DNA of 39,672 bases from Thermincola ferriacetica (GTDB lineage: Bacteria; Bacillota; Thermincolia; Thermincolales; Thermincolaceae): assembly GCF_001263415.1 (NCBI RefSeq), contig NZ_LGTE01000026.1:1-39672 (forward strand), in the 5' to 3' direction. The notes beneath the pieces are model-generated. The model was not told where the DNA came from. It saw nothing but the letters and a program-made list of their open reading frames with translations, and searched no databases. The position numbers and the translations under genes were made by a program. How positions within the stretch are numbered: the first letter of the stretch is position 1; each line of letters begins with the position of its first letter. This document shows, in pieces, positions 1 to 39,672 of the stretch.

Positions 1-236
1 CAATTTCAAGCCCTCACTGTCGTAAACACAGGCTTGCCGCCCTCCACTAAGTCGCAACTCATCACTTTAATGTGCAGCGGTTTTTTGATATCCTGCAGAG
101 TAAATGCAGTAGTAAAGCCTCAAAACGGTATTTTCGCCATCTTCGGGCATGCGGGAACTCCCTGCCTGCCCGGCAGCGGGTTTGCGGGCGCAGTCGCTCC
201 CAAACGGTAAGCGGAGAACCCTCCCTATCCTGCCGT
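1..236. repeat. left terminal dispersed repeat (inverted copy of the right end)
   Basis: This stretch matches the reverse complement of about 39430-39672. The anchors are the blocks at 4-22, 39-58, 145-175 and 205-235, which reappear in the same order in the other copy with scattered substitutions. Its first 22 bases also resemble part of the IS110-type transposase relic at 38264-38303. The short open frames inside it have no recognisable product and I do not call them genes. Being cut exactly at the window edge suggests a contig boundary in a repeat. Copy number in the genome cannot be seen from here. Confidence 0.75.
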
Positions 237-292
237 AGGAGGGGAGAAAGAAAAATAGAAGCCGCTGCATAGTGAAACAAACGTTGCCTGAA

Positions 293-319
293 TGGAGAGG
301 ATTATCCTCTCCTTTTTGC
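293..319 (+). terminator. rho-independent terminator
   Basis: A perfect 8-bp inverted repeat, GGAGAGGA and TCCTCTCC with loop TTA, is followed immediately by five T residues. This is the classic intrinsic terminator form. It would end transcription coming from the terminal repeat and argues that the next gene starts downstream of it. Confidence 0.7.
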
Positions 320-390
320 GTAAGAAAAAGGGATTTGGGTTCAACGGTCGAAAATATGATATAGATACAAAAACCGGTATCCGGAGGGCG

Positions 391-726
391 GTGGTCAGGA
401 CGATTAAATCGCTGGCATTAATTACTTTTGGTACTCTTTGGCTCATGTTTGCTCTCAAGTGGAGAATTGCCAAAAAAGACAAATTTATTATCCCTCCCCA
501 ATTGGTGGAAACTTCCGGGGAATGGGACAATTGCGACTGCGCCTGTGGGACCGTTAGAGATGATTGGCATATTGTATCTGTACATAAGCGGGATTTCAAA
601 TACCTGTTTATTTGCCCAAAGTGCGGGCAGTTCTGGGAAGAAGCCATGGTATCCGGCGGAATTACCAAATGGCGCCCCGTACAGAAAGATTATGTTTTAC
701 TACATTACGATACCAGTAAAATATAA
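391..726 (+). CDS. small hypothetical protein with zinc-ribbon-like cysteines
   Basis: I do not recognise the family. The frame is open from an ATG at 292, but a terminator hairpin covers 293-319. I therefore prefer the GTG at 391, just after GGAGGG at 383-388, though that spacing is short; the ATG at 445 is another choice. From 391 the product is 111 residues. It has a hydrophobic stretch near the N-terminus (about residues 5-22), then a CDCAC motif and, about 30 residues later, CPKCG followed by Trp and acidic residues. The two cysteine clusters could make one zinc-ribbon site. The next gene follows after 96 bases with no obvious terminator. Function is unknown; the cysteine pairs make chance unlikely, but start and expression are uncertain. 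Confidence 0.5.
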   Translation: MVRTIKSLALITFGTLWLMFALKWRIAKKDKFIIPPQLVETSGEWDNCDCACGTVRDDWHIVSVHKRDFKYLFICPKCGQFWEEAMVSGGITKWRPVQKDYVLLHYDTSKI

Positions 727-822
727 TGGTTGTGTAGTGGGAAAAAAGCGCCTGTATAAAGCAGGAATTTTTTGTACATATAAGAAACAAATGGAAAAGA
801 AAAATGGAGCGGAGTGTTGTAG

Positions 823-1662
823 TTGTTCAGGATAGATAAAGATTTTTTTGTCTTTCAAAGCAGCATGTGGCAGACTAACAGTGTGGTCTACCGGAATGAA
901 GCAGTTGCAGTTGTGATTGACCCGACCTATTTCCCAAGCGAGATCCGGATTATTGCCAGCCAGGCGATGAATAGCAAAGCCTTTAACAAGTATGTCATTT
1001 TCACCCATGCTGATTTTGACCATATTGTGGGGCATCAGTACTTTAACGGGTTTAAATTGTTGGGACATTCGGCGTTCCGGACAGTAGACCGGGAGGCTCA
1101 GTTGATTCAGCTCAACGAACTTGATGAAACTTACTACGTATCCAGGGATAAAAAATTTGTTTTCCCGGAAATAGACAATTACCTGGAAGACGGAATGCGC
1201 ATACCCCTGGCAAAGGATGAACTTTTAGTCGTTCATGCCCCCGGACATACAGCGGAAAGTATATTTTTAATCAGCAGGTCTAAGAGAATACTGGTAGCGG
1301 GTGATTATCTTTCCGATCTTGAGTTTCCGTTTGTATACCATAGTTTTCGGTCTTATATAGATACGTTGGAAAAGACAAAAAAGCTGGTTGATGAACTGGA
1401 AATCGAAATGGTTATACCCGGCCACGGAGATTTTGCAGCCGGTCGACAAGAAATCCTGTTCCGCATTGACAGCGATAAGGACTACTTGGAAGAAATCCTG
1501 GCCAGGGTTACGGATTATTGTACTCGCGGCATGACTTTAAAGGAAATTCTGGAAGTTCTAAAAGAAATGTCATTCCGTGGCGAAAAAATTACCGGTGTTT
1601 TGGTAAAAATGCACATGGAGAATATTCGCAAGGCTGTGGAAGAAATCTGCGCAGGGAATTAG
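823..1662 (+). CDS. metallo-beta-lactamase-fold hydrolase
   Basis: A 279-residue single-domain member of the metallo-beta-lactamase superfamily. Visible metal ligands are the THADFDH motif near residue 67 (the HxHxDH position carries HADFDH, so one His is replaced by Asp), the His of APGHT near 146, the Asp of AGDY near 166 and the His of IPGHGD near 206. About 70 C-terminal residues follow the core and are helical, resembling the winged-helix tail of some family members. The substrate cannot be deduced: glyoxalase II-like thioesters, lactones or phosphoesters are all possible. The start is TTG, chosen because GGAGCGGAG ends 8 bases upstream. The patatin gene follows after 48 bases, so the two may be co-transcribed. 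Confidence 0.9.
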   Translation: MFRIDKDFFVFQSSMWQTNSVVYRNEAVAVVIDPTYFPSEIRIIASQAMNSKAFNKYVIFTHADFDHIVGHQYFNGFKLLGHSAFRTVDREAQLIQLNELDETYYVSRDKKFVFPEIDNYLEDGMRIPLAKDELLVVHAPGHTAESIFLISRSKRILVAGDYLSDLEFPFVYHSFRSYIDTLEKTKKLVDELEIEMVIPGHGDFAAGRQEILFRIDSDKDYLEEILARVTDYCTRGMTLKEILEVLKEMSFRGEKITGVLVKMHMENIRKAVEEICAGN

Positions 1663-1710
1663 GTACATCCGTCGGCCCTTTTAATATTATAAATTGAGGA
1701 GGGTTGACGG

Positions 1711-2694
1711 ATGGGCTTTTTTGATAAATTGAAAAAAAAGAAAAAAGCCTACGCTGTTTTTGAAGGCGGGGGAGTAAAAGGCCTTGGCATTGCCGGTGCC
1801 CTGGAAGTGGCTGAACGTTATTACGAATGGGAAAACGTCGCCGGGACCTCTGCCGGGGCAATTATCGGCGCTTTGGTAGCGGCAGGCTATTCCGCGTCGG
1901 AAATTAAAGATATGTTGTTTTCTATAAATTATAAGCAATTAAAGGATTCCTTCCCTGCGGGGAAAATTCCACCTGTCGGCGGTCCCATTTATAATGTGAT
2001 AACCAGGATGGGAATTTACCAGGGGAAGTTTATTGAAGATTGGGTGAAGGAAAAACTTGCCGCCAGGGGTATTCGTTCTTTTGGCGATTTAATTAATTCA
2101 AAGGAAAGGGATGACCGTTATAAGTATAAATTACAGGTAATTACATCGGATATTTCCCGGGGTAGGATGGTGGTGTTGCCCAGGGACCTGAAGTTTTACG
2201 GCATAAATCCCGACGAATTTTCTGTAGCCAGGGCTGTGCGCATGAGCAGTACCATTCCCTTTTATTTCGCGCCGGTGGTAATCAAATACCATGATGAAAG
2301 ATGTGTGCTCAGAGAAAGTTATTTCGTCGACGGGGGGGTTTTAAGCAATTTTCCCTTATGGCTCTTTGAGTCCGAGGGGGCCCGTCCGAAATTGCCTACT
2401 TTTGGTTTCCGGCTTGTGGGACCAAATGAGGGCAGGCCGCGAAACATTGAAGGACCGGTATCTTTTCTAGCAGCCCTGGTTTCCACCATGTTGGAAGCCC
2501 ACGATGCCTATTACCTGGAGGAACGCTCTTCAGCCAAGACTATATCCATTCCTACCCTCGGGATTCATGCCACTGATTTCGATATAAGTAAGGAAAAGAT
2601 GCGCCAGCTTTACGAATCAGGTAAAATGGCCGCGGAAGCCTTTTTCGAGCACTGGAATTTCGGTTTTTACCTACAGCGTTTTTTCAGTAAATGA
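1711..2694 (+). CDS. patatin-like phospholipase
   Basis: A 327-residue protein with the complete patatin Ser-Asp dyad. The glycine-rich oxyanion loop is GGGVKG near residue 18, the nucleophile elbow is GTSAG near residue 45, and the catalytic Asp lies in DGGVLSNFP near residue 208. No signal peptide is visible; the basic N-terminus (GFFDKLKKKKK) precedes the first strand and could touch acidic membranes. The family hydrolyses acyl chains of phospholipids and other lipids; in bacteria the chromosomal copies are usually cytoplasmic and of unknown substrate. A GAGGAGGG ribosome-binding site lies 9 bases before the ATG. Placement before a YbgC-type thioesterase fits a lipid or acyl-thioester theme, but that link is inference. 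Confidence 0.93.
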   Translation: MGFFDKLKKKKKAYAVFEGGGVKGLGIAGALEVAERYYEWENVAGTSAGAIIGALVAAGYSASEIKDMLFSINYKQLKDSFPAGKIPPVGGPIYNVITRMGIYQGKFIEDWVKEKLAARGIRSFGDLINSKERDDRYKYKLQVITSDISRGRMVVLPRDLKFYGINPDEFSVARAVRMSSTIPFYFAPVVIKYHDERCVLRESYFVDGGVLSNFPLWLFESEGARPKLPTFGFRLVGPNEGRPRNIEGPVSFLAALVSTMLEAHDAYYLEERSSAKTISIPTLGIHATDFDISKEKMRQLYESGKMAAEAFFEHWNFGFYLQRFFSK

Positions 2695-2817
2695 AATAAG
2701 CGGCGGCTAACGCGCCCGGCGCAGGTATTTTTAAAGCAGGAAATGGCAAGGGAAAGGGCAAATATTAATAGACATTAACAGAAACGGTAAAATAATTCAC
2801 ATTACTTAGGAGGAAAT

Positions 2818-3255
2818 ATGGTGGGAGAAGTCAAGGTCAGGGTACGATATGAAGAAACAGACCAAATGGGGATGGTATACCACGGGAAGTATTTTGTGTG
2901 GTTTGAAGTAGGTCGGACTGAATTGTTCCGTGACTTTGGGCTGCCTTATACTGTACTGGAGGCCAATAAAATCTATCTGCCGGTGGTGGAGGCCCACTGC
3001 CAGTATAAAACATCGGCCCGGTACGACGATGAATTGATTATTAAGACGCGAGTAAACAAACTTTCCGGCGCCCGTATTGGTTTCGATTATGACATCGTTA
3101 ATGCGGATGGTCAGCTTATTGCCCATGGCGGGACAACCCATGCTTTTCTAAACGAACATGGCAAACCGGTTAATGTTAAAAAAGCCGCTCCCTGGCTCTG
3201 GGATAAACTGGTAAATGTGGCGGAAGCCGATAACCTGTTTAAGGAGGTACGCTGA
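2818..3255 (+). CDS. YbgC/FcbC-type acyl-CoA thioesterase
   Basis: A 145-residue single hotdog domain of the 4HBT family. The N-terminal signature RYEETDQMGMVYHGKYFVWF (residues 9-28) contains the conserved Asp and the G-x-V-Y/H element that form the active site in 4-hydroxybenzoyl-CoA thioesterase-like enzymes. Length matches the family. It should hydrolyse a short-chain or aromatic acyl-CoA or acyl-ACP in the cytoplasm; the exact substrate is not readable. TAGGAGG sits 8 bases before the ATG. The stop overlaps the leader of the next gene: the AAGGAGGT that serves the DUF1189 gene lies inside the last codons here, so the two are translationally linked. Confidence 0.93.
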   Translation: MVGEVKVRVRYEETDQMGMVYHGKYFVWFEVGRTELFRDFGLPYTVLEANKIYLPVVEAHCQYKTSARYDDELIIKTRVNKLSGARIGFDYDIVNADGQLIAHGGTTHAFLNEHGKPVNVKKAAPWLWDKLVNVAEADNLFKEVR

Positions 3256-3256
3256 G

Positions 3257-4027
3257 TTGGGTTTTATAGAACAGTTTAAAGGCAGTATTATAGATTGGAC
3301 TTTTTACAGAGAAGTAGCTTTCCAAAAAACATCAAAAACCATCAAGTATTTACTGGTTTTATTCAGTATCCTTTTTATTATCACAGGCATCAAAAGCGCA
3401 ATTGGGTTAAACAGTGATTTACAGCAGTTTATCAGTGATTTTAAAAAAAAGGTGCCGGATTTTAAGCTGGCAGACGGTGAATTCCGATTCAATGCTAAGC
3501 AGCCTTATTACCTGGAAGGAGAAAACAATTCCGTCCTGGTGGTTGATACAACGGGAGCCACCAGAGAGGATGTTCTGGATAAATACAGCGATGGCGTGTT
3601 TATTACCAAGACTAAGATTTATCTTAAGCAGCAGTACCAGGTCAGACAGATAAATTTAAAGGATTATAAAGAAATAACCCTCACCAAAGATAAAGTTTTG
3701 GCCTTTTTGCCTTCTTTGAAATGGTTGATCATTATCATCGGCATTGTAGGTTATATCGTTAGCCTGGTGGGAAAACTGCTAAGCGGAGTATTCCTTGCCA
3801 TGATCGGTATGTTTGTCAACAACGCCCAAAAGGGCCCTTTGCAGTTTGGCCAGGCCTGGAACGTTGGCATATACGCATTGACTTTGCCGCTGCTGTTGGA
3901 AGCATTGGTCAAATTGGTGTACCCGCAGTTTCCTTATTTCTTCTTGATTTATTATGCTATAGCCATTTTTTACGTGGTTAAAGCTGTTCATTGGATTATC
4001 AATGATACGGAAATAAAAGTAGAATAG
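3257..4027 (+). CDS. DUF1189 family membrane protein
   Basis: A 256-residue polytopic membrane protein. One hydrophobic helix near residues 31-51 is followed by an extracytoplasmic domain of about 100 residues, then three or four helices in the C-terminal half (about residues 154-245). This layout and the N-terminal FYREVAFQKTSKTIKYLL pattern match the DUF1189 family, whose function is unknown. The frame is open further upstream, but AAGGAGGT at 3241-3248 and the thioesterase stop at 3253-3255 point to TTG at 3257. It follows the thioesterase by one base, so it is in the same operon. A hairpin at 4041-4075 may end the transcript. Confidence 0.85.
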   Translation: MGFIEQFKGSIIDWTFYREVAFQKTSKTIKYLLVLFSILFIITGIKSAIGLNSDLQQFISDFKKKVPDFKLADGEFRFNAKQPYYLEGENNSVLVVDTTGATREDVLDKYSDGVFITKTKIYLKQQYQVRQINLKDYKEITLTKDKVLAFLPSLKWLIIIIGIVGYIVSLVGKLLSGVFLAMIGMFVNNAQKGPLQFGQAWNVGIYALTLPLLLEALVKLVYPQFPYFFLIYYAIAIFYVVKAVHWIINDTEIKVE

Positions 4028-4040
4028 AAAAAATGTTGAA

Positions 4041-4075
4041 TAGGTGGTGTATCCTGCCGGTGAATACGCCACCTA
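4041..4075 (+). terminator. possible terminator hairpin
   Basis: TAGGTGGTGTAT and ATACGCCACCTA form a 12-bp stem with one G-T pair around an 11-base loop. There is no strong T-run afterwards (CCTTAAAG), so termination may be weak, or the hairpin may instead stabilise the 3' end of the DUF1189 message. Confidence 0.45.
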
Positions 4076-4134
4076 CCTTAAAGTCACGGGAAAGGTCTTA
4101 TTTCCCCGGTTTGGCAACCTAAATATGCAGGACG

Positions 4135-4305
4135 CTATAGCTCTTTCCTTTTTCTTAGTTCATCGGGGTCATAAGGGGTGATGCGGTCTGCCGCTGCTGT
4201 AAAACCTGTGTTTTCAACCGGCTCCATCACGCTTTTGTTGTTTTTGGCGTCTTTTAACCTTGGCGCTCTTTGTTTGTCCATGAATTTTTGCTCTTTCTGC
4301 AACAA
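4135..4305 (-). CDS. short unannotated protein, about 56 residues, possibly spore-associated
   Basis: A minus-strand frame too short for most gene finders. It is preceded by a perfect AAGGAGGTG ribosome-binding site (4312-4320). Four consecutive TTG codons follow that site; the one at 4305 has an 8-base spacer from GGAGG, while the first ATG (4281) is 30 bases away, so I choose TTG 4305. The product is small and very hydrophilic, rich in Lys, Arg, Asp and Asn, with the tail RITPYDPDELRKRKEL. There is no signal peptide or membrane segment. Short charged proteins like this in spore-formers are often spore-surface or acid-soluble proteins (a DUF3787-like resemblance came to mind), but the similarity is weak and is a guess. 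Confidence 0.6.
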   Translation of the reverse strand: MLQKEQKFMDKQRAPRLKDAKNNKSVMEPVENTGFTAAADRITPYDPDELRKRKEL

Positions 4306-4498
4306 CAACAACACCTCCTTCCAAAGCTTGTATCATATCTTTTTTCTTAGCTTTTGGAAAAGCCCCAGAAAATATTAGTGGGGTAATTTGCTAGAGAAGG
4401 ATTAGTTTTTGAACGTAAAAGTTTTCTTTTTCCAGGGTAAAATAACTTCATATGTTTATATTGATGGCAATAAACTGTTACATTAGGAGGTATTGATT
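4306..4498. other. intergenic region between divergent genes
   Basis: AT-rich spacer between the minus-strand short gene and the plus-strand aldo/keto reductase. It holds the short gene's ribosome-binding site at 4312-4320, a small palindrome GCTTTTGGAAAAGC near 4351, and the TAGGAGG of the reductase at 4485-4490. I see no confident sigma-A promoter on either strand. Confidence 0.5.
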
Positions 4499-5506
4499 GT
4501 GGAAAAAAGAACTCTTGGCAGAACCGGCTTAAAGGTATCGGTAATTGGACTGGGGGGGATTCCCATCCAACGGGTTGCCGGGGAAGAAGCGACAGCGATA
4601 CTGAAAACCGCATTGGAAAAAGGCATTAATTTTTTTGATACTGCCAGGGCGTACACCGATAGTGAAGTAAAGTTCGGTGTCGGTTTTCGGGGCACCAAAA
4701 GACCCATCATCGCTACTAAGTCTATGGCCAGAGACAAAGAGACCATGGCCAGGGATATTGAACTGAGCTTGAAAAATTTAGGTGTCGGTACCATTGACCT
4801 GTACCAGTTACATAATGTTAAGGACAGGGAAACTCTGCAAAAGGTCCAGGGGCCTGATGGGGCGCTGGCCGCTTTAAAAGAAGCCAGGGCCCGGGGCGAG
4901 ATCAATTACATTGGGATTACCGGGCACATTCCGGAAATCCTGGTGGAAGCACTGAAAACAGGGGAATTCGATACAGTCCAGTTCCCATATAACCCTGTAG
5001 AAAGGGAAGCGGAAAAAGCCCTCATCCCCCTTGCCCTGGAAATGAATATTGGGATGATTGCCATGAAACCCTTGGCCGGCGGGGCTTTTAAAAACGCGGC
5101 CCTGGCCATTAAGTTTCTTCTAAATTCGCCTGTTTCGACCATTATACCAGGCGTGGACAAACTGGATCAGGTGGCCGAAAATGCTGCCCTTGGACAGCAA
5201 ATATTACCTTTGACGGAGGAAGAGCAGGAAACCTTAAACCGGGAAGTGCGGCAATTGGGAGAGCGTTTTTGCCGGCGCTGCGAATACTGCCAACCGTGCC
5301 CCCAGGGCATTGATATTCCCATGATTTTTCTCCTGGAGGGTTACTGGACCAGATACGGACTGCAGGATTGGGCTGTAGACAGATACAGACCGTTGGCCAA
5401 AAAGGCTTCCGATTGTGTCGAATGTGGCCTTTGTGAAGAGAAGTGCCCCTACAACCTGCCGATAAGGGAAATGCTAAAGGAATCCAGGAGCCACCTGGAG
5501 GGTTGA
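4499..5506 (+). CDS. aldo/keto reductase with C-terminal 4Fe-4S domain
   Basis: A 335-residue fusion typical of anaerobes. Residues 1 to about 265 form the aldo/keto reductase TIM barrel: RTLGRTGLKVSVIGLGG at the start, the FFDTARAYTDSE segment carrying the catalytic Asp and Tyr, a Lys in IIATKS and HNV in the substrate region. The C-terminus adds two cysteine runs, CRRCEYCQPCP near 261 and CVECGLCEEKCP near 309, matching two 4Fe-4S ferredoxin-type motifs. Such proteins probably couple carbonyl reduction to ferredoxin-like electron transfer; the substrate is unknown. GTG 4499 sits 8 bases after GGAGG; TTG 4493 is in frame but only 2 bases from it. The selenoprotein candidate and a ferredoxin lie just downstream. 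Confidence 0.93.
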   Translation: MEKRTLGRTGLKVSVIGLGGIPIQRVAGEEATAILKTALEKGINFFDTARAYTDSEVKFGVGFRGTKRPIIATKSMARDKETMARDIELSLKNLGVGTIDLYQLHNVKDRETLQKVQGPDGALAALKEARARGEINYIGITGHIPEILVEALKTGEFDTVQFPYNPVEREAEKALIPLALEMNIGMIAMKPLAGGAFKNAALAIKFLLNSPVSTIIPGVDKLDQVAENAALGQQILPLTEEEQETLNREVRQLGERFCRRCEYCQPCPQGIDIPMIFLLEGYWTRYGLQDWAVDRYRPLAKKASDCVECGLCEEKCPYNLPIREMLKESRSHLEG

Positions 5507-5599
5507 GACTTGAATTAAGATTAAAATTGAGATGCGGCTTGTTACGTGAATATACGGAACCTTAGCCGGGGCAAAATATAATGAGAGGTGTACACTATT

Positions 5600-5932
5600 A
5601 TGAAAAAAGGCCCCGGATTGCACAATATATGGGTTAATCCCCGGGTCGAAATCCTCTGGGACCAATCCGCTGACGGATTTAACCGCTGTAAGCTAAAAGT
5701 TTACGGGCTCCTGTGCGGAGGCTGAGTGGCCCGCGTCAGGGGCGTCCTGGAGGGTATGCCCGAAACTGAGCAAGTGGAGTTTATCCCCGAAGAAGAGTCA
5801 TTCGTGGTTAAATATGGCGGCAAGCGGCTACTTGGTCCGGAATTCTCCAGACGTGTCATGTCAGCAGTTATCATGCCGGGCGCCAGAAAGTTGCTGCACG
5901 ATATTGGGAAAACCATGCACAGGAATAATTAA
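5600..5932 (+). CDS. candidate selenoprotein, heavy-metal-associated-like domain with CGGU
   Basis: The frame from ATG 5600 (AGAGGTG upstream) runs 41 codons to TGA at 5723-5725, then continues for 68 codons to TAA at 5930. The TGA falls where a second Cys would complete a C-G-G-C metal/thiol motif: VYGLLCGG, then TGA, then VARVRGVLEGM. Sequence on both sides reads as one domain: a beta strand with the motif, a helix, then a strand (EQVEFIPEEESFVVKY), as in HMA/MerP-like domains. A stem-loop directly after the TGA fits a bacterial SECIS (see 5726-5755). Read through, the product is 110 residues with selenocysteine at 42. The alternative is a restart at GTG 5726 or a decayed gene. A metal- or redox-active role is inference. 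Confidence 0.68.
5726..5755 (+). promoter_or_regulatory. SECIS-like stem-loop after in-frame TGA
   Basis: TCAGG (5736-5740) pairs with CCTGG (5746-5750, outer pair a wobble) around a five-base loop GGCGT that begins with two G residues. CCC (5730-5732) pairs with GGG (5752-5754), with G5729-T5755 outside, and the two stems are separated by an asymmetric internal loop. The apical loop begins 16 bases after the TGA. Bacterial SECIS elements need a hairpin at about this distance with a G early in the loop. I folded it by eye only. Confidence 0.55.
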
Positions 5933-6004
5933 CGCTTATTGGGGCAACATTAATGATGGGAAAAATTCTATGGGATACATTAAAACATAAAAGGGGGTAA
6001 CACT

Positions 6005-6193
6005 TTGAAGGTAAAAGTATACGAAGACCTTTGCGTCAGTTGCGGACAGTGCATCAGTATCTGCCCCGATGTATTTGAATGGGGTGATGACGACAAGGCA
6101 GTTGCCAAAATAGAGGAAGTACCTGCCGACCAAGAATCTTTGGCTCACGAGGCAGTAGAGGGTTGCCCGACGGCAGCAATTAAGGAAGAATAA
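6005..6193 (+). CDS. monocluster 4Fe-4S ferredoxin
   Basis: A 62-residue low-potential electron carrier. The cysteine pattern is CVSCGQC at residues 10-16, followed by ICP and a distal GCPTAAI Cys near 54, as in single-cluster ferredoxins of Bacillus and Clostridia. It therefore has the three proximal plus one distal ligand, and an additional Cys at 20. It is strongly acidic, as expected. The start is TTG 6005, 6 bases after an AAGGGGGT site; it gives the usual ferredoxin N-terminus KVKVYEDLC. It lies 72 bases after the candidate selenoprotein and on the same strand as the 4Fe-4S aldo/keto reductase, which could be a redox partner; that is inference. Confidence 0.93.
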   Translation: MKVKVYEDLCVSCGQCISICPDVFEWGDDDKAVAKIEEVPADQESLAHEAVEGCPTAAIKEE

Positions 6194-6237
6194 GGTTGTG
6201 AAAGATAATTGAGGCTGTGCTTATCTGCCAGCCTCAT

Positions 6238-6468
6238 TTAATTTTTACAGTGGTGGCAATTGCACCCATGGCCGTGCTCCTTGTTTTTATGCTGTCCTTG
6301 CTGGGCCTGTTTCAGTGCATCCAGAGATGCCTTGACCTGCTGCCGTATGTTCCGCAGGTAGATGTCCCTCAATTTTTTTTGTTCTTCCGCTTCTTCTGCT
6401 GTCAGGCCTTCGTGCTTCTTTTTCCAGGCCAGGTAATTGATCCGTTCAATTAAATCCCTGTCAATCAT
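6238..6468 (-). CDS. DUF896 (YnzC-like) protein with metal-binding tail
   Basis: A 76-residue helical protein. Residues 1 to about 58 match DUF896/YnzC: an initial DLIERINYLAWKKK helix, then GLTAEEAEEQKKLRDIYL and the IRQQVKASLDAL helix. DUF896 proteins are small cytoplasmic Firmicute proteins; B. subtilis YnzA and YneA-operon YnzC are linked to the SOS response. Here the tail is HGHGCNCHHCKN, a His/Cys cluster not needed for the domain and suited to binding a metal. A CAGGAGGGC ribosome-binding site precedes ATG 6468. It is a single gene opposite in strand to its neighbours. Confidence 0.92.
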   Translation of the reverse strand: MIDRDLIERINYLAWKKKHEGLTAEEAEEQKKLRDIYLRNIRQQVKASLDALKQAQQGQHKNKEHGHGCNCHHCKN

Positions 6469-6757
6469 GGCGCCCTCCTGACAATTATTGGTTTAATCAG
6501 AATTTGAAACCATTTTACCACAAATAAAACAAAATTCAAAATGCAATTATAATTAAAGAAATTGCTCAACCTTCTACCGATAGCCAGCGCCGATGTTCAA
6601 AAAATGTCGTAAAATGTCATACGAAATATAACATTCCATAGCAGGAATTAATTGTTAACATGAGAAAAAATATTAAACGTATCTATTATCATTATATACT
6701 GATCCGAAGGTATATTTTAAAATTGCCGGATACTATTAAAACATGACAGGAGAGACT
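6469..6757. other. AT-rich intergenic region with a possible promoter
   Basis: This spacer is noticeably AT-rich. It contains a near-repeat AAAATGTCGTAAAATGTCATA near 6598 and a possible sigma-A promoter, TTAAAC (6673-6678), 16-base spacer, TATACT (6695-6700), placed about 60 bases before the lipoprotein start. The -35 is a weak match. No gene is seen. Confidence 0.4.
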
Positions 6758-7216
6758 ATGAAAAAAACAGCGATTTTAGGGCTTATATTTTTGCTTCTTA
6801 TCAGTGGGTGCATTGGTACCAATTCTTCCATTGAACAGTACAATAAACAGTATAAAAATGACGATGAACAATGCAAAAGGGCAATCACTGATTATTTCCA
6901 AGCAGTCAAAACTCATGATTTAGACAGGCTAAAGAGCTTATATTCAACTGAGAGACGTAAAATGGCTCAAAATGCATCGTTGGGAGAAGATGAATATGAA
7001 TTTATCAACATATCACAAATAGTACCGGATAAATCCGTGGTATATGAATACATGACCTTTGGTAGAGGCAAGAATAAAAAAGAAGAAGATATAAAGGGTT
7101 ACAAAGTTGATTTTGAGTTTAAATTAAAGAACAAGGCTAAAGTTGTGCAAGATCATTTTAAATTTATACTTGTTAAAGAGAGCGGAAATTGGAAAATAGA
7201 CGATTTTGGCCACTAG
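6758..7216 (+). CDS. small lipoprotein of unknown function
   Basis: A 152-residue secreted lipoprotein. The N-terminus MKKTAILGLIFLLLISGC is a lipoprotein signal peptide with Cys 18 as the lipidation site. The mature part has an early helix with a conserved-looking ITDYFQAVKTHDLDRLKSLY segment and a C-terminal strand pattern ending GNWKIDDFGH, which resembles the NTF2-like/DUF4878 folds that many Firmicute lipoproteins carry; I hold that loosely. ATG 6758 is chosen over an in-frame ATG at 6743 because AGGAGA sits 5 bases before it and the signal peptide then begins properly. The gene is AT-richer than its neighbours and is followed by a strong terminator. Confidence 0.88.
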   Translation: MKKTAILGLIFLLLISGCIGTNSSIEQYNKQYKNDDEQCKRAITDYFQAVKTHDLDRLKSLYSTERRKMAQNASLGEDEYEFINISQIVPDKSVVYEYMTFGRGKNKKEEDIKGYKVDFEFKLKNKAKVVQDHFKFILVKESGNWKIDDFGH

Positions 7217-7249
7217 TTTTTTCTTCAATGTCAATATGAGTGTGGTAGG

Positions 7250-7294
7250 AAAGACACCCTGTGCAAAATACCTTGCAGTGGGGTCTTTTTTTTT
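7250..7294 (+). terminator. rho-independent terminator after lipoprotein gene
   Basis: AAAGAC-A-CCC-TG-TGCAA pairs with TTGCA-GTG-GGG-GTCTTT and runs into nine T residues. It lies 34 bases after the lipoprotein stop and isolates that gene from the next. Confidence 0.85.
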
Positions 7295-7377
7295 AGGGGA
7301 AGTTACCCCAAATATTCTTGACAGCATGTCTTTTTTCCTGTTGTTGGCCCATTTGGTACAAATTTTGGTGCAAATTA

Positions 7378-7386
7378 TGTTATAAT
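7378..7386 (+). promoter_or_regulatory. extended -10 promoter
   Basis: TGTTATAAT is a perfect extended -10 (TG, one base, TATAAT), about 33 bases before the TTG start of the membrane protein at 7419. No good -35 is present, which is usual for extended -10 promoters. Confidence 0.6.
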
Positions 7387-7418
7387 AAGCATAAATATTT
7401 TGGGCAGGTGAAGGAATC

Positions 7419-7715
7419 TTGCTGTGGAAGCGCCCCATTCATCCAACTGTAATTACGGTTGTTTCTTTACCGGCTTTTCTGTTGGGCGGTTTACTGGCGG
7501 GCATCAACTGGATCAATCTCGGCCAGCGGGAACGGGGAATCAATACAATGAAATACAGTTTGCTGGGTACAGTATTTATATTGCTGGTCATTCTGTCCAT
7601 ACCCAGGGACGTGGCTTTAAAGTTCTGGTCTGTGGGGGTTGGCATTAATCTGGGGGTAGGCATGGCCTTACGAAAACTGCAGTTGCCTGCTTACGAAGCC
7701 TGGAAATTCAGATAA
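7419..7715 (+). CDS. small membrane protein
   Basis: A 98-residue protein with three hydrophobic helices, at about residues 12-31, 44-61 and 69-83, separated by short charged loops (NLGQRERGINTMKYS). I do not recognise the family. The TTG start follows AAGGA by 4 bases and lies just downstream of an extended -10 promoter. The next gene begins 22 bases after the stop, so both are probably one transcript. A role in the membrane is all that can be said. Confidence 0.75.
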   Translation: MLWKRPIHPTVITVVSLPAFLLGGLLAGINWINLGQRERGINTMKYSLLGTVFILLVILSIPRDVALKFWSVGVGINLGVGMALRKLQLPAYEAWKFR

Positions 7716-7737
7716 AAGTATGCTGTGAGGTGCCGTT

Positions 7738-8220
7738 ATGATGAAATGCTTTTGTCCCGGCATGACCGAGGAAGAATTCATGAATTGGGATATGCAGGAA
7801 AATGACTGGACAGGCAAAACTTTTTACCAGGTAAAGGTACCCATGATTTCGCATTTTCCCGTTGCTCCCGAACTTAAAATTTTTAGGGTGATGGCAGAAA
7901 TCGAGGGAAAGGGTTTTCGGACTGTTGCCCCGCCGCTAATTGTTTTTAACGATGGTATGCTGGTGGGCAGTCTCATGGTTGAAATTGTGTCCCCGGACGG
8001 AAAATATGCCAACGTTGTCACGATGGGGCCGACCCGAATGATATCCAAGGTATATACCGGGCCGCGCCACCTGGTTCCAAAGGCCTTGAAGGAGTTTGAC
8101 CGTCTCCTGATGAGCCGTAAAATTATAACGAATGATTATTATTTCTGGTTTTTAACCTGCAAAAACTGCAACAAAAGGAGTAAAGAAAATAAAACCATAA
8201 TTTTCGCCAAAGTGTTGTAA
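7738..8220 (+). CDS. conserved hypothetical protein with C-terminal CxxC
   Basis: A 160-residue soluble protein. It starts with MMKCFCPGMTEEEFMNWDMQ and ends with a strand containing WFLTCKNCNK and a hydrophobic IIFAKVL. The body alternates strands and helices (VKVPMISHFPVAPELK, VMAEIEGKGFRTV, VYTGPRHLVPKALKEFDRLL). The late CxxC followed by a final strand recalls GyrI-like effector-binding domains, but the match is by eye and weak. GAGGTG precedes ATG 7738; ATG 7741 is an equally good start. It sits behind the small membrane protein and may share its promoter. No function is assigned. Confidence 0.82.
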   Translation: MMKCFCPGMTEEEFMNWDMQENDWTGKTFYQVKVPMISHFPVAPELKIFRVMAEIEGKGFRTVAPPLIVFNDGMLVGSLMVEIVSPDGKYANVVTMGPTRMISKVYTGPRHLVPKALKEFDRLLMSRKIITNDYYFWFLTCKNCNKRSKENKTIIFAKVL

Positions 8221-8295
8221 ACCAAAAACATATTATTATCGTACTTGTTATGATGAACCGATAACAGGTCATTCGTCGTCCGGAGGTAGCGGTTT

Positions 8296-8922
8296 ATGGC
8301 TGCAGACAGGGTACAAATGATATTACAGGCATTGGAAAAAGAATACGGCGATGCGGGAACAGCTTTAAATTACAGGAACCCCTTTGAACTGCTGGTGGCC
8401 ACTGTTTTGTCCGCCCAGTGCACTGACGAACGGGTAAACAAAGTGACTCCTGCTCTCTTTGCCAAATTCGGCACTCCGGAAAAGATGAGCAAGGCCCCGG
8501 TAAAAGAGGTGGAAGAGCTGATCAAAAGCTGCGGTCTGTATCATAACAAGGCCAGGAACCTGGTGGCGGCAAGCAAAAAGCTGGTGGCGGAATTCAAAGG
8601 CCAGGTACCGGATACCCTGCAAGAGCTTATATCTTTGCCGGGAGTAGGCCGCAAGACGGCGAATGTGGTTCTAAGCAACGCTTTTGCCCGGGATGCCATT
8701 GCCGTGGATACTCATGTCTTCAGGGTAGCCAACAGGCTGGGCCTGGCTGACAGCAGCACTCCGTTAAAAACGGAAGCGGACCTGATGCGGGCAATTCCCA
8801 GGGACAAATGGTCCCGGGCTCATCACTGGCTCATTCATCACGGCAGAAAAGTTTGTAAGGCAAGAAACCCGCAGTGTGTGAATTGTTGCCTGGCGGTCTA
8901 CTGCAAATCGCGCCAAATATAA
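8296..8922 (+). CDS. nth: endonuclease III (DNA glycosylase/AP lyase)
   Basis: A 208-residue HhH-GPD base-excision repair enzyme that removes oxidised pyrimidines and nicks the abasic strand. The helix-hairpin-helix LPGVGRKTANVVL (from about residue 114) contains the catalytic Lys, and AVDTHVFRVANRLGL contains the catalytic Asp. The C-terminus carries the 4Fe-4S loop with spacing C-x6-C-x2-C-x5-C (residues about 188-204). Length is normal for the family. CGGAGGT lies 7 bases before ATG. It is followed by glycogen synthase but shares no obvious function with it. Confidence 0.97.
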   Translation: MAADRVQMILQALEKEYGDAGTALNYRNPFELLVATVLSAQCTDERVNKVTPALFAKFGTPEKMSKAPVKEVEELIKSCGLYHNKARNLVAASKKLVAEFKGQVPDTLQELISLPGVGRKTANVVLSNAFARDAIAVDTHVFRVANRLGLADSSTPLKTEADLMRAIPRDKWSRAHHWLIHHGRKVCKARNPQCVNCCLAVYCKSRQI

Positions 8923-9059
8923 TGCTGTTATGAAAAGGATTTTGCAGAATTGAGGTAGAATGTGACAATTGAAGTCTCTCAATTATTTTTGTTGACTGGC
9001 TCTACGACAACGGAAGAAGAAATTTTTTGGGAAAGAAGAAATAATGTCGGAGGTACCTG

Positions 9060-10547
9060 ATGACTGATCATGAGTCCCTGAAAATTTTGTTTGTTTCTTC
9101 GGAAGTTGCTCCCTATGCGAAAACCGGCGGCTTGGCCGATGTGGCAGGGTCTTTGCCCAGGGCGCTGGCCCAAATGGGCCATGATGTCCGCATAGCCATG
9201 CCAAGATACAAGGTTATTAAAAGCAGTATGGAAACTTTGACGGACTTTCCCGTTTTGATAAGGGGACGCAAAGAGACTGCTATCGTACGCAGGACTTTTA
9301 TGAATGTGGGGGAGGCAACCCTAGGCCGACAGTTGCCGGTGTACTTTATAGACAATTATCATTACTTTGACCGCCAACATCTTTACATGTATGCCGACGA
9401 AGCTGACCGGTTCGGGTTTTTCTGCCGGGCGGTCCTGGCCATGCTGCCGGCAATTGGTTTTCAGCCTGATATTATTCACTGCAACGACTGGCAGACAGGG
9501 CCTGTGTGTGTATTATTAACAGAATTGGCAGCCCAAAATCCCTTTTATAAAGGGATAGCTACTCTTATGACCATACATAACCTGCATTACCAGGGTAATT
9601 TTCCCCGGGATGCTTTGGATGTGTTGGGACTGCCGGAGTATTATTATCATCATGAACGGTTGGAATTCTACGGTAGTATAAGTTTTATCAAAGCCGGACT
9701 AGTATATGCCGATTTGCTCAATGCCGTCAGCAAAACCTATGCCCGGGAGATTCAGACGCCGGAATACGGTGAAGGCATGGAAGGAATTCTGCGGAAGCGA
9801 GCACAGGATTTATATGGAATAATTAACGGTATTGACTACAATGAGTATGACCCCGAAAAGGACCCTTTTATCACCGCTCGTTACCGTTCGGGAAACCTGG
9901 AAGCCAAGAAGGAAAATAAGACCGCGGTGCAGAATATACTACGCTTACCGAAAGTGGATTTCCCGGTAATCGGCTTGGTATCCCGGCTTGTGGACCAGAA
10001 GGGGCTTGAACTGATTGCAGAAGTTTTTGACCGGTTGATGACTCAAAATATACAGTTAATAGTATTAGGTTCAGGTGACAGGAAATACGAGGATTTCTTC
10101 CAGGCTATGGCCGGGAAATACCCCGAGAAAGTAGGGGTGTTCATAGGATTCAACGAAGCTTTGGCCAAACAAATATATGCCGGCAGCGACATGTTCCTGA
10201 TGCCTTCCCGTTTTGAACCCTGCGGATTGGGCCAGTTGATCGCCTTAAGGTATGGTACCGTTCCCATTGTCAGGGCTACAGGCGGGCTGGCCGATACTGT
10301 CACCGATTACGATCCGCACACGGGCGCCGGTAACGGTTTTGTTTTTCAAGCCTATAACGCAGAGGAAATGTATGCCGCTATTTTACGCGCTTTGGATCTG
10401 TATAATTCAGACCGAGGTAGCTGGAAGAGCCTTGTGCGAAAAGCCCTCGACAGCGATTTCTCATGGAATAAATCTGCCCGGGAATACGTTGACCTTTACC
10501 GTCTCTGCATAAAGAAACATAGGATTGGGTATTCGGGTGGCATCTAA
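9060..10547 (+). CDS. glgA: glycogen synthase (ADP-glucose), copy 1
   Basis: A 495-residue GT5 glycosyltransferase of GT-B fold that extends alpha-1,4-glucan chains from ADP-glucose. The N-terminal ADP-glucose motif is AKTGGLADVAGSLP (residues about 20-33); IIHCNDWQTG and TIHNLHYQG are the usual acceptor-domain motifs; the C-terminal catalytic segment reads PSRFEPCGLGQLIALRYG followed by ATGGLADTV. Length is slightly above the E. coli enzyme. GGAGGT precedes the ATG by 5 bases. A second, clearly related copy lies at 15739. No glgB, glgC or glgP is seen nearby, so the rest of the glycogen pathway must be elsewhere. Confidence 0.97.
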   Translation: MTDHESLKILFVSSEVAPYAKTGGLADVAGSLPRALAQMGHDVRIAMPRYKVIKSSMETLTDFPVLIRGRKETAIVRRTFMNVGEATLGRQLPVYFIDNYHYFDRQHLYMYADEADRFGFFCRAVLAMLPAIGFQPDIIHCNDWQTGPVCVLLTELAAQNPFYKGIATLMTIHNLHYQGNFPRDALDVLGLPEYYYHHERLEFYGSISFIKAGLVYADLLNAVSKTYAREIQTPEYGEGMEGILRKRAQDLYGIINGIDYNEYDPEKDPFITARYRSGNLEAKKENKTAVQNILRLPKVDFPVIGLVSRLVDQKGLELIAEVFDRLMTQNIQLIVLGSGDRKYEDFFQAMAGKYPEKVGVFIGFNEALAKQIYAGSDMFLMPSRFEPCGLGQLIALRYGTVPIVRATGGLADTVTDYDPHTGAGNGFVFQAYNAEEMYAAILRALDLYNSDRGSWKSLVRKALDSDFSWNKSAREYVDLYRLCIKKHRIGYSGGI

Positions 10548-10655
10548 ATGCCGTTTGAATAAAAATTAGGTAGTATTAAATAAAATAAGGTTCCGGAGTA
10601 ATAATCCGGCCCGTCGTGGGGCATATTAACAGATAAAAACGACAGGAGGCCGATT

Positions 10656-10892
10656 ATGAATATTACTCTGGACTTGAGACCGGCTTTGGGTGAACAGAGT
10701 ATCAATAAACTGAAAGACACTATTGCCAGGCTGGGACCCAACGATGGATTAACTCTGGTACTGGATGCCGCTGATGCCCATGAAGCTGACAGGCTAACTG
10801 AGGAATTGCGAATGCATGGCTTTGATTATTATGCTAAAGGCGCCGCAGGCAAAGCCTACAGTATTATTGCTGAACGGCAGCTCTTGCAATAA
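10656..10892 (+). CDS. small hypothetical protein (TusA-like size and pattern)
   Basis: A 78-residue soluble protein preceded by CAGGAGG 8 bases before the ATG. It reads as beta-alpha-beta-beta-alpha: ITLDLRPALG, a helix SINKLKDTIARLG, a strand LTLVLDAADAH, a helix EADRLTEELRMHG and a short last strand AYSIIAER. That order and size recall the TusA/SirA-like fold, but the CPxP motif of true TusA proteins is absent, so sulfur transfer is not implied. It lies 108 bases after glgA and is not obviously part of that operon. Function unknown. Confidence 0.75.
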   Translation: MNITLDLRPALGEQSINKLKDTIARLGPNDGLTLVLDAADAHEADRLTEELRMHGFDYYAKGAAGKAYSIIAERQLLQ

Positions 10893-10952
10893 TACAGTTG
10901 CGGAAGTGTTGTGCGCACATAAGGTTTTTGAGAAGGTCAAATGTATTCCCGG

Positions 10953-10987
10953 GGCCATATGGAAAGGGAGTCATTTGGCCTTTATAA
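10953..10987 (+). terminator. weak terminator-like hairpin
   Basis: GGCCA-T-ATG pairs with CAT-T-TGGCC around a ten-base purine-rich loop, followed by TTTATAAAT. The stem is short and interrupted, so this is a tentative end for the transcript carrying 10656-10892. Confidence 0.35.
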
Positions 10988-11035
10988 ATGCCCAGGTTTT
11001 GAACATACTGAGTTGCAATAAGGAGATGACAGACA

Positions 11036-11242
11036 GTGGGCGTTCACCGAGATAGCAATGGGCAAAGGGAAACAATCAAATGTGCTAATTGTTTTGTGTG
11101 TCGGGAAGGCACGGAGTTTTGCCCGAAAAGTGATAACTACGACCCTGATGCCTACCTGAAACTGGAAGAGAAACTGCGGGTGAACAGAGAAAAAAGACTG
11201 AAAGAACAGCAGGATTCAGAAAAAAGACTAAAAGAAGGATAA
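11036..11242 (+). CDS. small cysteine-motif protein before the DUF1786 gene
   Basis: A 68-residue protein of unknown family. An N-terminal cysteine group, CANCFVCREGTEFC (residues about 16-29), could bind zinc or an iron-sulfur cluster. The second half is a highly charged helix (LKLEEKLRVNREKRLKEQQ), probably coiled coil, ending with a repeated SEKRLKEG pattern. The start is GTG 11036, 10 bases after AAGGAG. The DUF1786 gene begins 20 bases downstream and the ABC-class ATPase 9 bases after that, so this is the first gene of a three-gene operon and may serve its two ATPases. Confidence 0.75.
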   Translation: MGVHRDSNGQRETIKCANCFVCREGTEFCPKSDNYDPDAYLKLEEKLRVNREKRLKEQQDSEKRLKEG

Positions 11243-11262
11243 AAATTAAAGGAGGAATAAAT

Positions 11263-12321
11263 TTGGCGGAAGCTATTCTGGCTATAGATGTTGGCGGAGG
11301 AACGCAGGATATCCTGCTTTACGAAGAAGGTAAGCCCATAGAAAACTGCGTGAAGATGGTACTGCCCTCCCAGACGGTGATCGTCGGCAACAGAATCAGC
11401 GCAGCTACTGCCAGGGGAGAAGCTGTGTTTTTAAACGGCAACCTGATGGGCGGCGGGGCGTGCGTGGGCGCAATTCGCAGACATTTAAATGCCGGCTTGG
11501 CCGTTTATGCCACACCTGATGCTGCCTTGACCATTAATGATGATCTGAAAAAGGTTGAAGAGATGGGAGTTGAAATAACGGCCAATCCTCCGGCCCATGT
11601 CAGGGAAATAGCCATGCGGGACATAGATCTGGAAGCGTTACAAAAAGCGCTGGCTTGCTTTGATGTAGAATTGCCGCAGAAATTTGCCGTTGCAGTCCAG
11701 GACCACGGTGAAGCGATAGGCCAGTCAAACAGGGAGTTTCGTTTTCAGCAGTGGAGGAAATTTATTGAACGCGGAGGAGCCTTAGAAGATTTGGCCTATT
11801 TTGATATACCCTTTCATTTTACCAGAATGCGGGCAGTGCAAAGGGATTTGCCCGGCGCCTTGCTGATGGATACGGGTTCGGCCGCCATCTGGGGAGCTTT
11901 ATGTGACCCGGAGGTGGCTGCGGCAGCCGAGACCGGTATTACCATTGTCAATATCGGCAACCAGCATACCGTGGGAGTGCTCATTAAAGGAAAGAGGATT
12001 TTTGGCCTTTTTGAACACCATACACGGATTTTGGACGGACAGGCTATTATGGAATATGTGCGTAAACTCCAGGCTGGCACCCTGACGCACGAGGAGGTAT
12101 TTAACGCCAGGGGCCATGGCGCATATGTGGACCCCGAAGCCAGGCGCCATTCTTTTACCGGGAAGATTGTGGTGACAGGACCCAACCGGTATAAGATAGC
12201 AGGGGAAAAGGTTTATCTGGCGGCTCCTTTCGGCGATATGATGCTTACGGGCAGCTTTGGTTTAATAGCGGCCTATTATCAAAAACAGGGTAAAATTATG
12301 CCTTTGATGCCCGGATATTAA
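11263..12321 (+). CDS. DUF1786 protein, actin/Hsp70-like ATPase fold
   Basis: A 352-residue cytoplasmic protein of the DUF1786 (COG4012) family, sometimes labelled putative pyruvate-formate-lyase activating enzyme without experimental support. The N-terminal AILAIDVGGGTQDILLYEE is a phosphate-1 loop of the actin/Hsp70/sugar-kinase superfamily, and LLMDTGSAAIWGALC plus TIVNIGNQHTVGVL resemble the second phosphate and adenosine regions. It lacks the CxxxCxxC of radical-SAM activases, so the old label is unlikely. AAAGGAGGAAT precedes the TTG start. It is immediately followed by an ABC-class ATPase, a pairing that suggests a common undefined process. Confidence 0.88.
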   Translation: MAEAILAIDVGGGTQDILLYEEGKPIENCVKMVLPSQTVIVGNRISAATARGEAVFLNGNLMGGGACVGAIRRHLNAGLAVYATPDAALTINDDLKKVEEMGVEITANPPAHVREIAMRDIDLEALQKALACFDVELPQKFAVAVQDHGEAIGQSNREFRFQQWRKFIERGGALEDLAYFDIPFHFTRMRAVQRDLPGALLMDTGSAAIWGALCDPEVAAAAETGITIVNIGNQHTVGVLIKGKRIFGLFEHHTRILDGQAIMEYVRKLQAGTLTHEEVFNARGHGAYVDPEARRHSFTGKIVVTGPNRYKIAGEKVYLAAPFGDMMLTGSFGLIAAYYQKQGKIMPLMPGY

Positions 12322-12330
12322 GGTGACGGT

Positions 12331-14034
12331 ATGGAAAAACTGCTTCAGAGTTTGAAAAGGATTGACGGTAAGGGATATAAAGCATATAAGGATATTGCCG
12401 GTGTTTATCAGTTCAGGGACTATACCCTGTATATCGACTATGTTCAGGGTGACCCCTTTGCCTCCCCATCAAGAATCAGGGTGAGGGTGCCCCAAAGCTT
12501 GGCCCGCTTTCCGGTCGCTTTTTGGCATAACAAACCCCGGCGGATTGGGCTGGAGGATTATCTCAGCAGGCGTATTGCAGCTATGATTGGGAAACATTCC
12601 CGGGGCATCCGCGGGACGGGGAAAAGCGGGCTGATGTTTATTGATGCCGGTGGTCAGGAAATTTTGGAACGGACAGCCGTGGTGGTGAATGCAGATTATA
12701 TTGAGGCCAGGATTTCCCTGGGGCTTCCGGCCAGGGGCCGAACGGTGATGGGAAATGTGGCCGCAGCGATGCTGACGGAAGAGTTGCCCAGGATAGTCGC
12801 CGATTCTATATTATTTGGCAATATTCCTGCTAAAGAAGCCCTGTCTTATGTTGAATTGAAAGAAGACCAGGATTTTATCCGTGCAGAGATGAAGAGAAGG
12901 AACCTGGTTTGCTTTGTGGCCAACGGATCAATTTTACCCAGGCAAAGCGGAGTCAGTGACAAACCCATGGCCGGAAGGGTTGTGCCTTTTGTATCACCTC
13001 CTGATCTAACCGTGGATATGCCATTACCCAATCGGGGACCTGTCAAAGGAATGGGTATTCCAGAGGGCGTTACCCTGATAGTTGGCGGGGGATATCACGG
13101 CAAGTCAACCTTATTGAAGGCCATTGAAAGAGGCGTATATGACCATATTCCCGGTGATGGGCGGGAACTGGTGATAACCCGTGCCGATGCAGTTAAAATC
13201 AGGGCTGAAGACGGAAGACGGGTGGAGAAGGTAAATATTACGCCCTTTATTAGCAATCTCCCGCATGGCATAGATACGCGGGCTTTCAGCACTGATGACG
13301 CCAGTGGCAGTACTTCACAGGCTGCCAACATTATGGAGGCCCTGGAAATCGGAACAGGTTTGCTTCTTTTGGACGAAGATACAAGCGCTACTAATTTTAT
13401 GATCAGGGATGCCAGGATGCAGGCTCTGGTGGCGAAAGAAAAAGAACCGATTACGCCATTTGTGGACAAGGTAAGGCAGCTTTACAGGGATAAAGGCGTA
13501 TCGACAATACTGGTAATGGGCGGGTCGGGAGATTATTTCGATGTAGCCGACCTGGTGATTATGATGGATGAATATGTGGCTTACAATATAACAGACCGGG
13601 CGAAAGAAGTGGCCCGGTTAAGGCCCAGCCAGAGGCTGGCTGAAGGGGGAAAGGGTTTTGGTGCAACGGAACCGAGGGTGGTCCTGATAAGCGGCTTTCG
13701 GCCCGAAAAGGGTGGTAAGCCCAAAGTGGATGCGAAGGGCCTGAAAACCATTATTTTTGGTACTTCTTCCGTTGATCTATCTTTTTTGGAACAATTGGTT
13801 GATACCAGCCAGACCAGGGCCATAGCCGCCATAATATTTTATATGGCGAAAAAATACATAGATAACCGGCACACTCTTCACCAGGCTGTAGATGCTGTTT
13901 TTCGGGATATTGAAGAAAAAGGGTTGGATATCCTGGCCCCTTTTTCTGGGCAGCATCCGGGTGACCTGGCCATGCCCCGCAAACAGGAAGTGGCGGCGGC
14001 TGTCAACCGGCTGAGGACATTAGCAGTAAAATAA
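12331..14034 (+). CDS. predicted ATPase of the ABC class (COG3044-like)
   Basis: A 567-residue soluble protein. The Walker A loop GGGYHGKSTLLKAI is near residue 252, the signature-like stretch is SGSTSQAANIMEAL near 327, and Walker B is LLLLDEDTSATNFMIRD near 347. The N-terminal 230 residues and C-terminal region have no membrane segments, so it is not an ordinary transporter subunit. The family (predicted ATPase of the ABC class) is uncharacterised. It overlaps no gene but begins 9 bases after DUF1786, in one operon, and a terminator follows the stop directly. In the motif order it resembles ABC ATPases that act on nucleic acids or large complexes, but no substrate can be inferred. Confidence 0.88.
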   Translation: MEKLLQSLKRIDGKGYKAYKDIAGVYQFRDYTLYIDYVQGDPFASPSRIRVRVPQSLARFPVAFWHNKPRRIGLEDYLSRRIAAMIGKHSRGIRGTGKSGLMFIDAGGQEILERTAVVVNADYIEARISLGLPARGRTVMGNVAAAMLTEELPRIVADSILFGNIPAKEALSYVELKEDQDFIRAEMKRRNLVCFVANGSILPRQSGVSDKPMAGRVVPFVSPPDLTVDMPLPNRGPVKGMGIPEGVTLIVGGGYHGKSTLLKAIERGVYDHIPGDGRELVITRADAVKIRAEDGRRVEKVNITPFISNLPHGIDTRAFSTDDASGSTSQAANIMEALEIGTGLLLLDEDTSATNFMIRDARMQALVAKEKEPITPFVDKVRQLYRDKGVSTILVMGGSGDYFDVADLVIMMDEYVAYNITDRAKEVARLRPSQRLAEGGKGFGATEPRVVLISGFRPEKGGKPKVDAKGLKTIIFGTSSVDLSFLEQLVDTSQTRAIAAIIFYMAKKYIDNRHTLHQAVDAVFRDIEEKGLDILAPFSGQHPGDLAMPRKQEVAAAVNRLRTLAVK

Positions 14035-14068
14035 AAGGAGCTTGATCAATCAAGCTCCTTTTATTTTT
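14033..14068. terminator. bidirectional rho-independent terminator
   Basis: A perfect 13-bp stem, AAAAGGAGCTTGA and its complement around TCAA, is flanked by T-rich sequence on the right (TTTTATTTTT) and A-rich sequence on the left. It separates the plus-strand ABC-class ATPase from the minus-strand SLH gene whose stop is at 14067. Confidence 0.92.
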
Positions 14069-15392
14069 AAAGACGCTGCACCGGCGTTTCTGTGGTCAAT
14101 CCGGTAGACTGCTCCCTGAATATTACCTTTTCCGGCATTGCCTTTACTTTTACTTTCACTAGGCTGTATGGGTAAGTTATCGGAAGAGTGTAAAAATTAC
14201 CAGGAACGGGATCGGTATTAGTATAACGAACTGTTAAAATCTTCTGCTGTTCATCTGCGGGTATAATGCTGTTTATCTCGATACTGTAACCGCCGGTAGT
14301 TTTTTCGCCCCGGCAGGCCAACAGGTACAGGTCCGAATCGTCCCGGAAGGCGTAAAATCCTTCGTTGGTTTTAATTTCTTCAAAGAGCTGCTGCAATTTT
14401 ACCGGAGCATTGTCTAAAGTCAGTTGTTCAAAAGCAACCTGTTCCTGAGCGGGTTCAGGTTCCACAAAAATCAGAGTTTTCCCGTCGGCATCTTTGCAAA
14501 TTACCCTCAGATAGTCTTCGGGAGCCAATTCATCGGGCCCAACCCAATGCTTATTCTTGTAAACAGCAGGTACCGAACTCAGGGATAGGGTTTGTTCTTC
14601 CCGCCCGTCGGCGGCCGGGTGATAAAGGCTTATCTCAGTACCTTCAGGACTTTGCTTTTTTTGAGCCAGTTTACCCTCTGTTATTGTGTACCCTTTTTGT
14701 GAAATTTCTGTCGTAAAAACCTTGGCCATAATGGCGGCCACTTCTGCCCTGGAAACGGGGTGGGTTGGGAGAAAGGCACCTTTAGAATTGCCGTTTATCA
14801 AGCCTTTCTCATTAGCGAGGGCGACAAAGCCTTTTACTTCAGGATCTATAGCATCGGCATCGGTAAAGTCCAGTTCTTTACCTGTTTTTTTGGCATCACG
14901 GGCCAGGCCCAGGGAGCGAATCACCATTACGGCTGCTTCCTGCCTGATCAGGGGTTGCTGCAGTGTCATGTTCTGGACTTCTTTGTAATCGACAATATCG
15001 TTGTCGATGGCGTAATCCACATAAGGCACGGCCCACTTGGGCACTTTGAAAATTTCATTTAACAGGTAGTTATCGGAATGCCCCATGTCTTTCGGATCAA
15101 AACCGAGCATTTTAACCATCATGACCAGCGCTTCCAGTTTGGTTACAGGGTTGTTTGGCCGGAAAGTATTATCTGCATATCCGTTCATTATACCGCGAAA
15201 GTACATTTCCGCAATAAACGGTTCACCCCAGTGCCCCGATACATCGGCGAAGGGCAAAAGGGCCGGCGGTTTGGTTTCTGTCGGTACATTCAACATAAGG
15301 GATAAGGAGGGGAAAGCATAGGAACCGGCAGCAAAACTGAAAACAAAAATGAAGATCAGACCCAGTGCAAATATCCTTTTCAACAACTTCAT
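14067..15392 (-). CDS. S-layer homology (SLH) domain protein
   Basis: A 441-residue secreted surface protein. Residues 1-27 form a Sec signal peptide (LLKRIFALGLIFIFVFSFAAGSYA). Three SLH domains follow: FADVSGHWGEPFIAEM to about 96, a middle one around KVPKWAVPYVDYAIDNDI, and a third ending in VSRAEVAAIMAKVF near 229. SLH domains bind pyruvylated secondary cell-wall polymer and anchor proteins to the Gram-positive wall. The C-terminal 200 residues have beta-rich sequence with no recognised domain. AAGGAGGTT precedes ATG on the minus strand. The gene is convergent with the ABC-class ATPase and divergent from glgA copy 2, with two inverted repeats in the shared upstream region. Confidence 0.95.
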   Translation of the reverse strand: MKLLKRIFALGLIFIFVFSFAAGSYAFPSLSLMLNVPTETKPPALLPFADVSGHWGEPFIAEMYFRGIMNGYADNTFRPNNPVTKLEALVMMVKMLGFDPKDMGHSDNYLLNEIFKVPKWAVPYVDYAIDNDIVDYKEVQNMTLQQPLIRQEAAVMVIRSLGLARDAKKTGKELDFTDADAIDPEVKGFVALANEKGLINGNSKGAFLPTHPVSRAEVAAIMAKVFTTEISQKGYTITEGKLAQKKQSPEGTEISLYHPAADGREEQTLSLSSVPAVYKNKHWVGPDELAPEDYLRVICKDADGKTLIFVEPEPAQEQVAFEQLTLDNAPVKLQQLFEEIKTNEGFYAFRDDSDLYLLACRGEKTTGGYSIEINSIIPADEQQKILTVRYTNTDPVPGNFYTLPITYPYSLVKVKVKAMPEKVIFREQSTGLTTETPVQRL

Positions 15393-15422
15393 TTTTTAAC
15401 CTCCTTTCCTTTTTTAGAATTT

Positions 15423-15465
15423 TGAACAAAAGTTTCTATCGAAACCTCAAGAAAACTTTTGTTCA
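15423..15465. promoter_or_regulatory. inverted repeat, possible operator or leader hairpin
   Basis: GAACAAAAGTTT and its near-complement AAACTTTTGTTC, separated by about 17 bases, lie 31 bases upstream of the SLH gene start on the minus strand. This is too far from any T-run to be a normal terminator. It may be an operator or leader hairpin. Confidence 0.5.
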
Positions 15466-15477
15466 TATCCGGTGATC

Positions 15478-15514
15478 ATGCTTTGAGGTTATCCACAATT
15501 TTACCTCAAAGCAT
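15478..15514. promoter_or_regulatory. perfect inverted repeat in the SLH/glgA upstream region
   Basis: ATGCTTTGAGGT and its exact complement ACCTCAAAGCAT flank a 13-base AT-rich centre. A third CCTCAAG-type half-site lies in the previous hairpin. Together they look like clustered operator-type repeats in the gap between the divergent SLH and glgA genes. Confidence 0.55.
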
Positions 15515-15738
15515 AATTTCCTAAAATTAAAACAATAACTTTTTTGTAAAGTTCACATGTGGTGTATTTATACTAATCGTAGGAAAGCTTTCTTTTATGG
15601 GGGTTTTCCAAAAAATAGACAAATAAAATGGCGTTTTCCGTTACAACCTAAGAATAAGTTGGCAAGACCGGTATTTGAAGTTAAGAGGGTTAAGAGGTTT
15701 GTTTCAATTATTTGCTGAAAAGAGGGAGGCAATTTACT
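15515..15738. other. remainder of the SLH/glgA2 divergent intergenic region
   Basis: AT-rich sequence with no gene. TTGTAAAG (about 15544) could be part of a promoter for the plus-strand glgA, but I cannot set a convincing -10. The GGGAGG of glgA copy 2 is at 15724-15729. Confidence 0.35.
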
Positions 15739-17217
15739 ATGTTAGATAAAAACCTGAAAGTTCTGTATGTGGCGGCGGAGGTCGTTCCTTTTGCCAAAAC
15801 CGGAGGCCTGGCCGATGTGGCCGGTTCTTTACCGAAGGCTTTGACGGCACTGGGAAACGATGTGCGTATTGTGCTCCCCAGATATAAGGGAATTGACTGG
15901 CGCCGAACGGTGACTGATTTTCCTGTGGAGATGGCCGGGCAAAAGCAAACCTGCATTATCAGGGAAGGTTCAATTGAGGCGATAGTACCGGGTGGAACGA
16001 AGACGGTGCCTGTTTATTTTGTGGATAACTACCATTACTTTGACCGGTACGGGATTTATGGTTATTGGGATGAGGCGGAGAGGTATATCTTTTTCTGTAA
16101 GGCGGTCCTGGAGATGTTGCCATATATTGGTTGGCAGCCGCATATAATTCACTGCAATGACTGGCACACAGGTCCCATTCCTTTATTGCTGAAAACAAAA
16201 TATCAAAACCGGGATATTTATAAGCGGATAGCCACCTTGTTTACTGTCCATAACCTGCTGTACCAGGGTAACCATGGCAAAGATGTGCTGCGCCTCCTTG
16301 GCCTGGGCGAAGAATATTTTCACCCCGACCGGCTGGAATTTTACGGAAAGGTCAGTTTTATGAAGGCGGGCCTGGTGTATGCAGATATATTAAATACTGT
16401 TAGTTCAAAATACGCGCGTGAAATTCAAACGCCTCAATACGGTGAAGGGATGGATGGATTATTGCGAAAAAGGGCTCATGACCTTTACGGGATCGTAAAC
16501 GGGATCAACTTCCACGAGTTTAATCCCAAAACGGACCCGCGTATTTTCCGTAATTACAGTTCCGAGACCTTTGCGGAGAAGAGTGAAAATAAATATGCGC
16601 TGCAAAAGGAAATGGGCTTGCCTGTGGAGAGCGTGCCGTTGATAGGGTTGGTTTCACGTCTGGTCGATCATAAAGGACTGGATCTGCTTGCGGAAATATT
16701 GGATGAACTCATGAAAGAACGGGTGCAGTTGGTTATATTAGGTACCGGAGAACCGTATTACGAGCGGCTGTTCACCGGTTATAAAAATAAGTACCCCAAC
16801 AAGATGGCGGTGCATATTGGGTTTAACAGTATTTTGGCGCAAAGGATATATGCCGGTGCAGATATGTTCTTGATGCCTTCAAAACTTGAACCGTGCGGGC
16901 TTGGTCAATTGATAGCGCTGCGCTACGGAGCTGTGCCGATAGTCAGGGCTACAGGCGGTTTGGCCGATACCATTGTTGATTACGATCCTTTCACCGGCAT
17001 GGGAAACGGTTTTAGTTTTGAACCCTATTCGGCCCAAATGCTTTATCATACATTGCAAAGGGCCATCAAACTCTTTTACGACGAACCCGATAAATGGGAA
17101 AAACTGGCCCGCACAGGTATGGAACAGGATTTCTCCTGGAACCGGTCGGCGGCTGAGTACCTGGAACTTTATGATAAGGCCCTGGCCAGGACAACCAATC
17201 TAATTCAGACTGCATAA
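15739..17217 (+). CDS. glgA: glycogen synthase (ADP-glucose), copy 2
   Basis: A 492-residue GT5 enzyme, a close paralogue of the gene at 9060. It shares the AKTGGLADVAGSLPKAL motif, IIHCNDWHTG, VHNLLYQG, EIQTPQYGEGMDGLLRKRA and the catalytic region PSKLEPCGLGQLIALRYG. Divergence lies mainly in the loops. The start ATG 15739 is chosen because GAGGGAGG lies 9 bases before it; an in-frame TTG upstream at 15712 has no such site. Two copies 5 kb apart on the same strand are unusual; one may act in storage glycogen and the other in a surface or starch-like glucan, but that is speculation. No other glucan genes are near. Confidence 0.96.
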   Translation: MLDKNLKVLYVAAEVVPFAKTGGLADVAGSLPKALTALGNDVRIVLPRYKGIDWRRTVTDFPVEMAGQKQTCIIREGSIEAIVPGGTKTVPVYFVDNYHYFDRYGIYGYWDEAERYIFFCKAVLEMLPYIGWQPHIIHCNDWHTGPIPLLLKTKYQNRDIYKRIATLFTVHNLLYQGNHGKDVLRLLGLGEEYFHPDRLEFYGKVSFMKAGLVYADILNTVSSKYAREIQTPQYGEGMDGLLRKRAHDLYGIVNGINFHEFNPKTDPRIFRNYSSETFAEKSENKYALQKEMGLPVESVPLIGLVSRLVDHKGLDLLAEILDELMKERVQLVILGTGEPYYERLFTGYKNKYPNKMAVHIGFNSILAQRIYAGADMFLMPSKLEPCGLGQLIALRYGAVPIVRATGGLADTIVDYDPFTGMGNGFSFEPYSAQMLYHTLQRAIKLFYDEPDKWEKLARTGMEQDFSWNRSAAEYLELYDKALARTTNLIQTA

Positions 17218-17256
17218 CCCCTTTACCACCAGGAAATCGAATAGAAATTTATTACA

Positions 17257-17393
17257 ACCACGGAGTACACAGAGGACACGGAGAATTAATGGTAAAAGTA
17301 AAGTTTATAGGTTCTCTGGTTTGAGTTATAATTAATTGCTTTGAAATTTTGCCTTTACTTTTTCCTCTGTGGTGTCTCTGTGCCCTTTGTGGT
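17257..17393. repeat. long imperfect inverted repeat (ACCACGGAG/CTCTGTGGT type)
   Basis: The left arm, ACCACGGAGTACACAGAGG at 17257-17275 and onward, is nearly complementary to the right arm ending CCTTTGTGGT at 17393. Inside them lie a second pair, AAAAGTAAAG (17294-17303) and CTTTACTTTT (17353-17362). The whole can fold into one long hairpin of about 137 bases. Arms of this type (repeated CACAGAGG and CACGGAG words) occur in intergenic repeats of many bacteria as I recall, so this is probably a mobile non-coding repeat. Confidence 0.75.
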
Positions 17394-17446
17394 GGGTGGG
17401 TGAAGAATGGGTGGGGTGTCCCGGCTACTCCGGAGCTTAGCCGGTA
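17391..17446 (+). repeat. short dispersed repeat, related to 39357-39418
   Basis: GGGTGGGTGAAG and GGGTGGGGTG followed by CCCGGCTACTCCGGAGCTT match the segment at 39357-39418 in the same order, with a small extra insertion in the other copy. It abuts the long inverted repeat. The remainder of the gap, to 17578, shows no gene or terminator. Confidence 0.65.
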
Positions 17447-17578
17447 TGGGCTGCGGCCTTAAAGGGGAGGGAAAAGGCCGGTTAGGTGATATGACAGAAA
17501 ATTTGCCTGTCAGACAGGAAAATTATCGGGAAAAGGCGAAATAGCTTTTAGGTAAATTAAAAGTAAAGGAGACTTTTG

Positions 17579-18469
17579 ATGGCAAACCATTTTGGCGATG
17601 CTTTCGGTCGTACTTTCAAATTGCTGACGGAAAAATGGCAGATGTTTCTTTATCCCCTATTGGGGTCTATAGCCGGATTTTTTATTGTTGTGCCTGTTGC
17701 CGTTATCATAGGACTGGTGTTTTTCGGACCGCTGGTGAACAACATGATGCAAGTCTCTAATGATGAAGCCGCCCGCCTATTAATTCAATATCTTTTCAGT
17801 CCGGGGGCGGCAGGGGCTGTAGTTCTTGTTATCTTTATCCTTTTGCTTATGGCTGTGCAGGCTTATTTTACCGGGGCGATAAACGGGGTTTTCAGGGATG
17901 CTGTTGAGGGGTTACCCCTCAGTGTAGCCGAATATTTCAGAAACGGCTTAAAATACTGGTTCCGTGTCTTTGCTGTTATGCTGGTGGGCGCTGCCATTTT
18001 TGGTGTGCCGGTTATTTTGTACCTGAAATTCAGCATTATCAAGAACCTGAATGTCCTGTTACAAAACCCGGACAGTATAGTACCTTCTTTTGTCATGGGT
18101 TTCATTGCTTTTGGGCTAATCATGCTGGTTATTACACTGTTGTATAATTTGGTGACCTATTTTTGGCTGCCCTCCCTGATAGTGGGAGAGCTTGACTTCT
18201 TCTGGAGCCTGAAGGAAAGTGCTAAACTGGGTTTCAAAAACATACTGTATCTGATTGCCCTGGTGGTTATTCAGGTGTTAGCTTACGGAATTTTAAGCAT
18301 GATAACAAATGTGCGGCCGAACAGTGGATTATTGATACTGTTGAATATAATAGCCAATTACATCTTTAATGTATATTTTGGTTTTTATAAATTTGTTTGG
18401 TATGACGAAATGCGTGCAAAACCCAGTAATATTGAATCAGGTCCCGATGCAGGTGATATTTTTGTATAG
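17579..18469 (+). CDS. polytopic membrane protein (DUF6159-like)
   Basis: A 296-residue integral membrane protein with about six hydrophobic helices: near 22-48, 80-105, 126-147, 161-192, 219-245 and 252-268. Typical features of this family are an N-terminal amphipathic segment HFGDAFGRTFKLLTEKW and the pattern FWLPSLIVGELDFFWSLKESAKLGFKNI before the fifth helix. It resembles DUF6159 and the membrane domain seen in some glycerophosphodiesterases, judged by eye. No catalytic residues are evident. AAGGAG lies 8 bases before ATG; a TTG directly before it is a less good start. The next gene follows after 118 bases. Confidence 0.82.
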   Translation: MANHFGDAFGRTFKLLTEKWQMFLYPLLGSIAGFFIVVPVAVIIGLVFFGPLVNNMMQVSNDEAARLLIQYLFSPGAAGAVVLVIFILLLMAVQAYFTGAINGVFRDAVEGLPLSVAEYFRNGLKYWFRVFAVMLVGAAIFGVPVILYLKFSIIKNLNVLLQNPDSIVPSFVMGFIAFGLIMLVITLLYNLVTYFWLPSLIVGELDFFWSLKESAKLGFKNILYLIALVVIQVLAYGILSMITNVRPNSGLLILLNIIANYIFNVYFGFYKFVWYDEMRAKPSNIESGPDAGDIFV

Positions 18470-18587
18470 TTGGTTTAAACTGGATATTATGTGGAAATTT
18501 TCGAAAATATTAATTTTATGAAGGAATTATGTACCACCTGTCGAATAATACTTTATACGCTTAGTGCGTCCCTGAAGGGGGTCAGTT

Positions 18588-19814
18588 ATGGCCAAATACA
18601 TTGTATGGGTATTAATCACAAACGCGGCTTTATTTGGTGTATTTTATTTGGTAGGGCAGAAAAAAGGGTTGAATACCAGGGTTTTTTGGTACATAGCTGG
18701 GGTGTCCCTGTTAATCAGTACTCTTTTTCCAATAATGTTAGGTTTGATGAATTGGGTTTTGGTAGTGCTGATGTTAATAGGGGTTATTTTTGTTTGTGCT
18801 TACTTAATAACAATAGCTGCTCTGAATACCTCGGCAGCCACGCATCTGACGGATGGGATGGAAGAGGTTGCTGCTACACAGGAATTACCGCCTGAAGATA
18901 AAAAAATTGAGGCGGATGGTGTAGAAGACGTAGTAGCGGAAGATGAAGAAGAGGCAGAAGATACAAAACAGGCAGAAGAAACCGGCGATGATGCCGGAGC
19001 AAAGATGCAGTATGACGTAACAAAGGAAACGGAACAGGACGGAGCCGGAGAGATTAACACATCCGAAGAAATTTCAGGCACTGCATCGCATGAAGAACCT
19101 GAAGAACCGGGCATTATCTCAATTGCAGAAGTGCCGGAAAGATACAATGAAGCACATAACGAAAGTAATACGTACCAAGAAGTAGAGGAAACAGAATTAG
19201 AAGAAACAGACCTGTTTTCTGTAACAGATCAGGAAAATATCGCAGAACAAGCTATGAGCATTCCGGAACAGGAGGAAACCTTTTTTCCGGAGGATTCCGG
19301 AACGGGAGAAGCTTTTGCACAGGTTTTGGAGTTTGCCGTCCATACGGAAACTGAAAACCAATTACAAGGGGAACCGGATATGAGTGAAGATAAAACAAAG
19401 GATGCGGTTCAAGTTGATACGGGCGACCTGCTTAACGACTATATATCCAAAGGCTTTGATGCAAAAATGCAGGGCAAGCTGGACCTGGCCGTTAAGTATT
19501 TTGAATCGGCCTTGGAGTTAAACCCTTCGCTAAGCCTGAGATTTTTAATAATTACGGATATGTGCGCCATGTTCAAGGAATTGGGACAGTACAAGAAGGC
19601 CAGAGAAGCCTTGCAGGCTTTTTTAAATACCGTTGGGACAAACATCAAGCAGGATATGAAGAGGGATATTCTCTGTGAAATTAAACATTTAGAGCTTCTT
19701 ATGGAGATGCTGCAGAAGGCTAATACTCCGAACCTGCCTATATCAATGGTGCCGAATTTAATTAAGGTAACCGTGGAAGAGAGATTAGGCCAATGGAAAG
19801 CGGAAACCTTTTAA
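18588..19814 (+). CDS. membrane-anchored acidic protein with C-terminal TPR-like repeats
   Basis: A 408-residue protein of three parts. Residues 4-80 contain three hydrophobic helices. Residues about 85-280 are a low-complexity acidic region rich in Glu, Asp, Ala and Thr, probably disordered and able to reach far from the membrane. Residues about 285-370 form a TPR-like helical repeat (GKLDLAVKYFESALELNPSL and GQYKKAREALQAFL). It could act as a membrane scaffold for a partner protein, possibly the next gene products. The start ATG is 8 bases after GAAGGGGG. No named family is recognised for the whole. It lies tightly before the PRC-barrel gene (30 bases). Confidence 0.85.
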   Translation: MAKYIVWVLITNAALFGVFYLVGQKKGLNTRVFWYIAGVSLLISTLFPIMLGLMNWVLVVLMLIGVIFVCAYLITIAALNTSAATHLTDGMEEVAATQELPPEDKKIEADGVEDVVAEDEEEAEDTKQAEETGDDAGAKMQYDVTKETEQDGAGEINTSEEISGTASHEEPEEPGIISIAEVPERYNEAHNESNTYQEVEETELEETDLFSVTDQENIAEQAMSIPEQEETFFPEDSGTGEAFAQVLEFAVHTETENQLQGEPDMSEDKTKDAVQVDTGDLLNDYISKGFDAKMQGKLDLAVKYFESALELNPSLSLRFLIITDMCAMFKELGQYKKAREALQAFLNTVGTNIKQDMKRDILCEIKHLELLMEMLQKANTPNLPISMVPNLIKVTVEERLGQWKAETF

Positions 19815-19844
19815 AATACATTTGCTTGGTGAGGAGAGTAGGTT

Positions 19845-20612
19845 ATGAAAAGAAGTGGAGAACTTTTAGGCCTGGCCATAATAAGCCTTAATGACGGTAA
19901 GGAAGTGGGTAAAGTTAACGACCTGATCATCAATCCCGAGGAAGGGGCCGTTGAGTGCCTGGTTGTGGACGACGGTACCCGTTACCTGGGAGTACGGGTA
20001 TTGCCATCCAAATTTATCATAGGAGTTGGTGAATACGCCGTAACTATTGAGAGCGCTACAGCTATTACTACTCTGGATGATTTGCCTGATTTGAGCGACC
20101 TGTTGGAGAAAAATGTAAAGGTAATCGGGACTAAAGTTTTAACCAAGAAGGGCAAACTGATAGGAACGGTCAGCGAATTTTATGTAGACGAAGAAAACGA
20201 GGGCAAAATCGTGGCCTGTGAGTTTACGGCTCCCAAGAGCAACGAACCGAAAATTGTCCCGGCGGACGGGGTAGTAACCTTTGGCAAGGATGTTTTAGTA
20301 GTTGTTGAAGATGTTGACAAGTTGCTTACAGATAAAAAGACTTTCAGCGGTTTGGCTGAACCGGATGCACAAGTTCCTGCAGGGAGCGCTCAGGAAACAG
20401 AAGAGCAACAGGATGAAGATAATTCCGAGGCTACCAGGCTTTTTGAGGAACGACAGCGTCAATTCCTGTTAGGCAGAAAGGTCAGTAAGAAAATAGAAAC
20501 TGAGAAAGGAGAAGTTCTGGCTGAGGAAGGCGACATTATTACGGAAGAATTACTGGAAAAAGTAAAAAGAGCCGGCAAATTTACCGAACTTTCCATGAAT
20601 ACGAGAAGTTAG
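19845..20612 (+). CDS. PRC-barrel domain protein (YrrD-like)
   Basis: A 255-residue soluble protein with two PRC-barrel domains. The first, residues about 5-78, begins with SGELLGLAIISLNDGKEVGKV; the second, about 92-160, with GTKVLTKKGKLIGTVSEFYVD. The tail of about 90 residues is acidic and then helical. PRC-barrels bind RNA/ribosome-maturation partners in RimM or reaction-centre partners; family members like B. subtilis YrrD are of unknown function. GAGGAGA precedes ATG by 8 bases. It stands between the acidic membrane protein and the VanW gene in one run, suggesting a cell-envelope link. Confidence 0.92.
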   Translation: MKRSGELLGLAIISLNDGKEVGKVNDLIINPEEGAVECLVVDDGTRYLGVRVLPSKFIIGVGEYAVTIESATAITTLDDLPDLSDLLEKNVKVIGTKVLTKKGKLIGTVSEFYVDEENEGKIVACEFTAPKSNEPKIVPADGVVTFGKDVLVVVEDVDKLLTDKKTFSGLAEPDAQVPAGSAQETEEQQDEDNSEATRLFEERQRQFLLGRKVSKKIETEKGEVLAEEGDIITEELLEKVKRAGKFTELSMNTRS

Positions 20613-20640
20613 AACCAAATTTTGCCGGGAGCGAGTGTCT

Positions 20641-21999
20641 ATGCCTTCCAGAAAAAAGGTTTTTACAGGAATATTATCATTAATCGCCATTCAAGTGGCG
20701 GTTAGTGTTTTTGGGGCCGTTTTTTTCTTGGCTCCGGCACATAATGAATTGATTTATGAAGGGGTTTTGGTGGAGAATATTGATTTGGGCGGGCTGGATA
20801 AACCGGCAGCCGAAGAAAAACTGACCCGGGCCTTGGAACCGGGTCTTCGTAACTCTGCCATTACATTGACTTTCCGCAGCAAACAATGGACGTTGTCATA
20901 TAGCCAACTCGGTATTTATGCCGACTATAAAAAGACTGTGGAGGAAGCTTATAATACAGGCCGGGGAAATAACCATTTCTTAAAAATGTTCGATTCTTTC
21001 AGGATTCGCATGAATGAGGTTGAACTGCCCTTAGCATTCCGGTTTGACGAAGAGAAAATGAGAAAAAGTTTGCAGGAATTGTCCGCTGAGATTAACCGGT
21101 CCCCCAAAAATGCCGGAGTTATCCTGCTGGATAACAAATTACAGGTGACCCCCGAACAAAAAGGGTACCGATTGGATGAAGAGGCTTCCCTGCAAGCTAT
21201 TAAAAATGCTGTTATACAAAGGAAAGAGTCTTGCCGGTTAACTGTGCGGCAAGTGGCTGCCGAGGTTAGTGCGGGGCAGTTAAAAGACGTTAGGGACGAC
21301 CTGGCCGTAGCCGTTACCGGTTTTGATGCCGCTGATAAAAACCGGCGAGCCAACATTATCCTGGCAGCGGAAAGTATAAACAATTCTTTAGTTAAACCGG
21401 GTGAAACCTTTTCATTTAACTATACTGTGGGCCAGAGAACCGTTCAAAGGGGCTATAGAAATGCCAAAGTAATCAGTAACAGCAATTTGACCGATGGTAT
21501 CGGCGGGGGAGTCTGCCAGGTATCGACCACTTTATACCGAGCTGTATTAATGGCCGGCCTGCAGATAGTGGAAAGACATCCCCATAGCCTACCGCCCGAT
21601 TATGTCCCCATTGGACAGGATGCTGCTGTGGCTGACGGCCAGCTTGATTTGAAATTCAAAAATAACACCGCCTTTCCTGTGCTGATAGCTGTTTCTGTTT
21701 CTGACAGTGAATTGCTTGTCAGGTTAATAGGCAAGAAGCAGGGTAATAAAAAATATCGCCTGGTTTCCGATATCTACGAGATAATTGAACCGAAGGTTAC
21801 AGTGAAGAAAGACGGCACCCTGCCCAAAGGCGAAACAACGGTACTGGTCAGCGGCCAGAAAGGGTATCGGGTTAAGGTATTTCGGGTGACGGAGCCGGAA
21901 GGGAAAAAGGAATTGGTCTCTGAAGATTACTATAAACCCCTGGCCACCGTGGTCCGAGTCGGTACGAAAACCAACAACGACCTGCGCAACAGAAAATAA
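20641..21999 (+). CDS. VanW family envelope protein with PG-binding-4 and G5 domains
   Basis: A 452-residue protein. A hydrophobic anchor lies near residues 8-30. Two repeats similar to the PG_binding_4 domain follow to about 215, then a VanW domain (NSLVKPGETFSFNYTVG through GGGVCQVSTTLYRA to about 365) and a C-terminal G5-like domain. VanW proteins occur in some vancomycin-resistance clusters and in many Gram-positive genomes with unknown biochemical role; the domains point to the extracytoplasmic face of the cell wall. ATG 20641 is used, since GGGAG is 9 bases upstream; an in-frame GTG at 20635 is too near it. The DUF503 gene follows one base after the stop. Confidence 0.93.
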   Translation: MPSRKKVFTGILSLIAIQVAVSVFGAVFFLAPAHNELIYEGVLVENIDLGGLDKPAAEEKLTRALEPGLRNSAITLTFRSKQWTLSYSQLGIYADYKKTVEEAYNTGRGNNHFLKMFDSFRIRMNEVELPLAFRFDEEKMRKSLQELSAEINRSPKNAGVILLDNKLQVTPEQKGYRLDEEASLQAIKNAVIQRKESCRLTVRQVAAEVSAGQLKDVRDDLAVAVTGFDAADKNRRANIILAAESINNSLVKPGETFSFNYTVGQRTVQRGYRNAKVISNSNLTDGIGGGVCQVSTTLYRAVLMAGLQIVERHPHSLPPDYVPIGQDAAVADGQLDLKFKNNTAFPVLIAVSVSDSELLVRLIGKKQGNKKYRLVSDIYEIIEPKVTVKKDGTLPKGETTVLVSGQKGYRVKVFRVTEPEGKKELVSEDYYKPLATVVRVGTKTNNDLRNRK

Positions 22000-22000
22000 C

Positions 22001-22321
22001 ATGAAGGCAATCATTAACTTGCCGGTGGGGGTATCTTCGTTGTTTGTAGGGATATGCAGCGTGGACATTCACATTCCCTGGGCCCGTTCGTTAAAGGATA
22101 AACGGCAGGAGCTCAAAGGTATTATAGACAAACTGAAAAACAGATTTAACGTTTCTGTAGCCGAAGTAGCTGCCCAGGACTTCTGGCAGCATGCCGTACT
22201 GGGCATATCTACCGTCAGCGCCAGCGCAGACCTGGCGCGGCAGACTCTACAGAAGGCTGTGGATTACATTGAAGAGAATGCCAATGTGGAAGTGGTGGAT
22301 TTTAATATTGAAGTTCTATAG
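22001..22321 (+). CDS. DUF503 (YlxP-like) protein
   Basis: A roughly 95-106 residue protein of the DUF503 family, usually found near ribosome-associated genes (YlxP). The core reads VDIHIPWARSLKDKRQELK and FNVSVAEVAAQDFWQHAVLG, ending with a VEVVDFNIEVL strand. The family fold is a small beta-alpha sandwich. ATG 22001 is coupled to the VanW stop (one base apart) but has no clear ribosome-binding site; homologues usually begin at the residues encoded from TTG 22040, which has a GGTGGGGGT upstream, so the true start may be 22040. A terminator follows. Confidence 0.88.
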   Translation: MKAIINLPVGVSSLFVGICSVDIHIPWARSLKDKRQELKGIIDKLKNRFNVSVAEVAAQDFWQHAVLGISTVSASADLARQTLQKAVDYIEENANVEVVDFNIEVL

Positions 22322-22328
22322 TAAGCAG

Positions 22329-22370
22329 AAGGCCCAAGTCACTGCGTCAGGCAGCGATTTGGGCCTTTAT
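22329..22370. terminator. terminator hairpin between DUF503 and aconitase genes
   Basis: AAGGCCCAAGTC pairs with GATTTGGGCCTT (12 bp, one wobble) around a loop that can itself form a CTGC/GCAG stem, followed by TTTATT. It ends the plus-strand envelope operon and lies just past the aconitase stop on the minus strand, so it can serve both. Confidence 0.8.
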
Positions 22371-22378
22371 TGACGGTG

Positions 22379-24301
22379 TTAACTGTTCTGTTTCTTTGTA
22401 TAATTCAACAGGCCGCCGGCCTTGATGATATCCACCTGCCTTGGCGAGAGGCCATGTTCCATCGTAATTTGTTTACCGTTGGCCAAGTTGGTTACTGTGA
22501 CTTTACCTGCTTCCGCCATTTTGGAAAAATCAATGGCAAGCTTGTCTCCCTGGCCGATAGCGTCGTAATCGGCTTCATTTATAAAGGTTAACGGCACGAT
22601 GCCGAAGTTTATCAGGTTAGCCCTGTGAATCCGGGCAAAAGACTTGGCCAGTACGGCTTTTACGCCCAGGTACATAGGAGCCAGCGCGGCGTGTTCCCGG
22701 CTGGAGCCCTGGCCGTAATTGTGGCCGCCCACGATAAACCCGCCTCCGGCAGCCAAAGCCCGCTCTGCAAAGGTGGGATCAATAGCGGAAAAAACGTACT
22801 GGGAAATAGCCGGTATATTTGACCTGAGAGGCAGTATCTTGGCCCCGGCGGGCATGATGTGGTCGGTGGTAATGTTATCTCCCACTTTCAATAGTACGGA
22901 ACATTCTACCTTCTCAGGAAGCTCCCTGTTTATAGGCAGCGGCTTGATATTGGGACCGCGCACCACTTCCACGGTACTGGGGTCTTCGGCCGGAGGGAGA
23001 ACCATGCTGTCGTCAATTAAAAACTTTTCCGGCTGAGCAATTTCGATGGGTGCGCCCAGATCCCTGGGGTCTGTTAAAACGCCTTTGATGGCCGAGGCGG
23101 CAGCCACTTCCGGGCTGACCAGGTATATTTGGGCGTCAGCGGTACCGCTGCGACCTTCAAAGTTCCGGTTAAAGGTCCTTAAAGATATGCCGCCGGAACA
23201 GGGGGATTGTCCCATACCGATGCACGGGCCGCATGCCGATTCCAGAATTCTGGCTCCGGCAGAAATAATGTCCGCCAGGGCGCCGTTTCTCGCCAACATT
23301 TCAAAAACCTGTTTGGAACCGGGTGATATAACCAGGCTTACATCGGGATGGACTTTTTTGCCTTTGAGGATGCCTGCTACCTTCATCATGTCCGTAAAAG
23401 AAGAGTTTGTGCAGCTACCGATGGCAACCTGGTTCACCGCGATGGGCCCCACTTCTTTTACCTTGGCTACCCGGTCAGGGCTGTGCGGCTGTGCCACCAT
23501 TGGTTCCAATTCGCTTAAGTTTATCTCCAGATATTCGTCGTAAACGGCGTCTTCGTCTGCTTTTATTTCCTGCCAATCCTGTTCGCGGCCCTGGGCCTTC
23601 AGGAACAGCCTGGTTACCTCGTCACTGGGGAAGATAGAGGTGGTGGCCCCTAATTCAGCTCCCATGTTGGTGATGGTGGCCCTTTCCGGAACAGACAGGG
23701 TGGCCACTCCCGGGCCGCCGTATTCAATGACTTTGCCCACGCCGCCCTTAACAGAGAGGATGCGCAGGATTTCCAGGATGATGTCTTTGGCGGAAACCCA
23801 AGGTTGCAAATGACCGGTAAGCTTTATATTCAGAACTTTGGGCATGTTCAGGTAAAAAGGACCGCCGCCCATAGCAACAGCCACATCCAGCCCACCGGCT
23901 CCGATTGCCAGCATACCTATACCGCCACCGGTAGGGGTGTGACTGTCGGAACCGAGCAGAGTTTGCCCGGGCACGCCAAAACGCTCCAGGTGAACCTGGT
24001 GACATATTCCGTTGCCGGGTCTGGAAAAATAGATCCCGTGTTTTGCTGCCACGGTCTGCAGAAATCTGTGGTCGTCGGCGTTTTCAAAGCCGGTCTGCAG
24101 GGTGTTATGGTCAACGTAGCTGACTGATAGCCTGGTTTTTACCCTTGGCACCCCCATGGCTTCAAACTGCAGGTAAGCCATGGTACCGGTAGCATCCTGG
24201 GTTAATGTCTGATCAATTTTAATGGCAATTTCTTTGCCAGGTTCCATTTGGCCTGAAACCAAATGCGCTTTGATGATTTTTTGTGCAATATTCTCTCCCA
24301 T
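22379..24301 (-). CDS. acn: aconitate hydratase
   Basis: A 640-residue 4Fe-4S enzyme that interconverts citrate and isocitrate. Cluster ligands are the Cys of GSCTNSS (near 300) and the two of ACGPCIG (near 365). Earlier signatures are LLGSDSHTPTGGG and the GGGPFYLNMP element; the swivel domain after residue 480 has VGDNITTDHIMPAGAK and GQGSSREHAAL. The length is that of the compact clostridial and archaeal-type aconitases rather than the 900-residue AcnA. The family includes homoaconitase and 3-isopropylmalate dehydratase relatives, but these motifs favour aconitase. TAGGAGGGCAAA-type site precedes ATG on the minus strand, with a promoter at 24379-24407. Confidence 0.96.
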   Translation of the reverse strand: MGENIAQKIIKAHLVSGQMEPGKEIAIKIDQTLTQDATGTMAYLQFEAMGVPRVKTRLSVSYVDHNTLQTGFENADDHRFLQTVAAKHGIYFSRPGNGICHQVHLERFGVPGQTLLGSDSHTPTGGGIGMLAIGAGGLDVAVAMGGGPFYLNMPKVLNIKLTGHLQPWVSAKDIILEILRILSVKGGVGKVIEYGGPGVATLSVPERATITNMGAELGATTSIFPSDEVTRLFLKAQGREQDWQEIKADEDAVYDEYLEINLSELEPMVAQPHSPDRVAKVKEVGPIAVNQVAIGSCTNSSFTDMMKVAGILKGKKVHPDVSLVISPGSKQVFEMLARNGALADIISAGARILESACGPCIGMGQSPCSGGISLRTFNRNFEGRSGTADAQIYLVSPEVAAASAIKGVLTDPRDLGAPIEIAQPEKFLIDDSMVLPPAEDPSTVEVVRGPNIKPLPINRELPEKVECSVLLKVGDNITTDHIMPAGAKILPLRSNIPAISQYVFSAIDPTFAERALAAGGGFIVGGHNYGQGSSREHAALAPMYLGVKAVLAKSFARIHRANLINFGIVPLTFINEADYDAIGQGDKLAIDFSKMAEAGKVTVTNLANGKQITMEHGLSPRQVDIIKAGGLLNYTKKQNS

Positions 24302-24378
24302 TTTGCCCTCCTTGGTTAGAAAATCGGTCCAACATTTCGCCGTACTCCCGTGGTCATTTCCGAGAACCTACTTAACTT

Positions 24379-24407
24379 AATGTACCAGAAAAAGCGGTAG
24401 GTGTCAA
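24379..24407 (-). promoter_or_regulatory. sigma-A-type promoter of acn
   Basis: On the minus strand TTGACA (24407-24402) is followed after 17 bases by TACATT (24384-24379). The -35 is perfect and the spacing ideal; the -10 keeps four consensus bases. The start codon of acn is about 78 bases further on. Confidence 0.6.
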
Positions 24408-24559
24408 TGAGTCCATGGTTTCGGACCCTTTGGCGGCAGTAAAGAGGATAAACGTTATTTTTGCCGAATACTATAACTACCGTTCAGTTTTTCCACCACC
24501 CATTGACGACTGAAATTTTCCGTTTTACGGCAAAACAGGCAGGTCTAAGGCCATTTTTC

Positions 24560-24568
24560 TGCTATAAT
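24560..24568 (+). promoter_or_regulatory. extended -10 promoter
   Basis: TGCTATAAT matches the extended -10 consensus and lies 32 bases before the ATG of the PhoU-like gene. No strong -35 is visible. Confidence 0.6.
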
Positions 24569-24600
24569 ATAAGAAATATTACGGCAGGGAGGTAGGTCTT

Positions 24601-25221
24601 ATGACTGGTGTAAACTCAGACTGCAGGAAAATGGAAATGCTGAAACACCTGGGTGAATTAACGTTTTATGTCCGGTCCATGCTTATGAAAATTTTCGAAG
24701 GCTTCTTGCAGCATAAAAAGGGTGTGCTGGTTTCTGCTGAAGAATATGGATCAAAGGCTGACGGCTTGATTAATCAGCTTACGGCTGACGTTCTTTCTCC
24801 GGCGGAGGGGACAGGGGAAGAGGTTGACAGGACCACCGTTCTGCAGTTTCTCAAATCCGTGGAGCAGATCAAGTACTCCGCAGTGAAAATTGGCGAGAGT
24901 GTTAATAGCAAGATCAAAGACGGAGTCCTATTTAGTGATAAGGCCGTTACCGAATTAAAAGATGTTTTTGACGTGGTGCTGGACTGCCTGAAGAATGCCG
25001 GTGATTTGGCAGTGACCGGGAATAAAGTTATTGCCGGGCACCTGATTAGCCGGGCCGATCTTTATAATAGGGTGGTCATGGACTATGCTACCGAGCACGA
25101 AGAGCGTTTAATTCGCGGCATTTGTTTGCCGAAGTCATCAATTATTTACCTGACCATGATGGACAGCTTAAAAGATATTTTATGGAATATTAAAATTATA
25201 GGTAAAGCTTTTAACAAATGA
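24601..25221 (+). CDS. PhoU-like helical protein
   Basis: A 206-residue all-helical cytoplasmic protein. Segments such as LGELTFYVRSMLMKIFEGFLQHKKGVL and VEQIKYSAVKIGESVNSKIKDGVLFSDKAVTELK show the spacing of the PhoU helix bundle, as in the C-terminal domain of Na/phosphate cotransporters. The E/DxxxD metal-binding motifs of true PhoU are not clear, so a phosphate-signalling role is a guess. GGAGGT lies 8 bases before ATG, under an extended -10 promoter. The alpha/beta hydrolase begins 39 bases after the stop. Confidence 0.72.
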   Translation: MTGVNSDCRKMEMLKHLGELTFYVRSMLMKIFEGFLQHKKGVLVSAEEYGSKADGLINQLTADVLSPAEGTGEEVDRTTVLQFLKSVEQIKYSAVKIGESVNSKIKDGVLFSDKAVTELKDVFDVVLDCLKNAGDLAVTGNKVIAGHLISRADLYNRVVMDYATEHEERLIRGICLPKSSIIYLTMMDSLKDILWNIKIIGKAFNK

Positions 25222-25260
25222 CCCTAACCGGGTCATTTATTACGCACAGGGAGGGCCTGT

Positions 25261-26040
25261 ATGAGAAATGTCAGCTTTTTAAACAGCAGAGGACAGCGCT
25301 TAGCCGGGGTACTGCACCAACCAGACGATTGGCTGGGAGGGCCTACGATTGTTATTTGTCATGGGTTTCGTGGCTCCAAAGAGGGCAGTGGCAAGGCAGC
25401 CGTCTTTTCCGAAGAGGCTGTTGCCAGGGGCTACCGGGTATTGAGGTTTGACTTTGCCGGAACAGGGGACAGTGAAGGGGATTTTGCCAATATCACGTTA
25501 ACAGGATATATGGATGACCTTGCTTCAGCGATAGATTACCTCAGTAGAGAATCGAAGGGCCCCTTCATAGCTTTGGGCAGGAGTTTTGGCGGAACCACGG
25601 CTATCTGCCGCGCTGCTTTAGATAAACGAATTGCCGGGGTTTGTACCTGGGGCTCGCCTCACGATTTGGAAAAACTATTTATCGAGCCTTTAGATACTTA
25701 TTACGGTCCTTTAGGTGTCGACGAAGATAAGGTCTACCATATTGAAACCGAAACAGACAGCTATGAATTGAAAGCAGGTTTTTTCATAGATCTGAAAAGA
25801 TACAACGTGTTAAAAAATGTGCAGTCTGTTGCGCCGCGGCCTGTTCTGATCATTCACGGCAGTGAAGACTGCACCGTGCCTATGGAACAGGGCATCAAGC
25901 TCTTTGAAAATGCGCGGTATCCCAAAGAGTTGGCGATAATCGCCGGAGCGGACCACCGTTTTACCAGGAATTTCCGATATGTTTTTGATACCACTTTAAA
26001 GTGGCTGGAAAAATATTTTCCCGCAGGTTCAGCCAGGTGA
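25261..26040 (+). CDS. alpha/beta hydrolase
   Basis: A 259-residue serine hydrolase of the alpha/beta fold. HGFRGSKEGS near residue 37 carries the oxyanion region, FDFAGTGDSEG the conserved strand-turn, and GRSFGGTTA (near 101) the nucleophile Ser. The catalytic Asp is in HGSEDCTVP and His in ADHRF near the C-terminus. The family covers esterases and acyl-peptide/thioester hydrolases; the substrate is not deducible. AGGGAGG precedes ATG 25261. It probably shares the transcript of the preceding PhoU-like gene. Confidence 0.93.
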   Translation: MRNVSFLNSRGQRLAGVLHQPDDWLGGPTIVICHGFRGSKEGSGKAAVFSEEAVARGYRVLRFDFAGTGDSEGDFANITLTGYMDDLASAIDYLSRESKGPFIALGRSFGGTTAICRAALDKRIAGVCTWGSPHDLEKLFIEPLDTYYGPLGVDEDKVYHIETETDSYELKAGFFIDLKRYNVLKNVQSVAPRPVLIIHGSEDCTVPMEQGIKLFENARYPKELAIIAGADHRFTRNFRYVFDTTLKWLEKYFPAGSAR

Positions 26041-26256
26041 AACTGAATTATAGCAAGACTAAGTTTCATAAAAATGATTTACCTGAACAATAAATTACTT
26101 TTTTAGAAAAGGGCCCAGGTCTGACAGGAAATAACATTGTTGCATCGAAATAAATTTTACTAAAGGCAAAAAATGCAAAAATATTTACAGTTTCTATGTA
26201 GTATATAAATACTGTTTTCGCCTGGAGTATCTTTTCTAAAAAAGGAGTCTTTGACC

Positions 26257-26508
26257 ATGCGGGAACGGTTTATTTTGGTGTTTATATTTCACTTATTTTC
26301 TCTTTCTTTGGTGTTGCTGCCCAAAAACATTAAAGGTCCTGCGCTCTTTGTATTCAGCTCCGTTCCTATTCGCTTCCTGGACCTGGTCGCATTTCTATTA
26401 ATTGTAGGCGGTTCAATATACTTATACTCGATGCTGTTTAAATATTTGTTAAAACAGCAGCAGAAGACACATAAAAGGGAAAAGGTCGACCAAGACATCA
26501 AATCCTGA
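26257..26508 (+). CDS. small membrane protein, two helices
   Basis: An 83-residue protein. A hydrophobic helix at residues about 5-21 (ILVFIFHLFSLSLVLL) and a second at 40-64 (RFLDLVAFLLIVGGSIYLYSML) are joined by a short positively charged loop; the tail is Lys/Gln-rich and cytoplasmic by the positive-inside rule. No family is recognised. ATG 26257 is chosen over the in-frame TTG 26251 because AAAGGAG leaves a 9-base spacer. It stands alone between the hydrolase and the TrmL gene. Confidence 0.68.
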   Translation: MRERFILVFIFHLFSLSLVLLPKNIKGPALFVFSSVPIRFLDLVAFLLIVGGSIYLYSMLFKYLLKQQQKTHKREKVDQDIKS

Positions 26509-26589
26509 ATCTGTTGTCGGCAGCAAAGACTGCGTGCTAGGGGTGAACAAAATTGTACGGGTGAATAAGAATGTAGTGCAGTTCGGAAA

Positions 26590-26623
26590 AATAAAAGGGA
26601 CTATTAAATAAAAGGGACTATTA
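26590..26623 (+). repeat. 17-bp perfect tandem duplication
   Basis: AATAAAAGGGACTATTA occurs twice without a gap (26590-26606 and 26607-26623), immediately before the trmL ribosome-binding site. The unit contains AAAGGGA, similar to a ribosome-binding site. It looks like a recent duplication rather than a functional operator. Confidence 0.9.
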
Positions 26624-26643
26624 TCAGAAACAGGAGGACAAGC

Positions 26644-27102
26644 ATGAACATAGTCTTAGTAGAACCTGAAATTCCCGCCAATACCGGCAACATAGCCAGA
26701 ACCTGTGCTGTCACAGGTTCTGTTTTGCATTTAGTAAAACCTTTGGGTTTTTCGGTAGATGACAAGCATTTAAAAAGAGCCGGCCTGGATTACTGGCACC
26801 TGCTGGATATCCGGTATTACGAAAATTTTCAGGAACTAAAGGCGAAATATCCTGCCAGCAGGTTCTATTATGTGACCACCAAGGGCAAGAAATTCTATAC
26901 CGACGTTCCATATTCCGCCGATGATTTCCTGGTTTTCGGCAAAGAAACAGCCGGTTTGCCGAAGGAGCTGCTGGAAGAAAATGCGGAGTTCTGTATCCGC
27001 ATTCCCATGATAAACAATGTCAGGTCTCTGAACTTATCCAACTCAGTAGCTATAGTATTATATGAGGCCTGGCGCCAGCAGGGTTTTCCGTCAGGCACTT
27101 AA
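26644..27102 (+). CDS. trmL: tRNA (cytidine/uridine-2'-O)-methyltransferase TrmL
   Basis: A 152-residue SPOUT (alpha/beta-knot) methyltransferase that 2'-O-methylates the wobble nucleotide of tRNA-Leu isoacceptors. Signatures are NIVLVEPEIPANTGNIARTC at the start, VFGKETAGLPKELL in the middle, and the knot IPMINNVRSLNLSNSVAIVLYE near the end. Length matches TrmL (YibK) of other bacteria. CAGGAGG precedes ATG, just after the 17-bp tandem duplication. It converges with the CBS-domain gene. Confidence 0.95.
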   Translation: MNIVLVEPEIPANTGNIARTCAVTGSVLHLVKPLGFSVDDKHLKRAGLDYWHLLDIRYYENFQELKAKYPASRFYYVTTKGKKFYTDVPYSADDFLVFGKETAGLPKELLEENAEFCIRIPMINNVRSLNLSNSVAIVLYEAWRQQGFPSGT

Positions 27103-27111
27103 AATACCTTT

Positions 27112-27765
27112 TTAGGCACAGGGTAGAGAAACGGAGTTTTCTATACATGTAATATCGGTAACTGTATAGCCGTGGGACTTTAATTCTTTCAGAAACTGTT
27201 CCGCTTTTTCCCGGCGAATCTTCAAGACAATCTCCGTTTCAAAGGTAACCATATGGTCGATTAACACCCCAAATTTATCTGCCAGTCGCACCAAATCCGA
27301 TAAGAAACCTATTTTCTTCCGGTAGGGGATAGTAACCCGCACACCGGATTTGCCAAGCCCCAGGGAATTGATAAAGGCTTCGATGACGTCAGTGCGTGAA
27401 ATCAGTCCTATCACTTTGGAATGTTCAATCACCGGCAGGCAGCCTATTTTATGGTTCTTCATAAGCAGGGCCGCTTCCTCTATGGTAATGTGCGGATTAA
27501 TATGATAAGGATTGGGAACCATAACTTGCGTGATAGGTGTCCTCAGAAGAAGGTTTGTTTCAAAAGTTTTCCGTTCGTCGTGCTTATTCCTGGGGAAGAT
27601 TTTCAGGAGGTCCGATTCAGAAGTTACGCCCACTAAATGTTGTTTTCTGTCAACTACCGGCAGGTGGCGAACATCATGCTGTCTGATAAGTTCCAGGGCT
27701 TCCCCTACGGTGGCCTTTTCCGTTATAAGCACAACGGGTTGGGCCATCAGGTCTTTAACCAGCAT
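27112..27765 (-). CDS. CBS-domain-pair protein with C-terminal ACT-like region
   Basis: A 217-residue regulatory protein. Two CBS motifs form a Bateman pair: residues about 1-58 (VKDLMAQPVVLITEKATVGEAL... VRHLPVVDRKQHLVGVTS) and 76-136 (TPITQVMVPNPYHINPHITIEEAALLM... IGCLPVIEHSKVIGLIS). The C-terminal 80 residues contain a small alpha/beta region like ACT domains. Bateman modules bind adenine nucleotides and report energy state. ATG 27765 has GAAGG 9 bases upstream; the in-frame GTG 27774 is less likely. The partner it controls is not visible. Confidence 0.92.
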   Translation of the reverse strand: MLVKDLMAQPVVLITEKATVGEALELIRQHDVRHLPVVDRKQHLVGVTSESDLLKIFPRNKHDERKTFETNLLLRTPITQVMVPNPYHINPHITIEEAALLMKNHKIGCLPVIEHSKVIGLISRTDVIEAFINSLGLGKSGVRVTIPYRKKIGFLSDLVRLADKFGVLIDHMVTFETEIVLKIRREKAEQFLKELKSHGYTVTDITCIENSVSLPCA

Positions 27766-27918
27766 TGCAATCACCTTCTTTGCTCAGACTTATAATAACT
27801 TTTCGACGTTATTCGATTAAAATCCTTGTGTTTTGCGGAAAAAGTGGCGGCTGGAGAGGATTTCCTGTCAGAGTGTCGAAAACAAAATTTTAATTATTGC
27901 GAAAGGAGGCTCATTATA

Positions 27919-29019
27919 ATGAGTACTGCGGTAATAAAAAGGATAGGCGTGTTAACGGGCGGCGGAGACTGTCCCGGTTTGAATGCCGTCATTCGGGCGG
28001 TGGTAAAAACGGCTATTAATCAGTATGGTTTAGAAGTGTATGGCATTATGGACGGCTTTGGCGGACTGATTCATAACCAGTATACAAAACTGGATGTCAA
28101 GAGTGTATCTGGCATTTTACCCAGGGGTGGAACTATTCTCGGCACTACCAACAGGGATAATCCTTTTCGCTATCCTGTGAAGAAGAATGGGGAAACGGTT
28201 TACGTTGACAAATCTGATGAAATTATTGCCAATCTCAAAAAATTGGAGATCGATGCTCTGATTATTATAGGTGGAGACGGCAGCCTCAGTATTGGGAAGG
28301 AATTTTGGGATAAAGGATTTCCGGTTATTGGTATCCCCAAGACTATAGATAACGACCTTTCGGCCACGGATATAACCTTCGGTTTTGATACGGCCCTGCA
28401 TACGGCTACAGATGCTATCGACAAGCTGCATACTACGGCTGAGTCCCATCACCGGGTGATGATCCTGGAAGTTATGGGCCGCTATGCCGGCTGGATAGCC
28501 CTGGAAGCGGGGATAGCCGGCGGGGCCGACGTTATTCTGATTCCGGAAATCCCCTTTACAATTGAGGCAGTTTGCAGGAAAATCAGGGAACGAAAGGACA
28601 ACGGAAAGAAATTCAGCATCATAGTTGTGGCCGAAGGTGCCAGGAAAAAGGGCGGGGAGATGGTGGTAGCTAAGGTAATTCCCGACAGCGCCGACCCCAT
28701 CCGCCTTGGCGGTATAGGCAATAGTATTGCTGAAGAAATCGAAAAGTGTTCGGGTATGGAAACCAGGGTTACGGTGCTTGGCCACCTGCAGAGAGGAGGT
28801 AGCCCTACACCTTTTGACCGAATTCTCAGCACCCGGTATGGGGCTTGTGCTGTTAAAGCCTTGATGGAAGGTAAATTCGGCCATATGGTCTGTCTGAGAA
28901 ATACCCGTATAGAAACTGTTCCAATCGCCGACGCCGTAAAGCAGTTGCGTAAGGTACCGCCTGACGGTGACAAAGTATTTGCGGCCAAATCGGTAGGGAT
29001 CAGTTTTGGTGACGAGTAA
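27919..29019 (+). CDS. pfkA: 6-phosphofructokinase, group III type
   Basis: A 366-residue PFK that phosphorylates fructose 6-phosphate. The phosphate-donor loop reads GGDCPGLNAVIRA, and IIGGDGSLS has Gly rather than the Asp of PPi enzymes. The catalytic element is PKTIDNDL instead of PGTIDND, as in the mixed group III (Streptomyces- and Amycolatopsis-type) enzymes; some of these use ATP and others PPi, so the donor cannot be assigned with certainty. MGRYAGWIAL and GHLQRGGSPTPFDR are the F6P-binding segments. AAAGGAGG lies 9 bases before ATG. The methyltransferase gene follows 23 bases after the stop. Confidence 0.95.
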   Translation: MSTAVIKRIGVLTGGGDCPGLNAVIRAVVKTAINQYGLEVYGIMDGFGGLIHNQYTKLDVKSVSGILPRGGTILGTTNRDNPFRYPVKKNGETVYVDKSDEIIANLKKLEIDALIIIGGDGSLSIGKEFWDKGFPVIGIPKTIDNDLSATDITFGFDTALHTATDAIDKLHTTAESHHRVMILEVMGRYAGWIALEAGIAGGADVILIPEIPFTIEAVCRKIRERKDNGKKFSIIVVAEGARKKGGEMVVAKVIPDSADPIRLGGIGNSIAEEIEKCSGMETRVTVLGHLQRGGSPTPFDRILSTRYGACAVKALMEGKFGHMVCLRNTRIETVPIADAVKQLRKVPPDGDKVFAAKSVGISFGDE

Positions 29020-29042
29020 AACAAACCTGGAGACGATTATTG

Positions 29043-29792
29043 ATGGACCAGTATGTTAAGCTTGCCGACATTTACGATTATTTGGTGCAGGGCGTTGATT
29101 ATGACGATTGGTTTAACTATATTCGGGAAATCGCTGGCAGGTTCAATGTAAAGCTGACCGGCGTCCTGGATCTGGCCTGTGGTACGGGCAATACAACTCT
29201 GCCTTTTGCTAGACACAGTATAAAAGTATACGGTTTGGACCTTTCCGGGGCCATGCTGGATAAAGCCAGGGAAAAAGCCGCGGCGGAAAACCTGACCGTT
29301 GAATTCCTACAACAGGATATGCGTGAACTACGATTGCCGGAAAAGGTGGATCTGGTGACCTGTTACCACGACGGGTTAAATTACATAACGGCATATACCG
29401 ACATGGTAAAAGTTTTCCACGGAGTCTACTCCGCTCTCCGGCCTGGCGGATTATTCATTTTTGACATGAACGCTGTTGCCAAACTGGCCAAAGGGGCGAG
29501 CAACGATACCACCTTCCTCGATGAAGAGGATATGTCTCTTATTTGGGAGACCGACTACAACCCTGCGGAAGACTTATGGGAAATAAGGTTAACGGGTTTC
29601 ATTAAGAAAGGGGCTCTTTACGAGAAGTTCTACGAAGTTCACCAAGAGAAATATTATTCAAGAGATGAAATAATAGCGGCTTTGGGACGAACGGGTTTTG
29701 AACTGCTGGCAGAATACCACGGATTCACTTTTGACCCGCCAAACCCTTCGACCAGAAGGGTCTTTTATGTTGCCCGTAAACCGAACGGTTAA
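29043..29792 (+). CDS. class I SAM-dependent methyltransferase
   Basis: A 249-residue soluble methyltransferase. Motif I is VLDLACGTGNTTLPFA near residue 42; motif II is the acidic GLDLSGAMLDKAREKA; FLQQDMRELRLPEKVDLVTC is motif III and ALRPGGLFIFDMN motif IV. The substrate, small molecule or macromolecule, is unknown. ATG 29043 preferred to the TTG 29040 directly before it. The stop overlaps that of the convergent polysaccharide deacetylase gene by 4 bases. It follows pfkA closely, probably by operon convenience. Confidence 0.93.
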   Translation: MDQYVKLADIYDYLVQGVDYDDWFNYIREIAGRFNVKLTGVLDLACGTGNTTLPFARHSIKVYGLDLSGAMLDKAREKAAAENLTVEFLQQDMRELRLPEKVDLVTCYHDGLNYITAYTDMVKVFHGVYSALRPGGLFIFDMNAVAKLAKGASNDTTFLDEEDMSLIWETDYNPAEDLWEIRLTGFIKKGALYEKFYEVHQEKYYSRDEIIAALGRTGFELLAEYHGFTFDPPNPSTRRVFYVARKPNG

Positions 29793-30607
29793 TAGGGTTC
29801 TCCTTCCACGGCGGTTATGAAACCGGTTCTGTTGGTATAACCGGTAATGCGGAAACGGTTTAACCTATAAGGGTCGGAAGTTTTAATAACGGGACCGATA
29901 GCAGTGGTAAAGGCACAGGAATAACCTGCCTTTTTAACCATTTGCGCCACATCGTCGTCCAAATTGCCGTAAGGATAGGCAAAACTGGTAACGGGGACGC
30001 CCAGCCGTTTTTCCAGTGCTCTTTTGCTTTCAGCGATTTCATAAGCGGCAACAGTTCTGTTTATTCTGGCCAGATGGGGATGACTTAAGGTATGGGAACC
30101 AAATTCAAAACCATACCGTTTCATCTCCATTATCTGATTCCAGTTAAGCAGTTTGTTATAAGGCTGTTTGCCTATTTTCACATCCCATACGTTGTAGCGG
30201 CCGATATCATCGGCCACGAGGAAAATAACACCCTTAAAGCCGTAACGCTTCATAATCGGGTAAGCAAAAAGATAGTTGTCTTCATAACCGTCGTCAAAAG
30301 TAATCAAAATTGGCCTTTTTGGCAGGGTTTTTTTGTGGCGTAGGTAGTTTATGAGATCTGTGCTGGAGATAGTCGTGAAACCGCGCTGTTTTAGGTATCG
30401 CATCTGCCAGCTAAATTCGTTGGGGTCAACCCGTAAGCCCTTGCCGCCGCTTGACCTGTAAGGATTGACTTTGTGATACATCAGGACAGGGATAGGCCTT
30501 TGGTTATCTGTTAATTTCAGCGCTGGGGCCTCTGCTCTGCCGGCCAGAAAAGTAATAAAGGCAAAGATTAGGACAAGCAATATTAACAGGTGGGAAAATT
30601 TCCGCAT
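29789..30607 (-). CDS. secreted polysaccharide deacetylase
   Basis: A 272-residue enzyme with an N-terminal signal anchor (LLILLVLIFAFITFLAG) and a NodB-homology domain. The metal site is TFDDGYED (Asp-Asp) with SHTLSHPHL (two His), and the late motif FAYPYGNLDDDV completes it. The VLMYHKVNPYR element before the domain is common in Firmicute members. It should remove N-acetyl groups from peptidoglycan or another amino-sugar polymer outside the membrane. It is opposite to its neighbours and its stop overlaps that of the methyltransferase. Confidence 0.94.
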   Translation of the reverse strand: MRKFSHLLILLVLIFAFITFLAGRAEAPALKLTDNQRPIPVLMYHKVNPYRSSGGKGLRVDPNEFSWQMRYLKQRGFTTISSTDLINYLRHKKTLPKRPILITFDDGYEDNYLFAYPIMKRYGFKGVIFLVADDIGRYNVWDVKIGKQPYNKLLNWNQIMEMKRYGFEFGSHTLSHPHLARINRTVAAYEIAESKRALEKRLGVPVTSFAYPYGNLDDDVAQMVKKAGYSCAFTTAIGPVIKTSDPYRLNRFRITGYTNRTGFITAVEGEPY

Positions 30608-30645
30608 AACACGGGCATTCCTTTCCTTTGTAAAATTGCTTTTTT

Positions 30646-30669
30646 CAACAATATATCACATATTTGTTG
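30646..30669. promoter_or_regulatory. 24-bp palindrome, possible operator
   Basis: CAACAATATATCACATATTTGTTG is close to a perfect palindrome except for the few central bases (written here only as its 6-base ends CAACAA and TTGTTG). It sits between the minus-strand deacetylase start (30607) and the plus-strand ATC-hydrolase-like gene (30744), as expected for a divergent operator. Confidence 0.45.
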
Positions 30670-30743
30670 TCCAGTGTTATAAAAAAAATCGGTAATATTT
30701 ATCTCTTTTAATAATTGCCTGAATGGACAATGAGGAGGTCAAT

Positions 30744-31235
30744 ATGGAGGACAAAGTAACCGGAGAAGAACTAAGGGACGCGGTGCGGGCAGCCATAGAA
30801 GACAGGGCTGTTTGGCTCTACCTTATCCTGAAGGAATTACAGGGCGGTAAAGAAATTACGGAGGTTCCTGCTGTTTCGGAAGCAATATTTAAATTTGGAC
30901 GGCAAAAAGGAGAACAGATGCCGCCTGCCGATAACCCAGGCGATTGGGCCAGAAGCCTGATAACGCCGGTGGGCAGCATGGTATTTGAACAAAAGCTGGT
31001 TGAGGAAAGTGATAACCGGGCAGTTATTGAATTTTCGTATTGTCCGCTGGTGGAAGCCTGGAAAAAGCAAGGGGCTTCTGATAAAGAAGTTGCTGCCCTT
31101 TGCAAAATGGCTAGGTGTGGCGACCATGGGCGGATAGCCTCTTTTCCTTTCAAGCTTACTTTTGAAAAATTGCTGGCGGAAGGGGATAAAGTATGCCGGC
31201 TGTTGGTTGAGAGGGAAGATATTCGACAAGAATAA
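30744..31235 (+). CDS. ATC hydrolase-like protein (L-2-amino-thiazoline-4-carboxylate hydrolase family)
   Basis: A 163-residue soluble protein. The C-terminal half, FSYCPLVEAWKKQG and CKMARCGDHGRIASFPFKL, has the Cys pair and following pattern of the ATC-hydrolase family (PF14196-like). That family includes the L-2-amino-thiazoline-4-carboxylate hydrolase of Pseudomonas, but most members have unknown substrates. The ATG at 30744 is chosen because GAGGAGG leaves a good spacer; an in-frame ATG at 30723 lies further up. The MobA-FdhD gene begins 54 bases later, so it may be in the same transcript, and ATC/cysteine-related sulfur chemistry would be in keeping with that; inference. Confidence 0.8.
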   Translation: MEDKVTGEELRDAVRAAIEDRAVWLYLILKELQGGKEITEVPAVSEAIFKFGRQKGEQMPPADNPGDWARSLITPVGSMVFEQKLVEESDNRAVIEFSYCPLVEAWKKQGASDKEVAALCKMARCGDHGRIASFPFKLTFEKLLAEGDKVCRLLVEREDIRQE

Positions 31236-31289
31236 GTTTTTCAAGTATAATTTAAGAAAGTTTCTTAATTATTATTTTGGGGTGACTAC

Positions 31290-32816
31290 ATGGAAGACGG
31301 TAGCCTGGTCATATTATCCGGCGGTCAAAACACCCGCATGGGACAGAACAAGGCCTTTTTAAGGGTCCGGGATGTCCCCATTATAGAAAAAATCATTGGC
31401 GAACTGGGGACGGTATTTAAAGAAATCATTATTGTAACTAACGCTCCCCATGCTTATAAAGGTTTGCAAAATATTCGCATAGTCACCGATATTTATCCTG
31501 GCAAAGGGCCCTTGAGTGGTATCCATGCCGGGTTGACCCATGCATCCCTGGACAGAAGTTTAATAGTGGCCTGTGATATGCCTTTCGTAGCCAGAAAAAC
31601 GGCACAGCGGCTGTTTCGCCAAAGCCGCGGTTGGGATGTTACCGTTCCGGTTATAGAGGGGAAATACCAACCTCTGTTTGCTATTTATGCTAAAAGCTGT
31701 CTAAAACCCATTGAGCAGCAGTTGCAGGCGGGGATATATAAAATTACGTCCTTTTACAGCCAGGTTCGGGTAAGAGAAATAGATTACAGTGAACTGAATA
31801 ACGGAATTGCGCCGGAAAAGTTTTTTTACAACGTAAATACCCCCGCGGAACTGGAAGAAGCCAGAAAAATGGCAACAGAAATCTGTGGAGAAGACAATAT
31901 TGGGGAAGACAACATTCATGAAGAAAATACTCAGGAAGATAATTCCCAGGAAAATAATTCTCTGGAAGACAATCAGGAAAATAATACTCCGGAAGACAAA
32001 ATTCAGGAGGATAATGCTCAGCGAAGAAGTGCTCGGCAGGATAAGAAATACCTTCAGGCTTACCGCTGGAAAGCCGGGATCGTAGAGCTAATAGATGACC
32101 CGCTGGCAGCAGAAAGTCCTCTGACTGTTTTTCTGAACGACCAGGAAATTGTGACCCTTTTATGCTCACCGGTAAACCAGGACGAACTGGCTGTGGGGTT
32201 CCTTGTCTCTGAAGGGCTGATAAAAGGGGATGCCGGAGAAATCAGGGTAAGGGTTGACTGTGAGCGGGGAATGGCCTGGGTAACAGCCGATAAGGTCAGT
32301 ATTATTGCTGAGCAGACTTTTTTGAAACGATATATCACAACGGGCTGCGGTAAGGGTACCACTTTTTATAATGTTATGGACGCCAAATGCCGGCCGGTGA
32401 CGGGTCAGATCACAGTTGCGGCTGAAAAGATTATTGAATTGATGACCCGGACCCAGCAGGTTTCCCGCCTGTTCAAGGATACGGGAGGTGTGCACCTGGC
32501 AGCACTCTGTTCCGTGGACAGGATGATTTTATACCGGGAAGATATAGGACGCCATAATGCCCTGGATAAGATTGTGGGCAGGTGTTACATGGACAATATA
32601 TCTGTGGATGATAAAATTCTTTTCACAACGGGTAGGCTTTCTTCGGAAATTCTTCTCAAAGTGGCTAAATTGGGAGCGCCTATCCTGGTTTCCAGGTCAG
32701 CGCCGACCGAATTGGCGGTAAAACTGGCGAGACAACTGGGGGTAACCCTCATCGGTTTTGCCAGGGGCGGGCGCTTTAACCTTTATGCCAATGAATACCG
32801 GGTCCTGGGGGGTTGA
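31290..32816 (+). CDS. MobA-FdhD fusion protein
   Basis: A 508-residue two-enzyme fusion. Residues 1 to about 195 are MobA, molybdenum cofactor guanylyltransferase: ILSGGQNTRMGQNKAFL is the GTP/Mg loop, with DIYPGKGPLSGIHAGL and VACDMPFV following. Residues 200-243 are a degenerate E-D-N-rich linker, each 15 bp of DNA repeating (see 31887-32018). Residues about 258-508 are FdhD, the sulfurtransferase that delivers sulfur to the bis-MGD cofactor of formate dehydrogenase: PLTVFLNDQEIVTLLCSP, ITTGCGKGTTF and DIGRHNALDKIVG. The single Cys in GCGKG replaces the CxxC of E. coli FdhD. It would join guanylation and sulfuration of the molybdenum cofactor. mobB follows by 3 bases. Confidence 0.93.
   Translation: MEDGSLVILSGGQNTRMGQNKAFLRVRDVPIIEKIIGELGTVFKEIIIVTNAPHAYKGLQNIRIVTDIYPGKGPLSGIHAGLTHASLDRSLIVACDMPFVARKTAQRLFRQSRGWDVTVPVIEGKYQPLFAIYAKSCLKPIEQQLQAGIYKITSFYSQVRVREIDYSELNNGIAPEKFFYNVNTPAELEEARKMATEICGEDNIGEDNIHEENTQEDNSQENNSLEDNQENNTPEDKIQEDNAQRRSARQDKKYLQAYRWKAGIVELIDDPLAAESPLTVFLNDQEIVTLLCSPVNQDELAVGFLVSEGLIKGDAGEIRVRVDCERGMAWVTADKVSIIAEQTFLKRYITTGCGKGTTFYNVMDAKCRPVTGQITVAAEKIIELMTRTQQVSRLFKDTGGVHLAALCSVDRMILYREDIGRHNALDKIVGRCYMDNISVDDKILFTTGRLSSEILLKVAKLGAPILVSRSAPTELAVKLARQLGVTLIGFARGGRFNLYANEYRVLGG
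31887..32018 (+). repeat. in-frame 15-bp minisatellite coding the acidic linker
   Basis: Nine degenerate units based on CAGGAAGATAATNCT follow one another (one unit is 12 bp), each coding E-D-N or E-N-N-x. They encode the linker of MobA-FdhD and keep the frame, as multiples of 3 should. The array could vary in length between strains. Confidence 0.9.
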
Positions 32817-32819
32817 CCA

Positions 32820-33311
32820 GTGATTCCTTTTGTAGGGATTGTAGGGTTCTCCAATACGGGCAAGACTACATTAATGGAAAAACTTATCCGGGAATTGACC
32901 GTCAGGGGTTACCGGGTGGCAGCCATTAAGCACCATCACCGGGATATGGAATTTGACCGGCCGGGCAAGGATACATGGCGGCACGCCCGGGCTGGGGCGG
33001 CAACAGTTATGCTGGTTTCTCCATATCAAATGGTAAAAATTTCAAAAAGTGAGCAAAAAATAGGCCTGCAAAAGGCGCTGCAGGAGATTACCGATGCTGA
33101 TATAATTTTAGTTGAGGGATTTAAAAAAGAAAAGATGCCCAAAATCGAAGTGTTTCGCGGTTCGGTGCATGATGCCCTTATTACGTCCCGGGAGGAATTG
33201 GTGGCCGTCGTGGCTTCCGACAGGGAATTTACCGGCGTGCCCTGTTACGGGCCGGATGATGTTAAAGAATTGGCCGACCTTATAGTAAAAGAGTTTTTGA
33301 AGGAGGGATAG
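32820..33311 (+). CDS. mobB: molybdopterin-guanine dinucleotide biosynthesis adaptor MobB
   Basis: A 163-residue P-loop GTPase that binds GTP and assists MobA. Walker A is GFSNTGKTTLMEKLI near residue 9, the Mg-binding HHH appears in AAIKHHHRDME, and ILVEGFKKEKMPKIEV is the MobB signature. The start is GTG 32820, 3 bases after the fusion stop; the GGGG before it is a weak site, so translation is likely coupled. Length fits stand-alone MobB. It is in the same operon as mobA-fdhD and the Crp-type regulator. Confidence 0.95.
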   Translation: MIPFVGIVGFSNTGKTTLMEKLIRELTVRGYRVAAIKHHHRDMEFDRPGKDTWRHARAGAATVMLVSPYQMVKISKSEQKIGLQKALQEITDADIILVEGFKKEKMPKIEVFRGSVHDALITSREELVAVVASDREFTGVPCYGPDDVKELADLIVKEFLKEG

Positions 33312-33313
33312 CT

Positions 33314-33994
33314 TTGCTGACTGTCCGGGAAATTATCGGGAACACTCCTATTTTTGCCGGTCTGGAGGAAAATGAACTACAGCAGATAGAAGATATTGTT
33401 GTAATAAGGAATTATAAGAAAAACATGATCATTTTTATGGAAGGGGAGCCGGGCGAGGCCCTGTTCTTTATCATCTCCGGCAAAGTTAAGGTATACAAGC
33501 TGGCAGAAGACGGTCGGGAACAGATTTTGCACATCTTAAAAGAAGGCGATGTGTTTGCCGAGGTGGTTTTTATTGACAAAGGCAACTACCCGGCGACAGC
33601 CCAGGTGCTCGAAGACAGTCAGATAGGGCTTATCCGAAACGATGATTTTGAACGACTGGTGCGGGAAAACCCCGATATCGCGCTCAGCCTGCTAAGAGTT
33701 ATGACCTATCGTTTACGCCAGGCGCAGATTCAGATCAGGGATATCGCTCTGCGGGATACCTATGGACGTGTGGCCAGCATGCTGCTGATGCTGGCTAAAG
33801 AACACGGCTTAACCTGCGCAGAGGGAATAAAAATTGACCTTTCTCTGAGCAGGCAGGAATTGGCCAATTTGATCGGAACCACCAGAGAAACTGTAACGAG
33901 AGTCCTGAGTGATTTCAATAAAAGCAATATTATTCGGCTGGACAGGCAGGTAATAACCATTCTGGACGAAAAGAAACTGCGCAGTTGGATGTGA
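33314..33994 (+). CDS. Crp/Fnr family transcriptional regulator
   Basis: A 226-residue regulator. Residues about 10-125 form the cyclic-nucleotide-binding-like domain (GEPGEALFFIISGKVKVYKLAEDG and GDVFAEVVFIDKGNYPATAQV), and residues 150-225 a winged helix-turn-helix (SLSRQELANLIGTTRETVTRVLSDF). FNR-type N-terminal iron-sulfur cysteines are absent, so it senses something other than oxygen by a cluster. The ligand is unknown. TTG 33314 follows AAGGAGGGA by 4 bases and is coupled to mobB. It lies at the end of the cofactor operon and could control it, or the neighbouring MoxR-CoxE genes. Confidence 0.93.
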   Translation: MLTVREIIGNTPIFAGLEENELQQIEDIVVIRNYKKNMIIFMEGEPGEALFFIISGKVKVYKLAEDGREQILHILKEGDVFAEVVFIDKGNYPATAQVLEDSQIGLIRNDDFERLVRENPDIALSLLRVMTYRLRQAQIQIRDIALRDTYGRVASMLLMLAKEHGLTCAEGIKIDLSLSRQELANLIGTTRETVTRVLSDFNKSNIIRLDRQVITILDEKKLRSWM

Positions 33995-34023
33995 TATGCG
34001 TCATTTTTTTGCATCCAGCCCTT

Positions 34024-34032
34024 TGGTATAAT
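34024..34032 (+). promoter_or_regulatory. extended -10 promoter before moxR
   Basis: TGGTATAAT (34024-34032) matches the extended -10 consensus, 26 bases before the MoxR start. This gives the AAA-VWA pair its own promoter separate from the Crp gene. Confidence 0.6.
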
Positions 34033-34058
34033 GCAAGAAAAAACGGGAGTTGTGTATT

Positions 34059-34979
34059 ATGAAGGATTTTACGGTGGAAGAACTGAAAAAGGCCTTTGAA
34101 GAACAAGCCTATATCTTGGAACAGGATACGGTTGTTACGGTGTTTCTCGCTTTAAAGCTGGAGAAACCTTTATTGGTGGAAGGTCCGCCGGGGGTGGGGA
34201 AAACAGAAATTGCCAAGGCCCTCAGTAGGATTTTTCAGGCGGAACTTATAAGGCTGCAATGCTATGAGGGGTTGGATGAAAACAAGGCCTTATATGAATG
34301 GAACTACCAGCGCCAGTTAATCCGCATTCAACTGGGCAAAGCGGAAGAAGGCGGGGACATCACGGAAGAAGACCTTTTTTCGGAAACATATTTACTGGAA
34401 CGTCCCCTCCTAAAGGCTATCCGGACCGAAAATAAACCCGTACTTTTAATTGATGAAATTGACAAGACCGACGAGGAATTTGAAGCCTTTTTATTCGAGA
34501 TATTGTCCGATTTTCAGATTTCTATACCTGAACTGGGTACAATAAAAGCTAAACAAATTCCCATAGTGGTATTGACCAGTAATGCGGAACGGGATTTGTC
34601 CGACGGTTTAAAACGCCGTTGCGTTTACCTTTACGTGGATTACCCATCGATAGAAAAAGAACTGCGCATTATCAGGGCCAGGGTGCCCGGGGTCGGTGAA
34701 CAGCTTTCCCGGGAAGTTGCCCAGGCAGTCAATTACCTGCGCACAGGTATTGAACTAAAGAAAAAACCGTCCATATCGGAAACCCTGGACTGGGCCAAAG
34801 CCTTGGTATACATGGACGCCGATAGGTTAGATCCGGCCCTGGTGGAATCGACGATAAATGTGTTGCTGAAAAATAAGGAGGACCTGGACATTTACCGGCA
34901 GGAGTTAGGAGCGGCCGGACTTTTATCAGCTATGCGGTCGCCGGACTGTTCGTGCCGGCACAAGCACAGGAGGGATTAG
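34059..34979 (+). CDS. MoxR-family AAA ATPase (CoxD-like)
   Basis: A 306-residue AAA+ ATPase. Walker A is GPPGVGKTEIAKAL near residue 46, Walker B LLIDEIDKTDEEF near 132, and sensor 1 lies in VVLTSNAERDLSDGLKRR. MoxR-type ATPases work with a von Willebrand factor A partner as chaperones that mature metalloenzymes, and CoxD acts so on CO dehydrogenase in Oligotropha. Here the partner gene follows by 2 bases. GGGAG lies 9 bases before ATG 34059. Adjacent molybdenum-cofactor genes suggest that a molybdoenzyme is the client; that is inference. Confidence 0.93.
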   Translation: MKDFTVEELKKAFEEQAYILEQDTVVTVFLALKLEKPLLVEGPPGVGKTEIAKALSRIFQAELIRLQCYEGLDENKALYEWNYQRQLIRIQLGKAEEGGDITEEDLFSETYLLERPLLKAIRTENKPVLLIDEIDKTDEEFEAFLFEILSDFQISIPELGTIKAKQIPIVVLTSNAERDLSDGLKRRCVYLYVDYPSIEKELRIIRARVPGVGEQLSREVAQAVNYLRTGIELKKKPSISETLDWAKALVYMDADRLDPALVESTINVLLKNKEDLDIYRQELGAAGLLSAMRSPDCSCRHKHRRD

Positions 34980-34981
34980 TT

Positions 34982-36385
34982 ATGTCCCACCCGGCCCAAG
35001 AAAATTCTACCGGGCGCCAGCGCTATATCGAAAACAGCATTGTCAGGTTTGTTGATGCTCTTCGGCGCCTTGGCCTGCGCATAAGTTCCGCCGAGGTCAT
35101 TGATGCCGTGCGAGGACTGCAAATGGTGGACATTATTGACCGGGAACAGGTGTTGGCCGTGTTTCAGGGAACTCTGGCCAAGGATGAAACCAGCCGCAAG
35201 CAGGTCAAGCGCGCATTCGATGCCTATTTTACAAACCCTGAAAATATGGAAAAAAGAGTGGCTCAGTATGTTGAGGGCCAGGAAAAGAAAGCTGTGGAAA
35301 TGCAGGCAGCGGAAAAAGATTTGTCCTTTGAGTGGGAACAACGGGGACAAGACGGTGAATCTTCCGGCCAGTTGCAACTGAAGCTCACTGACGAGGAAAA
35401 ACAGGTTTATGCCCGGTTGCCTGAAGATAAAAAACAGAAAATTCGGGATTATTTACAGAGCCAGTTCCAGGGGAATCGTATAAACAGCCCGGAACAACTG
35501 ATTACCAATGTGGTGAGAAGTTCTTTAAACTATTGGAAACACAGGCTGCGGCAGGAAGAAGCATACCCGCCCTTTGAGGTAAATTATGCAGGTGACCCAG
35601 AAATGGACAGTCTGCTGGATGAGGTAGTAAAACAGACTATTCAGGAAGAGGATTTGCTTTATGAGGACATGCAGAAACTGGCGGACAGGGACCTGCCGCA
35701 GGTGGGGGTACTGATAAAGAAACTTTCCCAAAAACTGGCGACCAGGATATCCCGGCGGTATAGACAGAGCAAAAAGCGGAGCCGCCTGGACCTGCGCCGG
35801 TCAATTCGCCACAATATGCGGTATGGGGGAACTCTTTTCAAACTGGATTTTAAAACGCGAAAACCCCGGAAACCACGATTTTTATTGATAGCCGATGTAT
35901 CGGGTTCAATGGCTAAATATGCGGGTTTTATCCTGCAATTTATTTACGGTTTGTCCAGTACGGTGGAAGACATCGAAAGTTTTGTTTTTTCTGAAGGGGT
36001 GGAACGGATTACGCCTTACTTCAGGGCAGGACATCCCTTTGACCAAACCATGACCGATATTGTTAATAGAAGCAAGGAGTGGGGCAAAGGGACCGATTTA
36101 TATAAAGCCCTGCAGGTAATCGAAAACAAATATGGCGCCCTGCTACGGCCCGATACCTTTTTGATAATATTAAGCGATACCAAAACGCTGAACTATGCCA
36201 GAGCGGCTGAGGAAATGACCAAACTGAGAAAGAAAGTAAGGGAAATCATCTGGCTGAATACCCTGCCGAAAAAGAGTTGGGACGATACGCCATCTGTGCA
36301 GGCTTTTTGCGCCAGGTGCCTGATGTACGAGTGCAATACGCTGGCTCATCTGGAGCGGATTATGACCAGTAGGATATTGAAATAA
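34982..36385 (+). CDS. CoxE-like VWA-domain protein
   Basis: A 467-residue soluble protein of the CoxE family. The N-terminal 280 residues are helical and charged (IVRFVDALRRLGLRISSAEVIDAVRG). The C-terminal VWA domain starts at FLLIADVSGSMAKYAGFIL, with the DxSxS metal-ion-dependent adhesion motif, then WGKGTDLYKAL and LIILSDTKTL. CoxE partners with the MoxR/CoxD ATPase to insert metals or sulfur in CO dehydrogenase. ATG 34982 is chosen because CAGGAGGG lies 9 bases before it, within the end of the MoxR gene. Client enzyme not seen in the window. Confidence 0.93.
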   Translation: MSHPAQENSTGRQRYIENSIVRFVDALRRLGLRISSAEVIDAVRGLQMVDIIDREQVLAVFQGTLAKDETSRKQVKRAFDAYFTNPENMEKRVAQYVEGQEKKAVEMQAAEKDLSFEWEQRGQDGESSGQLQLKLTDEEKQVYARLPEDKKQKIRDYLQSQFQGNRINSPEQLITNVVRSSLNYWKHRLRQEEAYPPFEVNYAGDPEMDSLLDEVVKQTIQEEDLLYEDMQKLADRDLPQVGVLIKKLSQKLATRISRRYRQSKKRSRLDLRRSIRHNMRYGGTLFKLDFKTRKPRKPRFLLIADVSGSMAKYAGFILQFIYGLSSTVEDIESFVFSEGVERITPYFRAGHPFDQTMTDIVNRSKEWGKGTDLYKALQVIENKYGALLRPDTFLIILSDTKTLNYARAAEEMTKLRKKVREIIWLNTLPKKSWDDTPSVQAFCARCLMYECNTLAHLERIMTSRILK

Positions 36386-36408
36386 ACTCAGGAAAAGGGG
36401 TATGTGGT

Positions 36409-37113
36409 ATGGATTCTGAAAAATTGGACATGATTGCTTTCGGCGCTCATCCTGATGATGTGGAAATAGGAGCGGGCGGGCTTATAGCCAAACAAACGGC
36501 CCAAGGATATAAAGTGGGCATTGTCGACCTGACTCGTGGTGAACTGTCCACCAGGGGAACTGTGGAAATCAGAGAGCAGGAGGGGTACAAAGCGGCCGGC
36601 ATACTGGGGGCAGTTTGGCGGAAAACCCTGGGCATACCCGACGGAGAAGTTTCGGTATGCAGGGAAAATATAGACCTGGTAGTACCTCTGCTCAGAAAAT
36701 ATAAGCCGACGGTGGTTCTGGCTCCTTACTGGGAAGACAGACACCCCGACCATGTCAAGGCGGCCCACTTGATTGAAGAGGCGGTGTTCAAAGCCGGTTT
36801 AGTGAAATATATGCCGGAAATTCCGCCCTTCAGGCCCCAGGTTATTCTGCATTACTACCTGAATAGGCCCGGGACCGTTTCGTTTATAGTGGACATCAGC
36901 GAATATTTTGCCACCAAGTGGGAAGCTTTGCTGGCCCATGATTCCCAGTTTGGGCAGAGGGGGCTGTTGGGAGCAAAAGACCCGTTGAGTTTTGTAGAAA
37001 GCCGCAATCGGCAGTACGGGGCGCAAATAGGGGTTGAATACGGAGAGGCCTTTACCACTAAGGTGCCGGTGCCTTTGAATGACCCGATTGCCGCCTGGAG
37101 GGAAACCAAATGA
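36409..37113 (+). CDS. bshB1: bacillithiol biosynthesis deacetylase BshB1
   Basis: A 234-residue zinc enzyme of the LmbE/PIG-L family. It removes the acetyl group of GlcNAc-malate to make GlcN-malate. Visible zinc ligands are AHPDDVEIG (His-Pro-Asp-Asp) near residue 13 and the His of EDRHPDHVKA near 108. Length fits BshB1. The ATG is preceded by GGAAAAGGGG. It overlaps the next gene by 4 bases (ATGA), so the two are translationally coupled; the order bshB1-bshA is that of Bacillus and related Firmicutes. No bshC is seen here. Confidence 0.95.
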   Translation: MDSEKLDMIAFGAHPDDVEIGAGGLIAKQTAQGYKVGIVDLTRGELSTRGTVEIREQEGYKAAGILGAVWRKTLGIPDGEVSVCRENIDLVVPLLRKYKPTVVLAPYWEDRHPDHVKAAHLIEEAVFKAGLVKYMPEIPPFRPQVILHYYLNRPGTVSFIVDISEYFATKWEALLAHDSQFGQRGLLGAKDPLSFVESRNRQYGAQIGVEYGEAFTTKVPVPLNDPIAAWRETK

Positions 37114-38228
37114 GAATCGGTATGATCTGTTACCCTTCATACGGCGGCAGTGGAGTGGTGGCTACAGAGTTAGGAAAACAATTGGCCTTCAGAGGCCACG
37201 AGGTGCACTTTATCAGTTACGAACGTCCTTTTAAACTGGACCTGTTTCATGAAAACATAATTTTTCATGAAGTAGACATTGTTGATTACCCGTTGTTCAA
37301 GTTTCCTCCGTATTCGATGGCTTTGGCGAGCAAGATATATGAAGTAGCTAAATGGGCAGGCCTTGACCTGCTTCATGTTCATTATGCCATACCTCACGCA
37401 GTAAGCGCTTACCTGGCCAAACAGATGCTCAAAGGAGAGTTGGAATTACCGGTCATAACTACCTTGCATGGGACTGACATAACCATTGTGGGGTTGGAGA
37501 AACAATTTTATGATATTACCCGTTTTGCCATCCAGTGCAGCGATGGGGTCACCGCCGTTTCCAGAAGCCTACGGGATGAAACCCTGTGCCGGTTTAAACT
37601 GAACAGGCAGATTGAAGTAATCTACAATTTTGTGGACCCCGAAGAATACCGGAGGCTGCCGTGCCCTCAGTTAAAGAAAAGATTTACCGACGGCGAAGAT
37701 AAACTTCTGATTCATATCTCCAACTTCCGACCGGTAAAACGTCTGAAAGATGTGGTAGATCTTTTCGCCCTGGTTAACAGTAAGATTCCGTCCAAGCTGC
37801 TGTTGATCGGCGACGGTCCGGACGGTTCTTATATTCATGAATACGTAGGAAAAATCGGCCTTTTAGACAGGGTATTTTTTTTGGGTAAACAGGAAAGGGT
37901 TGTGGAGCTGCTTTCTATCTCGGATTTATGTTTGCTTCCCTCGGAAAAAGAAAGTTTTGGCCTTGTTGCGCTGGAAGCAATGGCATGCCAGGTACCTGTA
38001 GTCGGAACTAAAGTAGGGGGACTACCGGAGGTGGTCAGAGACGGCGAGACGGGAATCCTTGAAGAAGTAGGTAATGTTGCGGCAATGGCTGAAAGGGCTG
38101 TGAAACTCTTAAGTGACGAAGAGAGGTATTTACAAATGGCCCTGGAAAGCCGCAGGCATGCCGTCAGCAAGTTTCATATAGATGACATGGTAGAAAACTA
38201 CCTAAGATTTTATGAAGTTTTTCTTTGA
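37110..38228 (+). CDS. bshA: N-acetyl-alpha-D-glucosaminyl L-malate synthase BshA
   Basis: A 372-residue GT4 glycosyltransferase that makes GlcNAc-malate from UDP-GlcNAc and malate, the first step to bacillithiol. The N-terminal GMICYPSYGGSGVVATELG is diagnostic, followed by YAIPHAVSAYLA and TTLHGTDITIVG. The catalytic EX7E region is SEKESFGLVALEAMACQVPVVGTKVGG (given only as its ends, SEKESFG and VVGTKVGG). It is in one operon with bshB1. Bacillithiol protects against oxidants and metals, in keeping with the redox-rich neighbourhood and the PerR-like gene downstream. Confidence 0.95.
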   Translation: MRIGMICYPSYGGSGVVATELGKQLAFRGHEVHFISYERPFKLDLFHENIIFHEVDIVDYPLFKFPPYSMALASKIYEVAKWAGLDLLHVHYAIPHAVSAYLAKQMLKGELELPVITTLHGTDITIVGLEKQFYDITRFAIQCSDGVTAVSRSLRDETLCRFKLNRQIEVIYNFVDPEEYRRLPCPQLKKRFTDGEDKLLIHISNFRPVKRLKDVVDLFALVNSKIPSKLLLIGDGPDGSYIHEYVGKIGLLDRVFFLGKQERVVELLSISDLCLLPSEKESFGLVALEAMACQVPVVGTKVGGLPEVVRDGETGILEEVGNVAAMAERAVKLLSDEERYLQMALESRRHAVSKFHIDDMVENYLRFYEVFL

Positions 38229-38234
38229 AGACAG

Positions 38235-38630
38235 ATCTTTTAATTTGGCAAAAACTGTTAACATTGCTAACGACAGTGAAGGATTGAAATAACTGTTCCC
38301 GGTACAGATTCAGGAAACCTAGAAATCCGGGCCATATCATATCCATAAGTTGGCGAATTTCGATTTGCAGAATAGACCGCTTATTTACCTCAGACCGGCG
38401 TGCCCTGGTAGCTGTTTGAAGTTTGTCACAGACACCACTGGGAAGCTTTGACTCGATACCTTTATTTCCAATAATCGCACTGGTAATGGCGGCTAAATTC
38501 AGGTCATCAGTTTTGGTCCAGTTAAAAGCAGAATCACGCTCCTCAAAGGTGTAACATTCTTGAAGTTTCCTGCTAGGTTCTTCAAATGTTATATAGTGGG
38601 TGGGGATTTTCCTTCTTTCAGAAACATTAT
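38235..38630 (-). pseudogene. truncated IS110-type transposase relic
   Basis: On the minus strand a frame from about 38630 to 38235 reads NWTKTDDLNLAAI, then GIESKLPSGVCDKLQ and RARRSEVNKRSILQIEI, and ends around MIWPGFLGFLNLYREQL. K-T-D-x-x-D-like and the helix after it match the DEDD (IS110/IS1111) transposase core. A stop precedes the start and the N- and C-terminal parts are missing, so it is dead. The 3' part, at 38264-38303, also resembles the outer edges of both terminal repeats. It lies directly after bshA. Confidence 0.65.
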
Positions 38631-38746
38631 ACTATACCAGGACACTTCACCGCCACAGGGCGCTCATTAAGTAAAGCAATTGCCTCCTTTTTTATAAAAA
38701 TTAAAAGAAAAGTCTGAAAACTGCAAAGAAAGTAAGTTTACAAATG

Positions 38747-38775
38747 TTGACAGTTAAAGAAAAAAGGGATATACT
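38747..38775 (+). promoter_or_regulatory. consensus sigma-A promoter of the Fur-family gene
   Basis: TTGACA (38747-38752), 17-base spacer, TATACT (38770-38775). The transcript would begin near 38782, after the in-frame ATG at 38778, which supports the TTG start at 38838. Confidence 0.85.
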
Positions 38776-38837
38776 TAATGCATAGTGATATTTTCATTTT
38801 TTGTATTTTTTGCTACGAAAGAAGGGTGAATTGCACA

Positions 38838-39248
38838 TTGAGGGCCAAAACCACCAGAATGACCAAACAGAAAAGAATTATCTTAGAAATACTACGCAAT
38901 ACAGATTGTCATCCATCGGCAGACTGGGTATACGAACAGGCCAAAAAAGTAATTCCGGATATCAGTTTGGGCACCGTTTACCGCAACTTAAACGTATTAA
39001 AAGAACTTGGTGAGATTTTGGAACTTAATTATGGCTCTACATATAGCAGATACGATGGCAAAGCTAACAATCATTATCATTTTGTATGCGAAAACTGCAA
39101 TAAATTAGTAGATGTTGATATGCCTGTTTACCAGGGCTTGGATAAACTGGTGCAGGATACGACGGGGTACCAGGTTAATTACCATCGGATGGAGTTTTAT
39201 GGTATTTGCGATGAATGCCTGCAGAAAATGGCCGCCGAGCAAAGATAA
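38838..39248 (+). CDS. Fur/PerR-family metal-dependent regulator
   Basis: A 136-residue Fur-superfamily repressor. The N-terminal winged helix contains TRMTKQKRIILEIL and VIPDISLGTVYRNLNVLKELG; the C-terminal domain has structural zinc sites CENC (near 81-84) and CDEC (near 126-129), and HYH/HRMEF-type His residues for the regulatory metal. Whether it senses iron, peroxide or zinc is not settled: the sequence is nearer to PerR than Fur by its C-terminal pattern. TTG 38838 is used because the promoter starts transcription downstream of the ATG at 38778. AAGGG is 11 bases upstream. Near bshA, a role in oxidative or metal stress is plausible. Confidence 0.93.
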   Translation: MRAKTTRMTKQKRIILEILRNTDCHPSADWVYEQAKKVIPDISLGTVYRNLNVLKELGEILELNYGSTYSRYDGKANNHYHFVCENCNKLVDVDMPVYQGLDKLVQDTTGYQVNYHRMEFYGICDECLQKMAAEQR

Positions 39249-39272
39249 AAAGCGTATTTTACATACGCTTCA
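39248..39272. terminator. hairpin after the Fur-family gene
   Basis: AAGCGTA and TACGCTT flank TTTTACA. The A-run lies to the left, so on the minus strand the hairpin is followed by TTTTTATC; on the plus strand no T-run follows. It may stop transcripts entering from the right and weakly end the Fur message. Confidence 0.5.
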
Positions 39273-39356
39273 GATTGATGACAAAGCTGCATTATCATAA
39301 TTAAGGGGAGGTTAAATGATCCCTCCGCTCCAATATTTCCAAGCCGGTCTATTGGA

Positions 39357-39672
39357 GGGGTGGGTGAAGCGGCATGTTGGAAGGGTGGGTGGGGTGACCC
39401 GGCTTCCCCGGAGCTTTGTGCTGGAGAATGGCGGCAGGGTAGGAGGGTGTCTCCGCTACCGGGGAGCTTGGTGCTGCAAAATCTTGCCGATCAGGCAGCG
39501 TTCCCGAACTCGATGGCTCATATAGCATTTCTTAAAAGCCGGGCCGCCTACCCTTCCCTAGGTAAGGGTGAGAAAGAGGCCGCTGTGGAGGTAAAACAAT
39601 AAGTTGCGACTTGGTGGAGGGCGGGTAGACAGTGTTAACGACAGTGAGGGCTTGAAATCGCTGTTTCCGGCA
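39357..39672. repeat. right terminal dispersed repeat
   Basis: From about 39430 to the end the sequence matches the reverse complement of 1-236. The segment 39357-39418 repeats 17391-17446. The last 40 bases, including TTAACGACAGTGAGGGCTTG, resemble the IS110-type relic at 38264-38303. Two overlapping G-rich segments with GGGTG and CCGGGGAGCTT recur inside it. Short open frames here have no recognisable product. The bases from 39273 to 39356 show no gene. Confidence 0.75.

Follow-up and report, generated by a model that had tools for sequence, protein, structure and literature searches.

An in-frame TGA probably read as selenocysteine in a small HMA-like protein of Thermincola ferriacetica and its relatives

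A short open reading frame of Thermincola ferriacetica is interrupted by a TGA at the point where a Cys would complete a CGGC motif, which raises the question of whether this codon ends the gene or is decoded as selenocysteine (Sec). The locus lies within the window, the whole stretch of 39,672 nucleotides of contig NZ_LGTE01000026.1 that was analysed (Table 1). The frame is composed of 41 codons, the TGA, 68 codons and a TAA, with the TGA as its sole interruption; its translation is MKKGPGLHNIWVNPRVEILWDQSADGFNRCKLKVYGLLCGG-U-VARVRGVLEGMPETEQVEFIPEEESFVVKYGGKRLLGPEFSRRVMSAVIMPGARKLLHDIGKTMHRNN followed by the stop, with U as residue 42, and the sequence GAGAGGTG is found 9 bases before the ATG at 5600. 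The claim of an earlier sequence-only reading that one 110-codon frame runs on through the TGA is confirmed by this layout. The gene is considered very probably to encode a 110-residue selenoprotein, with Sec inserted at the TGA, because 18 related genes keep the codon, the hairpin that follows it and the protein on both sides.

Table 1. Features of the probable selenoprotein gene and its immediate neighbours (positions in the window)
Feature	Position	Strand	Details	Basis
Aldo/keto reductase with C-terminal 4Fe-4S domain	4493-5506	+	Upstream neighbour	Conserved synteny
Probable ribosome-binding site	5583-5590	+	GAGAGGTG	Sequence; inferred from spacing only
Probable selenoprotein gene	5600-5932	+	110 codons and TAA; Sec would be codon 42	Sequence; homologue alignment
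HMA (PF00403) match	5693-5815	+	Residues 32-72, spanning the TGA	Pfam; predicted fold
CGGU motif	5714-5725	+	TGC GGA GGC TGA	Sequence; homologue alignment
In-frame TGA, very probably read as selenocysteine	5723-5725	+		TGA in 17/17 protein homologues and two further loci
Bacterial SECIS-like hairpin	5740-5761	+	Loop GGA 5749-5751; bulged U 5755	Covariation; folding
62-residue single-cluster 4Fe-4S ferredoxin	6005-6193	+	Downstream neighbour	

Homologues that align across the TGA do exist, which the sequence-only reading had set as a check; among 149 relative genomes searched with the protein, 16 others have a match across most of its length, each containing one in-frame TGA, and the match in L017 also takes in the TAA that ends the gene. 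When 398 genomes of the phylum were searched with a profile, the same 17 members were recovered, scoring 110-152 bits, and in every one of them a TGA occupies this position. The next matches, at 46 bits or less, are ordinary HMA domains, mostly P-type ATPase-like or short HMA proteins as judged by frame length and nearly all without an internal stop. By profile comparison HMA domains generally carry Cys at the position of the Sec; the homologues with CGGC expected at the outset did not appear, as no Cys-containing orthologue of the family is found among the 398 genomes and every member has the Sec form. The usual evidence from Cys/Sec exchange is absent because of this. An exact DNA pattern, V.GL[LI]C..U V.RV...L, was run over approximately 85,000 species genomes, phyla outside the window's own being covered by this CxxU pattern alone; it returns 12 stretches, comprising nine known contigs, two new members (L077 and L082) and one chance match, Helicobacter L079, which was rejected as a member. 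The contigs recovered include Thermincola MAGs, HGW-Firmicutes-8 and -14, and Clostridiales bacterium PH28_bin88. No second copy is found in the window's own genome, where the remaining matches comprise two short HMA frames and a copper ATPase-like frame of 845 residues that has two HMA domains; a contig scan with the single window protein as query returns no relative. The family occurs in a few lineages of the window's phylum and, within the range searched, in the Sec form only.

The alignment of 17 sequences has 14 invariant columns, seven before the Sec position (P5, N9, P14, V34, G36, L37 and C39) and seven at or after it (U42, R45, V46, L50, Y72, R96 and L99). The CxxU motif takes the forms CGGU, CGLU, CFLU and CDAU among the 17 members; four distant members have CxxxU, written CY[ST][LV]U, which is one residue longer. 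Nei-Gojobori counts indicate purifying selection on both sides of the TGA, with amino-acid-changing differences far fewer than silent ones; for the pair L007/L009, pS is 0.74 and pN 0.08 upstream, and 0.66 and 0.07 downstream. If the TGA were an ordinary stop, the upstream 41 and downstream 68 codons would be separate genes or the remains of a broken one, and the window does have a GTG directly after the TGA (5726) from which an ORF starts; however, a start codon in this place is possible in only 4/17 members, the codon after the TGA being GTT, GTC, GTA or AGT in the other 13. The first start codon lies anywhere from 1 to 53 codons past the TGA, varying by member, and a separate downstream gene from GTG 5726 is rejected for this lack of a consistent start; homologous frames that all begin after the TGA, which would have pointed to such a gene, are not what the members display. 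A single domain also spans the TGA, and 19 sequences all keep the codon, with constraint on either side of it, all of which makes termination at this codon very improbable.

Downstream of the TGA, the window can form a hairpin in which 5740-5745 pairs with 5756-5761 (GGGCGU/AUGCCC) and 5746-5748 with 5752-5754 (CCU/GGG), at -10.9 kcal/mol; the apical loop opens with a G, and the distance from the TGA to this first loop G is 23 bases. Taken by itself, the window sequence gives this hairpin an unremarkable folding energy (z -0.5), so the hairpin claim rests on comparison. An ungapped alignment of 19 sequences (the 17 members with L077 and L082) covers 45 bases counted from the TGA, and a seven-pair helix is shared at fixed distance (columns 20-26/30-36), with 91.7% of pair cells formed against 83.5 +/- 1.4 in shuffles. 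Five of the helix pairs have changed on both sides, which is matched by none of 500 shuffles; likewise no shuffle of the 500 reaches the percentage paired or the covariation score, while two reach the number of further pair types. Every hairpin measure drops when the register is shifted; these shuffle and sliding controls remove the kinship of the 19 sequences only in part. Six of the seven pairs are also predicted independently by RNAalifold, and the window hairpin differs from the shared helix in its bulged U and longer lower stem. The stem-loop noticed in the sequence-only reading, with its G at the loop start and at the right distance for a SECIS, is upheld as a hairpin beyond chance because it covaries across 19 homologues; an Rfam scan of the window gives no match.

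The machinery for Sec insertion is complete in the window's own genome, which contains selB over cut-off, a tRNA-Sec scoring 74.9 bits with a TCA anticodon, selA, and a selD that itself has an in-frame TGA; all of selA, selB, selC and selD, named beforehand as genes to look for, are therefore present, while a tRNA scan of the window finds none. Among the member genomes selA and selD are over cut-off in 16/17, and tRNA-Sec is found at E below 1e-12 in 15/16 homologue genomes; the exception for selA, selD and tRNA-Sec is one and the same 75% complete genome. Co-occurrence of selA with the family (Fisher p 0.016) gives weak support, because selA is common in the phylum (105/149 genomes of relatives). 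Another conceivable explanation is that some tRNA besides tRNA-Sec decodes the TGA, giving Trp for instance, or that the ribosome simply reads through it; no support for such a reading was found, and it is opposed by the complete machinery, by the covarying hairpin at SECIS distance and by the position of the TGA, which stands where the HMA CxxC motif has its second Cys. With selB, tRNA-Sec, selA and selD in place this alternative is rejected as barely credible. On strong comparative evidence, it is proposed that SelB and Sec-tRNA(UCA) would read the TGA as selenocysteine, directed by the hairpin.

When U is read as Cys, the only Pfam match of the protein is HMA (PF00403), which spans the TGA and, at 25.7 bits, exceeds its gathering score of 24.8. 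All 17 members match HMA; the suggestion that both sides of the TGA belong to one HMA-like domain holds by this measure. The AlphaFold2 model from the 17-row alignment has a mean pLDDT of 80.5 and features strands at 15-24, 27-35, 56-62 and 67-72 and helices at 40-51, 79-90 and 95-107. Using VIA-align, residues 26-91 superpose on CopZ, ATP7B, PacS, Ccc2 and MerP with Z of 8.4-8.9 at 1.4-1.9 Å; for CopZ the values are Z 8.9 and 1.9 Å over 65 residues. Foldseek alone gives no E below 0.001, and its top matches, RNA polymerase subunits, are not meaningful at rmsd of approximately 7-8 Å; Cu-ATPase and CopZ/MerP chains are found by sequence search with the family profile. The fold is thus predicted to be HMA-like with an extra N-terminal strand and a C-terminal helix.

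In the window, as in eight genomes with the same gene order, the selenoprotein gene is followed by the ferredoxin. It is preceded by the 4Fe-4S aldo/keto reductase in the window and in 7/8 of these genomes; within the stretch fetched for the eighth (L085) the reductase was not found. In two distant members, fixC- and fixX-like genes are directly upstream in the orientation of the selenoprotein gene (L087 5057-6669 and L098 5207-6855). Four further distant genomes have the gene between two small genes (L093 933-2031; L095, L096 and L097 at approximately 6200-7600): gene A of 101-112 residues with LWEEMGSxTGGLIGRFIG, and gene B of 71-98 residues with HQMGLTFG...GYAMDL. The selenoprotein gene is on the same strand as A and B in L093 and on the opposite strand in L095-L097; neither small gene has a Pfam match in the examples scanned. 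Among the members looked at, no copper or mercury gene is recognised beside the family.

Several other features of these loci were observed. The same-order homologues L083-L086, L088 and L090-L092 (at approximately 6900-7400) have an extra N-terminal stretch of approximately 75-85 residues, IIKEGIKLNQSLALLPLKA...KNTxAKQMVDVAEDFVSIPFVAA, which the window protein does not have and which gives no Pfam match in the one example scanned. A DUF896 protein with a His/Cys-rich tail, HGHGCNCHHCKN, is encoded at 6238-6468 (-) of the window, convergent with the ferredoxin; four of the same-order relatives (L083, L084, L088 and L092) likewise have a DUF896 match in the vicinity of the selenoprotein gene. 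As read from sequence only, the window further contains two glycogen-synthase-like paralogues (9060-10547 and 15712-17217) and a 508-residue ORF at 31290-32816 resembling a MobA-FdhD fusion, followed by a MobB-like ORF at 32820-33311; the MobA-FdhD-like and MobB-like ORFs would fit a genome that makes formate dehydrogenase.

The HMA fold is metal-binding in most characterised members. In the proposed mechanism, the CxxC metal loop would have Sec in place of its second Cys, giving CGGU, and the Cys thiolate and Sec selenolate may together bind a soft metal in the way that MerP and CopZ use their CxxC loop. Binding of a soft metal by the Cys-Sec pair is considered the most likely function, with about an even chance of being correct; against it stand the GLLC or GLIC found in the family for the GMxC of usual copper/mercury sites, the CxxxU spacing of some members, and the want of a recognised copper or mercury neighbour. 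The main rival, which concerns the function and not the Sec assignment, is thiol-selenol redox chemistry, in which a CxxU selenenylsulfide would be reduced by, or donate to, a ferredoxin or FixCX-type carrier and the HMA fold would serve as a scaffold only. Metal binding is favoured by the fold. Redox is favoured by the Leu that replaces the conserved Met, by the CxxxU variants and by neighbours that are electron carriers: the ferredoxin gene is next in the window and the eight same-order relatives, and the gene directly follows fixC-fixX-like genes in two distant members. Known selenoproteins are also mostly redox-active (PMC13188914). Neighbourhood alone does not demonstrate electron transfer, however, and with the metal-binding record of the fold also against it, the redox role is held tentatively, at something short of an even prospect. 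A bolder and rather doubtful proposal is that the family is a Sec-only HMA branch which has moved past metal transport and, in anaerobic bacteria, pairs its selenol with ferredoxin or FixCX-type carriers for redox chemistry, the CxxU/CxxxU site being flexible.

The sequence-only reading knew of no described selenoprotein family that matches. This stands for NCBIfam release 20, in which no model claims any member scanned, and for the table of a 2026 review (PMC13188914), which has no HMA-domain CxxU family under PF00403 and in which the motifs CGGU and CxxxU are absent; searches of openly accessible literature on Thermincola selenoproteins and Sec-CopZ also turn up no description of the family. 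It does not stand for the kind of protein, as Sec-containing HMA-type precedents are known. NF041115 (UxxU_metal_bind), a metal-binding (seleno)protein listed as a putative mercuric reductase with UxxU (PMC13188914), is likewise small and HMA-like, has Sec in its metal motif and matches all 17 members weakly; however, the window protein scores 18 bits and the best member 39.3 against a cut-off of 95, Sec is at the second position only (CxxU/CxxxU, 17/17), and the N- and C-terminal parts are longer here. NF045683 (MerT_CopZ_Se), a MerT/CopZ fusion-like heavy metal transport selenoprotein, shares Sec and an HMA-like domain; its best-scoring member reaches 22.4 bits against a cut-off of 375, and the MerT part that NF045683 has by name is not present in this family. 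A Sec-containing MerP, represented by two sequences and lacking Cys homologues, is entered in Table 2 of the Global Ocean Sampling survey (PMC2398784); it is similar in having Sec in a MerP-type HMA protein, a likeness drawn from the table entry. CopZ, MerP, Atx1 and the P-type ATPase HMA domains (PF00403) resemble the family in the predicted fold of residues 26-91 (Z of approximately 8-9) and the position of the CxxC loop; they lack the family's additional N-terminal strand and C-terminal helix, and where they have the second Cys and the Met that precedes the loop, the family has Sec and Leu. The CC/Se motif family NF041239 from Moorella, to which no function is assigned, has the CxxU motif in common, but scanning against NCBIfam at E up to 10 gives no match to it. 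With scores far below the cut-offs, assignment of the family to NF041115, NF045683 or the CopZ/MerP equivalogs is rejected. The family appears to be new and its kind already known, because Sec-containing HMA-type proteins have been described in the UxxU family, MerT/CopZ and MerP.

Standard annotation would cut the gene at 5600-5932 short at the UGA or overlook it. The finding would add a well-supported and apparently unlisted family to the prokaryotic selenoproteome. Two of its traits are unusual: every member recovered by the searches has Sec, and the Cys-Sec spacing varies where the HMA metal loop is normally CxxC; what Sec does in an HMA fold, metal binding or redox, can therefore be tested directly in this family.
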